A DNA stretch of 64,000 bases from Actinocorallia herbida. Its GTDB lineage: Bacteria > Actinomycetota > Actinomycetes > Streptosporangiales > Streptosporangiaceae. The stretch spans positions 8,866,001 to 8,930,000 of the forward strand of contig NZ_RJKE01000001.1 of assembly GCF_003751225.1 (NCBI RefSeq), in the 5' to 3' direction. A program made the position numbers and the translations under genes. The notes under the pieces were generated by a model that was given only the letters and a program-made list of their open reading frames with translations, searched no databases and was not told the DNA's origin. Positions 1-64,000 of the stretch are shown here, piece by piece (the stretch's first letter is position 1; the number at the start of each line of letters is the position of its first letter).

Positions 1-391
1 CGGAGGAGAACATGTAGACGGCCGGGTTGGCACCCAGGACGTGCTCGGCGACCGCCCAGTTCAGCGACCGCGGCGCGTTGGTGCCGCCCAGCTCGGGGCC
101 GAGGTCCAGGCGGAACCACTCGGCGTCCATCCACGCCTTGTAGGACTTCTTGAACGACTCGGGCATCTTGACCTCACCGGTGGCGGGGTCGAAGACGGGC
201 GGGTGCCTGTCGGCGTCCTCGAAGGACTCGGCTACCGGGCCCGTGGTGAGGCGGTTGACCTCGTCGAGGATGCTCCGCGCGGTGTCCTCGTCCACGTCTG
301 CGAACGGGCCCGTGCCCAGGACGTCCTGGCGGTTGAACACCTCGAAGAGGTTGAACTCGATGTCCCGAAGGTTGGCCTTGTAGTGCCCCAT
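1..391 (-). CDS. Acyl-CoA dehydrogenase, N-terminal part (cut by window edge)
   Basis: Only the first 130 codons are in the window; the gene runs off the left edge. Translation from the ATG at 391 gives MGHYKANLRDIEFNLFEVF, the typical opening of actinobacterial acyl-CoA dehydrogenases that carry the extra N-terminal domain (AcylCoA_DH_N). It continues with a stretch ending LGANPAVYMFSS, as in this family. The enzyme oxidises acyl-CoA to enoyl-CoA with FAD in fatty-acid beta-oxidation (family knowledge). The FAD and catalytic regions are outside the window. It diverges from spo0M, and an inverted repeat at 439-480 lies just upstream of its start. Confidence 0.85.
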   Translation of the reverse strand, partial: MGHYKANLRDIEFNLFEVFNRQDVLGTGPFADVDEDTARSILDEVNRLTTGPVAESFEDADRHPPVFDPATGEVKMPESFKKSYKAWMDAEWFRLDLGPELGGTNAPRSLNWAVAEHVLGANPAVYMFSS

Positions 392-438
392 GGGTGACAC
401 CCCGTCTAGCTCGTCGGCGGTGCCCCTCGGCCCGCTCT

Positions 439-480
439 ACCGGTTAGTAACTACCATGATGCTACCCGTCGGTAACCGGT
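439..480. promoter_or_regulatory. Inverted repeat ACCGGTTA / TAACCGGT upstream of the acyl-CoA dehydrogenase
   Basis: Perfect 8-bp arms at 439-446 and 473-480 are separated by 26 bp. The pair lies 48-89 bp upstream of the dehydrogenase start on the opposite strand and faces spo0M on the other side. This could be a regulator site, for example two half-sites of a TetR- or FadR-type fatty-acid regulator. The regulator is not identified; the repeat is seen, the role is inferred. Confidence 0.4.
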
Positions 481-546
481 GACAAGCCTTGGGGCGAACC
501 CCGTTCGGGTGTGACTCATACCACACTGCATGGGGGTAGATCATCA

Positions 547-575
547 GGAACGTAACGCATGCCTCGAACGACTAA
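547..575 (+). promoter_or_regulatory. ECF-sigma-like promoter upstream of spo0M
   Basis: GGAAC at 547-551 and CGACTAA at 569-575 are separated by 17 bp. This is close to the GGAAC-N15/16-CGTCTAA pattern of actinomycete ECF sigma factors of the SigE/SigR type; the spacer is one base longer than usual. Transcription would start about 50 bp before the spo0M start codon. No housekeeping -35/-10 stands out in the same region. Confidence 0.4.
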
Positions 576-626
576 AAGGAGAGAGTTTGACGGGACCCCC
601 CGCAACTACCTAGGAGAGACGACACA

Positions 627-1409
627 GTGGTCTTCAAGAAGCTTCTCGGTGCGCTCGGAGTCGGCGGCCCCTCGATCGAGACGATCCTGCGGGACTCCAA
701 CGTCCGGCCTGGCGGGATCGTCAGCGGCGACATCCACCTCATCGGCGGCGAGCGCGAGGCCGACATCCTCGGCATCAACGTCGCGCTGGTGACCCGGGTC
801 GAGGTCGAGAGCGGCGACAGCGAGTACTCGCAGAACGAGAAGTACGCCAAGGCCCACCTCTCCGGCCGCTTCCAGCTCCAGCCCGGCGTCCGCCACAGCT
901 TCCCGTTCCAGCTCGAAGTGCCGTGGGAGACCCCGCTCACCCACATGTACGGCCAGCCCCTGCGCGGCACCACCGTCGGCGTCGCCACCGAACTCGAGGT
1001 CGCCCGGGCCGTCGACGCCACCGACCTCGACCCGATCGCGGTGCACCCGCTGCCCGCGCAGGAGCGCGTCCTCGCCGCCTTCTCCAACCTCGGCTTCCAG
1101 TTCCGCAACGCCGACTGCGAGAAGGGCCGTATCTACGGCGTCAACCAGCTCCTGCCCTTCTACCAGGAGATCGAGTTCTACCCGGGCGCCCGCTACTCGG
1201 GCTCCTTCAAGCAGCTCGAGGTGACGTTCGTCAGCAACCCGGCGAGCACCGAGGTCGTCCTGGAGCTGGACAAGCGCACCGTGTTCGGCGAGGGCCACGA
1301 CACCTTCCTGCGCTTCACCGTCCCCAACCAGGGCTTCGAGAACACCGACTGGGAGCAGCACCTCGACGGCCTGCTCCAGCAGGCCGGCCGCAAGCGCGGC
1401 TGGTTCTAG
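627..1409 (+). CDS. spo0M: Spo0M-family sporulation-control protein
   Basis: 260 aa, starting at GTG 627 with a good Shine-Dalgarno AGGAGAG at 612-618. The protein opens MVFKKLLGALGVGGPSIETI, followed by the RPGGIVSGDIHLIGG segment and an arrestin-like beta-sandwich typical of SpoOM (PF07070) across the full length. No signal peptide or membrane segment is seen. Spo0M proteins modulate sporulation and cell-shape control in Bacillus and are widespread in actinomycetes, where their partners are poorly known. A TTG-started membrane protein follows after 4 bp, so the two may be co-transcribed. An ECF-type promoter is proposed at 547-575. Confidence 0.9.
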   Translation: MVFKKLLGALGVGGPSIETILRDSNVRPGGIVSGDIHLIGGEREADILGINVALVTRVEVESGDSEYSQNEKYAKAHLSGRFQLQPGVRHSFPFQLEVPWETPLTHMYGQPLRGTTVGVATELEVARAVDATDLDPIAVHPLPAQERVLAAFSNLGFQFRNADCEKGRIYGVNQLLPFYQEIEFYPGARYSGSFKQLEVTFVSNPASTEVVLELDKRTVFGEGHDTFLRFTVPNQGFENTDWEQHLDGLLQQAGRKRGWF

Positions 1410-1413
1410 CCCC

Positions 1414-2847
1414 TTGCCGGGAGGCCCCCTGACCAGCGCCGAACAGGAGCTGTGGGACGCCTACCCGCGCGGCGACCGCGTCGATCTCACCGGCCGCCCC
1501 GACCGCGAGGTCAGGGCGGCGGTGATCGCCCGGCTGCTGCTCGGTGCGGTGCCGTCCGAAGACGGCCACATCCCCGCCGTCCGGTTGCGCGGCGCGCTGA
1601 TCACCGACGAGCTCGACCTCACCGCGGGCGACGTCGACTGCCAGATGCGGCTCGAATCGTGCGTCTTCGACGCCACGCCGCTGTTCGGCAACACCCGCAT
1701 CAAAAAGCTCATGTTCCTCGACTGCGTGCTGCCCGGATTCCAGGGCACCGGCCTGCGCACCGAGGCGGCACTGCGCTTCACCCGGACGGTGATCAACGGC
1801 CAGCTCCAGCTCCGCAGGGCCCAGCTCGCGGGCGGGCTCATCCTCAACGAGGCGCAGATCACCGCGCAGGACGCCGCCTTCGCCGTCTTCGCGAGCGGCA
1901 TGGCGATCGAAGCGGGGCTCTTCGCCAGGAACGCCCGGATCGAGGGCGGAGTGCGACTCGCCGGATCTCGGATCAACGGCGGCGTGTTCCTGGAGGGCGC
2001 CGAGCTGATCAACCCCGGCAGGCTCGCGCTCGACGGGCAGAACATCGTCGTCACCGACGCACTGGAGTGCTCGCACGGTTTCCAGGCGGAGGGGACCGTC
2101 AAGTTGCGCGGAGCCCGCGTCGAGGGGACCGTCTCCTTCGACCGGGCCGCCCGCCTCAGCTCACCGGACCGCCTGGCGGTCCAGCTCTCCCATTCCGACA
2201 TCGCAGAGCTCATCCTCACCCCCGCCGAGCCGATCGAGGGCATCGTCTCGATGTCCTACGCCCGGATCGGGGTGCTGCTCGACCGGACCGAGGTATGGCC
2301 CGCGCAGTTGCGGCTCGACGGGCTCGTCTACGAGTCCCTGCGCGTCGGCGATCCGGACCAGCGGCTCGATTGGGTCAACCGCGACCCCGACGGCTTCCGG
2401 GCCCAGCCTTACGAGCAGCTCTCCGCCTGGGCGCTGCGGGACGGCCGCGAGGACCTCGCGCGGCGTGCCCAGCTGATGAAGTTCCGCCGCCGCAGGCGCT
2501 CCCAGCCGCTGCACACCCGCGCATGGGGCGCGCTGCTGGACTACACGGTCGGCTACGGCTACCGGCCCTGGCTCGCCGCGGCCTGGCTCGCCGTGATCGT
2601 CGCCGCGGGCACCACGATCTTCTCGCTGATCCCGCCCCGTCCCCTCAAGGAGCCCGCGGAGCTCCCCGACTTCCAGTCCCTGATCTACGTCGTAGATCTC
2701 CTCATTCCGATCGGCGCGTTCGGCCTGCGCGGCGCGTGGGATCCGGTGGGGTGGACCCAGTGGGCGGCTTACGCAATCATCGGTTCGGGGTGGATTCTCG
2801 CGACGGCGCTCATCGCCGGGGTGACAAGGGTTCTGCGACCCGCATGA
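1414..2847 (+). CDS. Pentapeptide-like repeat membrane protein, function unknown
   Basis: About 477 aa from TTG 1414; an in-frame CTG at 1429 has a better Shine-Dalgarno (GGGAGG at 1419-1424), so the start is uncertain. Residues of roughly 50-290 form a long run of A/L-xx-type beta-helix repeats (LRGALITDELDLTAG, RLAGSRINGGVFLEGAEL). A basic stretch KFRRRRRSQ near residue 355 precedes three hydrophobic segments at about 385-402, 425-440 and 453-472. The likely layout is a cytoplasmic right-handed beta-helix followed by a membrane anchor. Similar proteins are common in actinomycetes and often mislabelled as oxidoreductases; no catalytic motif is visible. It begins 4 bp after spo0M and ends 10 bp before the SDR gene, suggesting an operon. 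Confidence 0.7.
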   Translation: MPGGPLTSAEQELWDAYPRGDRVDLTGRPDREVRAAVIARLLLGAVPSEDGHIPAVRLRGALITDELDLTAGDVDCQMRLESCVFDATPLFGNTRIKKLMFLDCVLPGFQGTGLRTEAALRFTRTVINGQLQLRRAQLAGGLILNEAQITAQDAAFAVFASGMAIEAGLFARNARIEGGVRLAGSRINGGVFLEGAELINPGRLALDGQNIVVTDALECSHGFQAEGTVKLRGARVEGTVSFDRAARLSSPDRLAVQLSHSDIAELILTPAEPIEGIVSMSYARIGVLLDRTEVWPAQLRLDGLVYESLRVGDPDQRLDWVNRDPDGFRAQPYEQLSAWALRDGREDLARRAQLMKFRRRRRSQPLHTRAWGALLDYTVGYGYRPWLAAAWLAVIVAAGTTIFSLIPPRPLKEPAELPDFQSLIYVVDLLIPIGAFGLRGAWDPVGWTQWAAYAIIGSGWILATALIAGVTRVLRPA

Positions 2848-2857
2848 AGGGGGCGAC

Positions 2858-3604
2858 ATGGGGACGTATCTCATCACCGGAGCCACGGGCGGCATCGGCC
2901 TGGCCACCGCGGAGCTGCTGCGGGAGCGCGGACACGACCTCGTGCTGACCGCGCGGTCCCTGGAACGGCTGACGCAGATGGCGGGCCGATTCGCGGCGGC
3001 CCCCTACGGGAAGACCCAGGCCTGGACCCTTCCGCAGGCCCAGCGGCCCGCCGAGCAGGCCGTCCGCACCGTCGTCCTCGACCTCGGCGAACCGCGCAGG
3101 ATCGAGGCCGCTCTGGCCGTCGCCGACCTGCCGCGCAGGCTCGACGGCGTCGTGCACGCCGCGGGCGTCTGCGACCTCGGCACGGTCGCCGAACTCGACG
3201 CCGACACCTGGATCGACCAGCTCATGGTGAACCTCGTGGCGGCCGCCGAGCTGACCCGGCTGCTGCTGCCGTCGCTGCGCGCGGCGCGCGGGCACGTGGT
3301 CTTCGTCAACTCGGGCGCCGGGCTGCGCACGAACGCGAACTGGTCGGCGTACGCGGCGAGCAAGCACGGGCTGAAGGCGCTCGCCGACGGGCTGCGCCAG
3401 GAGGAGTCGGTGCTGCGCGTCACCTCCGTCTACCCGGGGCGCACCGCGAGCGAGATGCAGCGCAAGGTCCGGGCACAGGAATCGGGGCAGTACGACCCCG
3501 CGGACTACATCCAGCCTTCCACGGTCGCGCGCGCGATCGTCGGGGCCCTGGAGACCCCGCCCGACGCCGTCGTCACCGACCTGTCCCTGCGGCCGAACGC
3601 CTGA
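2858..3604 (+). CDS. Short-chain dehydrogenase/reductase
   Basis: 248 aa, ATG 2858 behind an AAGGGGG Shine-Dalgarno. The classical SDR layout is complete: N-terminal cofactor motif TGATGGIG (residues 7-14), HAAG region (about 104), catalytic Ser in VNSGAG and YAASK (Tyr/Lys) near residue 165. Arg in TARSLERL after the second strand suggests NADP(H) preference. A proline- and glutamine-rich insertion between residues 45 and 65 is unusual for the family. The substrate cannot be read from sequence. It is probably co-transcribed with the upstream membrane protein and converges with the rhomboid gene 3 bp further on. Confidence 0.85.
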   Translation: MGTYLITGATGGIGLATAELLRERGHDLVLTARSLERLTQMAGRFAAAPYGKTQAWTLPQAQRPAEQAVRTVVLDLGEPRRIEAALAVADLPRRLDGVVHAAGVCDLGTVAELDADTWIDQLMVNLVAAAELTRLLLPSLRAARGHVVFVNSGAGLRTNANWSAYAASKHGLKALADGLRQEESVLRVTSVYPGRTASEMQRKVRAQESGQYDPADYIQPSTVARAIVGALETPPDAVVTDLSLRPNA

Positions 3605-3606
3605 CG

Positions 3607-4218
3607 CTAGACGCGGTCGCGGCGGCGTAGCAGGAAGGCGGCGATGAGGCCGCCGACCAGCCCGAAGAGGTGGCCCTGCCAGGAGATCCGCGAGTCGTTC
3701 GGGAAGACGCCGTAGACGATGCCGCCGTAGAGCACGACGACGGCGATGGCGATCAGCAGGTCGAAGATGTGCCGTTCGAAGACGCCCCGGCCCAGCAGGT
3801 AGCCGAAGTAGCCGAACACCAGGATGCTCGCGCCGAGCGTCTCGGAGTTCGGCGGGCCGGTGAACCAGACGCCGAGCCCGCCGATCACGATGACGATGAG
3901 GCTCGTCATCAGGAACTTGCCCATGCCGCGCAGGGCCGCGAGGAAGCCGAGCGCGGCGAACGGGATGGTGTTGGCGATCAGATGGTCGAAACTGCCGTGC
4001 AGGAACGGTGCGGTGAAGATCTGGGGAAGGTCGCCGACGTGGCGGGCGCGGATGCCGTACACGTCGAGCTGGTTGCCGATGAGCTGATCGACGATCTCCA
4101 GCAGCCACATGCCGGCCAGGACGGTGAGCACGAGGGCGGCGGCGGCGAGCGCACGGGTCGCCTGGGTGTTGATCTCCCCGGCCGCACGCCTGCCGAACGC
4201 CCTGCTTCGCTCACTCAT
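3607..4218 (-). CDS. Rhomboid-family intramembrane serine protease
   Basis: 203 aa with six predicted membrane segments. It contains the HLIANT motif in TM2, a catalytic-type serine in GASI after TLGAS, and a histidine in the last membrane segments (WQGHLFGLVGG). Rhomboids cleave membrane proteins with a Ser-His dyad. The usual GxSG loop reads GASI here, so the second glycine is replaced; this variant occurs in actinobacterial rhomboids but deserves checking. The start is ATG 4218. A promoter would lie in the 66 bp between it and the whiB stop. Confidence 0.82.
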   Translation of the reverse strand: MSERSRAFGRRAAGEINTQATRALAAAALVLTVLAGMWLLEIVDQLIGNQLDVYGIRARHVGDLPQIFTAPFLHGSFDHLIANTIPFAALGFLAALRGMGKFLMTSLIVIVIGGLGVWFTGPPNSETLGASILVFGYFGYLLGRGVFERHIFDLLIAIAVVVLYGGIVYGVFPNDSRISWQGHLFGLVGGLIAAFLLRRRDRV

Positions 4219-4284
4219 CGAGGGCTATATCCCTATCCGTCGCCTGAATCGACAACGACCGGCCTACCCGATTAGTCCCCGGTA

Positions 4285-4566
4285 TTACCGTCGAAGATAG
4301 CGGCGCTCCTCGGGGGTCGTGCCGCCCCAGATGCCGGCGGGCTCTCCTGCGCGCAGCGCCCAGTCAAGGCATTCCGCTGCGACGGCGCAGCGGTAGCAGA
4401 CGCGCTTGGCCTCGGCCACTTGATCGCGGGCGGGACCGAACTCGGTGATGGGATAGAAGATCTCGGGATCGGAGCCGCGGCACTCGGACAGGTCGGTCCA
4501 GTGGTCGTCGGCTTCCTTGCGCACCGCCAGCGGGTTGGCCGGGTCGCGGTACATCGTGGTGTTCAA
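4285..4566 (-). CDS. WhiB-family iron-sulfur transcriptional regulator
   Basis: 93 aa. Four cysteines (C29, C57, C60, C66; C-x27-C-x2-C-x5-C) bind a [4Fe-4S] cluster, followed by GIWGG (78-82) and a basic tail ERRYLRR for DNA binding. WhiB proteins act with the housekeeping sigma factor in development, redox response or antibiotic tolerance. TTG 4566 is preferred as start because AGGAGG lies 8 bp upstream; the ATG at 4554 would have a 20-bp gap. The upstream region holds a double palindrome (4608-4636), which suggests tight control. The exact WhiB subclass is not assigned. Confidence 0.92.
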   Translation of the reverse strand: MNTTMYRDPANPLAVRKEADDHWTDLSECRGSDPEIFYPITEFGPARDQVAEAKRVCYRCAVAAECLDWALRAGEPAGIWGGTTPEERRYLRR

Positions 4567-4607
4567 GGCTCACGCCTCCTCGCGTGGACTTGGTGTTACC
4601 ACCCAAT

Positions 4608-4636
4608 GTAGTACTACAAGCCGTAGTACTACAAGC
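4608..4636. promoter_or_regulatory. Two tandem copies of palindrome GTAGTACTAC between whiB and a GNAT gene
   Basis: The 14-bp sequence GTAGTACTACAAGC occurs at 4608-4621 and again at 4623-4636. Each copy contains the perfect 10-bp palindrome GTAGTACTAC (4608-4617 and 4623-4632), spaced 15 bp centre to centre. On the whiB strand the repeats also supply a possible -35 TTGTAG and -10 TACATT with an 18-bp spacer. This looks like an operator overlapping the whiB promoter; a BlaI/MecI-like or other dimeric repressor is possible but not shown. Confidence 0.55.
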
Positions 4637-4695
4637 GGGCGTTACGGCAAGGCCACGTGAAAGCAACAGAAGCGTGTCCCGATACCCTGCGTCCC

Positions 4696-5172
4696 ATGAC
4701 AGGGACCCGCAAGCCGCCGGTTTTCCGCGACGCCACCCACGCGGACCTGGAGAAGATCGTCAAACTGCTCGCCGACGACGTCCTGGGCGCCACCCGGGAG
4801 TCTCCCGAGGTCAACGAGCACTACGAGGCGGCCTTCGCGGCCATCGCGGCCGACCCGAACAACCGGCTCATCGTCGCCGATTTCGACGGCGACGTGGTCG
4901 GCACCCTCCAGCTCACGTACATCCCCGGCCTCACCTACATGGGCAGCACCCGCGCCCAGATCGAGGGCGTGCGCGTCGCGGGCGACCTGCGCGGCCACGG
5001 CGTGGGGCACGCCATGCTCTCCTACGCCATCGAAGAGGCGCGCGCCTACGGCTGCCGTGTGGTGCAGCTCACCAGCGACCGCCAGCGCCCCGAGGCGATC
5101 CGGTTCTACCAGAAGGTCGGTTTCCGCCCGTCCCACATGGGGCTCAAGTACCCCCTCACCGATCACGACTGA
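4696..5172 (+). CDS. GNAT-family N-acetyltransferase
   Basis: 158 aa from ATG 4696. An upstream in-frame GTG at 4657 would add 13 residues, but ATG 4696 is preceded by a GATACCCT -10-like box, suggesting a leaderless mRNA. The acetyl-CoA binding motif A reads GDLRGHGVGHAML (Q/RxxGxG/A type), followed by the typical GCRVVQLTSDRQRPEAIRFY and KVGF segments of GNAT enzymes. Substrate unknown. It is divergent from whiB, sharing the palindromic control region, and lies 40 bp before the quinone oxidoreductase. Confidence 0.85.
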   Translation: MTGTRKPPVFRDATHADLEKIVKLLADDVLGATRESPEVNEHYEAAFAAIAADPNNRLIVADFDGDVVGTLQLTYIPGLTYMGSTRAQIEGVRVAGDLRGHGVGHAMLSYAIEEARAYGCRVVQLTSDRQRPEAIRFYQKVGFRPSHMGLKYPLTDHD

Positions 5173-5212
5173 CCCTTTCGCCCGCGGAGATGGCCGAATA
5201 GGATTCGGTTTT

Positions 5213-6175
5213 ATGGTGCAGCTCGTCGTGGAAGAACTCGGATCCGTCACGTTCGTCGAGGCTGAGGCCCCGGACCCCGGACCCGGCCAGGTACGCGTGG
5301 ACGTCGGCGCGGCGGGCGTCAACTACGTCGACGGGCTCCTCATCCAGGGCAAGTACCAGATCAAGCCGCCGCTTCCCTTCACCCCCGGCAGCGAGATCGC
5401 CGGAACCGTCAGCGCGCTGGGCGAGGGCGTCGAAGGCTTCGCCATCGGCGACCGGGTCCTCGCGATGTGCGGGTTCGGCGGATTCTCCTCCCAGGTCGTC
5501 ATCCCCGCGAACACCGCGGTGCACGTGCCGGAGAAGCTCGACTTCGCCCGCGCCGCGACCTTCACCCAGTCCTACTGCACAGCGCTCTTCGCGCTGCGCG
5601 AGCGCGTCGGGCTGCGGCCCGGCGAGACGGTGCTCGCGCTCGGCGCGGGCAGCGGGGTCGGACTCGCCGCCGTCCAGGTCGCCGTCGCGCTAGGCGCGCG
5701 CGTCCTCGCCGCGGCCTCCAGCCCCGAGAAGCGCGACCTCTCCCTCGCCGCGGGCGCCGAGGCCGTCGTGGACACGGCCTCCCCCGACGCCGTCAAGGCG
5801 GCCGCGCGCGACTTCGCCGAAGGCGGCGTGGACGTCGTGTTCGACCCCGTCGGCGGCGAACTCGCCCCGGCCACGCTGCGCGCCCTGCGCGACTTCGGCC
5901 GCTACACCGTCATCGGGTTCACCGCGGGCATCCCGTCGGTGCCGCTCAACCAGGTGCTGCTGCGCAACCGGAACGTCGTCGGCGTCGACTGGGGCTTCTG
6001 GGCGCTGAACCACCCCGTCGCGCAGCGGGAACTGCTGGAGGACGCGCTGGCGATGGTCGCCGACGGGCGGCTCGACCCCGTCGCGCCGCAGGAGCGCCCG
6101 CTCACCGAGATCGAGGGCGCGCTCGCCGACCTCGCCGCCCGACGCGTCGCGGGCAAGATCGCGCTGATCCCCTAA
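5213..6175 (+). CDS. NADPH:quinone oxidoreductase, zinc-free MDR family
   Basis: 320 aa. The open frame extends further upstream, but homology starts at ATG 5213 (MVQLVVEELGSVTF). The N-terminal GroES-like fold includes GVNYVDGLLIQGKY and PFTPGSEIAGTV. The Rossmann fold carries LALGAGSGVGLAAVQVA around residue 145, and no zinc cysteines are present, as in quinone oxidoreductase (QOR)/NADPH-dependent enoyl reductases. TAGGAT at 5199-5204 sits 8 bp before the ATG and fits a leaderless promoter. The substrate could be quinones or enones. The stop overlaps the convergent gene by 4 bp. Confidence 0.88.
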   Translation: MVQLVVEELGSVTFVEAEAPDPGPGQVRVDVGAAGVNYVDGLLIQGKYQIKPPLPFTPGSEIAGTVSALGEGVEGFAIGDRVLAMCGFGGFSSQVVIPANTAVHVPEKLDFARAATFTQSYCTALFALRERVGLRPGETVLALGAGSGVGLAAVQVAVALGARVLAAASSPEKRDLSLAAGAEAVVDTASPDAVKAAARDFAEGGVDVVFDPVGGELAPATLRALRDFGRYTVIGFTAGIPSVPLNQVLLRNRNVVGVDWGFWALNHPVAQRELLEDALAMVADGRLDPVAPQERPLTEIEGALADLAARRVAGKIALIP

Positions 6176-6582
6176 CCCGCCTCGCGCGGCGCCCGGTCGC
6201 GCGGGAGCTCCGCCCGGAACGCGACGCAGACGGGGACCCAGGCGGCGACGTCGAACGCCGCAGGGTCCCAGGCGTCGGGCAGGGCCGCATGACGCCAGAC
6301 GTAGGCGAGCGCCCGCCTTCCGTCGGTGAGGGGCACGGTCTCGACGGTGTAGTCGTCGTCCTCGTAGGCGTGCAGGATCTCCAGCTCGGCCTCTGCCAGA
6401 CCCTCCACCACGAGCCCTTCGGCCCGGCCTTCCGCGCGGACCAGCCCGGGATAGGCGAGACCGGGCAGGGCGGCGACCCGCCAGCCGTCCGCGCTCGCCG
6501 GGGACAGCCGGGGCACTCTGCCGAGGAGCGCTTCGAGGATCTCCGGGAAGCGGAGGGTGCCATAGACAAACAGATCGGGCAT
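6172..6582 (-). CDS. Gamma-glutamylcyclotransferase-like (AIG2 family) protein
   Basis: 136 aa from ATG 6582. It opens MPDLFVYGTLRFPEI; the VYGTLR motif is the substrate/dimer signature of the GGCT fold. An acidic region (HAYEDDDYTVETV) supplies the glutamate expected near residue 70-75. Family members act on gamma-glutamyl amides or are uncharacterised. TATTTT 8 bp upstream suggests a leaderless start. Its start codon and the frame of the divergent acetyltransferase are only 35 bp apart, so the two promoters must overlap. Confidence 0.75.
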   Translation of the reverse strand: MPDLFVYGTLRFPEILEALLGRVPRLSPASADGWRVAALPGLAYPGLVRAEGRAEGLVVEGLAEAELEILHAYEDDDYTVETVPLTDGRRALAYVWRHAALPDAWDPAAFDVAAWVPVCVAFRAELPRDRAPREAG

Positions 6583-6616
6583 GAGCCCCAAAATAGCCGT
6601 TGGAGAGGACAAGCCA

Positions 6617-7195
6617 ATGATCAGGAAATTCCGTCTCGACGACGAGTACGCGGTCTACGACATCTGCCTGCGGACCTCGGCGAATCCGGACGGCTATGAC
6701 GATCCCCAGCTCGTCGGCCATGTCTACGCGGGGCCTTACCTGCGCTTCTCGCCCCAGTTCGCCTCGGTGGTGAACGAGGGCGGCCCGGTGCTCGGCTACA
6801 TCGTCGGGACGCCCGACACCCGCGAGTTCGAGGAGCGGTGCCGGCAGGAGTGGTGGCCGATGCTCCAGAAGCGCTACCCCGACGACCCGGCCGAGCCGCG
6901 GACCCCGGACGAGCGGATGATCCACATCATCCACCACTTCCTGCCCGCACCCGAGGACATCGTCCGCGACCACCCGTCCCACCTGCACATCAACCTGCTG
7001 GACGACACCCGGGGCAAAGGTTACGGACGGACCCTCATCGAGCGGCTGACCGAGGAACTCGTCGCCGCGGGATCCACCGGCCTCCACTTCGGGGTCGACC
7101 CGGCCAACACCAACGCGCTCGCGTTCTACGAGGCGGTCGGGTTCGCCGTTCTGCGCCGCGATCCCTACACGGTGTGGATGGGCCGCCGCTTCTGA
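6617..7195 (+). CDS. GNAT acetyltransferase, O-GlcNAcase-HAT-like
   Basis: 192 aa. ATG 6617 with Shine-Dalgarno GGAGAGGA is chosen over ATG 6581. The segment HVYAGPYLRFSPQF followed by GGPVLGYIVGT and the C-terminal GKGYGRTLIERL (acetyl-CoA motif A) and DPANTNALAFYEAVGF resemble bacterial acetyltransferases related to the C-terminal HAT-like domain of O-GlcNAcases. The region of about residues 75-110 is an insertion rich in charged residues. Substrate unknown. Confidence 0.8.
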   Translation: MIRKFRLDDEYAVYDICLRTSANPDGYDDPQLVGHVYAGPYLRFSPQFASVVNEGGPVLGYIVGTPDTREFEERCRQEWWPMLQKRYPDDPAEPRTPDERMIHIIHHFLPAPEDIVRDHPSHLHINLLDDTRGKGYGRTLIERLTEELVAAGSTGLHFGVDPANTNALAFYEAVGFAVLRRDPYTVWMGRRF

Positions 7196-7262
7196 CCCCG
7201 CCGGCCCTCCCGGTGGTCGACCGGGAGGCTTGGATCGGGGGATTCATGGCTAGATTCCCGGT

Positions 7263-8033
7263 ATGACAGCGGTGCTTCTGGACATCGACGGCGTCCTGAC
7301 CGTCGCGTGGCGGCCGATCCCCGGTGCGGTCGAGGCCGTGACGAGGCTGCGCGCGGACGGGCACGACCTGCTTCTGCTGACCAACACCACATCCCGCACC
7401 AAGGCCGACATCACCGGGGCGCTCGTCGCGGCGGGCTTCCCCGTCGGGCCCGCCGACGTCATGACGGCGACCACCGCGACCGCGGCCTTCCTCGCCGAAC
7501 ACCACCCGGACGCCCGGGTCTTCCTGCTCAACGGCGGCGACGTCACCGCCGACCTGCCCGGCGTCCGGCTCGTCGACGACGCCCCCGACGTCGTCGTGGT
7601 CGGCGGCGCGGGACCCGCCTTCGACTACCCGACCGTCGACCGGGTCTTCGGTTTCCTCAACGACGGCGCCCACCTGGTCGCCATGGCCCGGAACCTGTCC
7701 TGGCGCACCGCCGACGGCCTCAGCCTCGACGCGGGCGCCTACCTCCTCGGCTGGGAGGCCGCCGCGGGCGTCCGGGCCGAGGTCATCGGCAAGCCCTCCC
7801 CCGCGTTCTTCCACGCCGCCCTCGCCCGCCTCGGCGCCGACACCGGGGTCATGGTCGGCGACGACCTCGAAGCCGACGTCCTCGGCGCTCAGCGCGCGGG
7901 ACTCACCGGAGTCCAGGTCCGTACGGGGAAGTTCCGGGAAAAGGATCTCGCGGCGGCCTTCGCCGCGCCCGACCACGTCATCGACTCCGTCGCGGACCTG
8001 CCCGCCCTCCTCGATTCCCGCAGCACATCTTGA
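7263..8033 (+). CDS. HAD-superfamily phosphatase, subclass IIA
   Basis: 256 aa starting at ATG 7263. Motif I is LLDIDGVL (Asp nucleophile D7 and D9), motif II LLTNTTS, a lysine in VIGKPS (motif III), and motif IV VGDDLEADVLGAQRAG. This order matches HAD-IIA phosphatases of the HDHD2/LHPP type (TIGR01458-like). The substrate may be phospho-lysine/histidine or pyrophosphate-like; not determinable here. TAGATT at 7252-7257 five bases before the ATG suggests a leaderless start. Confidence 0.87.
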   Translation: MTAVLLDIDGVLTVAWRPIPGAVEAVTRLRADGHDLLLLTNTTSRTKADITGALVAAGFPVGPADVMTATTATAAFLAEHHPDARVFLLNGGDVTADLPGVRLVDDAPDVVVVGGAGPAFDYPTVDRVFGFLNDGAHLVAMARNLSWRTADGLSLDAGAYLLGWEAAAGVRAEVIGKPSPAFFHAALARLGADTGVMVGDDLEADVLGAQRAGLTGVQVRTGKFREKDLAAAFAAPDHVIDSVADLPALLDSRSTS

Positions 8034-8674
8034 CATGGCCGCTTCCCTACGCAATCACTGACTGAGGAATTCGCGCCCGCCGCTCAGCCTTTCCCGCGCC
8101 GAATCCAGTGGTCCCGCGAAACGCAAGACGCGTTTCGGCCCACCGGAAAGACGAAAGTCCCCGCTTTCCCTCGCGGGATGCGTTCGAGCACCCACGTCCC
8201 GCCGACGGCGACCGACCGTCCAGAACAGGGAGAACGGCACCGCATGGCCGATGACCTGCTTTATCGTGCCCGGTGACCTCTTCCTGCCGCGATGTGCTCC
8301 CGCCTCGTGTCACCCGGCATACTTCGCGCCCCCGAAGATTCCCGCTCGCACGACCGGGGCACGCGACCCCGATCCGTCCCGCCCGGTACGACACTCCCGC
8401 CGCAATGCGGAAACGCCCAGTGCGGCGGCGACACAGTTCGGCATTAACCGATGACGGGCGCGGGCAGAGCCTCCGTCGCTATGCTGCGAGACAGCAAACG
8501 ACCGTTCATGCGCCCCCACCGGGCCTCGATTCGGTCTTTTTCTCTTTGATCTCAGGGAAGGGAGAGAAGCGTGCGGGAGCAGTGTGATGAGCAGACACCT
8601 TCATTCTTTATCCGGAATGTCCTTGACCGCGGCGCGCCGTCCAGATGGGGCGCCGACCCTGCGGGGGACCTCCC
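8034..8674. other. 640-bp intergenic region with hairpins, no supported gene
   Basis: Short open frames on both strands have no family features or consistent Shine-Dalgarno. An 8-bp stem CGAAACGC/GCGTTTCG lies at 8117-8137 with a 5-base loop, followed by a weaker GGAAAG/CTTTCC pair; these may terminate the HAD transcript. The AT-richer stretch at 8530-8620 probably holds the promoter of the downstream cyclase-like gene. Confidence 0.5.
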
Positions 8675-9268
8675 ATGACCGCCGACACTGCCGCGCCGTG
8701 GACGCCGACGGGCTGGTGTCACCTGTTCTCCTGCGACGTGATCTCCTACGGCGACGCGCGGCGGACCGACGAGGTCCAGGGGTTCCTGCGCGACAACATG
8801 TACCGGGCGCTCGAGGCGAGCTTCACCCATGCGCGCATCCCCTACGGCGACATCTATGTTGAGGACCGCGGCGACGGCGTCATCGCGGCCGTCCCCTCCG
8901 GCCACGACCCCGCGCTACTGGTGACCGCGGTGTTCGACGGGCTGAAGGCGCACGTCAAAAGGCGCAACCGGCTGGCCAGCGAGATCGCGCAGATGCGCCT
9001 GCGCGCCGCCGTCCACCTCGGCGTCGCCCGGCACGACGGCCGCGGCCTCGTCGGCACCGACGTCAACCACCTCTGCCGCCTCCTGGACGCCCCGTCGTTC
9101 AAGGAGCTCGTGGGCCGCTCACCCGCACCCGTGTGCCTCATCGCCAGTGAACGCTTCTACGACGACGTCATCCGCAAGGACGTGGGCGTCATCGACGTGG
9201 AGGAGTACCACCACCTCCAGGTCTCCCTCAAAGAGACCGACTGCCCGGCCTGGGTCCGCCGCCCCTGA
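8675..9268 (+). CDS. Class III nucleotidyl-cyclase-like domain protein, probably degenerate
   Basis: 197 aa from ATG 8675 with a GGGGGA Shine-Dalgarno. The order of segments follows the cyclase homology domain: an acidic strand FSCDVISYGD near residue 20, YVEDRGDGVIAAVP (the GDG turn, about 70) and RAAVHLGVARHDGRG followed by VNHLCRL, which matches the VN-xx-AR catalytic stretch. The classical FTDxxGFT start and the lysine are missing, so activity is doubtful; nucleotide sensing or a scaffold role is possible. It stands alone with no linked sensor domain or membrane segment. Similar stand-alone domains occur in actinomycetes. Confidence 0.6.
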   Translation: MTADTAAPWTPTGWCHLFSCDVISYGDARRTDEVQGFLRDNMYRALEASFTHARIPYGDIYVEDRGDGVIAAVPSGHDPALLVTAVFDGLKAHVKRRNRLASEIAQMRLRAAVHLGVARHDGRGLVGTDVNHLCRLLDAPSFKELVGRSPAPVCLIASERFYDDVIRKDVGVIDVEEYHHLQVSLKETDCPAWVRRP

Positions 9269-9429
9269 CCGCCCACCAGCGCGGTTTCCCGGCACCTTCC
9301 CCCGGGAGACCGCGCCCCCGGTCCGCCCCCGCCCACGCCGCCCCCGAGCCGAGCCGAGCACCGAGCCCGCACTCGAGTTCCACCCGCGCCCAAGCCCGGC
9401 ATCGCACACCCGGCGCGAGTCCCAGCGCC

Positions 9430-9665
9430 GCGCGCCGCGACCAGCCCGCGCCCACCGCACATCACTCGCGCGCATTCCGAAACCAGCCCGCGCCCACCGC
9501 GCAGCGGGCGCCTTCCGAAGCCGGCCCATGCCCGGGTGATCAGCACCCGGCGGGACATCCCGAGACCAACCCGCGGCACAGCTCCCACCTGCGCCTTCCG
9601 AAGCCGGCCCACGGCCGGATGATCAACACCCAGCGGCATGTCCCGAGAGCAGCCCGCGCCCAGCG
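9430..9665. repeat. Degenerate tandem GC-rich repeats
   Basis: A unit beginning GCGCCTTCCGAAGCCGGCCC starts at 9508 and again at 9591 (period 83 bp), with about three quarters identity along the unit. Shorter related pieces (ACCAGCCCGCGCCCACCGC) occur at about 9440 and 9482. The whole 9269-9908 gap lacks a convincing gene; open frames here translate to arginine- or glycine-rich low-complexity sequence on every strand. Confidence 0.6.
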
Positions 9666-9908
9666 ATCAGCCCAAGCCCATGGGTCCGGTGACCCGGCGC
9701 GGGGCGGGGCGGGCTCCGGGTGTGGGCGAGCGCCGGGTTCACGGGCGCCGGTTCGGGGACACGTCCAGCGGGTTGGGGGGAACATTGCCGAGTCGTGGGA
9801 GGAGATGTAATCCATTCCGGTAATCCCCTGCAAAGCCGTGCACTCCCGGTTATCGTTTGGTTCCGCTACGGAGTTGTCCGGCTACGGTAAGCGAGCCAAG
9901 GGGGCGGG

Positions 9909-10487
9909 ATGGCGGCGGCGACGATACGGCCCGGCGCGGAGCGGATGGGCGGTGAGTGCGCGGTCATCGCCGGGGACCGGAAGTTCCGGCTGCTCAGAGC
10001 CAGGTTCCAACGACTGGTGATCAGATTCGCCGGGGTCTTCCTCGGCTGGTACCTCCTCTACATAGGGCTGTCCGCGTTCGCACGCGGGTTCATGGCCCAG
10101 AACGTCTTCGGCCATGTGAACGTCGCGCTGGTGCTGGGCGTGCTCCAGTTCGCCTCGACGTTCGGGCTCGCCTGGTACTACTCGCGCTACGCCCGCCTCA
10201 TGCTGGACCCGCTGGCCGCGCAGCTGCGCGCCGAGTCCGAGCACCGGGTGCGCACCGCGGCGTGGCGGCCTGCCGAGGTCCCGCCGGATCTCCAGACCGC
10301 CCCGCAGGCCGAGGTCCCGCCAGGCCGCCAAGCCGCCAGGCCTGCCACGACTCCGTCGAACCAAGCCATGCGGCCGACCGCGATTCCGCCGAACCGCCAA
10401 GCCGCGCGGCCTGCCGCGGTTCCGCCGCAGCCCGCCACGGACCGCCGCGTCGCGGGCCGGGGCGTCCCCGCCGAGGGCGCGTCGTGA
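9909..10487 (+). CDS. DUF485 small membrane protein, partner of the downstream symporter
   Basis: 192 aa; ATG 9909 with GGGGGCGG upstream (ATG 9945 is an alternative). Residues of about 30-105 form the DUF485 domain: RLVIRFAGVFLGWYLLYIGL, the first membrane helix, and a second helix around VLGVLQFASTFGLAWYYSRYA. DUF485 proteins (YjcH type) accompany ActP-like sodium:solute symporters. The C-terminal 80 residues are an unusual Pro/Ala/Arg-rich tail built from imperfect repeats around RQAARPA. Its stop overlaps the symporter GTG by 4 bp (GTGA), implying translational coupling. Confidence 0.82.
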   Translation: MAAATIRPGAERMGGECAVIAGDRKFRLLRARFQRLVIRFAGVFLGWYLLYIGLSAFARGFMAQNVFGHVNVALVLGVLQFASTFGLAWYYSRYARLMLDPLAAQLRAESEHRVRTAAWRPAEVPPDLQTAPQAEVPPGRQAARPATTPSNQAMRPTAIPPNRQAARPAAVPPQPATDRRVAGRGVPAEGAS

Positions 10488-12196
10488 TCGCCGCGGACGG
10501 CAGGATGCTGACCGTGGGGCTGTTCATCGCGTTCATCCTCATCACCCTCGGCATCACGTTCTGGGCCCGCAGCACCACCCGCGGCGCCGACGACTTCTAC
10601 GCCGGCGGCCGCGCCTTCTCCGGCATGCAGAACGGCATCGCGCTCGCCGGGGACTACATGTCGGCGGCCTCGTTCCTCGGCATCGCGGGCCTCATCGCAC
10701 TCTCGGGGTACGACGGCTTCCTGTATTCGATCGGCTTCCTCGTCGCGTGGCTGCTCAGCCTCCTGCTGGTCGAGCTGATGCGCAACGCGGGCCGTTTCAC
10801 CATGGCCGACGTGCTGTCCTACCGGGTCAAGCGGCAGCCCCGGGTACGGACCGCGGCCGCCATCTCCACGGTCGTCGTCTCGGTGTTCTACCTCCTGGCG
10901 CAGATGGTCGGCGCGGGCGCGCTCGTCTCCCTGCTGCTCGGCATCCGGCGCGGCGAGGAGTTCGCCGGAGTCTCCGCCGATGCCGCGCAGGTCCTGACGA
11001 TCGTCGTGGTCGGCGCCGTCATGGTCTTCTACGTCATGTTCGGCGGGATGAAGGCCACCACCTGGGTGCAGATCATCAAGGCGGTCCTGCTGGTCGCCAG
11101 CACGGTCGTGCTGACGGTGCTGGTGCTCAGCCGCTTCGGCTTCAACCCGAGCGCGATGCTCGGCTCCGCCGCCGACGCCAGCGCCCGTCCCGAGGGCTTC
11201 CTGCAGCCCGGCGGCCGCTACGGCCAGGACATCGAGGGCGACGTCTTCCGCTCGGTGCTCAACAAGCTGGACTTCCTCAGCCTCGCGCTCGCCCTCGTGC
11301 TCGGCACGGCGGGCCTCCCGCACATCGTCGGCCGCTTCTTCACCGTCCCCGACGCGCGGGCCGCCCGCCGCTCGGTGAACTGGGCGATCGGCCTGGTCGG
11401 CGGGTTCTATCTGATGACGCTCGCGCTCGGGTTCGGCGCCGCCGCGATCGTCGGGCACGAGGCGATCACCGAGCAGGACCCGGCAGGGAACACCGCGGCC
11501 CTCCAGCTCGCGCACGCGCTCGGCACCCACTTCGGCGGGCAGATCGGCGGCGACATCCTTCTCGCGTTCATCGGCGCGGTCGCCTTCGCCACCATCCTGG
11601 CCGTGGTCTCCGGGCTGGTACTCGCCTCCTCGACCTCCCTCGCGCACGACTTCTTCGGCCATGTGCTGATGTTCGGGCGGCCCCGGGAGTCCCAGGAGGT
11701 CGCGGTGGCGCGGGTCTCCGCCTTCGTCATCGGCGCCCTGGCCATACTGCTGGCGATCATCGCGCGGAACCTCAACGTGGCGTTCCTCGTGGCCCTCGCC
11801 TTCGCCATGGCCGCGTCGGCCAACCTCCCGGCGATCGTGCTGTCCCTGTTCTGGCGGCGCTTCACCTCGGCGGGCGCCGTCGCGGGCATCTACGGCGGCC
11901 TCGGCGGCTCGCTCGTGCTCGTCGCCTTCTCGCCGGTCGTCTCGGGCAAGGTCGACCCTCTGACGGGGCAGAGCCTCTCGCTCCTGCCCGCGGGCCTCGA
12001 CTTCGCCGTCTTCCCGCTGGAGAACCCCGGCCTGGTCTCCATCCCGTTCGGCTTCCTCTGCGCGATCGTCGGCACCCTGTTCAGCTCCGAACGCCCCGAA
12101 CCCTCCGCCTACGACGAGCTGTCCGTCCGCTCCCTGACCGGCGTCGGCTCCCACCGACCGCCGTCCCGTGCTCCCAGACACCAGCGCACCCCCTGA
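10484..12196 (+). CDS. Sodium:solute symporter, ActP/acetate-permease-like
   Basis: 570 aa from GTG 10484, which overlaps the DUF485 stop. Motifs of the SSS family are clear: SGMQNGIALAGDYMSAASFLG near residue 45, GTAGLPHIVGRFFTV around 280, and about 13 hydrophobic segments. The DYMSAASFLGI signature and DUF485 neighbour match the ActP (acetate/glycolate) group; pyruvate or other monocarboxylates are possible substrates. It acts in the cytoplasmic membrane. The frame stays open well upstream of the true start because it overlaps the DUF485 gene in another frame. Confidence 0.88.
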   Translation: MIAADGRMLTVGLFIAFILITLGITFWARSTTRGADDFYAGGRAFSGMQNGIALAGDYMSAASFLGIAGLIALSGYDGFLYSIGFLVAWLLSLLLVELMRNAGRFTMADVLSYRVKRQPRVRTAAAISTVVVSVFYLLAQMVGAGALVSLLLGIRRGEEFAGVSADAAQVLTIVVVGAVMVFYVMFGGMKATTWVQIIKAVLLVASTVVLTVLVLSRFGFNPSAMLGSAADASARPEGFLQPGGRYGQDIEGDVFRSVLNKLDFLSLALALVLGTAGLPHIVGRFFTVPDARAARRSVNWAIGLVGGFYLMTLALGFGAAAIVGHEAITEQDPAGNTAALQLAHALGTHFGGQIGGDILLAFIGAVAFATILAVVSGLVLASSTSLAHDFFGHVLMFGRPRESQEVAVARVSAFVIGALAILLAIIARNLNVAFLVALAFAMAASANLPAIVLSLFWRRFTSAGAVAGIYGGLGGSLVLVAFSPVVSGKVDPLTGQSLSLLPAGLDFAVFPLENPGLVSIPFGFLCAIVGTLFSSERPEPSAYDELSVRSLTGVGSHRPPSRAPRHQRTP

Positions 12197-12233
12197 CCCG
12201 ACCGCACCCGACCGCGCCGCGCCTCGCGACCCC

Positions 12234-12266
12234 CGTGTGCCCGACGTCCGCGACGTCGGGCACACG
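12234..12266. terminator. Perfect 15-bp hairpin after the symporter gene
   Basis: Arms CGTGTGCCCGACGTC (12234-12248) and its exact complement (12252-12266) flank a 3-base loop. It lies 38 bp after the symporter stop with no T run, which is usual for high-GC actinomycete terminators. Confidence 0.75.
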
Positions 12267-12383
12267 CGTTTCCGGGGTCTCGCGCCCGGCCTGACGAGCA
12301 CAGATTACGCTGCGCGACAAGACCTCACCGAGAATATTTTCGATCTGTGGATAACTTCGCGGGCCGCCGGTTAACGTCGCCGA

Positions 12384-12809
12384 ATGAAGGCGATGTGGAC
12401 CGTCGGGCCAGGTGTGCTGCTCCTGCCGTCAGGTCTGGCGATCCGCGGCCGGGGCCTGCGCCGTCGCGTCCAGGAGGGCGGGGAGCAGCCCGATTTCGGG
12501 GTCTACCTCCTCGGCCGACCGCCCGAGACCTCCTGGGAGAGCCGCTGGGTGCGGTGCCCTGACTTCCGCTCGCCCGCCGACCCCGCGGACGCCCGCGCCG
12601 CGTTCCGCCTCGCGCTCGAACGCGCCGGCGACCGTCGTGTCGAGGTCGGGTGCGGAGGCGGCGTGGGACGGACCGGCCTCGCGCTCGCCTGCCTGGCCGT
12701 CCTCGACGGGGTCCCCGCGGAGGAGGCCGTCGCCTACGTCCGAGCGCGCTATCACCCGCGGGCGGTCGAGACCCCGTGGCAGCGGCGGTTCGTCCTGCGT
12801 TTCGGCTGA
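12384..12809 (+). CDS. Protein-tyrosine-phosphatase-like protein
   Basis: 141 aa, ATG 12384. The P-loop GCGGGVGRTGLA fits the CX5R(T) signature (Cys nucleophile about residue 89, Arg about 95) of small dual-specificity/tyrosine phosphatases. The usual general-acid Asp may be the D in VRCPDFRSP. A TTAACGT box 7 bp before the ATG indicates a leaderless promoter. A perfect DnaA-box-like 9-mer lies at 12346-12354. The complete coding region except its first 45 bp is overlapped by the convergent frame at 12429-13511. Confidence 0.75.
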   Translation: MKAMWTVGPGVLLLPSGLAIRGRGLRRRVQEGGEQPDFGVYLLGRPPETSWESRWVRCPDFRSPADPADARAAFRLALERAGDRRVEVGCGGGVGRTGLALACLAVLDGVPAEEAVAYVRARYHPRAVETPWQRRFVLRFG

Positions 12810-13511
12810 ACCGGCGAGCCGGGCCCCGCTGTCCCAGAGCTTGAGACACGACAGCAGGAGCTTGGGGTCCTTGTAGGTGCGGGCGCACTCCTCGTCGGCG
12901 GTCAGATACCTGCGTTTCTTCTTCTTCGGCTTCCGCACCGGCTGCGCGCTCGGCCGTGCCTGCTCGGGCGTCGCACGCGGGCGCGGCGGCGCGGGTTCCG
13001 GTGCCGTCGACGCCCGCGGCTTCGGTGGCGCGGGCGGCTTCGGCCGGGCCGCCTTCTCCGGGCGCGGCCGGTGCCGCAAGGCGTCCTGCGCGTCGCCGAG
13101 GCCGACGGGATCCTCAGGATCGACGGAGTCATCGGGGAACGCGTCGATGACGATCGGACCGCTCGACGGCGTCGCGGTGCCGTCGGCCAAAGCCGGCAGC
13201 ACCGGATTGGGCTTGGACGGCTCGGTCGGCGTGTAGTCGACGACCACGGGAGGCCCCGGCTCCGTCCGGTCTGCCGTCGGCCGGGCAGGGGCGCCCCGCG
13301 GCGCGGCGGGCGTGGGCGGCGGGTCGAGGACGAAGGTCCAGAAGAGCACCGCGCTTCCGGAGAGGAGGGCCGTCGAGGTCGCGGCACGCAAGGCGAGGTC
13401 GATCCTTCGGCGGACCTTGGCACGGTGGTCCAGTTCGTCCCGGCACCAGCGCGGCAGTTCGGGGTCCGGGACCGGGTCCGGGGTGGTCTCCATCGAGGCG
13501 TAGACGTCCAT
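12429..13511 (-). CDS. Hypothetical single-pass membrane protein with proline-rich tail
   Basis: Up to 360 aa from ATG 13511. The short N-terminus (DPELPRWCRDELDHRAKVRRR) precedes one membrane helix at about residues 43-63 (TSTALLSGSAVLFWTFVL), then a Pro/Ala/Arg-rich extracytoplasmic region, a KPKKKKRRYLT basic patch and a small conserved-looking end (ECARTYKDPKLLLSCLKLW). The last 127 codons are antisense to the phosphatase gene, because no stop occurs before 12431. This tail is likely not selected as protein, or the true end is shorter in relatives. No function is proposed. Confidence 0.55.
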   Translation of the reverse strand: MDVYASMETTPDPVPDPELPRWCRDELDHRAKVRRRIDLALRAATSTALLSGSAVLFWTFVLDPPPTPAAPRGAPARPTADRTEPGPPVVVDYTPTEPSKPNPVLPALADGTATPSSGPIVIDAFPDDSVDPEDPVGLGDAQDALRHRPRPEKAARPKPPAPPKPRASTAPEPAPPRPRATPEQARPSAQPVRKPKKKKRRYLTADEECARTYKDPKLLLSCLKLWDSGARLAGSAETQDEPPLPRGLDRPRVIARSDVGDGLLRGDPVEDGQAGEREAGPSHAASAPDLDTTVAGAFEREAERGAGVRGVGGRAEVRAPHPAALPGGLGRSAEEVDPEIGLLPALLDATAQAPAADRQT

Positions 13512-13603
13512 GCGGGCGACCCAATCAACGGCCGCGGCGACCCGCGCCCCACTTGGAACGACGATTACCGGGCCTGCGCGCTCCCTCGGGCTAGCGTGCG
13601 GAG

Positions 13604-14227
13604 ATGGCCACGTTCAGGGAGTCGGAGCGGCTCGTCAACTTCACCGACGCGGTCGTCGCGATCGCCCTCACGCTCCTGGTCCTTCCGCTCGTCGACGCGG
13701 TGGGCGAGGGCGCGGACCAGAGCGGCGGCGCGCGTGAGTTCCTCACGACCAACCGCCGGGCCATCTTCGGGTTCCTGCTGAGCTTCGTCGTCATCGCCCG
13801 GTTGTGGATGGTCCACCACCAACTGTTCCACCATGTCCGCGCCTACGACCGACGGCTGATGCTCTGGAACCTCGCCTGGGTGCTCACGATCGTGGTGATC
13901 CCCTTCCCGACGGAGATGACCAGCACGTACGAGACGGACGACAGGTTCACCGCGGGCGTCTACATCGGCACGATCCTCGCGGCGAGCGCCTGCCAGACCG
14001 TCATGGCGATCGCCATCCGCCGCACGCCCGACATCCAGCGTCCGGGCCTGCCGCTCACCCGGGACGACCTCCTCGGCTCCGTGACGGCGACGTGCCTTCT
14101 GGCGCTCGCGCTCGCGGTGTCCTCGACCGTCCCGGGCGTCACGTACTACGCCCTGCTCTTGCTCTTCCTGTCCCCGGTCGTCATGCGCGTCCTCACGCGC
14201 GGCGAGGACCCGGCTCGGACTGCCTGA
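13604..14227 (+). CDS. TMEM175-family (DUF1211) potassium-channel-like membrane protein
   Basis: 207 aa, six hydrophobic segments. The first helix carries RLVNFTDAVVAIALTLLV, the bacterial TMEM175 filter-type signature (usually FSDAVxAIAxT; here T replaces S). Bacterial TMEM175 proteins form tetrameric K+-permeable channels in the membrane. TAGCGT at 13590-13595 lies 8 bases before ATG 13604, suggesting a leaderless mRNA. The last 82 bp overlap the convergent SDR gene. Confidence 0.82.
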   Translation: MATFRESERLVNFTDAVVAIALTLLVLPLVDAVGEGADQSGGAREFLTTNRRAIFGFLLSFVVIARLWMVHHQLFHHVRAYDRRLMLWNLAWVLTIVVIPFPTEMTSTYETDDRFTAGVYIGTILAASACQTVMAIAIRRTPDIQRPGLPLTRDDLLGSVTATCLLALALAVSSTVPGVTYYALLLLFLSPVVMRVLTRGEDPARTA

Positions 14228-15681
14228 CGCGCGGCGGCCTTGACGATGTTCTGCGGCATCCTGCCGAAGATGATCCCGTGGAACGGGGTCAGGGCCTTCC
14301 AGTAGAGGTGACCGAGGAGGCCACGCGGGTGGAAGACGGCCCTCTGGCGCAGCAGCGTACGGCCGTGCGCCTCGTGGACGCTCAGCTCCAGCCAGGCGAG
14401 GCCGGGAAGCATCATCTCCGCGCGCAGCCGGAGCAGAGAGCCGGGGACGACCTCCTCCACACGCCAGAAATCCAGCGCGTCCCCTACCCGCAATCGCTCG
14501 GGATCGCGCCTACCGCGCCGCAGCCCCACGCCGCCGACGAGCCGGTCAAGGAAGCCCCGCAGCCTCCAGGCGACGGGGAGGGAGTACCACCCGTTGTCCC
14601 CGCCGATGCCTTCTATGACGGTCCAGACGACGGCGGCCGGCGCCTCCGTGACGGCGACGCGCTCCTCCACGTAGAGGCTGCCGCCCGCCCAATCGGGGTC
14701 GCTCGGCAGCGGGTCGCTGGGCCGTCCCGGGATCGAGGCCGACGACCACCTGGTCGCCACCGACGCCTCGCGAATGCGCCGCAGCGCGAGTTCCACGGAC
14801 TCGTCGAAGCCGATGAGTCCTTCCGGCGGGTCCGGGACCAGGGCGCGGATCGCGTGGTCGCGGCACACCACCTCGGTCCGCAGGCCCTCCACCAGCGGAC
14901 GGGCGATGGCCCTGGGGACGGGCGTCACCAGCCCCACCCAGTGGCTGGACAGGGACGGCGACAGTACGGGCACCGGGATGATGAGCCGTTTCGGCAGCCC
15001 CGCTATGGCGGCGTACCGCTGCATCATCTCCTCATAGGTGAGCACATCGGGCCCTCCGATATCGAAGGAGCCGCGCACTATGCCCGGGATGTTCGCGCAC
15101 GCCGTGAGGTAGCGCAGGACGTCCCGCACGGCTATCGGCTGGATCCTGGTGTGCACCCACCTGGGCGTCACCATGGCGGGCAGCCGCTCGGTCAGGTAGC
15201 GCAGCATCTCGAAGGAGGCTGAGCCGGAACCGATGATCGTCGCGGCGCGCAGCACGATCGCGGGCGACTCCCCGGCGAGCAGGATCTCGCCGACCTCGTT
15301 GCGGGAGCGCAGGTGCGGGGAGACCTCCCTGCCCGCGCCGAGGCCGCCCAGGTAGACGATGCGGGTCACTCCGGCCCGTGCCGCGGCCGCCGCGAACGTC
15401 CAGGCCGCCTCGCGGTCGCGTTCTTCGAAGTCGCGGCCCGAGCCCATCGCGTGCACGAGGTAGTAGGCGACGTCCATGCCGTCCAGGGCCGCGCCGATCG
15501 CGGCGGATTCCAGGACGTCGGCCTTGACGGTTTCGACGTCGCCCGCCCAGGGCTGGCCGCGCAGGTTCTCCGGCCGGCGGGCGGCGCACCGCACGGTGTG
15601 CCCGGCCGCGAGCAGTTCGGGCACCAACCGCCCGCCGATGTAGCCGGACGCCCCCGTCACCAGGACCCGCATGCCCCTCAC
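14146..15681 (-). CDS. NAD(P)-dependent epimerase-type SDR fused to DUF2867 domain
   Basis: 511 aa; GTG 15681 or ATG 15672 as start. The N-terminal atypical SDR domain begins MRVLVTGASGYIGGRLV (GxxGYIG) and contains VAYYLVHAM. From about residue 335 a START-like DUF2867 domain follows (WTVIEGIGGDNGWYSLPVAWRLRG). Proteins of this layout are common in actinomycetes and annotated as SDR oxidoreductases; the substrate is unknown but the START-like fold suggests a lipophilic ligand. The C-terminal codons overlap the TMEM175 gene tail to tail. Confidence 0.85.
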   Translation of the reverse strand: MRGMRVLVTGASGYIGGRLVPELLAAGHTVRCAARRPENLRGQPWAGDVETVKADVLESAAIGAALDGMDVAYYLVHAMGSGRDFEERDREAAWTFAAAAARAGVTRIVYLGGLGAGREVSPHLRSRNEVGEILLAGESPAIVLRAATIIGSGSASFEMLRYLTERLPAMVTPRWVHTRIQPIAVRDVLRYLTACANIPGIVRGSFDIGGPDVLTYEEMMQRYAAIAGLPKRLIIPVPVLSPSLSSHWVGLVTPVPRAIARPLVEGLRTEVVCRDHAIRALVPDPPEGLIGFDESVELALRRIREASVATRWSSASIPGRPSDPLPSDPDWAGGSLYVEERVAVTEAPAAVVWTVIEGIGGDNGWYSLPVAWRLRGFLDRLVGGVGLRRGRRDPERLRVGDALDFWRVEEVVPGSLLRLRAEMMLPGLAWLELSVHEAHGRTLLRQRAVFHPRGLLGHLYWKALTPFHGIIFGRMPQNIVKAAARQAVRAGSSPRVRTRMTTGDRKSKSRA

Positions 15682-15786
15682 CCCTCATACGTGGAGTACC
15701 AGGACATCAACTCTAAGTCACGACACATCACCAGATCCGGATGGGGCCCCGGTGCCGTCTCAGGGTGACGGCACCTGGTCCAAGGC

Positions 15787-16674
15787 TCAGCCGTCAGACG
15801 TCGTCAGAACGGCCAGGGCAAGGGCGAGGACCGCGAGTCCGGCCCAGGACAGCGGCGGAAGGTACTCGTCCAAGACGACGACCCCAAGGAGGGCCGCCAC
15901 AGCGGGCTCGGAGAGGGTGAGGACCGTGGCCGTCTCCGCCGAGGTGTTCCGCAGGCCGATCCCGAAGAGCCGGTACGCCAGGAAGCTGGTGAAGAAGGCC
16001 AGGTAGACGGTGATGGAGAGGCCCGCGCCCGTGGCGATCCAGCCGGGTCCGGTGGCGAGCACTACGGGCAGGACCAGCAGGGCCGCCCCGCCGAACATCA
16101 CCCCCATGACGGGGCTCGACGCCTCTCCCTCGGAGATGAGCCGGCCCGCAATGAGCGAATAGGCCGCGTAGGACGCCCCGGCGACCAGCGCGAGAGCGAC
16201 CCCGACGAGATCCACCCGGGCACCGGACCCGTCGAGCGCGGGCCCGAGCACGAGGGCGCCGCATCCGGCGACCGCCGCGCCGGTGGCCCACATCCAGCGG
16301 GCCGACGGGCGGCCGTGCCCGAGGCACCAGCCGAGCAGCCCGGCGAACACCGGGGCGCTGCCGAGCGCGATGACCGTGGCGACGGCGACGCCCGTCATCG
16401 ACACGGCCGGGTAGAACGTCACCGGGTAGCCCGCGACGGTCACCGCGCCGAGGAGCAGCCGCACCTTGCGCGCCGGGGTTCCGCCTACCGCCAGGCGAAG
16501 CGAACCCCGCGTGGTGAGGAACAGCAAGAGGCCGCCGAGCACCAGCGCGGCCGACCCGACGGCCGCGGCGTCGGCCCCGGCGGGCGCGAACGACGCGGCG
16601 GTCCCCGTGGTCCCCCACAGGATCCCGGCGGCGAGGATCGGCATCGGTCCCGAGAGCAGACGCGCCGCGGGCAT
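15787..16674 (-). CDS. EamA/DMT-superfamily transporter
   Basis: 295 aa from ATG 16674; the frame is open to an ATG at 16770, but the extra residues are hydrophilic and non-conserved. Ten hydrophobic helices form two EamA repeats (AAGILWGTTGTAASF at the start and VALALVAGASYAAYSLI in the second). Members export or import small metabolites such as amino acids or drugs; specificity cannot be predicted. The end SEPAVAALLGVVVLDEYL is typical of RhaT/YdcZ-like DMT proteins. Confidence 0.87.
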   Translation of the reverse strand: MPAARLLSGPMPILAAGILWGTTGTAASFAPAGADAAAVGSAALVLGGLLLFLTTRGSLRLAVGGTPARKVRLLLGAVTVAGYPVTFYPAVSMTGVAVATVIALGSAPVFAGLLGWCLGHGRPSARWMWATGAAVAGCGALVLGPALDGSGARVDLVGVALALVAGASYAAYSLIAGRLISEGEASSPVMGVMFGGAALLVLPVVLATGPGWIATGAGLSITVYLAFFTSFLAYRLFGIGLRNTSAETATVLTLSEPAVAALLGVVVLDEYLPPLSWAGLAVLALALAVLTTSDG

Positions 16675-16947
16675 GGGCGAAGAGCGGGGAAGGGAATCCT
16701 GATTCTGCACGAATGAACTTTCCGTCTCGAAGCTGTGGAGGGAAGGAGACGGACGGCACGCGAAAGACACCGGCCCGCTTGGCCGGTCTTCACCGAAAAG
16801 GCGTCAGCCTGCTGCGTCCGTCAGACGACGAGAGGCGGAAGCACCACGTGCCAGTACTTGTGCACGACAGAAGAATAGGCGCTTTCCCGGCCCCAGGCCC
16901 AGAACGGACTGGTGGATGGCCTTAGGGGACGCACTCGTTCCCCCTCC

Positions 16948-17934
16948 TCAGCACGGGTGCGGTGGGCGGGTCCAGGCCTCGTCCGGGTCGGTCGAGGGGC
17001 TGTGGGGGCGGCCTATGGCGAGGTACTGGGCGGAGGCGTGGTCGACCTGGAGGGTGGTGTGGGTGATGCCCAGGTCATGGAGGAGGGTTTCGAGGTCTGC
17101 GCGGACGGCGTGGCAGTCACGCCCGGGGGTGACGAGGACGTGGGCGGAGGCGGCCGACATGCCTGAGGTGATCTGCCAGATGTGCAGGTCGTGGACTTCG
17201 CTCACGTAGGGGCTGGCGACGAGCAGCGGACCGACCCGTTCGGGTTCCAGACCTGCCGGGGCCGCCTCCAGGAGGATCCTTCCGGATTCGCGGACGAGTC
17301 CGACGCCCGCCTTGACCATCAGGAAGACGACGACGAGGGTCGCGATCGCGTCCGCCCGCGCGAACCCGGTCGTGACCATGATCAGGCCCGCGATGGCGGT
17401 GGCGATGAACGCGAACAGGTCGTTCAGGATGTGCTGGAAGGCGCCTTCGACGTTCAGGCTCGACCGGTTGGCCTTGGAGAGCATCCAGGTGGCCAGGAGG
17501 TTCACCACGACCCCGGCGAGCGCCGTCACCAGGACGAGGCCGCCCCCGACCTCCGGCGGATCCAGGAAGCGGCGCACCGCCTCGTAGGCGAGCCAGGCCG
17601 CCAGCAGGAGCAGGGTGAGCCCGTTGGCCTGGGCCGAGAGGATCTCGGCGCGCTTGAGGCCGAAGGTGTAGCCGCCCTTCGGTGGGCGCGCGGCGAGCCG
17701 CATGGCGATCAGCGCGAGCACGATGGACATCGCGTCGGTGAGCATGTGCGCGGCGTCGGAGATGAGCGCCAGCGACCGGGCGACGAGACCCACGACCACC
17801 TCGCCCGCCATGAACACGATGATCAGCGCGAGCGCGCCCGTCAGCCACTTGCGATCGGCGTCCGCGCCCACCGCGTGGCCGTGCCCATGGCCGTGCCCGG
17901 CCTCGGGGCCGTGGTCGTGGCCCTGGGCGCTCAC
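16948..17934 (-). CDS. Cation diffusion facilitator (heavy-metal efflux)
   Basis: 328 aa from GTG 17934. A His-rich N-terminus (GHDHGPEAGHGHGHGHA) probably gathers metal. The transport core has SDAAHMLTDAMS (HxxxD site) in TM2 and HILNDLFAFIATAI (HxxxD-like site) in TM5, matching Zn/Cd/Co-type CDF proteins. A cytoplasmic C-terminal domain VHDLHIWQITSG is present. The gene starts within the stop of the upstream ArsR regulator (GTGA overlap), so both form one operon, in which the regulator would release transcription on metal excess. Confidence 0.92.
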   Translation of the reverse strand: MSAQGHDHGPEAGHGHGHGHAVGADADRKWLTGALALIIVFMAGEVVVGLVARSLALISDAAHMLTDAMSIVLALIAMRLAARPPKGGYTFGLKRAEILSAQANGLTLLLLAAWLAYEAVRRFLDPPEVGGGLVLVTALAGVVVNLLATWMLSKANRSSLNVEGAFQHILNDLFAFIATAIAGLIMVTTGFARADAIATLVVVFLMVKAGVGLVRESGRILLEAAPAGLEPERVGPLLVASPYVSEVHDLHIWQITSGMSAASAHVLVTPGRDCHAVRADLETLLHDLGITHTTLQVDHASAQYLAIGRPHSPSTDPDEAWTRPPHPC

Positions 17935-18362
17935 GCGAGGCCCGCCGGGGTCTCGGCCGCCGCACGCTCGGGGTGCCCGGTGGCGGGGGCGTGGCCGACG
18001 TGGGTGAGCGCGACGTCCAGGAGCATCCGCACGTGCGCGTCGGCGAGACGGTAGTAGGCCATCCGGCCGGACCTGCGGGAGGTGACGACCCGGTGGGCGC
18101 GCAGCAGCCGCAGGTGATGGGAGGTGGCCGACTCGCTCGCCCGCGCGACCACCGCGAGGTCGCACACGCACATCTCCCCTTCGAGCAGGGCGACGAGCAC
18201 CCGCAGCCGCCCGGGATCGGACAGCAGCCCGAACACGTCGGCGAGTTCGACGACGTCCTCGTCCGCGGGCATGGCCTCGGCCACGACGGCGACGCGCGCC
18301 GGGTCGACGACCCGGACGGCGCACCCGTCCACGATCATCTGCTCATCTGAACCGTTGCTCAT
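17931..18362 (-). CDS. ArsR/SmtB-family metal-sensing repressor
   Basis: 143 aa, ATG 18362. The winged-helix core carries EMCVCDLAVVARASES, whose CVCD motif resembles the alpha-3/alpha-4 cysteine site of CadC/ArsR sensors, and SATSHHLRLLRAHRVV as recognition helix. The C-terminal helix DAHVRMLLDVALTHVGH resembles the alpha-5 D-x-H...H-xx-H/E zinc site of SmtB. Both sites may therefore be present, favouring Zn, Cd or Pb sensing. The coupled CDF exporter is the natural target. A TAACCT box 6 bases before the ATG suggests a leaderless promoter. No clear 12-2-12 SmtB operator was found. Confidence 0.9.
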   Translation of the reverse strand: MSNGSDEQMIVDGCAVRVVDPARVAVVAEAMPADEDVVELADVFGLLSDPGRLRVLVALLEGEMCVCDLAVVARASESATSHHLRLLRAHRVVTSRRSGRMAYYRLADAHVRMLLDVALTHVGHAPATGHPERAAAETPAGLA

Positions 18363-18499
18363 ACGTGGAGGTTAACGCGAAGGGCCCGCCGTGTCACGAC
18401 CTACCCGACCGGGAATCGCTTCCGTCGTTCCACCGGGCAAATGATCGTGATTTGTTGAGCGCTGGGAGATTTCTTCTGCGGTACCTGGGAGATCAGGCC

Positions 18500-18508
18500 T
18501 GTGGATAA
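18500..18508 (-). promoter_or_regulatory. DnaA-box-like 9-mer
   Basis: The + strand reads TGTGGATAA, the exact complement of the consensus TTATCCACA. A second perfect copy lies at 12346-12354; both are in the shared 12-mer CTGTGGATAACT. Both are in intergenic DNA upstream of genes. Confidence 0.35.
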
Positions 18509-18622
18509 CTCAGAACGGGTCTTGTGGAATGGCACGGTGAGGGGGTAAGCGGTCGGTCGAGGCGGGAGGTGTGCGGTGATGGTCCGGACAATGGTGGCGC
18601 GGGTGTGCGGCGCGGGGTCCGC

Positions 18623-18688
18623 GGTGTTTTCGCAGCTGCTGGGTAGTATTGGTGGGGTGTTTTCGCAGCTGCTGGGTAGTATTGGTGG
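18623..18688. repeat. Perfect 33-bp tandem duplication upstream of nhaA
   Basis: Two exact 33-bp units occupy 18623-18655 and 18656-18688. Each contains the palindrome GCAGCTGC (18633-18640 and 18666-18673), so two palindromes lie 33 bp (about three helical turns) apart. The repeats end 57 bp before the nhaA start. The rest of the 18363-18744 gap holds the arsR promoter and a DnaA-box-like site. No gene is supported here. Confidence 0.75.
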
Positions 18689-18744
18689 CTGGTGTGCCGG
18701 GAAGTCTGGTCGGCGGTCGGTGAACGACGCCTCAGGCGACGGGA

Positions 18745-20058
18745 GTGCACGTGGGTCAAGGCGCGAGCGGAAACAGGCGGCGGGTCATCCTCGGGCGGGG
18801 CACATGGCCCGAGGCGGGGCGGATCGCCGAGGTCCTGCGGGCGGAGACCGTCGGCGGCGCGCTGCTGCTCGCGGGCGCGGTGGTGGCGGTGGCCTGGGCG
18901 AACTCGCCTTGGGCTTCCTCCTACGCGGCGGTGCGCGACTTCGGCATCGGACCGGAAGCCCTGCACCTGCACCTCTCCCTGGCGACATGGGCGGCGGACG
19001 GCCTGCTCGCGATCTTCTTCTTCGTCGCCGGGCTGGAACTGAAACGCGAGTTCGTCGCGGGCGACCTGCGCGACCCGCGGCGGGCCGCGGTTCCGGTGGC
19101 GGCGGCCTGCGGCGGGGTGATCCTGCCCGCGCTGGTCTTCCTGACGGTCGCCCGGGGCACCCCGGGCGCGGCCGAGGGCTGGGCGATCCCTACAGCGACC
19201 GACATCGCCTTCGCCCTGGCGGTGCTGGCCGTGCTCGGCCGCTTCCTCCCCGCGGCGCTGCGGACGTTCCTGCTGACCCTCGCGGTCGTCGACGACCTCA
19301 TCGCGATCGTGATCATCGCGGTCGTCTACACCGCGGATCTGTCGCCGATGCCCCTGCTGGCCGCGCTGATCCCGCTCGGCCTGTTCACCCTGCTGGTGCA
19401 GCGCCGGATCCGCTCCTGGTGGCTGCTGCTGCCGCTCGCCGCCGCGACCTGGATCCTCGTGCACGCCTCGGGCGTCCACGCGACGGTCGCGGGCATCCTG
19501 CTCGGGTTCGCGGTGCCCGTCCTGCGCAGCCGGAAGGCGGGCGGCCCCGAGGCGGGGCCGGGGCTGGCGGAGCACTTCGAGCACAGGTTCCGCCCGCTCT
19601 CGGCGGGGGTGGCGGTGCCGCTGTTCGCGCTGATGTCGGCGGGCGTCGCCGTCGGCGGGGTCGCAGGACTGCGGAGCACGGTCTCCGATCCGGTGGCGCT
19701 CGGCGTGTTCGCGGGGCTCGTCCTCGGCAAACCGGCGGGCGTGATGCTCGCGACCTGGCTGGTCTCCCGGTTCACCCACGCCGATCTCGACACCGACCTG
19801 TCCTGGCTGGACGTCCTCGGCCTGTCGCTGCTCGCGGGGATCGGCTTCACGGTCTCCCTGCTGATCGGGGAACTCGCCTTCGGCACAGGCGAGACGGCCG
19901 ACCATGTCAAGATCGCCGTCCTGGCCGCCTCACTGACCGCGAGCCTCCTCGCCGCGATCGTGCTGCGCCTGCGCAACCGCGCCTACCGCCGCATCCACGA
20001 GGAGGAGACCCGCGACGACGACCACGACGGCATCCCCGACATCTACCAGCGCGGCTGA
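18745..20058 (+). CDS. nhaA: Na+/H+ antiporter NhaA
   Basis: 437 aa from GTG 18745. Full NhaA layout with 12 hydrophobic segments: [32 protein letters not shown] and [15 protein letters not shown] carrying the two adjacent ion-binding aspartates. It exports sodium in exchange for protons in the cytoplasmic membrane. The C-terminus ends in [15 protein letters not shown]; DxDxDG-like tails of this kind occur in some actinobacterial NhaA proteins and could bind a divalent cation. A 33-bp tandem repeat in the upstream region may be regulatory. Confidence 0.94.
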
Positions 20059-20062
20059 GCCG

Positions 20063-20084
20063 CCTGCCTCCAGCCGGAGGCAGG
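20063..20084. terminator. Hairpin between convergent nhaA and nucleotidase genes
   Basis: CCTGCCTCC (20063-20071) pairs exactly with GGAGGCAGG (20076-20084) around a 4-base loop, just after the nhaA stop. It can serve both converging genes. Confidence 0.65.
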
Positions 20085-20120
20085 ACGGGCTGAGCGGGGG
20101 CCGGTCGTGCCAGGGAAGGG

Positions 20121-21914
<1,794 letters not shown>

Positions 21915-22214
21915 GCCCACCAGCCTCTCGAACGCACTCCGGACGCACTGGAACACCGCGACCCTAACCCGGGCGGCAGGTCATACGAATGATCAGCTTT
22001 TGCCCAAGCTCGCCGACGCGTCTGGCAACCTCCGCCGTCGACGTGCGGGCCCTGCGCCGGGCGGCCTACTCGGGCGTGCCCGAAGGGCAGGGACGCGGCT
22101 CTCCGGCCCGCCGTAGATTCGTGAGGGGACGCGCAGGACCGTACGGGATGGACACATACCACTGTGGAATGCCCGCCCGCGGAGCCGTGAACCGGCCCCG
22201 CGGGGCGCATAGCG

Positions 22215-22754
<540 letters not shown>

Positions 22755-22862
22755 GGGGTTCTCCTCACTGCTCCCGGCGGACCTTCATCATCTGAAGCCC
22801 GCCATGACCGTTCCGACACTAAACGAGGCCGTGCGGGCCGAAGCACCCCTATGTCTTGGTTG

Positions 22863-24308
22863 TCAGGGTGTGGGAAGCGCCTCCGGGCGGGGTACGGGCG
22901 CGTCCGGCGAGGCGACGCGGCGGGTGAACGTCCCGTGAAAGCCGAGAGGCAGGTGGTGGTCCAGGTGGACCGCGGCCACCGGGGCGAGACCGCGCGCGTC
23001 GAGTATCTCCAGGCGGGAGCGGTGCTCGGCCGACGAATAGACGACGGCAAGGAGCCATCCGTCGTCCTCCGCGGAGTCGGGCGAACGCGGGACGAAGATG
23101 GGTTCCCCGACGTACGCGTCGGCTCCCAACGAGTGCGCCTGGACGGGCCCGCCTTCGCCGTCCACCTTGAGCACGGAGTCGTAGGGGCCCGACGACGCCG
23201 TCCGTCCCGTCATGTAGGTGAAGCGGTGCTCATGTCCGGACAGGCGCCAGTCGTACTGGGGGAACTCCCCGGGCACGTCAGCCAGCTCCTCGGCTATGAC
23301 GCGTCCGTTGGGGGTGATCCGGTACCGCATGAGCCTGCTCGGCGGAAGGGCCGTGAAGGAAGCCCGGAAGTCGGTCAGATCCCTCTTGAGGGTGGCGAAG
23401 TCCTCGAAGAGGACCAGGTCGACGACGGTGTCGGGCCCATCTTCGAAGGCGTTGGAGACATGCACGTGGATCAGGGCGTCGTGCTCGACGATCCGGACCG
23501 GACCGCCGTCGCGGGGGACGAGGAGGAAGCGCGTCCCCTTGGCCGGACGGTGCTCCAGCGCGGTCATCACCCCGTGCCCGGCGGCCAGCCTGCGCAGGTC
23601 GAACAGGTACGGGTCGAGGACGAAGACGAGGTGCCGCGAGGTCAGCGCGACGTCGTGGTTCCACGGCATGTCGAGCATCCGGACCGAGGCGATGCGGCTC
23701 ATCCCGCCTCGGCTGTCGGCCTTCCAGCAGTTCAGCGTGGGCAGCGGCGAGAAGTCCTGCCCGAAGTTGAACATCTCGCCGGTCCGCGGATCCCACTTGG
23801 GATGGGCGGAGAACGACTTGAGGAGCCCGCGCAGCGCCCCGTCGAAGTCGTGGGTCCCGTGGGTCTGGAGGGTGTCGGGGTCGAGGCGGTGCGGCGGGCC
23901 GCCCTCCCACAGCGCGAGCAGCCGCTCGGCGTGCAGCGCGACGCCGGTGTTGGCGACGTTCGCCGGAATCCGCCCCGCGTTCGCCAGGAGCCCGCCGGGA
24001 CGTGCGGTGCCGACGCCCGGCCTGCGCAGCCGGTCGGAGGTGAGGGAGTCCACGAACTGCCGGGTGCGCACATAGCGATTGCGGAACCGGACGGAGCGCC
24101 CGTCGAAGATGAACTGGGACACCATGCCGTCACCGTCGAAGAGGTGGTCCAGCCTGGTCCTGCCGATCTCCCAGCGGCCGGGGCCGATGCGGTAGAGCGT
24201 CCCGGTGAGGTCGGGCGGAAGCGTCCCGTCGATCTGGGGTGCCGGGTAGTCGTGCTCGTCTGCCAAGGGCTCGAAGATGCGGCTGAGGGCTGGGGCGATG
24301 GCGGCCAT
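22863..24308 (-). CDS. Carotenoid cleavage oxygenase (RPE65 family)
   Basis: 481 aa. ATG 24308 is preferred because GAGGGA lies 8 bp upstream; ATG 24323 is an alternative. GTLYRIGPGRWEIG, HLFDGDGMVSQF, SAHPKWDPRTGEMFNFG, HVHVSNAFEDG and LPLGFHGTF contain the four iron-binding histidines and glutamates expected in the seven-bladed beta-propeller. The enzyme would cleave carotenoids, apocarotenoids or stilbenoids with O2. The frame is open far upstream by chance. The divergent TetR gene and a 22-bp palindrome in between strongly suggest local repression; P450 and cupin dioxygenase genes lie just beyond. Confidence 0.9.
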   Translation of the reverse strand: MAAIAPALSRIFEPLADEHDYPAPQIDGTLPPDLTGTLYRIGPGRWEIGRTRLDHLFDGDGMVSQFIFDGRSVRFRNRYVRTRQFVDSLTSDRLRRPGVGTARPGGLLANAGRIPANVANTGVALHAERLLALWEGGPPHRLDPDTLQTHGTHDFDGALRGLLKSFSAHPKWDPRTGEMFNFGQDFSPLPTLNCWKADSRGGMSRIASVRMLDMPWNHDVALTSRHLVFVLDPYLFDLRRLAAGHGVMTALEHRPAKGTRFLLVPRDGGPVRIVEHDALIHVHVSNAFEDGPDTVVDLVLFEDFATLKRDLTDFRASFTALPPSRLMRYRITPNGRVIAEELADVPGEFPQYDWRLSGHEHRFTYMTGRTASSGPYDSVLKVDGEGGPVQAHSLGADAYVGEPIFVPRSPDSAEDDGWLLAVVYSSAEHRSRLEILDARGLAPVAAVHLDHHLPLGFHGTFTRRVASPDAPVPRPEALPTP

Positions 24309-24324
24309 GGGGTGGTCCCTCATA

Positions 24325-24346
24325 TCTGGATACGGTGATATCCAGA
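24325..24346. promoter_or_regulatory. TetR operator between carotenoid oxygenase and its regulator
   Basis: TCTGGATA (24325-24332) and TATCCAGA (24339-24346) form a perfect 8-bp inverted repeat with a 6-bp spacer. A third half-site TTCTGGAT follows at 24354-24361, then AAGATTCTGG further on. The site covers both divergent promoters and lies directly upstream of the oxygenase start. Confidence 0.75.
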
Positions 24347-24383
24347 CGCTAAATTCTGGATGCGGGTGTGTCAAGATTCTGGG

Positions 24384-25064
24384 GTGAGCACCCGACCGTA
24401 CGGTGGCGTCGCCGCGGCGGACCGGCGGGCCGAACGCCGAGCCGCCCTGCTCGACGCGGCCCTCGACCTGCTGGGGACCGAGGGCCTGCGCGCCACGACC
24501 CTGCGCGCCGTCTGCGCGCGCGCGGGCCTCAACCAGCGCTACTTCTACGAGAGCTTCGCCGACCTCGACGCCCTCCTCGCCGCCGTCTACGACGGGATCG
24601 CCGCCGAATCCGCGCAGGCCGCCACCCGGGCCATCCTCGCCGCGGGTCCCGACGCGGACCTGCGCGCCGTCGTCCGGGCCGGCGCCGAGGCGGTCCTGGA
24701 GCTGGGCGGGGCCGACCCCCGCAAGGCGCGGATCGTGCTCGTCGAGGCCCCCTCCAGCCCCGTCCTGCGGGCCAGGAGCAAGGCGGCGCAGCGCGAGTGG
24801 GCCGAACTCGTCGCGCGCTATGCCCGCGACCGCTTCGGCGTCCCGGAGGGCTCCGACGCGCTGATCGGGTTCACCGCGGTCATGCTGGTGTCCGGCTGGA
24901 CGGGCGCGCTCACCGCCTGGCTCGACGGCGACATCCGCGCCTCGGCCGCCGAGCTCGCCGCGATGTTCGCCGACGCCGCCCACACCGCGGCCGAGGCCGC
25001 GGCTCAGGGGACGAGCGTGAGGGGCAGCGAGCGCAAGCCCGCGACCACGGACGAGCCGTTGTAG
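24384..25064 (+). CDS. TetR-family transcriptional regulator
   Basis: 226 aa from GTG 24384 (the frame is open to ATG 24360, which lies inside the operator). The HTH reads RRAALLDAALDLLGTEGLRATTLRA followed in order by VCARAGLNQRYFYESFADLDALL, a textbook TetR N-terminus. The C-terminal ligand domain is of a common actinomycete type with the ending AAMFADAAHTAAEAAA. It most likely represses the divergent carotenoid oxygenase and itself through the 24325-24346 palindrome. The ligand may be an apocarotenoid (inference). Its last 61 bp overlap the P450 gene tail to tail. Confidence 0.9.
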   Translation: MSTRPYGGVAAADRRAERRAALLDAALDLLGTEGLRATTLRAVCARAGLNQRYFYESFADLDALLAAVYDGIAAESAQAATRAILAAGPDADLRAVVRAGAEAVLELGGADPRKARIVLVEAPSSPVLRARSKAAQREWAELVARYARDRFGVPEGSDALIGFTAVMLVSGWTGALTAWLDGDIRASAAELAAMFADAAHTAAEAAAQGTSVRGSERKPATTDEPL

Positions 25065-26155
25065 CGCGCAGGCCCCGTGCGCTCCAGCGCGCGGTAGCGG
25101 GTGGTCAGCTCCGTCAGGGCAAGGCGCAGCTCCAGCCTCGCCAAGGCCGCGCCGAGGCAGAAGTGCGGCCCGAAACCGAAAGCCAGGTTCAGCGCCTCGG
25201 ACGCCCGGGTGACGTCGAAGGCTCCCGCCGTAGGGCCGAACGCCGCTGGATCCCGGTTGGCGGCGCCGTACAGGAGCATGAGCTTGTCGCCGGACGCGAT
25301 CCTGGCCCCGCCGAGCTCCACGTCCGCCGTCGCGGTGCGCAGGAAGTAGACCACGGGCGACGTCCAGCGCAGGATCTCCTCGACCGCGCCGGGGATCAGC
25401 GCGGGATCCTCCCGCAGCAGCGCCCATTGCGCGGGATCGTCGGCCAGCGCCAGGAGGCCGCCCGACAGCGCGTGCCTGGTCGTCTCGTTGCCGGCGACGA
25501 ACAACTGGATCAGGAACATCACGAGCTCGGCGTCGGTCAGGCTCTCCCCGTCGAGTTCGAGCACGGCGAGCTGCGAGATGACGTCGCCGCCGGGATCCGC
25601 GCGCCGCGCGTGCGCCTGCTGCACGAGGTAGAGGCCGCACTCCATGCGCAGGGAGTCGCGTTCCTCCGTTGGCAGCTCCGACGCCCCGGGGACGAACGCC
25701 TCCGACCAGGCGTAGAAGCGTTCCCAGTCGTCCTCGGGGATGCCCAGCAGAAGGCAGATCACCTGGAGGGGCAGCGGTACGGCGAACTGGCCGACGAACT
25801 CCGTCGGCCCTGCGTCGAGGAGCGACCCCACGCGTGTCCGTATGTCGTCTTCCAGACCCCGCAGCACCGAGCTGCGGAAGGCGGGCGCCACGAGCCTGCG
25901 GTAGCGGGTGTGCTCAGGCGGATCGGTGTGCAGCAGGGTGGGCGGGCGCTCGTACGTGACCCCGAGTTCCTCCAGAAGGATGCCGTCGCGGTTGCGGAAG
26001 GAGACAGGGTCCGTCACGGCCTTGAGCACGTCGGCGTGCCCGCCGACGAGCCAGAGCGGCAGTTCCGGGTGGCGGACAGGGCCGCGCCCGTACAGCTCGG
26101 CGTAGAAGCCGGCGGGATGCCCGTCCGTGTAGTGGCCGTCCGGAAAGCCCTTCAT
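25004..26155 (-). CDS. Cytochrome P450
   Basis: 383 aa, ATG 26155. I-helix AGNETTRHAL (oxygen binding), K-helix EEILR (ExxR), and heme loop FGFGPHFCLGAALARLEL with the Cys ligand are all intact. The HTDPPEHTRYRRLVAPAF segment is typical of bacterial class I P450s, which need ferredoxin and reductase; none is encoded nearby. Its ATG overlaps the cupin stop (ATGA), so the cupin and P450 are translated together. With the neighbouring carotenoid oxygenase this hints at oxidation of a terpenoid or aromatic compound (inference). Confidence 0.92.
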   Translation of the reverse strand: MKGFPDGHYTDGHPAGFYAELYGRGPVRHPELPLWLVGGHADVLKAVTDPVSFRNRDGILLEELGVTYERPPTLLHTDPPEHTRYRRLVAPAFRSSVLRGLEDDIRTRVGSLLDAGPTEFVGQFAVPLPLQVICLLLGIPEDDWERFYAWSEAFVPGASELPTEERDSLRMECGLYLVQQAHARRADPGGDVISQLAVLELDGESLTDAELVMFLIQLFVAGNETTRHALSGGLLALADDPAQWALLREDPALIPGAVEEILRWTSPVVYFLRTATADVELGGARIASGDKLMLLYGAANRDPAAFGPTAGAFDVTRASEALNLAFGFGPHFCLGAALARLELRLALTELTTRYRALERTGPARYNGSSVVAGLRSLPLTLVP

Positions 26156-26601
26156 CTGAGCACGGCCTCCGGACGGGGGATTCCGAACGCGTCACAGAGC
26201 GCGTAGTACGCCCCGATCAACGTCTCGGAATCGACGACGCCGGCCACCGTCCCGTCTTCGGCGTACTCCACGTAGGCGCCCTCCACCATGAAGAGCACGT
26301 CGGTGTCCTCCAGCACGGTGAGGGTGTGCGCCGAACCTGCGGGCTCGTGGATGAACGTGCCGGCCACGTACTCGACGCCCTGCTCCGCGTAGCACCACCG
26401 GCCGGAGAAGGTGAACCCGTTCACCGAGCCCGTGTGCTTGTGCGTCGGAAGCCGATAGCCGGCCTTGAACCTATTGCGCACCGCGAACCCCGTAGGGGTG
26501 GCCCGCAGAAGCTGGATGCCCACATCACCCGCGTACACCCAGGGCACATCCGCCTCGTGCACATGCCCTACCTGAAGCTCCTCCACACCCTCTCCTCTCA
26601 T
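26152..26601 (-). CDS. Cupin protein, 2,4'-dihydroxyacetophenone-dioxygenase-like
   Basis: 149 aa. The cupin strand pairs FKAGYRLPTHKHTGSVNGFTF in two pieces (RLPTHKHTGSV, then GRWCYAEQG) and HEPAGSAHTLTV provide the histidines for an iron centre, as in the DAD/ChrR-like cupin group. Such enzymes cleave C-C bonds in hydroxyacetophenones; the real substrate here is unknown. Start ATG 26601 has a TAGCGT box 8 bases upstream (leaderless type). It overlaps the P450 start by 4 bp, so it is the first gene of a two-gene operon. Confidence 0.75.
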   Translation of the reverse strand: MRGEGVEELQVGHVHEADVPWVYAGDVGIQLLRATPTGFAVRNRFKAGYRLPTHKHTGSVNGFTFSGRWCYAEQGVEYVAGTFIHEPAGSAHTLTVLEDTDVLFMVEGAYVEYAEDGTVAGVVDSETLIGAYYALCDAFGIPRPEAVLR

Positions 26602-26662
26602 CCAAGCAAACGCTAGGTTGAGAGAAGGACCGACCGCAAGGGCCGCCTCCGGGGGAGGCCGG

Positions 26663-27298
26663 TCAGACGGGCACCGGAGGGCGTGCGGCGGAACGGGTGA
26701 GGGACCCGGACGCGAGCAGATACTGCGCCGAGATGTACGTCAGCATCACCAGCACACCGTGCATGGGGAGCTCCCGGTCGGTGATGCCCAGGGCGATGAG
26801 CGCGTCGGAGATCAGGAAGAGCGCCCCGCCGATGCCCGTCCGCAGTCCGTGGCCCGCCGAGGCCACGGCGGTCGAGGTCAGCAGCAGCGAGTACACGGCC
26901 ACCGGGATCCGCAGGTCGCCCAGTCTGGGCCACAGGACGGCGATGAGGACGGCCCACATGATCGCGTAGCCGCCGGCGATCACCCATTTCCGCGGTCCGG
27001 CCGCCGCGAACGATCGTCCGAAGAACGTCACGTAGCAGACGTGCGCCGCCCCGAAGAACCCCATGCCGACGATGAACAGCCCGTCGAACTCCAGCGCGAT
27101 GTCGCCCCCGGCCGACAGCAGCAGCGCCGCGATCACCAGCCGCGCGCCGCCCCGCCGGTACACCCACCACGCGAGCACCGGCATCAGCGACGCCTTGGTC
27201 ACGAAGTCCGCCCAGGACGGCGCCCCGACGGCCAGGACCACCAGATGCGCGGCCGCCACCACGAGGAACAGGGCACGGACACGCCCCAGCTCACGCAC
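26663..27298 (-). CDS. YhhN/TMEM86-family lysoplasmalogenase-like membrane protein
   Basis: 211 aa from GTG 27298 with eight hydrophobic helices. TKASLMPVLAWWVY, LLLSAGGDIALEF (GD motif) and FLISDALIAL (SD motif) are the signature positions of the YhhN family, which hydrolyses the vinyl-ether bond of lysoplasmalogen or related lipids in the membrane. The gene stands alone between the cupin operon and a 500-bp gap. Confidence 0.87.
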   Translation of the reverse strand: MRELGRVRALFLVVAAAHLVVLAVGAPSWADFVTKASLMPVLAWWVYRRGGARLVIAALLLSAGGDIALEFDGLFIVGMGFFGAAHVCYVTFFGRSFAAAGPRKWVIAGGYAIMWAVLIAVLWPRLGDLRIPVAVYSLLLTSTAVASAGHGLRTGIGGALFLISDALIALGITDRELPMHGVLVMLTYISAQYLLASGSLTRSAARPPVPV

Positions 27299-27623
27299 CG
27301 GCCTTCACCGCCGCGCCCGAAACATTCGACAAGTCACGCATGACCGGATGTTAGGGCCCCGTCCCGTTCCGCGACACCCCGCACCCCCGCACGTTGCGAC
27401 CGGACGAGCCGGGCGGCCCGGTCTTGACCCGATCCATGCCGACGACGGGTTTAGCGGGCCTCGGTTCGAGGAACCCGGGCCCCGTCCGATGGCGCGACCT
27501 TCACCGACCCGGACGGTGCTCTTTGTGCATCCGGCGATCAAACCGACCGAGGCCGTCCCCCATCGGCTTGGACCGGAGGGAGATACTTAGCGGCATGCGC
27601 AATTTCTCGCCATATCCAGCAAT

Positions 27624-27682
27624 AGATCCGAGCTTTATTCGGATCTGCCAAATTGACACCCGGAAAGACACCGACATACGCT
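27624..27682 (+). promoter_or_regulatory. Promoter with operator-like palindrome upstream of the peptidoglycan-binding gene
   Basis: TTGACA at 27653-27658 and TACGCT at 27677-27682 with an 18-bp spacer form a good housekeeping promoter. Just upstream, AGATCCGA (27624-27631) and TCGGATCT (27639-27646) form a perfect 8-bp inverted repeat. The rest of 27299-27800 has no supported gene. Confidence 0.6.
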
Positions 27683-27800
27683 TGCTCATGTAGTCATTCA
27701 TGATGCGGAGTCGGCTGAATCCCGAGTCATGGCAGATTATTCACTGATCTCTCTGGTCTCGAGAGCACCACTCCGCACACCGAACAAGGGAGAACGTGCG

Positions 27801-28055
27801 ATGGCTGCTCCGAATCCGACCTGCTACCCGCTGCTGAAGCTCAAGACTCCGAACATGACGGGCAACCCCGTCGAGGACGCGCAGCTGCGGCTCAACCACC
27901 ACAAGGCCAACCCTGCGGTTACCGTCGATGGAATCTTCGGACCCAAGACGGCCGAGGCAGTGAAAAAGTTCCAGGCGCGCCACGGCATCGACCAGGACGG
28001 CGAGATCGGGCCGAAGACGTGGACCGAACTCCTGGAAGTGAAAGTGACGGCCTAG
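27801..28055 (+). CDS. Small peptidoglycan-binding-domain protein
   Basis: 84 aa from ATG 27801 with GGGAGAA Shine-Dalgarno. Almost the whole protein is one PG_binding_1 repeat: VEDAQLRLNHH, VDGIFGPKTAEAVKKFQARH and DGEIGPKTWTELL. No signal peptide is visible, so it is either exported by another route, contained in the cytoplasm or used inside a larger assembly; stand-alone domains of this sort are found next to phage or secretion genes. It is the last chromosomal gene before the integrated element. Confidence 0.8.
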   Translation: MAAPNPTCYPLLKLKTPNMTGNPVEDAQLRLNHHKANPAVTVDGIFGPKTAEAVKKFQARHGIDQDGEIGPKTWTELLEVKVTA

Positions 28056-28222
28056 GCTTCCCACATCGGCGAAAGGGCGAGTTTCCCCGGCGAAAATGCC
28101 GAATCGGCAATCTCCGGCGACTCCGATCCGCCTGCGGAAATGCCTCCACGACCTGAAGCAGACTCGGGAACGCCTTCGCCTCCCGGACGCAGCGCGCAGC
28201 CCAAGCCGACCCGGCAAGCCCG

Positions 28223-28267
28223 GAAACAAACAAAGACCCCGCCCGGGACTCACATCCCGGCGGGGCC
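28223..28267 (-). terminator. Original tRNA-Gly terminator, displaced by integration
   Basis: Arms 28235-28248 and 28255-28267 (GACCCCGCC... / ...GGCGGGGCC) form a strong stem; on the minus strand it is followed by CTTTGTTTG. It lies just downstream of the tRNA 3'-end fragment at 28278-28319 in minus orientation, as expected for the terminator of the gene before insertion. Confidence 0.75.
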
Positions 28268-28277
28268 TTCGCGATCT

Positions 28278-28319
28278 GAGCGGATGACGGGAATCGAACC
28301 CGCGTGGTCAGCTTGGGAA
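28278..28319 (-). repeat. Left attachment site (tRNA-Gly 3'-end fragment)
   Basis: 42 bp identical to 45450-45491, covering the T arm, acceptor 3' strand and anticodon 3' side of tRNA-Gly. Identity stops sharply on both sides, and the other half of the tRNA is absent, so this is the displaced attachment-site copy. Confidence 0.9.
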
Positions 28320-28441
28320 CTCGATTTCGCGTCAGATTAAGTTTCTACAGTCGATCATCGTTTGGCATTAAAGTGCAGGTCAGAGGCATGATCACATGCC
28401 AATCACTACCACTCGGCAACACTGCGTATCAGCACGATCCA

Positions 28442-28468
28442 GTGACAAATGAGTGACAAATGATCTTG
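28442..28468 (+). promoter_or_regulatory. Integrase arm-type sites, left end
   Basis: GTGACAAAT at 28442-28450 and GTGACAAATGATCTTG at 28453-28468, period 11 bp. The same 16-mer and an upstream GTGACAAA with the same period occur at 45374-45400 near the other end. Pairs of this kind beside att cores are typical integrase arm-binding sites. Confidence 0.7.
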
Positions 28469-28475
28469 ACCTGAG

Positions 28476-29962
28476 GTGATCGAAATAGGCTTCACGAGAG
28501 CACGCAAGGGCGAGCACGGACGAGTCGGTTACCAGGCCCTCTACGACGACGCCCGAGGCGTCCGCCAGACCGCCGGAACCTTCGACACCAGGAAGGAAGC
28601 CGACAAGGCCTGGCAAGCCGCCGAAGCCAAGATCGCCGAAGGAAAATCCTGGGACCCGCGCCGAGGCAGACAGAAGTTCGGCAAGTACGTCGAGGCGACC
28701 TGGCTACCGAACCACCGCATGGAACTCAGCACAAAACAGGACTACCTGTCCGCCCTGCGACGGCACATCCTCCCGTACTTCGGCGAGATGAAGCTCCAGG
28801 AGATCACCTCCCAGGACGTCCGAGCCTGGCTCACCGAACTCAAGCGCTCCGGCGTAGGCCTCCGCCGCATCGAGTTCTGCAAGGTCTCGGTCCTCAACGC
28901 CATCTTCACCACCGCCGTCACCGACGGCGTGATCCTCCTCCACCCGGCCCACAACGTCCCCACCGACCCGGTCCCCACCCAGCCCCGCCGCATCATCACC
29001 GCCGAGCAGTTCGACCGCATCTACGCGGCGCTCCCTGACGAAGACTCCCGCCTCCTGGTCGAGACCGCCATCGAAAGCGGCCTCCGCTGGGGCGAACTCA
29101 CCGAACTCCGCGTCAAGGACCTGGACTTCGACACGGGCATCCTCACCGTCAGCCGCGTCGTCCTCTACCTCTCCCCCGAAGTCCACCCCGAGGGCAAGCA
29201 CTTCCTCGTCAAGCCCTACCCCAAGAGCAAGAAGTGGCGAAAGCTCAAGCTCAGCCCCCAGATCATCACCAAGCTCCAAGCCCACACCGAGTCCCGCCAC
29301 CTCAAGGAAGACGACCTACTCTTCTCCCGCCACATCCCCAAAGAGGAAACAGCCCTGAAGGTCATCGAGCCCGCCAAGGACCTCGGCTGGACCCCTCCCA
29401 ACGCCCAGGCCCGCAGCTACCGCCACGGCACCACCACCGCCTACGGCCTGGGCAAATGCCGCTGCCCCCACTGCCGAGCAGCCGTCACCGCCTACCGAGC
29501 CAAACGCCGAGCCGAAGGCAAAGACACCGCCCGCACCCCCGCCCCATCGACCCCGACCCCCACATCCCCGCCTCCACCTTCAGAAGCAAAACCTGGACCC
29601 CCGCCTGCCAAGCCGCCCACCTCACCCACAAACCCAAATTCCACGACCTCCGCCACGCCCACGCCTCCTGGCTCCTAGCCGGCGGCGCCGACCTCCAAGT
29701 CGTCAAAGAACGCCTAGGCCACGCCAAGATCTCCACCACCGAGCGCTACCTCCACACCCTCCCCACCGCCGACGCCACCGCCCTAGACGCCCTCAACAAG
29801 ATCCGCGCACCCAAGTCCCCGACCACCCCCGATTCGGCCGACCCCGACCTGCAAGCCCAACTGGAAGCCGCCAACAAGAAGATCGCGCAACTCCAGGCGG
29901 TCATCGCCCAACAAGTCCTGGACCAGCACCTCAACAACACCCCGGACCTCCGTCTCGCGTAA
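28476..29962 (+). pseudogene. Tyrosine recombinase integrase split by a frameshift
   Basis: The N-terminal part runs from GTG 28476 in one frame: arm-binding region (GRVGYQALYDDARGVRQTAG), SAM-like core domain and catalytic Arg in ESGLRWGELTELRVKDLD. The C-terminal catalytic box FHDLRHAHASWLLAGG (HxxR), RLGHAKISTTERYLH (His and Tyr nucleophile) is in the -1 frame and ends at 29962. The switch must occur around 29530-29560 in a C-rich stretch. A CRCPHC insert just before it is also found in other actinomycete integrases. One-base deletion, sequencing error or frameshifting are possible; as read, no single protein has all catalytic residues. The gene sits next to the left attachment site. Confidence 0.8.
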
Positions 29963-29970
29963 CCGACACG

Positions 29971-29999
29971 GGTGGGGCTGCCCAGTGGGCAACCCCACC
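29971..29999 (+). terminator. Terminator after the integrase
   Basis: GGTGGGG-CT-GCCC (29971-29983) pairs with GGGC-AA-CCCCACC (29987-29999) around a 3-base loop, 9 bp after the integrase stop. Confidence 0.7.
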
Positions 30000-30094
30000 A
30001 CCCTCTGTGCATCCGCGTTTCACTCGACTAGCGTGCGGCCCGAAGAATTGATCGAATTCTTTCTACCCCGCAGCCTCGCACTTTGCTAGATAAC

Positions 30095-30394
30095 TCAATG
30101 CCTCTGGCTACCGAGATAGTTACCATGAGCGTCATAGAAATCATTGCCACGCTGATAGCCAGTGTAGTTGCCATGAGCGTCGTAGAAGTTGATCACCCCA
30201 TCGGTGCCGCGTCCTGCGTTCATTACCCCAGCGGTGTAATCGAGTGACTGCTGTGGATCGTAGGCGGCTGGTCCGGGCCGTCCGCTCGGCTGATTGGGCG
30301 TGAAGGTGGCGCCGTGATGCTCACTATAGGAAACTCGACCACCGTGCCAGGCGAATCGGCAGAGGTTGACAACGGCAATAATTAGGCGAAGCAC
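30095..30394 (-). CDS. Small hypothetical protein with FYDAHGNY repeats
   Basis: 99 aa from GTG 30394. A hydrophobic N-terminus (LRLIIAVVNLCRFAW) is followed by a polar linker (PNQPSGRPGPAAYDP) and two short repeats, INFYDAHGNYTGYQR and NDFYDAHGNYLGSQR, at the C-terminus. Such YD-x-G-xx-G hairpin repeats recall small beta-hairpin or RHS-like units, but no family is assigned. Lower GC than the flanking chromosome and its place in the element suggest cargo. Confidence 0.5.
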   Translation of the reverse strand: MLRLIIAVVNLCRFAWHGGRVSYSEHHGATFTPNQPSGRPGPAAYDPQQSLDYTAGVMNAGRGTDGVINFYDAHGNYTGYQRGNDFYDAHGNYLGSQRH

Positions 30395-30689
30395 AAGCCA
30401 TGGAATGCCGAGGAGGCTGTGGAGGCGGCGCCTGATGCATGCAGGTATCCTTCCGAGGAAGCTGAGTGCAATCCACGGATTCTAAGGGAGCGGAGGTTCG
30501 CCTGACGGTCCTTTTCCCAGATTGGCCAATCCTCTCCTGGCAACGCGTCGGCGCGAGTACACGACAGTCAGGTACAACACTGCCCTCCGGCCATCTCGGT
30601 TACCCAATGCAACCCAGATTGAGCTCCCCAGTGCGACGGACAGCTCGAAGCTTCGCGCAGGCAGACCGGTTTCGGACGATCATGGATGC

Positions 30690-31163
30690 ATGGCGAGCAT
30701 GAGCGATTTCAAGGCGGGGCAGGTCCACCTGGGCGTGGTGAGTTCACTCGAGCCTTTCGGGGCTTTCGTGGATGTCGGTGGCTTGCGTGGTCTCGTGCGG
30801 GTGTCGGAGCTGTCTTGGCGACGGATTGACTCGGTCGCGGAGGTCGTCCGCGAGGGCCAGGAGGTCATGGTGATGGTCCGCCATGTAGATCTCGAGCGCG
30901 GCCAGATGTCGTTGTCGTTGAAAGCGTCGCAGGACGATCCGCTGGTCGAGGTGGCCCGTACTCCGTTGGGCAAGGTGCTCACTGGTCCGGTGACGAAGGT
31001 CGTCCCGATCGGGGCTTTCGTTGAGTTGGTCGAGGGCATCGAGGGGCTCGTTCCTGCGGCTGACTTCCACGAGGGGCAACTGCCGGTCTGCGGCCAGCAG
31101 CTCCGGGTCTGTCTCCGTGAGATCAATCTTCAGCGGCGCCGGGTAAGACTCGCGTTGGCGTGA
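30690..31163 (+). CDS. Protein with two S1 RNA-binding domains
   Basis: 157 aa; ATG 30690 (ATG 30699 also possible). Domain 1: FKAGQVHLGVVSSLEPFGAF with VRVSELSWRRID and LSLKASQDD; domain 2: GKVLTGPVTKVVPIGAFVEL with VPAADFHEG and RRVRLAL. The G-xV-xxxxxFGAFVDV pattern is the S1/OB-fold nucleic-acid signature, as in ribosomal protein S1. It is much shorter than S1 (four to six domains). Why a mobile element carries it is unknown; binding of mRNA or a guide to a nuclease would be possible. A related single-domain protein is encoded at 32040. Confidence 0.8.
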   Translation: MASMSDFKAGQVHLGVVSSLEPFGAFVDVGGLRGLVRVSELSWRRIDSVAEVVREGQEVMVMVRHVDLERGQMSLSLKASQDDPLVEVARTPLGKVLTGPVTKVVPIGAFVELVEGIEGLVPAADFHEGQLPVCGQQLRVCLREINLQRRRVRLALA

Positions 31164-31411
31164 ACGGTTGGATTGCCGTCTGTGGCACCCAACTCACCAA
31201 CACAACCAAATCAGTTGATCATCGCAGGCCCGGCCTCTCAACATGTGGCACGAGAACTCATCGACAAAGCCAGCCGACATGGGCGGGACGGCGTACTGGG
31301 CGGCCAAGCCACGAACTCCGAACGGCAGAACTCTCCCCAGTACCTCACGACCTGGCCACAATGCTCCAGTTCGGAGGGCCTCGTCGCAGTCCCGGGTCCT
31401 AACGTCGCGGC

Positions 31412-31786
31412 ATGGACGCCAGCAGAGCAGCCGCAGAACGCGCCGGCCAGGTCGGCGGCCGCCACTACACCGAATGGGTTCCCGTCCTCAACGAGATGCG
31501 TACGCAGAAGCGAGACGACGAAAGCCTTGTTCTGCTCGGGAAGATCCTTGCTGCGGTCGAGGAGGCTTCGGCTATCCAGCAGACCCCGGACCTTCCTCCC
31601 GGCCACTGGATCGCGCCCGGCTACTACGAACGGGTGGCCACCATCCATCGCAAGCGCAAGGACTACGCGGCAGAGGTCGCCGTCCTCGAGCGGTACCAGA
31701 AACTCGTAGACTGGCGGGAGTCGAAACTGTCGGCCCGGCTGGAGAAGGCGCGCGCCCTGCTCGCCAAAGCTGAGAGCGCGAACTAG
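31412..31786 (+). CDS. Hypothetical helical protein
   Basis: 124 aa from ATG 31412, preceded by a TAACGT box (31399-31404) 7 bases upstream, leaderless type. Mainly helical, with a segment ERVATIHRKRKDYAAEVAVLERY that resembles single TPR-like helices, flanked by charged residues. No catalytic motif or membrane segment. Similar short proteins occur in actinomycete accessory regions; function unknown. Confidence 0.6.
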   Translation: MDASRAAAERAGQVGGRHYTEWVPVLNEMRTQKRDDESLVLLGKILAAVEEASAIQQTPDLPPGHWIAPGYYERVATIHRKRKDYAAEVAVLERYQKLVDWRESKLSARLEKARALLAKAESAN

Positions 31787-32039
31787 GTGAGGCGTCCTTA
31801 ACCCTCAGCCGCAGTGGCAGCCCCGGCGCCGTCTCTATCGCGTGCTCCCGTCGCCATCGCCGGTGTGGCCAGCCTCGTAGTCATCCAAGTGGCTACTGGG
31901 CCGGGGCATCAGAGCGTGCACATGATGCCCACACCGTTGCAGGGACGGATCTCGAAGCGCTCACAGTTCCGCGCTCTCCGCGAGCAAGCTTCGTGGATTG
32001 AGCTAGGAGTGGGCACTCATTCGAGCGATCATTGCAAGA

Positions 32040-32528
32040 ATGGCCGTTATGCAACGTTTTGAGGTTGAGAGTCTTGCACTTCTCCCTGGGCAGCGCGTCC
32101 AGGCGAAGGTTCTCAGCCACGAGCCGTGGGGACTCATGACGTCAATCGAGGGATACGAGCACCTCGGCTCTTCCATCGACCTGTTCCAGCAGGGCGCCCC
32201 TCCGCCCAGCCACGAGCAGTGGCCGGAGTTGTATCCCGTCGGATCGGCGATCGACGCCGTGGTCATGAGAATCAGCCGAGAGCACGCGCCGGCCTGGGTC
32301 CGGTTGAGTATCCGGCCGGAGGAGCTCCAGGCCTTCCGCGTAATGTGCGACTTCTGCCTGAAGTCCACGATCTTGAGTCCGGGAGGCGACGGTCTCGTCT
32401 TGGACATCCGCAGTAACGACGGTGCCGGTGCCACTACGGTCATCGCGCATCGCGAATGCCTAGTCGAGCGTGTAAGCCCGGGAAGCGTTGGCCAACAGGC
32501 ACGAATCCGCAAGGTCGGTAGGCCTTAA
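32040..32528 (+). CDS. Hypothetical protein with S1/OB-like N-terminal domain
   Basis: 162 aa; start ATG 32040 or 32049. Residues 10-90 resemble an S1/OB fold (PGQRVQAKVLSHEPWGLMTS, YPVGSAIDAVVMRI, WVRLSIRPEEL), but the second half has no recognisable domain and contains CDFC at about residue 105. It is the second RNA-binding-like gene of the element and lies just before the IS3 element; whether it continues into the IS is not indicated. Confidence 0.55.
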   Translation: MAVMQRFEVESLALLPGQRVQAKVLSHEPWGLMTSIEGYEHLGSSIDLFQQGAPPPSHEQWPELYPVGSAIDAVVMRISREHAPAWVRLSIRPEELQAFRVMCDFCLKSTILSPGGDGLVLDIRSNDGAGATTVIAHRECLVERVSPGSVGQQARIRKVGRP

Positions 32529-32652
32529 GCCCGGCAGCTTCGGCTTCCCGTCGGGGCGATGCCCGATAGGGGCGGCTAAGGACGATTGAGCCGCCCCGAA
32601 GGTTCCGGACAGTGGCCCCACTAGAATGGGGTAGTCCGGAAAGGTAAGTGAT

Positions 32653-32943
32653 TTGGCTCGTTCGAAGAGGAATTACTCTCCTGAATATCGGCAGGAAGCC
32701 GCCAGGTTGGTGGTGGATTCTTCCCGTCCGATCGCACAGGTCGCGAAGGAGCTCGGCATCAATGCCGGGACTCTGGCGAATTGGGTGAGTGCGTACCGGC
32801 GTGAGAATGCCGGGGAAGAGGCTCCTTTGACGCTCGATGAGCGGGTGCGCCTGAAGGAGCAGGAACGCGAGATCCAGGAACTCAAGATGGAGCTCGAGTT
32901 CGTAAAAAAAGCGGCGTTGTACTTCGCTCGGGAGCAGCGGTGA
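32653..32943 (+). CDS. IS3-family transposase OrfA
   Basis: 96 aa from TTG 32653. HTH region YSPEYRQEAARLVVDSSRPI followed by AQVAKELGINAGTLANWVSAYR, then a leucine-zipper-like C-terminus (LKEQEREIQELKMELEFVKKAA). OrfA binds the IS ends. A run of seven A residues at 32904-32910 near its end would allow -1 frameshifting into OrfB; orfA and orfB also overlap by GTGA at 32940-32943. Confidence 0.93.
   Translation: MARSKRNYSPEYRQEAARLVVDSSRPIAQVAKELGINAGTLANWVSAYRRENAGEEAPLTLDERVRLKEQEREIQELKMELEFVKKAALYFAREQR
32904..32910 (+). promoter_or_regulatory. Programmed -1 frameshift site in IS3 orfA
   Basis: A-AAA-AAA in the orfA frame (GTA AAA AAA GCG) fits the X-XXY-YYZ slippery pattern. After a -1 shift the frame is open through GTG 32940 into OrfB, giving the fused OrfAB transposase typical of the IS3 family. 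Confidence 0.75.
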
Positions 32944-33848
32944 CCTCGAAGTACGAGTTCATCGACGCGGAGTACGCCAACCCTTCGGTCGTCATCGGCG
33001 ATAGATCGCCGGCAATCGTTCAGATGTGCGCATGGCTGGGTGTCTCGCGCTCGGGATTCTACGAATGGAGAAGCCGGCCGGAGTCGGCGACCGCGCGGCG
33101 CCGCGATGAGCTGAAGGCGTGGGTGAGGCACTTCTTCGACGTTTCCGATGGGACGTACGGGTATCGGCGGATCCACACCGATCTGGTGGAACAGGGCGTG
33201 CCCGCCGGGCCGGAGCTCGTCCGCTCGGTCATGCGGGAGCTGGGGCTGGAGCCCTGCCAGCCCAGGCCATGGCGCGTCGGGCTGACCGAGCAGGACGGCC
33301 AGGCCCACCACGTGCCCGACCTCGTGCAGCGCGACTTCACCGCGTCCGCCCCCGGCGAAAAACTCGTCGGCGACATCACCTACGTCGAAACATGGGAGGG
33401 CTGGATCTATCTGGCGACGGTGATCGACTGCTATTCCAGAGCCGTCATCGGCTGGGCGATCGGCGAGGACTACAAGACCCCGCTGATCGAGAAGGCGATC
33501 GGCATGGCGGCCCGAAACCACCGGCTGGCCGAAAGCGCGATATTTCACAGCGACCGCGGAAGCAATTACATGTCCAGGCAGTTCGCCGAGACCCTGCGGC
33601 GCCTCCGGCTACGGCAATCGACCGGGCGGACCGGAGTCTGCTGGGATAACGCACTCGCGGAATCCTTCTTCGCCGCGCTGAAGAACGAGCGCGTCCATCG
33701 GACGGAATATCCCACTCGAGAACACGCACGCCGGGACATCATCAAATACATCGAGCTCTGGTATAATCCCCGGCGACGGCATTCAGCACTCGGCAACAAG
33801 AGCCCGGCCCAGGTTCACACTGAACCTTTTCCATCACGCGTGCGCTGA
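32940..33848 (+). CDS. IS3-family transposase OrfB (catalytic)
   Basis: 302 aa; DDE integrase domain with catalytic residues in GDITYVET (D), FHSDRGSNY (D) and NALAESFFAALKNE (E), followed by the conserved YNPRRRHSALGNKSP end. It has an HTH_21-type segment (TYGYRRIHTDL). The last few residues lie beyond or at the proposed left boundary of the IS5-type insertion, so the native C-terminus may be slightly different. Probably made as an OrfAB fusion through the upstream A-run. Confidence 0.93.
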   Translation: MTSKYEFIDAEYANPSVVIGDRSPAIVQMCAWLGVSRSGFYEWRSRPESATARRRDELKAWVRHFFDVSDGTYGYRRIHTDLVEQGVPAGPELVRSVMRELGLEPCQPRPWRVGLTEQDGQAHHVPDLVQRDFTASAPGEKLVGDITYVETWEGWIYLATVIDCYSRAVIGWAIGEDYKTPLIEKAIGMAARNHRLAESAIFHSDRGSNYMSRQFAETLRRLRLRQSTGRTGVCWDNALAESFFAALKNERVHRTEYPTREHARRDIIKYIELWYNPRRRHSALGNKSPAQVHTEPFPSRVR

Positions 33849-34739
33849 TGCTTCGCGGTTTTGGAGGACGCTGATGGCCTTGGCGAGGTGGCCTGCGCGG
33901 TGCGGGCAGCAGCGGAGTTTGGCGAGGATCTTCCATGACTTCAGCTGGGCGTTCGCGCGTTCACCCGGGCCGCGGAGCTTGGCGTGCGCTCGGTTCGCCT
34001 GCTTCTGTGACGGCGGCTTGTTCTTGCCCTTGTACGGGACCAGGATCGCCGGGCCGGCGCCGACGTAGCCCTTGTCGGCCAAGACGATCAGCCCGCACGT
34101 GGCCAGGGCGCGGATGATGCCCCAGTTCCGGGCCGCTTTCAGGTCATGGATCGAGCCGGGCACCGCCCCCGACACCCACACGATCTGGCCATCCGGACCA
34201 GCGATGACCTGCAGATTCACCCCATGCTGCTTGTGCTTGCCCGAGAAGAACGGCCGGTCGGCGCGCAGGCGGTCGATCGCGATCAGGGTGCCGTCCAGGA
34301 TCACGTGTCCGACCCCGTCCTTCTTCGCCCGGGCGAGCGCCTTGCCCAGCTTCGGCGAGCGGGCCGACAACCACGCCACCACCTCGTTCACGTACCTCCA
34401 CGCGGTCGTCGTCCCCACCCCGAAACCCGCTCCGAGCTGCGCGAACGTATCCCCGTTCTTCAGATACGCCAGCGCCATCAACGCCTGCTTCCCGGCGTTC
34501 AACGCCCGGCCCTTGCTCTTCAACTTCGCCCGTTCCCGCCGGACAAGACCGGTCAGGTAGATCAGGGTCGAACGCGACAACGGCAGCGAAGCACGATAGA
34601 AAAGCACGTGAAACCTCTGGTCGGGGGCGGTTGGAGGTCAGAGACCACCTCTCCTACCAGGGGTTTCTTCACGTCCACGACCAACCGCGCCGCACGCAAT
34701 CAGGTCGTGATCAACAGCCCCTCAGAAGCTGCTGGAAAA
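33827..34739 (-). mobile_element. IS5-type insertion sequence inside the IS3 element
   Basis: Short imperfect inverted ends TTTTCCATCA (33827-33836) and TGCTGGAAAA (34730-34739) match in 9 of 10 positions and bracket a complete transposase gene. The exact ends and target duplication could not be fixed from the sequence alone. Confidence 0.5.
33834..34607 (-). CDS. IS5-family transposase (DDE_Tnp_4 type)
   Basis: 257 aa from GTG 34607. An N-terminal HTH (NAGKQALMALAYLKNGDTFA, GFGVGTTTAWRYVNEV) precedes the DDE core: HVILDGTLIAIDR (D), IVLADKGYVGAG (D) and GERANAQLKSWK (E). Length and motif order fit intact single-frame IS5-group transposases of actinomycetes. It is oriented opposite to the host IS3 genes, and its stop overlaps the last codons of orfB. 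Confidence 0.93.
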   Translation of the reverse strand: MLFYRASLPLSRSTLIYLTGLVRRERAKLKSKGRALNAGKQALMALAYLKNGDTFAQLGAGFGVGTTTAWRYVNEVVAWLSARSPKLGKALARAKKDGVGHVILDGTLIAIDRLRADRPFFSGKHKQHGVNLQVIAGPDGQIVWVSGAVPGSIHDLKAARNWGIIRALATCGLIVLADKGYVGAGPAILVPYKGKNKPPSQKQANRAHAKLRGPGERANAQLKSWKILAKLRCCPHRAGHLAKAISVLQNREASAHA

Positions 34740-34863
34740 CGCTCACTGAGTACCTGAACTCCCAGCTCTCAGCGTGAACTGACCGCAAATAGAGCTGTCC
34801 GGAATCAGCGGGGCACATCAGATCTACATGTGCGAGCGGTCGATCCTCCATGCCCCTCGTGCG

Positions 34864-36261
34864 TCAGCGATGCGCTGGCCGAGGGCGTTCCGCGGTGAGG
34901 ACGGAGCTGGCCCGGTCAAGGAAGTTCGCTACGGGTTGGGATGCTCGGTACGGGGTGAGGGCGGTGGTCAGCTGGGATAGGTGGCCTCGGCAGCGGGCCG
35001 AATCGACCTGGCCTTGGAGCAGGGTGAGGGACTGGTTCGCGTGGGCGAGGGCCTTCTCCAGGTCGGGGTGGGGCTGGCGGATGTAGGTGGTGGCCAGGAG
35101 GGTGTTGCGGAGGGCGTCTTCTCGGGAGTAATCGAGGCCCTGGAGGGATTGGCGCAGGTGGTGGCGGGCGCGGGTGTGGTCGCCGGTGCGCAGGTGGCAG
35201 TAGCCAGCTTGGCCGTGGGCGTGGGCCGGGGTCATCCAGTAGCTCCACGCCGGGTCGCTGGTCGTGGGGGCTGTGTCGGTCAGGGCGTCGAAGGCTTCGT
35301 CGATGGAGCGGCGGGTGTCGGTGTCGCGGCGGGCGGGGGTTGTGGTGCGGTCGTTGGCGTGGGCTTCGGCGAGGCGGAGGGACAGAATGGCCTTCACCTT
35401 GGGGCTGGTGCCGGGGTAGCCGGTTCGGGCGGTGTCGGCCAGGACGACGGCTTCCCGGTTGTGGTTGAGGTCTTTGGCCTGGCAGGACATGAAGCCGAGG
35501 ATGTTGGCGCCCAGGGCTCGGTCCCCGGCGGTGTGGGCGGCGTGGAGGCTGGCGATCCAGTAGCGCTGGGCTCGGGCGTGCTGGTCGGCGTCGAAGGCGA
35601 GGAATCCGGAGAGGCGGAGGAGTTCGCCAGCGGTGGCGTGGAGTCTGCGGCCGACCGTGTCGGTGTAGCGGCCCTCATTGAGGAGGGTGGAGACGTAGCG
35701 GAGGTGGTGGAGGACCAGGTCGAGGAGGTTGCCTCCGCCGACTCTGTCGTCCATGAGGCGGAGGTGGCCGGTCATCTCGTCGAGGTGGTCGACGACGTCG
35801 AGCGGAATCTTCGAACCTGATCTCCGGCCGATCTGTTCTGCCGGGTGGGCGATCAGCCATTCGTGGGCGGGAGCGGTGAGCGAGGACCCTGCAAGGAGAA
35901 GGAAGGTACGCCGGTCCATAGGGCTAGCGTCGGTGACGGTCTGCACGACTTGCAAGGTTCCGCAAGTCATCCACGTGAGGTGCAGGCCCGCGATGGCGGA
36001 GACGTACTCCATCTCGTCGGAGGGCCAGCCCAGGTCCGTGACGGCGATCGCGCGGCCGAGCTCCCGGCTGAGGACATGTGCGGCCAGCGAACGCCAGGGC
36101 GGGCGCGGAATCTCGCCCCTCATCCACTTGTACGGCGTCTTCGGATGGATGCGCTCGGGGCGGCCCAGGCTCTCGGCGGCGGCGTTGAGACGGCGGGCGA
36201 AGCGGTCTCCACTGAAGCCCAGCGTGGTGAGTAGCCCGCTCAGCGGGTGGGCATCGCCCAT
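34864..36261 (-). CDS. HTH regulator with TPR-like domain
   Basis: 465 aa, ATG 36261 with GGAGAA Shine-Dalgarno. Residues 1-70 form an XRE-like HTH (FARRLNAAAESLG, PKTPYKWMRGEIPRPPWRSL); from about 150 on the protein is all-helical with TPR-like units (ARAQRYWIASLHAAHTAGDR, HLRTGDHTRARHHLRQSL). Actinomycetes carry many such regulators beside anti-sigma-like ATPases; the pair here fits, as the HATPase gene lies 120 bp upstream on the same strand. It may regulate the element or host development. Its C-terminal end faces the IS3 right end. Confidence 0.8.
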   Translation of the reverse strand: MGDAHPLSGLLTTLGFSGDRFARRLNAAAESLGRPERIHPKTPYKWMRGEIPRPPWRSLAAHVLSRELGRAIAVTDLGWPSDEMEYVSAIAGLHLTWMTCGTLQVVQTVTDASPMDRRTFLLLAGSSLTAPAHEWLIAHPAEQIGRRSGSKIPLDVVDHLDEMTGHLRLMDDRVGGGNLLDLVLHHLRYVSTLLNEGRYTDTVGRRLHATAGELLRLSGFLAFDADQHARAQRYWIASLHAAHTAGDRALGANILGFMSCQAKDLNHNREAVVLADTARTGYPGTSPKVKAILSLRLAEAHANDRTTTPARRDTDTRRSIDEAFDALTDTAPTTSDPAWSYWMTPAHAHGQAGYCHLRTGDHTRARHHLRQSLQGLDYSREDALRNTLLATTYIRQPHPDLEKALAHANQSLTLLQGQVDSARCRGHLSQLTTALTPYRASQPVANFLDRASSVLTAERPRPAHR

Positions 36262-36381
36262 CGGCTTCTCCGTCGTTCGTCGTCGGCAGTCCTACTGAGA
36301 CGAACGGTAGAGCGGCCGTGTGCGCTCAGCTACGGTCGCTACCAGAACGCTACCGATTGCTTCGCCTTCCCGGGCTCCGCT

Positions 36382-36858
36382 CTACTCGCATCGTCGCGCT
36401 TGGAGGTCCAACACCGCCCGGACCGTGTGGCCGCGGACGGGGCAGCCTTGGATATCGAGAGAGGTCGCGAGCTCGGACACGATGAAGAGCCCTCTTCCGG
36501 TCTGGCCCAGGTCGTCAAGGTCGACCTCCGCGACCGGTGCTTGGGGCCGGATCTGAGGGCGGTCGGCGCCTCCCTGGTCGGTCACCGTGAGCCAGGCGAG
36601 CTCGTCGATGACCACCTCGACGCCGAACCATCCGCCCGGCTCCCTCGACCTCGTGTGCAGGACGACGTTGTTGACGAGTTCGGTCACGATCAGACCTGCG
36701 TCGTCCTCACGTCTGGTGCCCAGAAACAGGCTTTCGACGAACGCCCTGGCCCGGGGAACCTGGTCTCTGGCTCCGACGAACGTCCTTCGCCAGGACAGCG
36801 GGCCCGTCGCCCGGATCCATTTCTCCGGGGAATCCACGCAGAGCATGACCGACTCCAT
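36382..36858 (-). CDS. Anti-sigma-factor-like ATP-binding protein (HATPase_c_2)
   Basis: 158 aa from ATG 36858. GHKL motifs: N box VTELVNNVVLHT, G1 LTVTDQGGAD, G2 LGQTGRGLFIVSELA, and a C-terminal HTVRAVLDL strand. This is the RsbW/SpoIIAB-like group numerous in streptomycetes. It lies upstream of, and probably in one operon with, the HTH-TPR regulator. Partner sigma or anti-anti-sigma genes are not in the element. Confidence 0.85.
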   Translation of the reverse strand: MESVMLCVDSPEKWIRATGPLSWRRTFVGARDQVPRARAFVESLFLGTRREDDAGLIVTELVNNVVLHTRSREPGGWFGVEVVIDELAWLTVTDQGGADRPQIRPQAPVAEVDLDDLGQTGRGLFIVSELATSLDIQGCPVRGHTVRAVLDLQARRCE

Positions 36859-37229
36859 GTCTCGGTGCAGTTGAGTTCTGTGATCAGCCTGAGAGAAGCG
36901 GCCCGATCCCCGAACCGTGGTTCGCTCGGATCGACGCGCAGGCCGGCTGATATGCCTAATCCAACGCGAAACGAAGTGCCCGATGCGGAGGTGCGCTGAG
37001 TGCGCACTAGTGCACTTAGAGCGATCGGTAGCGTTGTGGTAGCCCGTCCCCGTCCGACCCGGGGTGAGTTAGCCCCGGTGAGACACCCGAAGACGTCCAC
37101 GCCGAAGCAGCCGGTCATCTTCGGCACTTCACGTCATTCGCCGGGCGTCAGCGCCTGGCCGCGGCTTCCTGCGTCATTTATCGGGATGGCTCCGCGGGGT
37201 GCAAGATGAGGCATTCGTGGCTACGAAAT

Positions 37230-37288
37230 GGGCGACGCTGCGCGCTCGCCCACATCGCCCCGAAGGGTGTGGACCGAGCGTGGTCCAC
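37230..37288. promoter_or_regulatory. Candidate oriT with two inverted repeats upstream of mobC
   Basis: GGGCGA (37230-37235) pairs with TCGCCC (37246-37251); GTGGACC (37269-37275) pairs with GGTCCAC (37282-37288) around GAGCGT. The rest of the 36859-37305 intergenic region has further short palindromes (for example GTGCGCACTAGTGCAC near 37004-37019). In MobC/MOBP systems the nick site normally lies just upstream of mobC, which is where these repeats are. Confidence 0.4.
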
Positions 37289-37305
37289 GAGACTCCGGGG
37301 GTGCG

Positions 37306-37725
37306 GTGTTGTCCGACGGCTACGACGAGGTACCGACCCAGAGGGTCTATCGACGGCGAGGGGACGAGCCCCGACGAAGGTGTCTGTGCCTGCGGCTCAG
37401 CGAGAGCGAATACGAGATCATCACGGCAGCAGCCAGCCGCCAGAGGGTGACCCGGACGTTCTTCGCCGCCGAAGCGGTCCTCCTGGTGGCGCGCGAGGAC
37501 GCTCCGGTCGTCAGGGAGGCAGATCGGGCCTTGCTACGGGAGGTCATGGAGGGGAACCGGCAGATCCGGCGAGTCGGCGGGAACCTCAACCAGATCGCGC
37601 TTCGGCTGAACGCCTCCGGGGAGTGCCCGCCGGAGCTGGGCTGGTGTCTGGAGCTGGTGGCGGGAAGCCTCCAAAGACTGGACTCGCTGGCCATGAGCCT
37701 GGACGAGCTGATCCACCGCCGATGA
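37306..37725 (+). CDS. mobC: MobC-family mobilization protein
   Basis: 139 aa from GTG 37306. An N-terminal DNA-binding region (CLCLRLSESEYEIITAAA, a ribbon-helix-helix-like start) is followed by the MobC signature EVMEGNRQIRRVGGNLNQIA (PF05713). MobC helps the relaxase open the origin of transfer. Its TGA overlaps the relaxase ATG (ATGA). Confidence 0.85.
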   Translation: MLSDGYDEVPTQRVYRRRGDEPRRRCLCLRLSESEYEIITAAASRQRVTRTFFAAEAVLLVAREDAPVVREADRALLREVMEGNRQIRRVGGNLNQIALRLNASGECPPELGWCLELVAGSLQRLDSLAMSLDELIHRR

Positions 37726-38855
37726 TCGGAAAGATCACGCGCGGGTCGAACGTCGGAAACCTGATCGTCTACCTCTACGGACCCGGGCGTGGCAGCGTCC
37801 ACGAGAACCCCCACGTGGTTGCCGGCTTCCGGCCTCCGTCCGAACTGGAACCCCTCACCGAAGGCGGCGCGCCGAACCTCAGGCCGCTCATCAGCCTCCT
37901 CCGGCAGCCGCTGACCGCTCTGTCCGTGAAACCCATCGACCAGCCGGTGTGGCAGTGCTCGCTGCGAGCCGCTCCGGAGGACCCCTGGCTGAGTGACGAG
38001 CAATGGGGCGAGATCGCCAGGGAGACACTTCGCCGCGTGGGCATCATCCGCGACGCGGATCGTTCCGGATGCCGGTGGATCGCGATCCGCCACGCGGATG
38101 ACCACGTCCACATCGTCGCCGCCCTGGCCCGCGAAGACGGCCGGACGCCACGGCTCTGGAACGACAGACTCAAAGTCCGGGAGGCATGCTCCGCCGCCGA
38201 GGAGAGCCACGGATTGCGGCGGACGGCACCGGCCGACAGGACGGCGAATCGACGTGCCACCCGGGCCGAAGACGAGAAATCCGCACGTCAAGGCCGAAAA
38301 GAACCACCCCGCCAAACCCTCCGCCGAGCAGCCACGACCGCGGCAACCGGAGCGGCCAGCCCCGAGGAGTTCTTCGCGCACCTCGACGAAGCCGGAGTCC
38401 TGGTCGGCAAGCGCCACAGCACGCGGAACCCCTCCGAGGTAACCGGATACAAGATCGGCCTGCCCGGCGACACCACAAAGGACGGACAGCAGATCTGGTT
38501 CTCCGGCGGCAGACTCGCCCCAGAACTCAGCCTCCCCAAGCTGCTCCAGAGGTGGTCCGATCCGGCGCTCCCCGCCAATCCGTCCACCTCTCCGCGAGCC
38601 GCACGAACCCCGCATGAGCGGGAGGTCGTGTGCCGCGCAGCATCCCAAGCCGTCATGCAGGCCGCCCACCGCTTCCAGTGGAGCAGCAGCCCACAAGTCC
38701 GCTCGGACATCGCCGCAGCCACCACCGGCGTCCTTCACACCGTCGCCCACACAACCGGAAACCCCCGCCTGACCGACATCGCCGACCTATACGCCAGAGC
38801 CGGCCGAGAGCCCACGGACGAATCTCGCCACTCGGCTCCTACTCCCGCGGCCTGA
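37722..38855 (+). CDS. MOBP-type relaxase
   Basis: 377 aa from ATG 37722, translationally coupled to mobC. The N-terminal domain opens MIGKITRGSNVGNLIVYLYG and carries motif III RHADDHVHIVAALA (HxDDHVH, metal-binding histidines). The catalytic Tyr is probably one of the tyrosines near the N-terminus (IVYLYG). The second half is a low-conservation Ala/Arg-rich region (PRQTLRRAATTAATG). It would nick oriT and lead single-stranded transfer. No coupling protein is encoded, so the element is mobilizable rather than self-transmissible. Confidence 0.85.
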   Translation: MIGKITRGSNVGNLIVYLYGPGRGSVHENPHVVAGFRPPSELEPLTEGGAPNLRPLISLLRQPLTALSVKPIDQPVWQCSLRAAPEDPWLSDEQWGEIARETLRRVGIIRDADRSGCRWIAIRHADDHVHIVAALAREDGRTPRLWNDRLKVREACSAAEESHGLRRTAPADRTANRRATRAEDEKSARQGRKEPPRQTLRRAATTAATGAASPEEFFAHLDEAGVLVGKRHSTRNPSEVTGYKIGLPGDTTKDGQQIWFSGGRLAPELSLPKLLQRWSDPALPANPSTSPRAARTPHEREVVCRAASQAVMQAAHRFQWSSSPQVRSDIAAATTGVLHTVAHTTGNPRLTDIADLYARAGREPTDESRHSAPTPAA

Positions 38856-38884
38856 GAGCCGTAAGCCGAATTCTCGCCCTCACG

Positions 38885-39217
38885 ATGGGGCACCAAGCCC
38901 GGACCGCCTACGAGCGGACCCTCGCATGGATCGAACTGTTCTCGAACCTGGCATACCTCGTCGACCGAATCGCCCAGCACCGAGCCCACCAGGGCAGAGC
39001 CGCTCAGGCCATGGCCGCGCAACAGGCAGCGCATGCACTCAAGGAGATGGCAGACACCGCCTCGCCGGGAGCGACGGGAGCGAGGCCAGCTCTTCCAGAG
39101 ATGCTCGCCACTGCGTCCTTCCCTGCCCCTCCGCGAGCGCAGGTGCCCCAGAGAGAACGATCCGCATCCAAGACACCGCCCACCTCCCGCGACCAGAGGA
39201 GAGCTCCCAGAAAGTAG
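38885..39217 (+). CDS. Hypothetical helical protein after the relaxase
   Basis: 110 aa from ATG 38885. Mostly helical in the first half (YERTLAWIELFSNLAYLVDR, AAQAMAAQQAAHALKEMA) and a Pro/Arg-rich tail. No Shine-Dalgarno stands out. It lies 29 bp after the relaxase stop in the same direction and is probably part of the mobilization operon; similar short proteins follow relaxases in actinomycete elements. Confidence 0.5.
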   Translation: MGHQARTAYERTLAWIELFSNLAYLVDRIAQHRAHQGRAAQAMAAQQAAHALKEMADTASPGATGARPALPEMLATASFPAPPRAQVPQRERSASKTPPTSRDQRRAPRK

Positions 39218-39437
39218 CCTTAATTGCGAAGAGTAACGAGCCGATCCACTGGGTAATGGGAGCGGCAGTGCTCGATCAGCGAGCACAAGCGTGCAGCAGT
39301 GCGCGGAGCCGTCGAAGAGAAAGGATGCGCCTATGGCTGAGTCGACGAACCAGAGACCCGACACGCGAGTATCACCAAGCCTCGCCCGGTAGCCACCCCG
39401 CGCCACGCTGCACCGACGAACCCGGAGGTGCACAGCA

Positions 39438-39956
39438 ATGGCGAACAACAAATCCACGCAGCCAGAAGACGACCAAACCGAACAGATCGCCCGCAACATC
39501 TACGAGGACGTCCGGCGCCTCAACCACACAACAGCCGGACCCCCAGGCCTCACCTATCCCGGAACCGCCTACACAATCCTCGGCAACCTCTCCGCGGCAG
39601 TACACAGCCTGGGACAAACCCTCGAACAGCTCGACCGCTTCCTCGGCGACGAACTGAACGCAGGCAGGCTCGGCCACGATCTCGGACACAACCCGATCAC
39701 GGAGATCCAGCGAGCGCAAGACGGCCTCCGCGCGGCCGGAGCGGTGGCAAGAGACCTCGGGAACACGCTCGGACACGCCCAGAGCGCGATCAACGCGGTT
39801 AACGCCCAGCCCGAACTCTCACCCGTTCGTCTGGCAACCCAGGCCTTCCCCCACAACGCCGCCGAAGCCGTCCGCAACGCCGGCTTCATCTCTGCCCGCA
39901 CGACCAACCCGCCGCCAAGACGGCCGACCCGACCCCGAGGCAGGACCGAGGCATGA
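39438..39956 (+). CDS. Hypothetical element protein
   Basis: 172 aa; ATG 39438 with an excellent GGAGG Shine-Dalgarno. An N-terminal polar segment (TEQIARNIYEDVRRLNHTT) and a middle helical part (SAAVHSLGQTLEQLDRFLGD) are followed by a Pro/Arg-rich end. It resembles unclassified proteins of actinomycete mobile elements. The stop overlaps the next HTH gene's start (ATGA), so the two are co-translated. Confidence 0.65.
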   Translation: MANNKSTQPEDDQTEQIARNIYEDVRRLNHTTAGPPGLTYPGTAYTILGNLSAAVHSLGQTLEQLDRFLGDELNAGRLGHDLGHNPITEIQRAQDGLRAAGAVARDLGNTLGHAQSAINAVNAQPELSPVRLATQAFPHNAAEAVRNAGFISARTTNPPPRRPTRPRGRTEA

Positions 39957-40162
39957 AATCCATAACCCTCGACGACCTCGGCTCGCTTCCTCCCTTCATC
40001 GACCTGATGACGGCCGCTGGCATCCTCGGAATCGGCCGCACCAAGGCCTACGACCTCGCCCGCAAAGGTCGCTTCCCCTGCCATGTAGTCATCATCGGCG
40101 CCAGCTACAAGGTCAGCCTCAAGGAGCTGCTCAAGCTCATGAGCCCACCCGAAGGCGCCTAG
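39953..40162 (+). CDS. Excisionase-like helix-turn-helix protein
   Basis: 69 aa. LMTAAGILGIGRTKAYDLARKGRFPCHV is a winged HTH of the MerR/excisionase type (given here in part: LMTAAGILGIGRTKAYDLAR). Proteins of this size next to integrase-bearing elements commonly act as recombination directionality factors or copy-control regulators. It is coupled to the upstream gene by an ATGA overlap and followed by a strong terminator. It is unusually far (10 kb) from the integrase. Confidence 0.75.
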   Translation: MKSITLDDLGSLPPFIDLMTAAGILGIGRTKAYDLARKGRFPCHVVIIGASYKVSLKELLKLMSPPEGA

Positions 40163-40169
40163 GATGACC

Positions 40170-40208
40170 GGGCTCTGTGCTCTCCTTCCAAGCGAGAGCA
40201 CAGAGCCC
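40170..40208 (+). terminator. Strong terminator after the HTH gene
   Basis: Perfect 15-bp arms GGGCTCTGTGCTCTC (40170-40184) and 40194-40208 around a 9-base loop, followed by TCCTT; it begins 8 bp after the stop codon. Confidence 0.85.
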
Positions 40209-41078
40209 CTCCTTAACAGGTCTTCCCATCCATACGATCGTGTTCACCGGGTGACCGGTCGCGATGCTAGGGCTGCGCCCAGACGCTCTCGCGCCACACG
40301 GTCTGACAGAGCAATTCATCCAGTCGAGTGCCGACCCGCAGAAAGCTGGGGCCGCAAGGCCCACGCCTCGAACTCGGCTAACCAGCTCGTCGGCCGCTTC
40401 GTCCCGAACGAAGCTATGCAAGATCCCCAACGGGCCTGACTCTGCTTCGACCTGCAGCAGAAGCTCGCAACGGTCCCCTGTGGTCCAGCCTCGTCCGCCT
40501 GGGTTGTCACTCACTTGGTCGCCCACCTGGACGGCCTGGTCAGCAGCAGGGTCGGTAGCCTTCGGGCGTGCCGGTGTGCCAGTACGTCTACTTTCGTCTC
40601 TTCAGCAAGCGGACCGCGTCCGTCGATATGACCGGCGTGGCTCGGTATCGAACTAGATGCTGTTCCCGTCCAGGGCAGTCGCCTTAAAGTCCCGCGGTGC
40701 CAGTGTGCCGTGCTTGGAAGCTCGAATGCCGCGATCCTGAACTGGCGATAGACGAACAAATCACCCAGGTGCTAACGCGACTTCTCCCACACTTGGACAA
40801 GATCGCTTGCATCGCGCGTCGCATCCGCAACGAAGGACCCAACGGCGGGGCAATGCTCCAAGCCGTCCGCTACTTCGAGGGGGCGCACGAGCAGCGGCCT
40901 CAACGAAATCCTTCCGCTGTCGTATGCGCCAGCATCCTGAGCCGAACCACTCTGTGCTAACAAGATCAAAAGATCGAGGCTAAGCGAGCAGATCGGAGTA
41001 ATTGTTACGTTTTGTCTTATTGTGCACGTTTTGCCTGGCTTGACATGTCTTCGAGATCTTTTTATCCCTATACCTTAG
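40209..41078. other. 870-bp stretch without a supported gene
   Basis: Composition is mixed; the part near 40980-41078 is AT-rich and probably holds the promoter of the next gene (for example TATACC at 41067-41072). A frame at 40697-40960 (+, 87 codons) could encode a short protein with VLTRLLPHLDKIACIARRIR, but has no Shine-Dalgarno or family features. This looks like degraded element DNA. Confidence 0.4.
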
Positions 41079-41126
41079 ATGTACAAGTCGGCTAAGATCG
41101 GCCTCTCCTACGAGGGAAGGTCAACC

Positions 41127-41579
41127 GTGCCGATCTTCAGGCGTAAGTCTCCGAAGGCTGATCAGCGTCTAGTTGGTGCTGCGTGGCAGAGGATCGATGA
41201 GATGGCTGCCGAGTTCTGGCTAGAAGTGCCGAAGGACCTCGCAGATCATCGATCGCTTAATCCGAGACCCGCATATGAAAATGTGGCTGCTGTCGCCAAG
41301 AGGATCATCGCTTCACCCCATCCGCGAGCTGATGAGTTGACTCGGTTCTGCATAAAGATTTTGGCTCTCTACGCAACTGCCGATCAGCCGATGCTTGCAA
41401 GCTTCGCAATCGAGGCCTTTTCAGCACGTGACCTGCTTACGAAGGCAGGTATGCATGCTGAAGAACGCACCTTGTCTGCAGCTATGGTCTTGCTGTCCGA
41501 CTACCACGGACAATCTGGTCACGAAATCATCATGGATATCGACGATAAGGGCAACATCATCGAGCCAGCTGATAACTGA
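41127..41579 (+). CDS. Hypothetical protein
   Basis: 150 aa from GTG 41127, chosen because GGGAAGG lies 6 bp upstream; the frame is open to ATG 41079, which could serve as a leaderless start behind TATACCTTAG. The protein is mainly helical (VGAAWQRIDEMAAEFWLEVP, SFAIEAFSARDLLTKAGM) with an acidic end IIMDIDDKGNI. GC is clearly lower than in the chromosome. Not recognised. Confidence 0.5.
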   Translation: MPIFRRKSPKADQRLVGAAWQRIDEMAAEFWLEVPKDLADHRSLNPRPAYENVAAVAKRIIASPHPRADELTRFCIKILALYATADQPMLASFAIEAFSARDLLTKAGMHAEERTLSAAMVLLSDYHGQSGHEIIMDIDDKGNIIEPADN

Positions 41580-41759
41580 TCAGTCGATGCTTCATCGAAT
41601 TTGCCATCCTGCGGCTCATCCATACACCCGACCGTACAACCGGCTGACCTACGGATTAAAAGTCCTGAGACCCCTGTCCAAGACCATCCGCACCTGTCTT
41701 CTGACCTGCACCGGATCCTCCGCCCCGTCCACCCTGGTGCAAGGCTGTCCAACCCTGTT

Positions 41760-41778
41760 GTTAGCACCCCTGTTAGCA
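41760..41778 (+). repeat. Paired GTTAGCA repeats (arm-site-like)
   Basis: GTTAGCA at 41760-41766 and 41772-41778 (period 12). A similar GTTAGCAC pair with period 11 occurs at 42928-42946. They look like integrase arm sites of lost elements. The surrounding 41580-42141 stretch has no supported gene. Confidence 0.4.
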
Positions 41779-41818
41779 ACGTCGCAGACCATTCGCCCAC
41801 CGCGCTCGTCCCGGAGTG

Positions 41819-41870
41819 CTCGCCCGCGCGAACGGCGAGACGGTGTGACAGATGGTTTCGCGCGGGCGAG
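41819..41870. repeat. Long hairpin with perfect 14-bp arms
   Basis: CTCGCCCGCGCGAA (41819-41832) is exactly complementary to 41857-41870, with a 24-base loop. No gene ends here, so it is not an obvious terminator; it could be a transfer- or recombination-related structure or a terminator of a decayed gene. Confidence 0.55.
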
Positions 41871-42141
41871 TGCGCCGGCCTGCGGGGGACTGGGGTCGCG
41901 AGACCCCCGCTTCGAACTCAATCAGCCAGTTCTTCCCGTCCAAGATCTCCTCGCCGTAGTCAGAGCCATCGACACACGGTTTGGGAACGGCTGCGCACAA
42001 CGCCTCCTGAACTGCGGAGCCTCTGGGACCTCGTCGCCCTTGCTCGCCGCATACCCGCGGCTCGGCAGGGCCCTGCCGCTGCTCTTCGGTTCCGTATTTC
42101 AGGTGCCCGAACCAGCTCGTCGATTCGGCCTACGATCAGTT

Positions 42142-42447
42142 GTGGCCAAACTCTCCGAGGACCTCCGAGCCGGCATCCGGTTCTTCGCCTTCTATCTGGC
42201 GAACGGCACCCTGGATCTTGAGCTGCTCGACGGCATCGACTACCGTCCGGCCCTGCTGGACTCGGGCTCCACGCTTGAAATGGTCTTCACCATCTACACG
42301 AACGTGCTGGATGTCGACGAAGACGGCCTGGTCGACGACGGCCACGCCCAGTACCGAGTGGCCCAGTGGCTACGCCGCTACTGCGATCCCTCCTACGTCG
42401 TCGAGCCACCCTTCGAGGAGTGGGAAACCCGCCTAGCCAGCCCCTGA
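42142..42447 (+). CDS. Small conserved hypothetical protein (DUF7677-like)
   Basis: 101 aa from GTG 42142; TACGAT at 42131-42136 five bases upstream fits a leaderless start. AGIRFFAFYLANGTLDLELL, MVFTIYTNVLDVDEDGLVDD and RRYCDPSYVVEPPFEEWETR resemble a family of short actinomycete proteins of unknown role that I associate with DUF7677. The frame stays open far upstream, but that part reads like non-coding DNA. No neighbours with known partners. Confidence 0.6.
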   Translation: MAKLSEDLRAGIRFFAFYLANGTLDLELLDGIDYRPALLDSGSTLEMVFTIYTNVLDVDEDGLVDDGHAQYRVAQWLRRYCDPSYVVEPPFEEWETRLASP

Positions 42448-42518
42448 AAGCAACGCTAGTCCCCGGGTCGCCACTCACCTGCCGAGGGCATCGCAGTGAG
42501 AGCTAGCCCCTGCTGGGC

Positions 42519-42611
42519 TCAGCCCGATGCTGCTGCCTCGCTTGCCCAGTTGACGAGGACGCCACCAGTGACGAGAGCAGCAGGGTTGATGTACCTCAAC
42601 CACCAGTTCAT
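42519..42611 (-). CDS. Possible 30-aa hydrophobic small protein
   Basis: ATG 42611 follows AAGGGGAGG with a 5-bp gap, an ideal Shine-Dalgarno. The product MNWWLRYINPAALVTGGVLV... has one potential membrane segment. The frame is open further upstream to 42725 (68 codons) with another hydrophobic stretch. Size and element context allow a toxin-like or membrane peptide, but nothing proves expression. Confidence 0.3.
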   Translation of the reverse strand: MNWWLRYINPAALVTGGVLVNWASEAAASG

Positions 42612-42927
42612 AGCCACCTCCCCTTCCCTCTGTTCAGGAGCGGACATAAAGCCACTTGCGAACATGGTCAGATAGGCGAGGACAAGCCAGAGCAGCGGCA
42701 TCGGGACCCGGAGCCCCGGGCTCAACCCAGCAGGTCAGAAGATTATGCACGGAGTTTGAGTCGGGACGCCCGCGCTGTCCGCCAGAGCTGCTGCTGGGGT
42801 GGTGCACGGTGGACGATTGGCTGTTCACGAGCAAGATCGCTACGGTCCAGGACATCCAAATCTGCCCTCGACGCCTGCTCGGCAGCCTTTCGCCCCCATA
42901 CGTGATCCACAACCATCCAGTGCCGCT

Positions 42928-42946
42928 GTTAGCACCGCGTTAGCAC
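42928..42946 (+). repeat. Paired GTTAGCAC repeats (arm-site-like)
   Basis: GTTAGCAC at 42928-42935 and 42939-42946, period 11 bp. The geometry is the same as the GTGACAAA pairs at the element ends, but the sequence is different. Confidence 0.45.
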
Positions 42947-43112
42947 ACCTGGTCCTGCGACGACACTTGCCCAATGGCAAGCCGACCCGAACCGGAGGGG
43001 CCGCTAGGCCACGAGGACCGGAAGCGGTGCGGCAGCAATCGCCCCCAGCCAACCGCCGGCCTCAACTCCGTCGTGGCGATCGTAGTGCGGCACTAGTCGA
43101 CATATTCGTGGA

Positions 43113-43385
43113 TTATCTCGCATGCCGAAAGAAATCTCTAGCCGAAGCTTGACCTTCAACCCAGTTAATAAAGTCGCTCCAGCGATTTTCCCATGATGAC
43201 GCTAGAGTCTGAATATCCGAGTAGGTATATCTGCGCCCAACTTCATCGGGGGTTTGCTCGCCATGCGCGATTGAATTGCGCTCGGAGACAATAACATTGA
43301 GCCTAGTCCAGGCTTCCCTCAAGACTGGGGCAGGATCCCCTAGATCGAACACAGAACAAAATGTTTGCACCTGAGATTGCCGCAT
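43113..43385 (-). pseudogene. Truncated HEPN-domain protein (RiboL-PSP-HEPN-like)
   Basis: About 90 residues remain. SERNSIAHGEQTPDEVGRRY carries the HEPN R-N-x-I-A-H motif (Rx4H) of RNase domains, preceded by LGDPAPVLREAWTRLNVIV. Full-length relatives have about 100 further N-terminal residues; here the 5' part would lie where the terminator and att copy (43407-43485) now stand. The gene was thus probably cut by integration. Such HEPN proteins are linked to RNA-targeting defence. Confidence 0.55.
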
Positions 43386-43406
43386 GATATGGGACCCATG
43401 AACGAA

Positions 43407-43439
43407 AACCCCCCAGCTCATGACTCTGAGCTGGGGGTT
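43407..43439 (-). terminator. Terminator paired with the middle att copy
   Basis: AACCCCCCAGCTCA / TGAGCTGGGGGTT form a strong stem. On the minus strand it follows the tRNA 3'-end fragment at 43444-43485 exactly as the terminator at 45411-45444 follows the intact tRNA, and the two are similar in sequence. Confidence 0.7.
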
Positions 43440-43440
43440 G

Positions 43441-43485
43441 GTGGAGCGGATGACGGGAATCGAACCCGCATGGTCAGCTTGGGAA
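43441..43485 (-). repeat. Middle attachment site (tRNA-Gly 3'-end fragment)
   Basis: 45 bp matching 45447-45491 with a single mismatch (A at 43470). Only the 3' half of the tRNA is present. It separates the relaxase-bearing part (left) from the toxin-antitoxin part (right). Confidence 0.85.
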
Positions 43486-43570
43486 TCGCCTGGATTTCCC
43501 GTTGCAGGACACCTGACCTGCGGGCGGCTCCGCCCGCAGATGTCTCCTGCTGACCCTTGATCACCCTGCC

Positions 43571-43592
43571 TAATGGCACGCTAATGACACGC
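43571..43592 (+). promoter_or_regulatory. Paired TAATGxCACGC repeats right of the middle att copy
   Basis: TAATGGCACGC (43571-43581) and TAATGACACGC (43582-43592) are adjacent 11-bp direct repeats, 86 bp right of the att copy. The spacing resembles the 28442 pair relative to the left att copy, so these are probable arm sites of a different integrase. Confidence 0.5.
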
Positions 43593-43687
43593 GCGCTCAA
43601 GCTCCAGGCGCCTCCAGCGCGACCTCGACCGCCCGAACAACGTGTGCTTGGCGGCTGCACAGGTAGAGGATTTGCTAAACTCGCGCT

Positions 43688-44059
43688 GTGGAGGAATGGG
43701 AGATCCGCGTCACCAACGAGTTCCTGGGCTGGCTCGGGACGCTGGACGCCAGGTCCAAGGCGCAAGTCGTCGACGCGATCGACAGGCTCGCCGAAGACGG
43801 CCCCGCGCTGGGGCGACCGCTGGTCGATCGGCTGACGGGTTCACAGGTCCACAATCTGAAGGAGCTGCGGCCTGGTTCGGCGGGCCGTTCCGAGGTGAGG
43901 ATCATCTTCGTCTTCGACCCCTGGAGGTCGGCGATCCTCCTGGTCGGCGGGGACAAGTCCGGCGACTGGACCGGCTGGTACCGGCGGGCCATCCCGCGTG
44001 CAGAGGAACTGTACGTCGAGTACGTGAAGGAACGAGAGGCCGAGGAGGGGCAGCGATGA
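43688..44059 (+). CDS. RelE/HigB-type toxin (Gp49-like)
   Basis: 123 aa from GTG 43688. WEIRVTNEFLGWLGTLDARS, VHNLKELRPGSAGRSEVRII and FVFDPWRSAILLVGGDKSGD match the phage-derived Gp49/HigB fold of ribosome-dependent mRNA interferases. Its stop overlaps the start of the HTH antitoxin by 4 bp. The toxin-first order is typical of higBA modules. It would stabilise the element by addiction (inference). Confidence 0.88.
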   Translation: MEEWEIRVTNEFLGWLGTLDARSKAQVVDAIDRLAEDGPALGRPLVDRLTGSQVHNLKELRPGSAGRSEVRIIFVFDPWRSAILLVGGDKSGDWTGWYRRAIPRAEELYVEYVKEREAEEGQR

Positions 44060-44391
44060 CGAACTTTCCCAAGTGGAGTGATGTACGAGCCGACATCGTC
44101 ACCGAGGCCGGCGGAGAACAGGCCGTGGCCGAGGCCCGTAAGCGCAACCAGTCCTACATCGACGGCCATCGGCTCGCCGAACGCCGTACCGCACTCGGCC
44201 TGACCCAGAGCGATGTCGCCGACCGGATGGGCGTCACCAAGGGCCGAGTCTCCCAGATCGAACGCGGCGAGGTCTCCACCGTCGACGCCATCGCCCGCTA
44301 CGTCCAAGCCCTCGGCGGCCACCTCCAGATCTCCGCGGTCTTCGGCGACGACCTGTACATCCTGCGCGGCACCGACACCGACGCCGCCTAA
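44056..44391 (+). CDS. XRE-family antitoxin (HigA-like)
   Basis: 111 aa from ATG 44056 with GAGGGG upstream. The HTH reads RRTALGLTQSDVADRMGVTK followed by GRVSQIERGEVSTVDAIARY; the N-terminal 40 residues form a helical toxin-binding region (EAGGEQAVAEARKR). It neutralises the upstream toxin and represses the operon. The 44392-44639 gap downstream holds nothing recognisable. Confidence 0.9.
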   Translation: MTNFPKWSDVRADIVTEAGGEQAVAEARKRNQSYIDGHRLAERRTALGLTQSDVADRMGVTKGRVSQIERGEVSTVDAIARYVQALGGHLQISAVFGDDLYILRGTDTDAA

Positions 44392-44639
44392 CCTGCAACC
44401 ACACCACAGCCCACGCACACCACGCCGAACCACAAGATCCCGCACACCTCCGCTGGGTCACCCCGAGTAGGTTGGAGGCTCCGACCCGGCCCGTTTCCAG
44501 ACCAAGCCGCCAGCCTGCTACCGGGCTCCCTGGCAATTGCCCGGACCGGACTGACACCGGCAGGCGACGACGAGCTTCCGATCAGGTCATGACCGCTGGA
44601 CAATCACCTCCATGATCTCTGGGCGCACCGGCTGGAGTA

Positions 44640-45050
44640 CTAGCGGGCCGGCATTCCTCCGTGAGGGCTGTTGACCACGAGGGGCTGTGAGCCCTCGGCG
44701 AGGTAAGGGTGATCCGGGTAGTGCTCGATGTGGAAGTGGGCGCCGTCGGCCAGGTCCGCGATCTCGTTGATCTCCTGGGCCAGCCCTCGCAAGCTGCTCA
44801 TGGCTCCCGCGATAGACAGGGAGCGGTCGGTGAGGCTTGCCGTGATGGTGACCGGTGCCTGAGCGACGAAGACATGGATCCGAGTCAGAGCTACTTGCCC
44901 ATAGTCGGTGTCGATGTCTTCGGCCTGCACTGTCCCTGTACCAAGAGCGAGCTTGGCAGCCAGCAGTTGGAGAGCCGTTCTGGTTCCAGAGAGGTCCACT
45001 TCGCCTGTAGGCGGGAAGCACAAGATGGTCAGGGTGTCTGTCTGCGGCAT
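44640..45050 (-). CDS. Hypothetical protein, Imm32-like
   Basis: 136 aa from ATG 45050. The C-terminal part (SIAGAMSSLRGLAQEINEIA, HFHIEHYPDHPYLAEGSQPL) resembles the Imm32-type immunity fold, in which a short helix is followed by an H-x-H strand and a G-S-x-x-L turn. The N-terminal part is beta-rich. No matching toxin is near. Assignment is tentative. Confidence 0.5.
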   Translation of the reverse strand: MPQTDTLTILCFPPTGEVDLSGTRTALQLLAAKLALGTGTVQAEDIDTDYGQVALTRIHVFVAQAPVTITASLTDRSLSIAGAMSSLRGLAQEINEIADLADGAHFHIEHYPDHPYLAEGSQPLVVNSPHGGMPAR

Positions 45051-45408
45051 GGAAGTTCCTGGTGAGGCTGGCTGAGGGGGATCCCGTAGGGGCTTGGTGG
45101 GCTTGTACAGCGAGGTGACGGCTGCCCCTGTGGGTAGTCAACGGCGATGTGAGGGTCGGGGCTGTCAGCGGTATTGAGGGCACTGGTGTCTTCATCCGAG
45201 TCCCAGCGCCGCCCTCAGACCCCGCTCTGATGAGGTGCCGCTCTTGTCGAGTGCCTCGCTTGCCTGATGAGGCTGGGATATCCGATCTGCCAGGGCTCAC
45301 CGCATGGAGTCAGTGGTCTGCCGGATCGGAGTGGTTGGGGGTGCCGGATGACGGCTGGGGTTGGGGTGTCTGGGTGACAAACGGGTGACAAATGATCTTG
45401 GGGGGGTA
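45051..45408. other. Intergenic stretch at the right end of the element
   Basis: No gene is supported. It contains the arm-site pair GTGACAAA (45374-45381) and GTGACAAATGATCTTG (45385-45400), which match the left end of the element at 28442-28468. Confidence 0.6.
45374..45400 (+). promoter_or_regulatory. Integrase arm-type sites, right end
   Basis: GTGACAAA at 45374-45381 and the 16-mer GTGACAAATGATCTTG at 45385-45400, the same period of 11 bp as at 28442-28468. They lie 50 bp from the right att core. Confidence 0.7.
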
Positions 45409-45410
45409 TG

Positions 45411-45444
45411 AAAAAACCCCGGCTCAGGGGGCTGAGCTGGGGTT
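45411..45444 (-). terminator. tRNA-Gly terminator supplied by the element
   Basis: AACCCCGGCTCAG / CTGAGCTGGGGTT stem (45415-45444) followed on the minus strand by six T. It lies 8 bp after the tRNA 3' end. Confidence 0.88.
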
Positions 45445-45451
45445 TTGTGGA

Positions 45452-45521
45452 GCGGATGACGGGAATCGAACCCGCGTGGTCAGCTTGGGAAGCTGGAGTT
45501 CTGCCATTGAACTACATCCGC
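45452..45521 (-). tRNA. tRNA-Gly (anticodon CCC)
   Basis: 70 nt. Acceptor GCGGATG pairs with CATCCGC; D stem GTTC/GAAC; anticodon loop TTCCCAA gives CCC; T arm GCGGG-TTCGATT-CCCGT. The anticodon stem has one C-A mismatch at its base (27-43). CCA is not encoded. The 3' 40 bases plus terminator were brought by the integrating element; the 5' part is chromosomal. It is the host integration site. Confidence 0.95.
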
Positions 45522-45607
45522 GTGGTGGGGGTTGAGGCCACCGGGAGCAGGTTAGCAGGTTTCGGGGGGTGGTGGGAGAGGGGGCGGGGGGCGGTAGCGT
45601 TGGGCGG

Positions 45608-46189
45608 GTGTTGCTCTCTGATCGGGATATTCGGGGTCTGGTGGAAGCCGGACGGGTCGGGATCGAACCGTTCGATCCGGGCATGGTCCAGCCGTGCTCG
45701 GTGGACGTGCGGCTCGACCGGTATTTCAGGGTGTTCGAGAACCACCGGTATCCGCACATCGATCCGGCCGAGGAGCAGAGCGATCTGACGCGGCTCATCG
45801 AGGTGGACAAGGACGAGCCGTTCATCCTGCACCCGGGCGAGTTCGTGCTGGCGTCGACGTACGAGGTGTTCGCGCTCGCCGACGACGTGGCCGCGCGCCT
45901 GGAGGGCAAGAGCTCCCTCGGCAGGCTCGGCCTGCTGACCCACGCGACGGCCGGGTGGATCGACCCGGGTTTCTCCGGCCATGTGACGCTCGAACTGTCG
46001 AACGTCGCGACGCTGCCGATCAAGCTGTGGCCGGGCATGAAGATCGGGCAGATGTGCCTGTTCCGGACGTCGTCGCCGGTCGAGCACCCGTACGGGTCGG
46101 CCAAATACGGGTCGCGGTACCAGGGGCAGCGCGGGCCGACGCCGTCGCGGTCCTACCTGAACTTCCACCGCACCGAGATCAAGGACTGA
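45608..46189 (+). CDS. dcd: dCTP deaminase
   Basis: 193 aa from GTG 45608, behind TAGCGT 8 bases upstream (leaderless type). [20 protein letters not shown] at the start, [17 protein letters not shown], and the active-site segment [15 protein letters not shown] with catalytic Glu, then [20 protein letters not shown], are all conserved. Actinobacterial members are often bifunctional dCTP deaminase/dUTPases giving dUMP directly. The 193-aa length matches. It begins 87 bp from the tRNA on the opposite strand. Confidence 0.95.
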
Positions 46190-46219
46190 CGCGGCGCGGG
46201 CAAAGAACGAAGAGCGAAG

Positions 46220-46243
46220 AGGGGAGCCCACGAGGCTCCCCTT
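46220..46243 (+). terminator. Terminator after dcd
   Basis: GGGGAGCC (46221-46228) pairs with GGCTCCCC (46234-46241) around CACGA, followed by TTT. Confidence 0.85.
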
Positions 46244-46290
46244 TCGCGTTTCCGGTACGGGAAAACCCTGGCAGCGACGTGAAAAGCGAA

Positions 46291-46321
46291 GCGCCCGCCC
46301 CCCAAGAAGGGGGACGGGCGC
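46291..46321 (-). terminator. Terminator after the Fe-S membrane reductase gene
   Basis: GCGCCCGCCCCCC and GGGGGACGGGCGC form a stem with one mismatch around AAGAA; on the minus strand it is followed by TTCGCTTTT. Confidence 0.8.
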
Positions 46322-46337
46322 CGCGGTGGGCTCAGGG

Positions 46338-48521
46338 TCACTCAGCCGCGGCGGCGACCGCCGGCTCGCCCTTGATGGACTTCAGGAGCAGCTGGGCCAC
46401 GTCCACGACCTCCAGGGACTCCTTGGCCTCGCCGGAGCTCTTCTTCTCGTTGATGGCGTCGCCGAGCATCACGAGGCAGAAGGGGCAGGCGGTGGACACG
46501 GTGTCCGGGTTGGTCTCCAGGGCCTCGTCGACGCGCTCGGTGTTGATGCGCTTGCCGATGCGCTCTTCCATCCACATGCGCGCGCCGCCGGCGCCACAGC
46601 AGAAGCCCTTGTCCTTGCAGCGGTGCATCTCCTGCGTCTTGACGCCGGGGACCTTCGCCATGATGTCGCGCGGCTGCTTGTACACCTTGTTGTGACGGCC
46701 CAGGAAGCACGGGTCGTGGTAGGTGATGTTCTCCTCGATCGCGGTGACCGGCACGAGCTTGCCGTTGTCCACGAGGTCGGCGAGCAGCTGCGTGTGGTGG
46801 ACGACCTCGTAGTGGCCGCCGACCTGCGGGTACTCGTTGGCGAGGGTGTTGAAGCAGTGCGGGCAGGTCGCGACGATCTTCTTGACGCCCGCGTCGTTCA
46901 GCGTCTCGACGTTCTGCTGGGCCATGCCCTGGAACAGGTACTCCATGCCGAGGCGACGGGCCGGGTCACCGGTGCACGCCTCCATCGGGCCGAGGACGGC
47001 GAACTTGACGCCCGCGGTGTGCAGGAGTTCGGCGACGGCCTTCGTGGTCTTCTTCGCCCGGTCCTCGAGGGCGCCGGCGCAGCCGACCCAGAACAGGTAC
47101 TCGGCGTCCTCGGGGATCTTCTCGTCGATGACCTCGACCTCGAAGTCGAGCTCCTCGATCCACTCGAGGCGCTTCATCTCGCCCATGCCCCACGGGTTGC
47201 CCTTGTTCTCGAGGTTGCGCAGCATGACGCCGGCCTCGGACGGGAAGGACGACTCGATCATGGCCTGGTAGCGGCGCATGTCCAGGATGTGGTCGATGTG
47301 CTCGATGTCCACCGGGCACTGCTCGACGCAGGCGCCGCAGTTGGTGCAGGACCACAGGACGTCGGGGTGGATGACGCCGTCTTCGCCGACGAGGGGCTTG
47401 TCGACCTGCATGGCGAGCTTCTGCTCGTCGGTGAAGGCCTCCTTCTGCTCGTCGGTGGCGAGCATGTAAGGGGCCTTGGCGAAGGCGTGGTCGCGCAGTT
47501 CGAGGATGAGCAGCTTCGGCGACAGCGGCTTCTCGGTGTTCCAGGCGGGGCACTGGGACTGGCAGCGGCCGCACTCGGTGCAGGTCGCGAAGTCCAGGAA
47601 GCCCTTCCAGGTGAAGTCCTCGATGCGGGAGCGGCCGAAGAGGTCCTCGTCGGGGTCGGCCTCTTCGAAGTCCAGCGGGGTGCCGTCGGGCTTGGTGACG
47701 GGCATCGCCGCGCCGAGGCCGTTCGGGCGGCGCTTGAACATGACGTTCAGCGGCGCGATGAAGATGTGCAGGTGCTTGGAGTTCACCACGATGACGAGGA
47801 ACACCAGCGCGACGCCGATGTGCAGGAGCAGCCCGATGGACGCGAGGACCTTCAGCGTCGTCTCGGAGAACCCGTCGAGCAGGAGGCCCACGCCGTAGGA
47901 GCCGAAGGCGGCCTTGCCGAAGGGGAAGTAGTGCTCGCCGGTGACGGTCTCCAGCGCGGCGAGGGTGCCGCGGAAGAAGAACATCGTCCAGACCACATTG
48001 AAGATCATGAACAGGATCACCCAGGCGCCGCCGAGATGCGATCCGAAGAACCGGGACTTGCGGCCCTTGGTCTTCGGCGCGTTCTTGAAGCGGATGATCG
48101 CGAAGGTGAGCAGGCCCAGGGCGCACATCACGGCGATGAAGTCCTGGATGAACCCGATCGGACCCCACGTCTGGAGGATCGGGACGTGCGTCTCCAGACC
48201 GAACAGGAGCGCGATGCCCGCCTCGAGGTACACGGTGGCGAGCAGGAAGAAGGCCCACATCACGAAGAAGTGGGCGAGCCCCGCCACGGTCCACTTGAGC
48301 AGCTTCTTCTGCCCGAGGACCTCGGTGACCTGTCCTTCGACGTCGCCCTTGGGGTCGCGCTTGACGCTCGCCACGCGGTCCGGAGCGGGTTGCCCGCTCT
48401 TGAACAGCTTGGCGAGGAAGAGCACGCGCTTCCCGGCGAGCGCTAGCGCGACCGCCGCTCCGGCGAGCCCGATGATCAATGTGATCAGGAACACTGTTCC
48501 GTCCTCCTGGGGTACGGCCAT
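46338..48521 (-). CDS. Heterodisulfide-reductase-like Fe-S membrane protein (Rv0338c type)
   Basis: 727 aa from ATG 48521. Five or six membrane helices in the first 250 residues are followed by two 4Fe-4S motifs, CTECGRCQSQCP (about 313) and CTNCGACVEQCP (about 390), and two CCG domains with CPHCFNTLANEYP, YHDPCFLGRH, CCGAGGARMW and CPFC. This is the HdrD/GlpC-like layout of the essential mycobacterial protein Rv0338c. It probably passes electrons between a membrane quinol pool and an unknown acceptor. It ends in a strong terminator and is divergent from the secreted-protein triplet. Confidence 0.88.
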   Translation of the reverse strand: MAVPQEDGTVFLITLIIGLAGAAVALALAGKRVLFLAKLFKSGQPAPDRVASVKRDPKGDVEGQVTEVLGQKKLLKWTVAGLAHFFVMWAFFLLATVYLEAGIALLFGLETHVPILQTWGPIGFIQDFIAVMCALGLLTFAIIRFKNAPKTKGRKSRFFGSHLGGAWVILFMIFNVVWTMFFFRGTLAALETVTGEHYFPFGKAAFGSYGVGLLLDGFSETTLKVLASIGLLLHIGVALVFLVIVVNSKHLHIFIAPLNVMFKRRPNGLGAAMPVTKPDGTPLDFEEADPDEDLFGRSRIEDFTWKGFLDFATCTECGRCQSQCPAWNTEKPLSPKLLILELRDHAFAKAPYMLATDEQKEAFTDEQKLAMQVDKPLVGEDGVIHPDVLWSCTNCGACVEQCPVDIEHIDHILDMRRYQAMIESSFPSEAGVMLRNLENKGNPWGMGEMKRLEWIEELDFEVEVIDEKIPEDAEYLFWVGCAGALEDRAKKTTKAVAELLHTAGVKFAVLGPMEACTGDPARRLGMEYLFQGMAQQNVETLNDAGVKKIVATCPHCFNTLANEYPQVGGHYEVVHHTQLLADLVDNGKLVPVTAIEENITYHDPCFLGRHNKVYKQPRDIMAKVPGVKTQEMHRCKDKGFCCGAGGARMWMEERIGKRINTERVDEALETNPDTVSTACPFCLVMLGDAINEKKSSGEAKESLEVVDVAQLLLKSIKGEPAVAAAAE

Positions 48522-48676
48522 TGGCTGAAGCGTAGGGCGCGCCGCCAGCTTGATCGCACGCGGGTCCCGAGTTATACCGACGAGTAACTTACCAAGCCAG
48601 AGCCGTGCGCTCGCACCGTAGTGGACCGGTCAATGCGAGAGGTACCCCGTGTTTCCCGTTCGTGACACTACAGACC

Positions 48677-48712
48677 TTGGATTGGGCGATTTGTGAGGTT
48701 AGTCTCAGCGGC
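48677..48712 (+). promoter_or_regulatory. Promoter of the secreted triplet with a partial iron-box match
   Basis: TTGGAT (48677-48682) and TAGTCT (48700-48705) with a 17-bp spacer form a plausible promoter. TGAGGTTAGTCTCAGC overlaps the -10; the 19-bp window 48694-48712 agrees with the DmdR1/IdeR iron-box consensus at 12 of 19 positions, mostly in the left half. The match is suggestive, not decisive. Confidence 0.45.
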
Positions 48713-48783
48713 GCCCCCATCCCCAGGAGCACGCCGAGGCGAAGCCGCCTCACCGGTATCCCACCCCCCAAGGAGCCGTGTCC

Positions 48784-49473
48784 ATGCGTCGCCTCATCTC
48801 CGCAGGGCTCGCCGCGGTGGCGGTGGGCCTCTGCCTCACCGCCACCCCCGCGCAGGCCGACAACACCTATACCCCCACCGAGGCCGACTTCGCCGACTGC
48901 CCGGCGAAGCCCGCGGGCGCGTCCGACTGGACGTGCTTCGTGCTGACCGCCCTCGACGGCCAGTTCCGCCTGAAGAACATGAAGGCACGGATCACCTCTC
49001 CGTACCGGCTGACGATCGGGCAGGGCAACGTCAACGGCACGAAGACCGCCGTGCTCGGCTCCCTGAAGGGCGACCCCGTGCCCTTCGTGACGGGCCTGCT
49101 GGGCACCCCTCTGGAGATCCCCGACCCCACGGGGTGGCAGGTCCAGATCGAAGCCACCGGAGAGGTCTCCCCCGGCGCCCTCGTCCCCTCCAAAGTGGGC
49201 CTCAAGGCGCGGCTCATCGGCGACGGCCTGGGCGCGAACTGCTACATCGGCTCCGACACCGCTCCCGTCGTCATCGCCCCCCGCATCCAGTGGACGCTGC
49301 CGTGGCTCGTCAGCGGAAAACTGCTCACCCGGGCCAAGGTCTACGACGACGTCTTCGCCATCGACTGGGCGACCGGATGCGAGAACCAGCTCCCCAACGT
49401 GCTGATCGGGGCGGCGAACGCCACGAGCAACCACTTCGACGCCACCTGGGCCATCCGTCACAAGACCTTCTAA
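48784..49473 (+). CDS. Secreted four-cysteine protein, paralogue 1
   Basis: 229 aa; ATG 48784 lies 9 bp after AAGGAG, better than GTG 48778. A Sec signal peptide (RRLISAGLAAVAVGLCLTAT, cleavage near AQA-D) is followed by YTPTEADFADCPAKPAGASD-W-TC, the family opening. Four cysteines remain in the mature chain (C-x10-C at the start, NCYIGSDTAPVV in the middle, TGC near the end), likely two disulfides. It ends in ATWAIRHKTF. No membrane segment or enzyme motif is seen. It is first of three paralogues in a row and behind a possible iron-regulated promoter. Confidence 0.82.
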   Translation: MRRLISAGLAAVAVGLCLTATPAQADNTYTPTEADFADCPAKPAGASDWTCFVLTALDGQFRLKNMKARITSPYRLTIGQGNVNGTKTAVLGSLKGDPVPFVTGLLGTPLEIPDPTGWQVQIEATGEVSPGALVPSKVGLKARLIGDGLGANCYIGSDTAPVVIAPRIQWTLPWLVSGKLLTRAKVYDDVFAIDWATGCENQLPNVLIGAANATSNHFDATWAIRHKTF

Positions 49474-49483
49474 GGACGCTGCG

Positions 49484-50206
49484 ATGAGATTCCGCCGTAC
49501 CGGGGTCGTCCTCGGCGCCCTCGCCCTCACGCTCGGCTTCACCGCGCCCGCCTCCGCGGCCGAGCAGGCCTATGTGCCCTCGCCCGCCGACTTCGCCGAC
49601 TGCCCCGCACAGCCCGCGGGCGTCACCGAGTGGAACTGCTACGTCTCGATCGCCTTGGAGGGCGGCTTCACCCTCGGGACGAAGAAGAACATCCGCATCC
49701 TGCTCGACAAGCCCATCCGGGTCACCGCCGCCGAGGGCAAGGCGGCGGACGGCTCGAAGGTGACGGCCTGGGGCGGCATCACCCAGCCGCAGAACTTCAA
49801 GGTCGTGACGGTACTTCCCGGAACGAACGTGATCCTCTCGACCCTGCCCGAGATCGAGGGCCGGCTCGTCGGGGTCGGGCTGAACCGGCCGGACTCGATC
49901 CACGAGTTCAAGGTGAAGTTCAAGCTGTGGAGCCCGGGCGGGCTGCTCGGCCAGAACTGCACGATCGGCACGGACGCCTCCCCCGTCGTCCTCAAGCCGC
50001 AGAGCACGGCCTCCCTGCCGTGGTTCTTCTGGCTGACCCCCGGCATCAAGATCTGGGCGAACGACGACCAGTACGCCCTCCCCGCGTCAACGGGCTGCTC
50101 CACCTACCCGCTGCTCGGCCACCCCGACGATCTCCTGGGCCTGCCCGCCGCCTCCGGCGTCAGCTCCGCGAACTTCGTCTGGGCGGTCCGGCAGAAGAAG
50201 TACTGA
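49484..50206 (+). CDS. Secreted four-cysteine protein, paralogue 2
   Basis: 240 aa from ATG 49484, 10 bp after the first paralogue, with AAGGA upstream. Signal peptide VVLGALALTLGFTAPASAAE. The mature part starts YVPSPADFADCPAQPAG and keeps the four cysteines (CPA..WNC, QNCTIGTDASPVV, TGC) and the end FVWAVRQKKY. Compared with paralogue 1 the middle is longer and carries a tryptophan-rich LPWFFWL segment. A hairpin at 50241-50266 follows, so paralogue 3 may be read less or separately. Confidence 0.82.
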   Translation: MRFRRTGVVLGALALTLGFTAPASAAEQAYVPSPADFADCPAQPAGVTEWNCYVSIALEGGFTLGTKKNIRILLDKPIRVTAAEGKAADGSKVTAWGGITQPQNFKVVTVLPGTNVILSTLPEIEGRLVGVGLNRPDSIHEFKVKFKLWSPGGLLGQNCTIGTDASPVVLKPQSTASLPWFFWLTPGIKIWANDDQYALPASTGCSTYPLLGHPDDLLGLPAASGVSSANFVWAVRQKKY

Positions 50207-50240
50207 CGCTTCTCCGCCCCCCTCTCCTTCCGACAGGCGG

Positions 50241-50266
50241 GAGCGCGGCTCCTCGGGGCCGCGCTC
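50241..50266 (+). terminator. Hairpin between paralogues 2 and 3
   Basis: GAGCGCGGC (50241-50249) pairs exactly with 50258-50266 around an 8-base loop. It lies 26 bp before the third paralogue and may attenuate transcription or mark an end. Confidence 0.5.
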
Positions 50267-50291
50267 ACACCCCACCCCTACCGGAGCCATC

Positions 50292-51020
50292 ATGAAGAAG
50301 CTTCTGCGTCGTGCTGCCACCGGAGCAGCCGCGCTCGCCACCGCGGTCGCGCTCGCGCCGGCCGCTCCCGCGGCCGCAGAGAACGCCTATGTCCCGTCGG
50401 AGGCCGACTTCGCGTCCTGCCCGGCCAGGCCCGCGGACGCGACGTCCTGGACCTGCTTCGTCTCCACCGTCATCGACGGGACGATCGACATCGGCTCGGT
50501 GAAGGTCCTCGTCGACAAGCCGATCCAGCTCGTCACCGGGCAGGGCAGACTCGCCGACGGCACCTCGGTCGCCAAGGTCGGCGGGCTGACCAGCGGTGAG
50601 CTGACGATCCAGACGCCGCTTCCGGGCACGGGCATCTACACCCAGGACCTGACGGGCACCAAGGTCAAGATCGAGACGACGGGCTCGGTCGTCGCGGGCA
50701 CGGTCATGCCGAAGGAGTTCGGGGTGAAGTTCCGCTTCGTCCACCCGCTCGTCCTCGGTTCCTGCTACGTCGGCACCGACGCCGCGCCGATCACGGTCAA
50801 GCCGGTGATCGGGCTCGCCCTTCCCGAGGTCCGCGAGGGTGTTCTCCTGGCAAAGGTCTGGACGACCGACATGAAGTTCGCGCTGCCCAAGGCGTCCGGT
50901 TGCGGGCTGATCCCGGGCGGGCTCGTGGACCTGATCGTCAACGACCGCTTCCAGCTGCCGAACACCGCGGGCACCAACAAGGCCGCGTGGAACTGGCTCG
51001 TCCGGCACAAGACCATGTAA
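50292..51020 (+). CDS. Secreted four-cysteine protein, paralogue 3
   Basis: 242 aa from ATG 50292 with GGAG upstream. Signal peptide KKLLRRAATGAAALATAVAL ending near AAA-E. The mature chain starts YVPSEADFASCPARPADATS, has SCYVGTDAAPITV and a GC motif (KASGCGL), and ends WNWLVRHKTM. The pattern of cysteines and the W-(A/L)-(V/I)-R-x-K ending are shared with the other two. The triplet probably arose by tandem duplication and has diverged strongly. Function unknown; a surface or cell-envelope role is likely from the signal peptide. Confidence 0.82.
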   Translation: MKKLLRRAATGAAALATAVALAPAAPAAAENAYVPSEADFASCPARPADATSWTCFVSTVIDGTIDIGSVKVLVDKPIQLVTGQGRLADGTSVAKVGGLTSGELTIQTPLPGTGIYTQDLTGTKVKIETTGSVVAGTVMPKEFGVKFRFVHPLVLGSCYVGTDAAPITVKPVIGLALPEVREGVLLAKVWTTDMKFALPKASGCGLIPGGLVDLIVNDRFQLPNTAGTNKAAWNWLVRHKTM

Positions 51021-51027
51021 CCCTTCT

Positions 51028-51100
51028 GGCCGCCTTCGGGCGGCCTGACCAGGCCGAACGGGCCCGCCGCCTGCCCCCCGACAGGCATGGCGGGCCCGTT
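51028..51100 (+). terminator. Two consecutive hairpins after the secreted triplet
   Basis: GGCCGCC-TTC-GGGCGGCC at 51028-51045, then AACGGGCCCGCC (51057-51068) with its exact complement at 51089-51100 followed by CTTCGTTT. The second is a clear terminator before the dnaK promoter. Confidence 0.85.
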
Positions 51101-51167
51101 CTTCGTTTGCCGGACGAGCGGGTACATCCCGGAATAGGCTGCGTCACACCGGTGTTCCAGCAACTAA

Positions 51168-51188
51168 GTTGAGCGAGTTTGACTCAAC
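51168..51188. promoter_or_regulatory. HAIR element (HspR operator) of the dnaK operon
   Basis: GTTGAGC-N7-ACTCAAC at 51168-51188 closely matches the HAIR consensus CTTGAGT-N7-ACTCAAG. It lies just upstream of TTGACA (51193-51198) and a weak CATTCT (51216-51221), spacer 17, so HspR bound here would block the promoter. HspR itself is the last gene of the operon, giving autoregulation. Confidence 0.88.
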
Positions 51189-51265
51189 TCATTTGACAGC
51201 ACACGACGCGCGGGGCATTCTGGGACCCGTCAGAGCCCCGATGAGACAGACGGAGGAAGCGGACG

Positions 51266-53100
<1,835 letters not shown>

Positions 53101-53104
<4 letters not shown>

Positions 53105-53658
53105 GCAGTTCTCAGGAAGAACCGGTGATCCGCGACTCGCGGCGCATCGATCCTGAGACGGGCGAGCTGCGGACTCCTCCCACCGAGGAGGAGTCCGCGG
53201 CTCCGGCCGACGAAGCGGTCGATGAGGCCTCCACCGAACTGCGCGAGCAGCTCGAGGAGCGCACCAAGGACCTTCAGAGGCTCCAGGCCGAGTACGTGAA
53301 CTACCGCAAGCGGGTGGAACGCGACAGGGTGGCCGTGCGGGAGCAGGCCATCTCGGGCGTGCTCACCGACCTGCTGCCGATCCTCGACAGCATCGACAAG
53401 GCCCGCGAGCACGACGAGCTCGTCGGCGCCTTCAAGTCCGTCGGGGAGTCCCTGGAGACGACCCTCGGCAAGCTGGGCCTGGAACGGTACGGGGCGGTCG
53501 GCGATCCGTTCGACCCGAACGTGCACGAGGCGCTGACCCACGTCCCGTCCGCGGACGTGGAGGAGGACTCGGTGCTGGAGGTCTACCAGCCCGGATACCG
53601 GATCGGCGAGCGCGTCGTCCGGCCGGCCCGTGTGGTCGTCGCCGGCCCGCAGGCCTGA
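53101..53658 (+). CDS. grpE: Nucleotide exchange factor GrpE
   Basis: 185 aa from GTG 53101 (GTGA overlap with dnaK). Acidic, disordered N-terminus, long coiled coil ([20 protein letters not shown]) and the C-terminal beta domain ([34 protein letters not shown]). It releases ADP from DnaK. The long dimerising helix is shorter than in E. coli, as in other actinobacteria. Confidence 0.96.
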
Positions 53659-53729
53659 ACTGACACCGGTCCCGGGGGCGGCGGCCCGCCCCCGGGACGA
53701 GATCCGCAGCACATTTCGAAGGGGAGCCG

Positions 53730-54899
53730 GTGAGCACCAAGGACTACCTTGAGAAGGACTATTACAAGTCCCTCGGTGTCGCCAAGACCGCCACCCAGGA
53801 CGAGATCAAGAAGTCCTACCGGAAGCTCGCTCGCAAGTTCCACCCCGACGCCAACAAGGGCGACGCCGAGGCCGAGGAGCGCTTCAAGGAGATCTCCGAG
53901 GCCTACGACGTCCTGTCCGACGACAAGCGCCGCAAGGAGTACGACGAGGTCAGGGCGTACGGGGGCGCGTTCCGCGGGGGCGGTCCGGGCGGAGGTCCGC
54001 AGGGTTTCGACCTCAACGATCTCTTCGGCAGCAACGCCCCGGGAGGGGCCGGCGCCGGCGAGCGCCTGGGCGACCTCTTCGGCGGCCTCTTCGGCCGCGG
54101 CGGCGGCCAGACCCGCACCACCTCCACCCGCAGGCCGCGGCGCGGCCAGGACGTCGAGTCCGAGGTGACCCTGACCTTCAGCGAGGCGCTGGACGGGATC
54201 ACGGTCCCGCTCCGGCTGTCCTCCGAGGCGCCCTGCCAGACCTGCCGGGGCACCGGAGCCAAGGCGGGCACCCTGCCTCGGGTCTGCCCCTACTGCGAAG
54301 GCACCGGCCAGGAGACCCGCAACATGGGCGGTTTCGGGTTCGCCGAGCCGTGCAGCCACTGCCACGGCCGCGGCATGGTCGTCGACGACCCGTGCCCGAC
54401 CTGCAACGGCAGCGGCCGGGCCATCGGCACCCGCACCATCCAGGCGCGCATCCCCGCGGGCGTCAAGGACGGCCAGACCATCCGGCTCAAGGGCAAGGGC
54501 GCGCCCGGCGAGAGCGGCGGCCCGGCGGGCGACCTGCTCGTCAAGCTCAAGGTCTCCGGACATCCCGTCTTCGGCCGCGACGGCGACAACCTCATGGTGA
54601 CCGTCCCGGTGACGTTCCCCGAGGCCGCGCTCGGCGCCGAGATCATGGTGCCGGTGCACGGCGGCCAGCCCGTCAAGCTGCGCATTCCCGAGGGCACCCC
54701 GAACGGCAGGACCTTCCGGGTGCGCGGCAGGGGCGCGACCCGCCGCGACGGTTCCAGGGGCGATCTCCTGGCGACCATCGAGGTGAACGTGCCACAGAAG
54801 CTGACGGACGAGGAGCGCAAGTCGCTCACCGACCTGTCGGAGACCCATCGCGGCGACGACCTGCGCCAGACCCTGGTGCAGCAGGCTAGGGAGGGGTAA
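53730..54899 (+). CDS. dnaJ: Co-chaperone DnaJ (Hsp40, with zinc fingers)
   Basis: 389 aa from GTG 53730. J domain with HPD ([10 protein letters not shown]), a Gly/Phe-rich linker, four CxxCxGxG repeats from about residue 168 ([32 protein letters not shown]), then the substrate-binding C-terminal domain. This is a type I DnaJ, corresponding to mycobacterial DnaJ1. It ends immediately before the hspR GTG. Confidence 0.97.
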
Positions 54900-55325
54900 G
54901 TGGACTTCCCCGACGACACCCCGGTCTATGTCATCTCGATCGCGGCGCAACTGTCGGGTCTCCACCCGCAGACGCTGCGCACCTACGACCGCATGGGGCT
55001 GGTCTCCCCCGGCCGGGCGTCCGGCCGGGGCCGCCGGTACTCCGCGCGCGACATCGCGGCGCTCCGCGAGATCCAGCGGCTCTCCCAGGAGGAGGGGGTC
55101 AACCTGGCGGGCATCAGCAAGATCCTCGAACTCCAGCGCTCCAACGACGAGCTGCGCAATGAGCTCGGACGGCTGAGACGGCTCGTCGAGGAGCTGGGCA
55201 ACGAACTCGAGTCCACCCGTGCCGTCGCCGCCAGACTCGCGCAGATGCGCGGGGAGGGGCGCGGGGGCGATCTGGTCCCGATCCGCCAGACCGGGGTCGT
55301 CCTCTGGCGAAAGCAGCAAGACTGA
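54900..55325 (+). CDS. hspR: Heat-shock repressor HspR (MerR-like)
   Basis: 141 aa from GTG 54900, directly after the dnaJ stop. YVISIAAQLSGLHPQTLRTY followed by DRMGLVSPGRASGRGRRYSA is the MerR-type winged HTH; a coiled coil (LRNELGRLRRLVEELGNELE) follows. It binds HAIR elements; one lies upstream of dnaK (51168-51188). The C-terminus ends in TGVVLWRKQQD, close to the conserved hydrophobic end used for DnaK contact in the family. No clear HAIR was found upstream of clpB. Confidence 0.96.
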   Translation: MDFPDDTPVYVISIAAQLSGLHPQTLRTYDRMGLVSPGRASGRGRRYSARDIAALREIQRLSQEEGVNLAGISKILELQRSNDELRNELGRLRRLVEELGNELESTRAVAARLAQMRGEGRGGDLVPIRQTGVVLWRKQQD

Positions 55326-55354
55326 AGGATTTTTGAACCCGGGGGTTTGATCCA

Positions 55355-57949
<2,595 letters not shown>

Positions 57950-57965
57950 TCCGGCGCCTTTCCCC

Positions 57966-58009
57966 GGCCCGCACCCCCTCCCCGGGGGCGCGGGCCGCTC
58001 CATTTTTCG
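57966..58009 (+). terminator. Terminator after clpB
   Basis: GGCCCGC-A-CCCCC ... GGGGG-C-GCGGGCC (57966-57996) followed by a run ending CATTTTTCG. Confidence 0.88.
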
Positions 58010-58061
58010 ACCTTTCCTCCGCACCGTGCCGGGTGAATTCCGGGCACTTCACAGAAAGGTG

Positions 58062-58110
58062 TTGACGTCCGGTGCGGGGCCGGGCTAATGTCTCCGTCAT
58101 GGAGATCTGA
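58062..58110 (+). promoter_or_regulatory. Strong promoter starting on a three-codon ORF
   Basis: TTGACG (58062-58067) and TAATGT (58086-58091) with an 18-bp spacer. The predicted start (+1) falls at or next to ATG 58099, which opens ATG GAG ATC TGA, a three-codon leaderless ORF ending at 58110. The following 320 bases have no other supported gene before the nested start modules. Confidence 0.5.
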
Positions 58111-58430
58111 TCCCTTCCGGTCGAGCCGCCGAGCGGCTCCCGCAGCACGAGGTGGGCCTGAGGCGCCGTGGAGCGCCCGCCATCACAGCGACCCCACCTG
58201 TGCACCCTTCTCATCGAGACAGTGCGCCTGTCGGCTCCTTTGCCGTTCGCCTTCGGCTACCGGACCACGCGCCTTCTCTTTCACCGGACCCTTTCCGGAA
58301 TTCCTTCATGCGCCCCGGCCGACAGTTCTTTTCCGCGAGCCCATGAATGCGCCACTCGTCGTATTCGCCTTTCCTCGTGCCATTCATGTCGCCGCCGACG
58401 CATGCACCACAGCCCTTCCCAGGAGCCACC

Positions 58431-58979
58431 ATGCCCGCCTCCACCCACCCCTCGGCACCCGACGCCGCGTCCGCGACCACCCGCCCCGCCACCGCCGACC
58501 ACCAGGAGCCGCGCATGCCCGCCACCCATCAGCCGACCGGTGCGTCCTCCGTGGCTTCCGCCGCGACCACGACCGCCCGCCCCTCAGCCGAGACCGCCGG
58601 AACCGACCGCCAGGAGTCGCGCATGCCCGCCACCTCTTCCTCCACCTCCGCCGTCGCGACCGACCCGTCGACGGCCGGCGTACCCGTGACCGCTTTGTCC
58701 GCGGTGCTCCCGGCCTCCCTCCCCGTGGTGCCCGGTGGCGAGTCGGCCGCACGCTTCCCCGTTCCCGGCCTGCCGGTCTCCACGACGGACGCGCTGCCCG
58801 CGCCGTCGCCCGAATCCGAGGAGTCCTCCGTGCCCGCCAAGCCCGACACCGTCCGCAAGACCGGCAGGAAGACCGCGCTCAAGCGCACCGACCGGCGCGC
58901 CGCCGCGCTCGCCCAGCGCTCCCGCGGCAACGCCCGGACCCTGCCCACCCGCCGCATGAACAACCGCGCGGGCCGCTGA
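58431..58979 (+). CDS. Low-complexity protein with repeated start modules; basic C-terminus
   Basis: Up to 182 aa from ATG 58431. The frame contains four modules of AGGAG or GAGGAG followed by ATG/GTG-CCC-GCC (starts 58431, 58515, 58623 and GTG 58830), all in frame. The first 130 residues are Ala/Ser/Thr/Pro-rich and repeat QE(P/S)RMPAT. The last 49 residues (PAKPDTVRKTGRKTALKRTD ... RRMNNRAGR) are strongly basic and more gene-like, so the shortest start, GTG 58830, may make the functional product. Not recognised; nucleic-acid or envelope binding is possible. Confidence 0.45.
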   Translation: MPASTHPSAPDAASATTRPATADHQEPRMPATHQPTGASSVASAATTTARPSAETAGTDRQESRMPATSSSTSAVATDPSTAGVPVTALSAVLPASLPVVPGGESAARFPVPGLPVSTTDALPAPSPESEESSVPAKPDTVRKTGRKTALKRTDRRAAALAQRSRGNARTLPTRRMNNRAGR

Positions 58980-59069
58980 CCTCCCGCGTTCCCGGGAAGT
59001 CCACCCGCCTCGCCCCGTGACACCGCACCCGGCGCACGACCTCGCCGGGCTCCGGGCGGGCGGGGGAAA

Positions 59070-59094
59070 GCCCGCACCCGTTATGGGTGCGGGC
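59070..59094 (+). terminator. Terminator upstream of the PhoD gene
   Basis: GCCCGCACCC (59070-59079) pairs with GGGTGCGGGC (59085-59094) around GTTAT. It lies 90 bp after the basic small gene. Confidence 0.75.
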
Positions 59095-59227
59095 CATGTC
59101 CGCTTTGTTGAATCAAGCGGTGTTCAGTCGGCGTGTATGCGTGTTGTCCGGTACCGGGCCGACCACTTCGAGCCGCCGGACGGGGGCAGGGCGGGGTGTG
59201 TGGACGGGGGGCGGGAGTTCCGATGCA

Positions 59228-60826
59228 ATGGGGGGTATGACGGGATTGGTGCTGGGGCCGCTGCTGCGGTGGGTCGGGGAGCGCGGGGCGACGGTCTGGG
59301 TGGAGACCACCGAGGCCTGCGAGGTGACCGTGCTGGGGCGGACCGAGCGGACCTTCGCCGTGCACGGGCACCACTACGCGCTGGTGGACGTCGATGGGCT
59401 GGAGCCCGGGTCCGCGACCCCCTACGAGGTGCAGCTCGACGGGCGGCGGGTGTGGCCGGAAGCGGGCAGCGAGTTCCCGCCGAGCGTCATCCGGACCGTC
59501 GACCCGGCCCGGCCGGCGGCCGTCGCGTTCGGGTCGTGCCGGGTGGCGCCCGCGGCGACCGAGACCCACGGGATCGACGCGCTGAGCGCGTTCGCGCACG
59601 CGCTCAAGAACGGCGCGGACTTCCCCGACGTCCTGCTGATGATCGGCGACCAGGTCTACGCCGACGGCACGGGCGAGCGCATGCGGGCGTTCATCAGCGG
59701 CCGCCGCGACATCTCCGCCCCGCCCGGCGAGGAGATCGCCGACTTCGAGGAGTACACCGAGCTGTACCGGCTGGCCTGGACGACCGACCCCGCCGTGCGC
59801 TGGCTGCTGTCCACGGTGGCGACGCGCAGCGTCTTCGACGACCACGACGTCCGCGACGACTGGAACACCTCCTACGCGTGGCGGCAGTCGATGGCCGGGG
59901 TGGCCTGGTGGCGGCAGCGGGTCGTCAGCGGGATCGGTGCCTACTGGATCTACCAGCACCTCGGGAACCTCTCGCCCGAGGAGCGGCGCGCCGACAAGGT
60001 GCTGGCGGCGGTCCGCGGCGCGGCCGACGGCGGCGCGGCGCTCGACGAATTCGCCGACCTGGCCGACCGGGAGCCCTCGACGGCCCGATGGTCCTTCCGC
60101 TTCGAGCTGGGCCGGACCCGGGTCGTCGTCGTGGACAGCCGGGCGTCCCGGCTGCTCACGCCGACCCGCCGCGCCATGCTCGACGACGCCGAACAGTCCT
60201 GGCTGGACGAGCAGCTGACGGGCGGGGTCGACCAGCTCCTCATCGCGAGCTCGCTGCCGTTCCTCCTGCCCCCGGTGATCCACTACGCGGAGGCCTGGAA
60301 CGAGCCGGTGGCCGAGCGGAGCCTCGACGGGTTCGGCGAGAAGCTTCGGCAGTTCGCCGACCTGGAGCACTGGGCGGCGTTCCGGGAGAGCTTCGAAGCG
60401 GTCTCGCGAGCGGTGCTCGAAGTGACACGCGGCGGGCGCGGCGCCCCACCGAAGAACATCGCGTTCCTCGGCGGCGACATCCACTACAGCTACCTGGCCA
60501 AGGCCGACGGCGGCCTGCCGATCTTCCAGGCGGTCTGCTCGCCGTTCCGCAACCCGCTCGGCGGCCCGTTCAAGTGGGCGAACCGGATCGCCTGCCTGCG
60601 GTTGCTGGGCGGCCCTGCCCGCCTCTTCGCCAAGACCACGGGGGTACGGCGCCCCCCGTTCGGCTGGCGCCTCACCGACGGTCCCTGGTTCAAGAACGCC
60701 ATCGCCACGATCACCCCGGACTCCGTCGTCTGGCACACCCCCGCCACAGGAACCACCCTGCGCGTCCTGCGCTCCGCCCCACTGGACCCGAAGCAGACCC
60801 GGCTGATCCCGGCCGATCCCGGCTGA
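59228..60826 (+). CDS. PhoD-like alkaline phosphatase
   Basis: 532 aa from ATG 59228 (ATG 59237 is an alternative; the open frame extends upstream). A fibronectin-like N-terminal region (VWVETTEACEVTVLGR) is followed by metallophosphatase motifs: AFGSCRVAP, LMIGDQVYADG, VFDDHDVRDDW and AFLGGDIHYSY, which match the iron/calcium sites of PhoD. It lacks an obvious Tat signal, so it is probably an intracellular PhoD-like enzyme, as common in actinomycetes. Confidence 0.87.
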   Translation: MGGMTGLVLGPLLRWVGERGATVWVETTEACEVTVLGRTERTFAVHGHHYALVDVDGLEPGSATPYEVQLDGRRVWPEAGSEFPPSVIRTVDPARPAAVAFGSCRVAPAATETHGIDALSAFAHALKNGADFPDVLLMIGDQVYADGTGERMRAFISGRRDISAPPGEEIADFEEYTELYRLAWTTDPAVRWLLSTVATRSVFDDHDVRDDWNTSYAWRQSMAGVAWWRQRVVSGIGAYWIYQHLGNLSPEERRADKVLAAVRGAADGGAALDEFADLADREPSTARWSFRFELGRTRVVVVDSRASRLLTPTRRAMLDDAEQSWLDEQLTGGVDQLLIASSLPFLLPPVIHYAEAWNEPVAERSLDGFGEKLRQFADLEHWAAFRESFEAVSRAVLEVTRGGRGAPPKNIAFLGGDIHYSYLAKADGGLPIFQAVCSPFRNPLGGPFKWANRIACLRLLGGPARLFAKTTGVRRPPFGWRLTDGPWFKNAIATITPDSVVWHTPATGTTLRVLRSAPLDPKQTRLIPADPG

Positions 60827-61128
60827 TCCGGCGATTCATCCCGCTCGACCTGGGCCGTGCCGCGGATTCGCCATGCCGGAAAGCCGTCCACGGATAACGA
60901 TGACCCCGGGGCGGCTCCGGATGATCTCCGAAGCCGCTTCTTGCCGTCTGAAGTGCGGCGCTGACCTGGGAATCGGGGCGGCAGCGGACGATCTTGTCCC
61001 GCCGTGCGCGGCCGGTGCCGGCTGCGTTCCGCTGCTCGGGACCGTAGAGGGTCCAACGGTCAAGGACATCATGCCTGGTCAGAGGACATTTCCGGGGCCG
61101 GGTGCGAGATGGCGGCCGCCTGGCGTGC
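60827..61128. other. 302-bp intergenic stretch
   Basis: No gene features or convincing hairpins other than weak GC-rich stems; contains the converging ends of the PhoD gene and a small minus-strand gene. Confidence 0.4.
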
Positions 61129-61326
61129 CTAGCGTTGGTCCTCGGTCTCGGGGCGGCAGCCGAGCTGGGTCAGGATGTTGTCGATCTGCCTGTGGATGTT
61201 GGCGGTTTCGTCGTCGGTCGGCAGGCGGCCGCTTCCCTTCACGAACTGGCGTATGGCACTGTCCACGCTGTTCTGCCATATGGCGCGGGCGCCGCTCAAG
61301 GGGGTGGGGGCTTCTTCGTCCGTCAT
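61129..61326 (-). CDS. Small conserved-looking hypothetical protein
   Basis: 65 aa from ATG 61326; GGAGAGAGG lies 6 bp upstream, a strong Shine-Dalgarno, so the longer frame to 61470 is not used. Helical, charged: SGARAIWQNSVDSAIRQFVK and DDETANIHRQIDNILTQLGC. No recognised family. Confidence 0.6.
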   Translation of the reverse strand: MTDEEAPTPLSGARAIWQNSVDSAIRQFVKGSGRLPTDDETANIHRQIDNILTQLGCRPETEDQR

Positions 61327-61610
61327 GCGCGCCTCTCTCCGCTCTGGTCGAGTCCTGATCAGCGTACGGTCAGGGTCGAGGATGGCGCGGTGATGTCCAC
61401 TTGCGACAAGTGGCGAATGTCCGTCCGAATAGGCGTCGGGAAAGGCGCGAGTGAGGGTCGGCAGAGGCACGGCGCGGGGAGGGCGGCGGCCTCGGCGATG
61501 TGGGCTCGGGCGCGCCGGGGCCGGGTGCGGCCGTGGCTCGCGAAGGGAAGAACGCGCGGAGGCGCGCGGAGGCGCGCCGAGAGCGCGCCTGCGCGGAGGA
61601 GCTCCCTGGC

Positions 61611-62171
61611 TCAGGCGTCCAGGAGCGCGTCGTATTCGTCCTCGGGTCTGCCAAGGTCGACTCGGGCGCGGAACCGCAGGCGGAGCAGGCCCTCGAGGCT
61701 CTCGGCGGCGTCGCCGCGGGTCCGCTCGGGCAGCGCGAGCACCAGGTCGGCACCGTGCGTGGACCAGGTGTGCGCGCCGAGCAGGTCGCCGTGCTCGTAG
61801 AGGATCTCGGCGACGGAGCGGAACACCTCGGGGTCGGTCGGGGCGCTCTCTCGGATCTCGGCGAGCAGGCCGATGGCACCTGCGTTGTCGCCGAGCTTCA
61901 GGAGTGCGTCTGCGAGGTAGACACGGGCGTCGCCGTACGTCTCCCCGCCGTCTTCGATGGCACGGCGGTACACCTCGGCCGCGTGGGAGTGCTCGCCCGC
62001 GTGCTGGAACTGCTCGCCGGCGCGCAGCAGCAGCATCGCGCGGGTCAGGCCCTCATCCGTGGTGGCGTTGTCCGCCCAGTCGGCGAAGGTCACGGCTGCG
62101 GAGCGGTGATCTCCCGTCCGCAGGCTGTCGAACTCCAGGTCGTCGAGGTCGCCTTCGGTCACGTGGGTCAC
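61611..62171 (-). CDS. Tetratricopeptide-repeat protein
   Basis: 186 aa from GTG 62171; TAACGT 7 bases upstream suggests a leaderless mRNA. TPR-like helices: GEQFQHAGEHSHAAEVYRRA, GDARVYLADALLKLGDNAGA, and VFRSVAEILYEHGDLLGAHT. No catalytic or membrane segment; a scaffold role is likely. Widely found in actinomycetes near the NYN gene that precedes it on the same strand (about 70 bp upstream). Confidence 0.8.
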   Translation of the reverse strand: MTHVTEGDLDDLEFDSLRTGDHRSAAVTFADWADNATTDEGLTRAMLLLRAGEQFQHAGEHSHAAEVYRRAIEDGGETYGDARVYLADALLKLGDNAGAIGLLAEIRESAPTDPEVFRSVAEILYEHGDLLGAHTWSTHGADLVLALPERTRGDAAESLEGLLRLRFRARVDLGRPEDEYDALLDA

Positions 62172-62244
62172 GGCTTAGACGTTACCCGCGCTCCCCCGGC
62201 AAAACCGGGAGATTACTCAAGATCAGCGGAAGGTGGCGGCGAGG

Positions 62245-63630
62245 TCACCGACGGGAGCGCTCGAGCGCGTCCCAGAATCCGCGGCGCAGGGAGTGCCGAA
62301 CCTCGTCGTGCAGCAGGAAGTCGATCGGCAGCGCCGAGCCTTGGAGCAGCCGGGCCTCGAGGTCGGAGGGCATACGCGGCTTGCGGGCGAGCACGGCCTC
62401 CAACCACAGGGCCGGCGCGTCGCGGGCCACCGACTCGCCGAAGTCCTGACCCTCGGTGTGCGCCGCCTTCACCGCGTCGGAAAGGCTCGGCCCGGGTGAG
62501 GGCACCGCCGGCTGCGGCACGACCGGCAGCGCGGGCGAGGCGCTGTAGGCCGAGTGGACGGGCGCGGCAGGGGTCGGCGGGGGCGTGAGCGGATAGGAGG
62601 AGGGCGGCAGGGAGCCGAAGGGCGAGGACGTGGTGCCGAACTGTGCTGACGCCGTGCCGTAGGAAGAGGGCGCCGGGGCCGGAACCGCGAACGGATTGGG
62701 GGTGACCGTGCCCGAGGTCAGATAGCTCGGCTCCGCCACGGGACTGGCGTAGCTCGCCTCCGCGACAGGACTGGCATAGGTCGGCTCCGCGACGGGGGTG
62801 GCGTAACTCGGCTGGGTGGGCGGCGCGGGAGCCGGCGCGGCCGACGGGGTGGAGAAGGGGATGCCGCTGAGGACATTGGAGCCGGTGGTGGACGGCGCCG
62901 GGAGCTGCGGCGCCACGACGGGCGCGGGAGCCGGAGTGTGGTGCGCGACCGGGGCCGAGGCCGCCGAGGTCAGGCCGTTGGTCAGGGAGCTGAGGGAGGA
63001 GCCGTTCGAAGAGGCGGCGAGCACGCTCGCCAGGGAGGCGGGCATGGACGAGGGCACCGGGCTCTGCGCCGGAGGCTCGGCCGGACGCTCGGCGGCTGGC
63101 GCGGCCGAGGCGTAGGGCCGCAGGTGCCCGGCGCCGATCTCGATGAGGTCGTCGCACTCCTGGCGGAGCACCCGGGAGATGGTCCAGTTGCCTTCCACCG
63201 CGACGTGCACGACGGTGACCCGGATGCCGAGGTCCTGGGCGTCCTGGAGCACGGCGGCGAGGTCCTCGTCTCCGCTCACCACGACGGCGTCGGCGATGGC
63301 CCCGTTGCGGGCGAGGGTCATGAGGTCCCGGTGCAGCTCGGCGTCGACGCTCTCGCGGCGGCCCGGACGGCTCCGGCTCAGCCGCAGCTTCAGCCCGGGG
63401 AGGTCGGCGAGCGCCTCGTGCTCGGGAGTCCGGCGCCCTTCCACGCTGGTCTCGTACCAGTAGCAGCGCAGCAGCGGCATTCCGGCGCGTTCCCGGGCGA
63501 GGTTGCCCAGCAGTTGGAGCAGCCCGGGGAAGTCCCAGGACACCTGCTCGCGCTGGCGGACTCCGTGCACCGCCATCGCGCCGTCAGCCAGCAGGTAACC
63601 GGCGTCTACGAAGAGCGCACAGCGTTCCAC
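62245..63630 (-). CDS. NYN-domain (PIN-like) protein with low-complexity linker
   Basis: 461 aa from GTG 63630, with AGAGG 9 bp upstream. The NYN domain (1-165) has FVDAGYLL, VDAELHRDLMTLA and VVSGDEDLAAVLQDAQDLGI, the acidic residues of PIN/NYN nucleases. A Pro/Ser/Ala-rich linker of about 200 residues contains repeats of (S/T)YA(S/T)PVAE. The C-terminal part (GESVARDAPALWLEAVLARK, DEVRHSLRRGFWDAL) is a helical conserved domain. The protein is probably an RNase or RNA binder. Confidence 0.85.
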   Translation of the reverse strand: MERCALFVDAGYLLADGAMAVHGVRQREQVSWDFPGLLQLLGNLARERAGMPLLRCYWYETSVEGRRTPEHEALADLPGLKLRLSRSRPGRRESVDAELHRDLMTLARNGAIADAVVVSGDEDLAAVLQDAQDLGIRVTVVHVAVEGNWTISRVLRQECDDLIEIGAGHLRPYASAAPAAERPAEPPAQSPVPSSMPASLASVLAASSNGSSLSSLTNGLTSAASAPVAHHTPAPAPVVAPQLPAPSTTGSNVLSGIPFSTPSAAPAPAPPTQPSYATPVAEPTYASPVAEASYASPVAEPSYLTSGTVTPNPFAVPAPAPSSYGTASAQFGTTSSPFGSLPPSSYPLTPPPTPAAPVHSAYSASPALPVVPQPAVPSPGPSLSDAVKAAHTEGQDFGESVARDAPALWLEAVLARKPRMPSDLEARLLQGSALPIDFLLHDEVRHSLRRGFWDALERSRR

Positions 63631-63895
63631 AAGGCAACACCTCTCCGACCCCGAGTGGAGGTCTGCGACCCGAATCGACCCAGCTCAGAGCCCGGGCGGC
63701 TCTAGCCTAATGAAAGCCACTCCCGCCGTAAGCCGTTCCGGTGATTCGCCATCCTCTTACCGCGCGCATGCCGGGCGCAAGGGTGAGGAGGCAGGTGGAG
63801 TGGCCGATGACGGTGGCTGAGCGCGGACGCTACCAGCCGTTCCGGACTGTCCGTTAAGGAGTTCACACGTTCTTTACGGCGGATCTCGACAACGG
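63631..63895. other. Intergenic region at the right edge
   Basis: Contains the NYN promoter (TAATGAAAG near 63710 on the + strand) and a stretch with no gene. A hairpin-like GCTCC/GGAGC pair around 63899-63913 overlaps the end of the last frame. Confidence 0.35.
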
Positions 63896-64000
63896 TCAGC
63901 TCCGCAGGGGAGCCGTTACCGTCACCACACCGGCCACATAGGCATCGGCCTTGGTGGTGAGGGCGACGGATGACTTCCCGCCGAGTTCCGCGTCGTGCCC
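63896..64000 (-). CDS. C-terminal end of an unidentified gene (cut by window edge)
   Basis: The minus strand reads open from the window edge to a TGA at 63896-63898. The last 34 codons give GHDAELGGKSSVALTTKADAYV... ending TVTAPLRS, a plausible beta-rich protein end with actinomycete-like GC3. Too short to identify. Confidence 0.4.
   Translation of the reverse strand, partial: GHDAELGGKSSVALTTKADAYVAGVVTVTAPLRS

Follow-up and report, generated by a model that had tools for sequence, protein, structure and literature searches.

Three tandem genes for probably exported four-cysteine proteins in Actinocorallia herbida belong to an unnamed actinobacterial family, part of which clusters with mce lipid-import genes

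Three adjacent genes on the plus strand of Actinocorallia herbida, located between a gene for an EtfD-type reductase and dnaK (Table 1), encode probably exported proteins which, judged by sequence comparison, form one branch of a large, old and unnamed actinobacterial family. Part of this family adjoins mce lipid-import operons, and we tentatively read the three proteins as exported carriers that would bind lipids, fatty acids among them, ahead of uptake and beta-oxidation. In the window (the whole stretch of 64,000 nucleotides that was analysed), a first-pass annotation had described three consecutive genes for signal-peptide proteins built on the same plan with four cysteines, placed between two core loci. 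The open frames, the alignment and the flanking genes agree with this description, with the signal-peptide-like stretch at each N-terminus being judged by eye and not by a predictor.

All three proteins share an opening Y-x-P-x-x-ADF-x-x-CPA-x-PA, four cysteines in matching alignment columns, and the motifs C-[YT]-[IV]-G-[ST]-D and W-[AL]-[IV]-R-x-K; the shared motifs proposed earlier were thus present throughout, except that P0003 has V and not I in what had been given as CY/TIG(S/T)D. Aligned end to end, P0002 and P0003 are 33 and 41% identical to P0001, and with P0003 as query its two paralogues were recovered at E 1.9e-42 and 7.4e-39. The same 9.8-Mb genome contains, at 4.1 Mb from the trio, a more distant fourth copy (L065) flanked by thioesterase and fatty-acid desaturase genes.

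Table 1. Features of the trio locus, with positions counted in the window
Feature	Position	Strand	Description
EtfD-type membrane iron-sulfur reductase	46341-48521	-	divergent neighbour of the trio; PDB match 9ojn_A
Upstream element AGAGGTACCCCG..GTTTCCCGTTCGTGACAC	48638-48668	+	almost invariant across three Actinocorallia species
Possible housekeeping promoter, TTGGAT-17 bases-TAGTCT	48677-48705	+	seen by eye; partly kept in three species
P0001	48784-49473	+	four-cysteine protein, 229 aa; signal-peptide-like start
P0002	49484-50206	+	paralogue, 240 aa; starts 10 bases past the P0001 stop codon
P0003	50292-51020	+	paralogue, 242 aa; starts 85 bases past the P0002 stop codon
dnaK	51266-53104	+	core neighbour downstream of the trio

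The start of the region as given by the first-pass annotation coincides with base 1 of the promoter-like TTGGAT. This promoter was not reported by a consensus promoter scan; because the sequence around it, ahead of P0001, is shared by three species, it is plausible that the trio is on one transcript. The last 18 bases of the upstream element occur in exact form just once in the genome, and a regulon for this element was rejected, with one exact site and two sites with three mismatches in the genome (reversed control 0). Rfam gave no match above threshold in the trio region, and a c-di-GMP-II match within P0003 (25.4 bits vs 47.9) was taken as chance.

The earlier statement that no known family could be recognised was confirmed by searches of Pfam and NCBIfam (trio and seven relatives) and of PHROGs (trio and three relatives), in which all matches were far below threshold, and of the PDB by sequence, in which the trio had no match up to E 10. 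DUF6801 (PF20611) likewise did not match the trio up to E 1. A phage origin was rejected, as the fourth copy had no match in 50,697 phage records. No paper was found on DUF6801 or joining Actinocorallia, mce and secreted proteins, and searches on mce in Streptomyces, SCO24xx tags and Mce accessory proteins gave, judged by title and start of abstract among the matches listed, none on these proteins, although published work on them may still exist.

With the trio's own profile, relatives with a near-full-length match were found down to E 2.3e-7, and this narrow profile detected just 6/60 relatives. A 15-sequence profile matched at least 88/345 genomes of the order to which the window belongs and at least 9/396 genomes spread over the phylum (own genome counted in both), as well as at least 78/249 genomes of the taxonomic family f20, these numbers being lower bounds where 6–10 candidates per genome were scored. 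We take f20 to be the Streptomycetaceae, genus g54 to be Streptomyces and genus g82 to be Actinomadura, and the class of L089–L092 was assigned in the same way. The proposed check on relatives and copy number in other actinomycetes therefore points to a widespread family, with one copy in most of the matching f20 genomes and often multiple copies in g82, where some genomes have at least seven. Members are also found on plasmids, with P0003 matching two of Rhodococcus and one of Streptomyces, while an mce-linked relative used as query matched six Rhodococcus plasmids.

Loss of the cysteines in close relatives, which the first-pass annotation had named as grounds for giving up its proposal, was not seen: all four are retained in 8/8 Actinocorallia proteins and in 147/147 aligned full-length members, a set limited to proteins with 150 or more matched profile positions, shorter relatives having been left out beforehand. 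The third cysteine is followed by C-x-x-G....P, with G161 present in 146/147 and P166 in 145/147 members (P0003 numbering), and P223 is almost invariant too. Columns of the mature part conserved in at least 70% of the 147 members hold apolar residues, Pro and Gly, while their polar residues other than Cys are limited to one Asp (D193), one Tyr and two Asn; Ser, His, Glu and Lys are absent from them, a pattern more in keeping with binding than with catalysis. In relatives of other classes the domain is reduced to the half that carries the third and fourth cysteine, joined to PKD-like and Thr-rich parts, and retention of just this half suggests that the disulfides pair cysteines 1–2 and 3–4.

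Structure prediction, another of the proposed checks, was done for P0002 and P0003 and gave mostly beta models without a significant match to a solved structure. Both AlphaFold models, built from eight sequences, have two short helices, together with 13 strands in P0003 (pLDDT 81.0, pTM 0.76) and 12 in P0002 (pLDDT 73.5, pTM 0.66). Foldseek found no match at E 0.001 or better in the PDB for either model, nor among the BFVD viral models for the one model searched; the best E values were 0.034 for P0003 and 0.0092 for P0002, with TM-scores up to 0.35 among the matches listed. The weak matches of P0003, none of them significant, included outer-membrane barrels, YceI-type proteins, lipocalins and LmcA, whereas the best-scoring ones of P0002 were acetoacetate decarboxylase and PsbO of photosystem II, which are not lipid carriers.

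A contig scan with two short conserved patterns gave Actinocorallia sp. API 0066 and A. populi as named matches. Orthologues of all three genes are present in Actinocorallia sp. API 0066 (80–87% identical), and of P0001 and P0002 in A. populi (69% identical), where the locus has no P0003 copy and sigma-factor-like genes lie between the P0002 orthologue and dnaK. The first-pass annotation had explained the diverged middle sequences by selection on variable surfaces, and this was not borne out: with orthologues 69–87% identical, dN/dS was 0.14–0.50 over seven orthologue pairs, and 30-codon windows revealed no hypervariable middle or other stretch in these pairs. Conservation is highest at the start of the mature proteins. 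A tree built for the 147 members places the trio and its Actinocorallia orthologues in one clade (support 0.997) that also includes single genes from two other genera, and these latter genes (L072, L074 and L101) lie at the same EtfD-dnaK locus and group with P0001 (support 0.993), giving three genera in all in which the P0001 lineage holds this locus; the branching of P0002 and P0003 has a support of 0.114. Because the genes at the EtfD-dnaK locus in other genera group with P0001, the latter looks like the old copy, with P0002 and P0003 as Actinocorallia duplicates, and since the P0001 lineage occupies this locus in two other genera, the divergence among the trio paralogues is old.

Clustering of the neighbouring genes at 38 loci and L050 drew attention to lipid genes, and the Pfam names in the first neighbour set were MlaE permease, Mce4_CUP1/MlaD, PucR-type regulator, ABC ATPase and DUF6801. 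In 20 near-complete genomes (1–3 contigs), which were picked for few contigs and a family gene and not randomly, 14/32 family loci were within 20 kb of an MlaE permease gene, whereas 20,000 runs of random placement, on contig C1 only, gave a mean of 0.47 and a maximum of 5 such loci. For this count tandem copies less than 5 kb apart were merged, the two parts of a split gene in G278 were taken as one, and two of 22 genomes (G348 and G847, without MlaE and with 2 family loci) were left out, the fraction being 14/34 with both included. The linked loci come from g54 (8, which is 8/8 of its loci) and g82 (6) alone, and thus represent few independent events. Genes for MCE proteins were found near 13/40 family loci in f20, near 15/40 in the taxonomic family of the window and in 0/20 control stretches, which were taken from f20 only; the 80 loci were chosen from the matches listed, and the models were built from loci among L050 and L065–L102, outside those 80. 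Each of the 13 MCE-bearing f20 loci also holds DUF6801 and a PucR-type regulator, with DUF6801 being present in 0/27 of the others, and at L175 the family gene comes downstream of MCE genes and of four small genes on the same strand, with no more than about 120 bases between it and the last of them.

This proximity does not extend to an obligatory association. Among 249 f20 genomes, 34 had both the family and MlaE, 44 the family only, 59 MlaE only and 112 neither (Fisher P 0.11), so that the family is not an obligatory part of Mce systems, and its role as such a subunit was rejected. Where family genes share a contig with MlaE in f20, 21/24 are within 6 kb of it. The nearest MlaE gene lies 712 kb away from the trio, which is hence neither in nor beside an mce operon, the position by which an Mce accessory protein would be recognised; no mce, DUF6801 or family-B genes (see below) were found within the window.

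A search of the PDB with the reductase next to the trio gave 9ojn_A (E 1.9e-258), labelled an iron-sulfur-binding reductase, which the Pfam domains and a 2026 structure paper (PMC13083937) lead us to regard as mycobacterial EtfD. According to PMC8593149, EtfD of M. tuberculosis is required for beta-oxidation and for growth on fatty acids and cholesterol. The second neighbour set contained thiolase, acyl-CoA ligase, ChsH2-like and TetR genes by Pfam name. Acyl-CoA ligase, thiolase and ChsH2-like genes are within about 6 kb at L076, a 3-hydroxyacyl-CoA dehydrogenase and a thiolase gene lie between dnaK and the family gene at L101, and FAS-II genes are about 3 kb from the family gene at L068 and near 2/3 members of the sister clade of the window clade. 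In the taxonomic family of the window, acyl-CoA ligase genes were present at 8/69 and thiolase genes at 10/69 loci, compared with 0/44 f20 loci and, for both, 1/20 f20 controls; this beta-oxidation link is weaker than that with mce, and its controls come from f20 and not from the window's own family. Many loci have no lipid genes, with succinate dehydrogenase, glmS and gyrase-like neighbours seen by eye, and the neighbours in several clades are neither mce nor beta-oxidation genes.

A second unnamed small secreted family, termed family B, was found at 65/116 family loci and 0/20 controls, using an iterated profile and including the model-building loci (the first profile gave 10/44 and 32/69); the open frames of the two families are separated by at most 160 bases in 45/65 loci. 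On one Rhodococcus plasmid a cutinase gene is upstream of two family genes, with family B after them, while the locus on a second Rhodococcus plasmid had neither a cutinase among the listed genes nor family B.

In the explanation which we prefer, if only tentatively, the trio proteins would be Sec-exported, disulfide-stabilised and mostly beta, and would, either within the cell wall or beyond the cell, bind small hydrophobic ligands, namely fatty acids or other lipids. The bound lipid would be passed to an uptake system, be it Mce or another importer, and then enter beta-oxidation, with P0002 and P0003 as duplicates specialised for other ligands or conditions. We infer a lipid ligand from the neighbourhood, the fold class and the lack of catalytic-type residues, and further suppose its hand-over to Mce or another importer and a pathway shared by the trio and its mce-linked relatives; the lipid role is carried over to the trio mainly on the basis of EtfD synteny. 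The same neighbourhood could instead reflect envelope biogenesis, with the proteins having a structural or protective function in the cell envelope or aerial hyphae, and this we consider unlikely but worth serious attention: the proteins are small, probably exported and free of conserved catalytic-type residues, family B as another small secreted family is at more than half of the loci, some relatives are near FAS-II genes (L068), and those of other classes have their half domain fused to PKD-like and Thr-rich parts. However, the clustering for which there are controls is with import (mce) genes, and no wall-anchoring motif was seen by eye in P0001–P0003. Somewhat less probable still is a ligand other than lipid (peptide, sugar or metal chelate) or a partner protein, with the mce link being confined to some clades. 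The non-significant correlation of family and mce presence in f20 fits this, as do the clades without mce or beta-oxidation neighbours, whereas the association of the window clade with EtfD in three genera and the FAS-II neighbours of its sister clade favour a lipid.

Two further readings have little in their favour. Diversifying surface proteins or antigens, with middles varying under selection by phage, predators or competitors, would be consistent with the low identity among the paralogues and with a mature opening that is the most conserved part, but the dN/dS values, the absence of a hypervariable middle and the maintenance of the paralogues as distinct orthologues make this very improbable. 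We give a shade less credence to a secreted enzyme, for instance a lipid-modifying hydrolase: a cutinase gene does accompany two family genes on one Rhodococcus plasmid, and yet none of the well-conserved positions in the 147 members is a Ser, His, Glu or Lys.

The trio thus draws attention to a widespread, probably exported family for which the libraries searched hold no curated model and for which no solved relative or role was found, and the clustering with mce provides a first testable function for it. If true, a role as lipid carrier would bear on the supply of substrates to Mce importers in bacteria without the mycobacterial outer membrane. A bolder extension, which we think rather improbable, is that this family, family B and DUF6801 act together outside the cell as a lipid-capture set serving the Mce importers of actinomycetes that lack a mycolic-acid outer membrane. 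Secreted carriers would then collect sterols or fatty acids and deliver them into the Mce tunnel, and the trio, linked to EtfD, would form a branch specialised in feeding beta-oxidation. To our knowledge, no protein has so far been assigned lipid capture for Mce importers in the absence of such a membrane.

With regard to known systems, Mce importers (MlaE/YrbE, MCE proteins, the MceG/Mkl ATPase and Mas) resemble the family in that part of its genes adjoin such operons, but the trio has no MlaD match, its models are mostly beta, and 44/78 of the f20 genomes containing the family lack MlaE. The mce survey of Casali and Riley (PMC1810536) treats ATPases and Mas proteins, with no secreted four-cysteine family in the part of its text that is accessible. 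Lipocalins, YceI/BcnB-type proteins and LmcA are, like the trio as predicted, exported or extracellular beta proteins and are among the weak fold matches of P0003, although the trio models lack significant structural similarity to them (none at E 0.001 or below). EtfD (Rv0338c, MSMEG_0690) provides the counterpart of the reductase beside the trio through the match with 9ojn_A, but it was described in mycobacteria, and trio-like neighbours are not mentioned in the accessible text of the 2026 structure paper (PMC13083937). Finally, while the trio does not match PF20611, DUF6801 proteins are like the family in being uncharacterised and actinobacterial, and in being encoded in the same mce-linked clusters.

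The four-cysteine genes are accompanied in 65/116 loci (a count from an iterated profile that takes in the loci used to build its model) by family B, a second small secreted family of ~200-240 aa without a name, and none of the four members scanned, out of five example genes, scored above the curated cut-off in Pfam. DUF6801 proteins, of which a literature search found no mention, were found alongside both mce operons and four-cysteine family genes. Outside the class, three loci (L090, L091 and L092) hold distant relatives of the four-cysteine family in which just the C-terminal half-domain is kept, with PKD-like and Thr-rich parts coming after it.

Features located in the window and in loci of the four-cysteine family
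Feature	Locus	Position	Strand	Basis
Conserved site, etfD upstream region	window	48575-48590	-	reads TACCGACGAGTAACTT on + strand
Group-II-D1D4-4 intron match	window	44432-44563	-	Rfam, 52.6 bits (threshold 49)
RelE-like/HTH gene pair	window	43688-44391		by eye
Sigma-factor-like and partner genes	L050	6946-8633		by eye
Sigma-factor-like and partner genes	L072	7869-13408		by eye
Family B	L065	4284-4886		
Family B	L079	6406-7080		
Family B	L085	10293-10922		
Family B	L124	10118-10783		
Family B	L205	12488-13135		
DUF6801 protein	L084	5123-6520		Pfam
DUF6801 protein	L085	8601-10109		Pfam
Electron-transfer-flavoprotein genes	L138	3801-5666		Pfam

By eye, sigma-factor-like and partner genes separate the four-cysteine genes from dnaK in A. 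populi (L050); the same arrangement is seen in one genome of another genus, g87 (L072), where they stand in tandem. The intron match in the window is placed directly after the RelE-like/HTH pair.

Upstream of etfD, 15/16 bases of the TACCGACGAGTAACTT site are kept across three Actinocorallia species; a regulator of the EtfD-type reductase gene may bind here. A four-cysteine family member in f20 (inferred Streptomycetaceae; L138) lies ~3.4 kb from electron-transfer-flavoprotein genes, another ETF link for this family.
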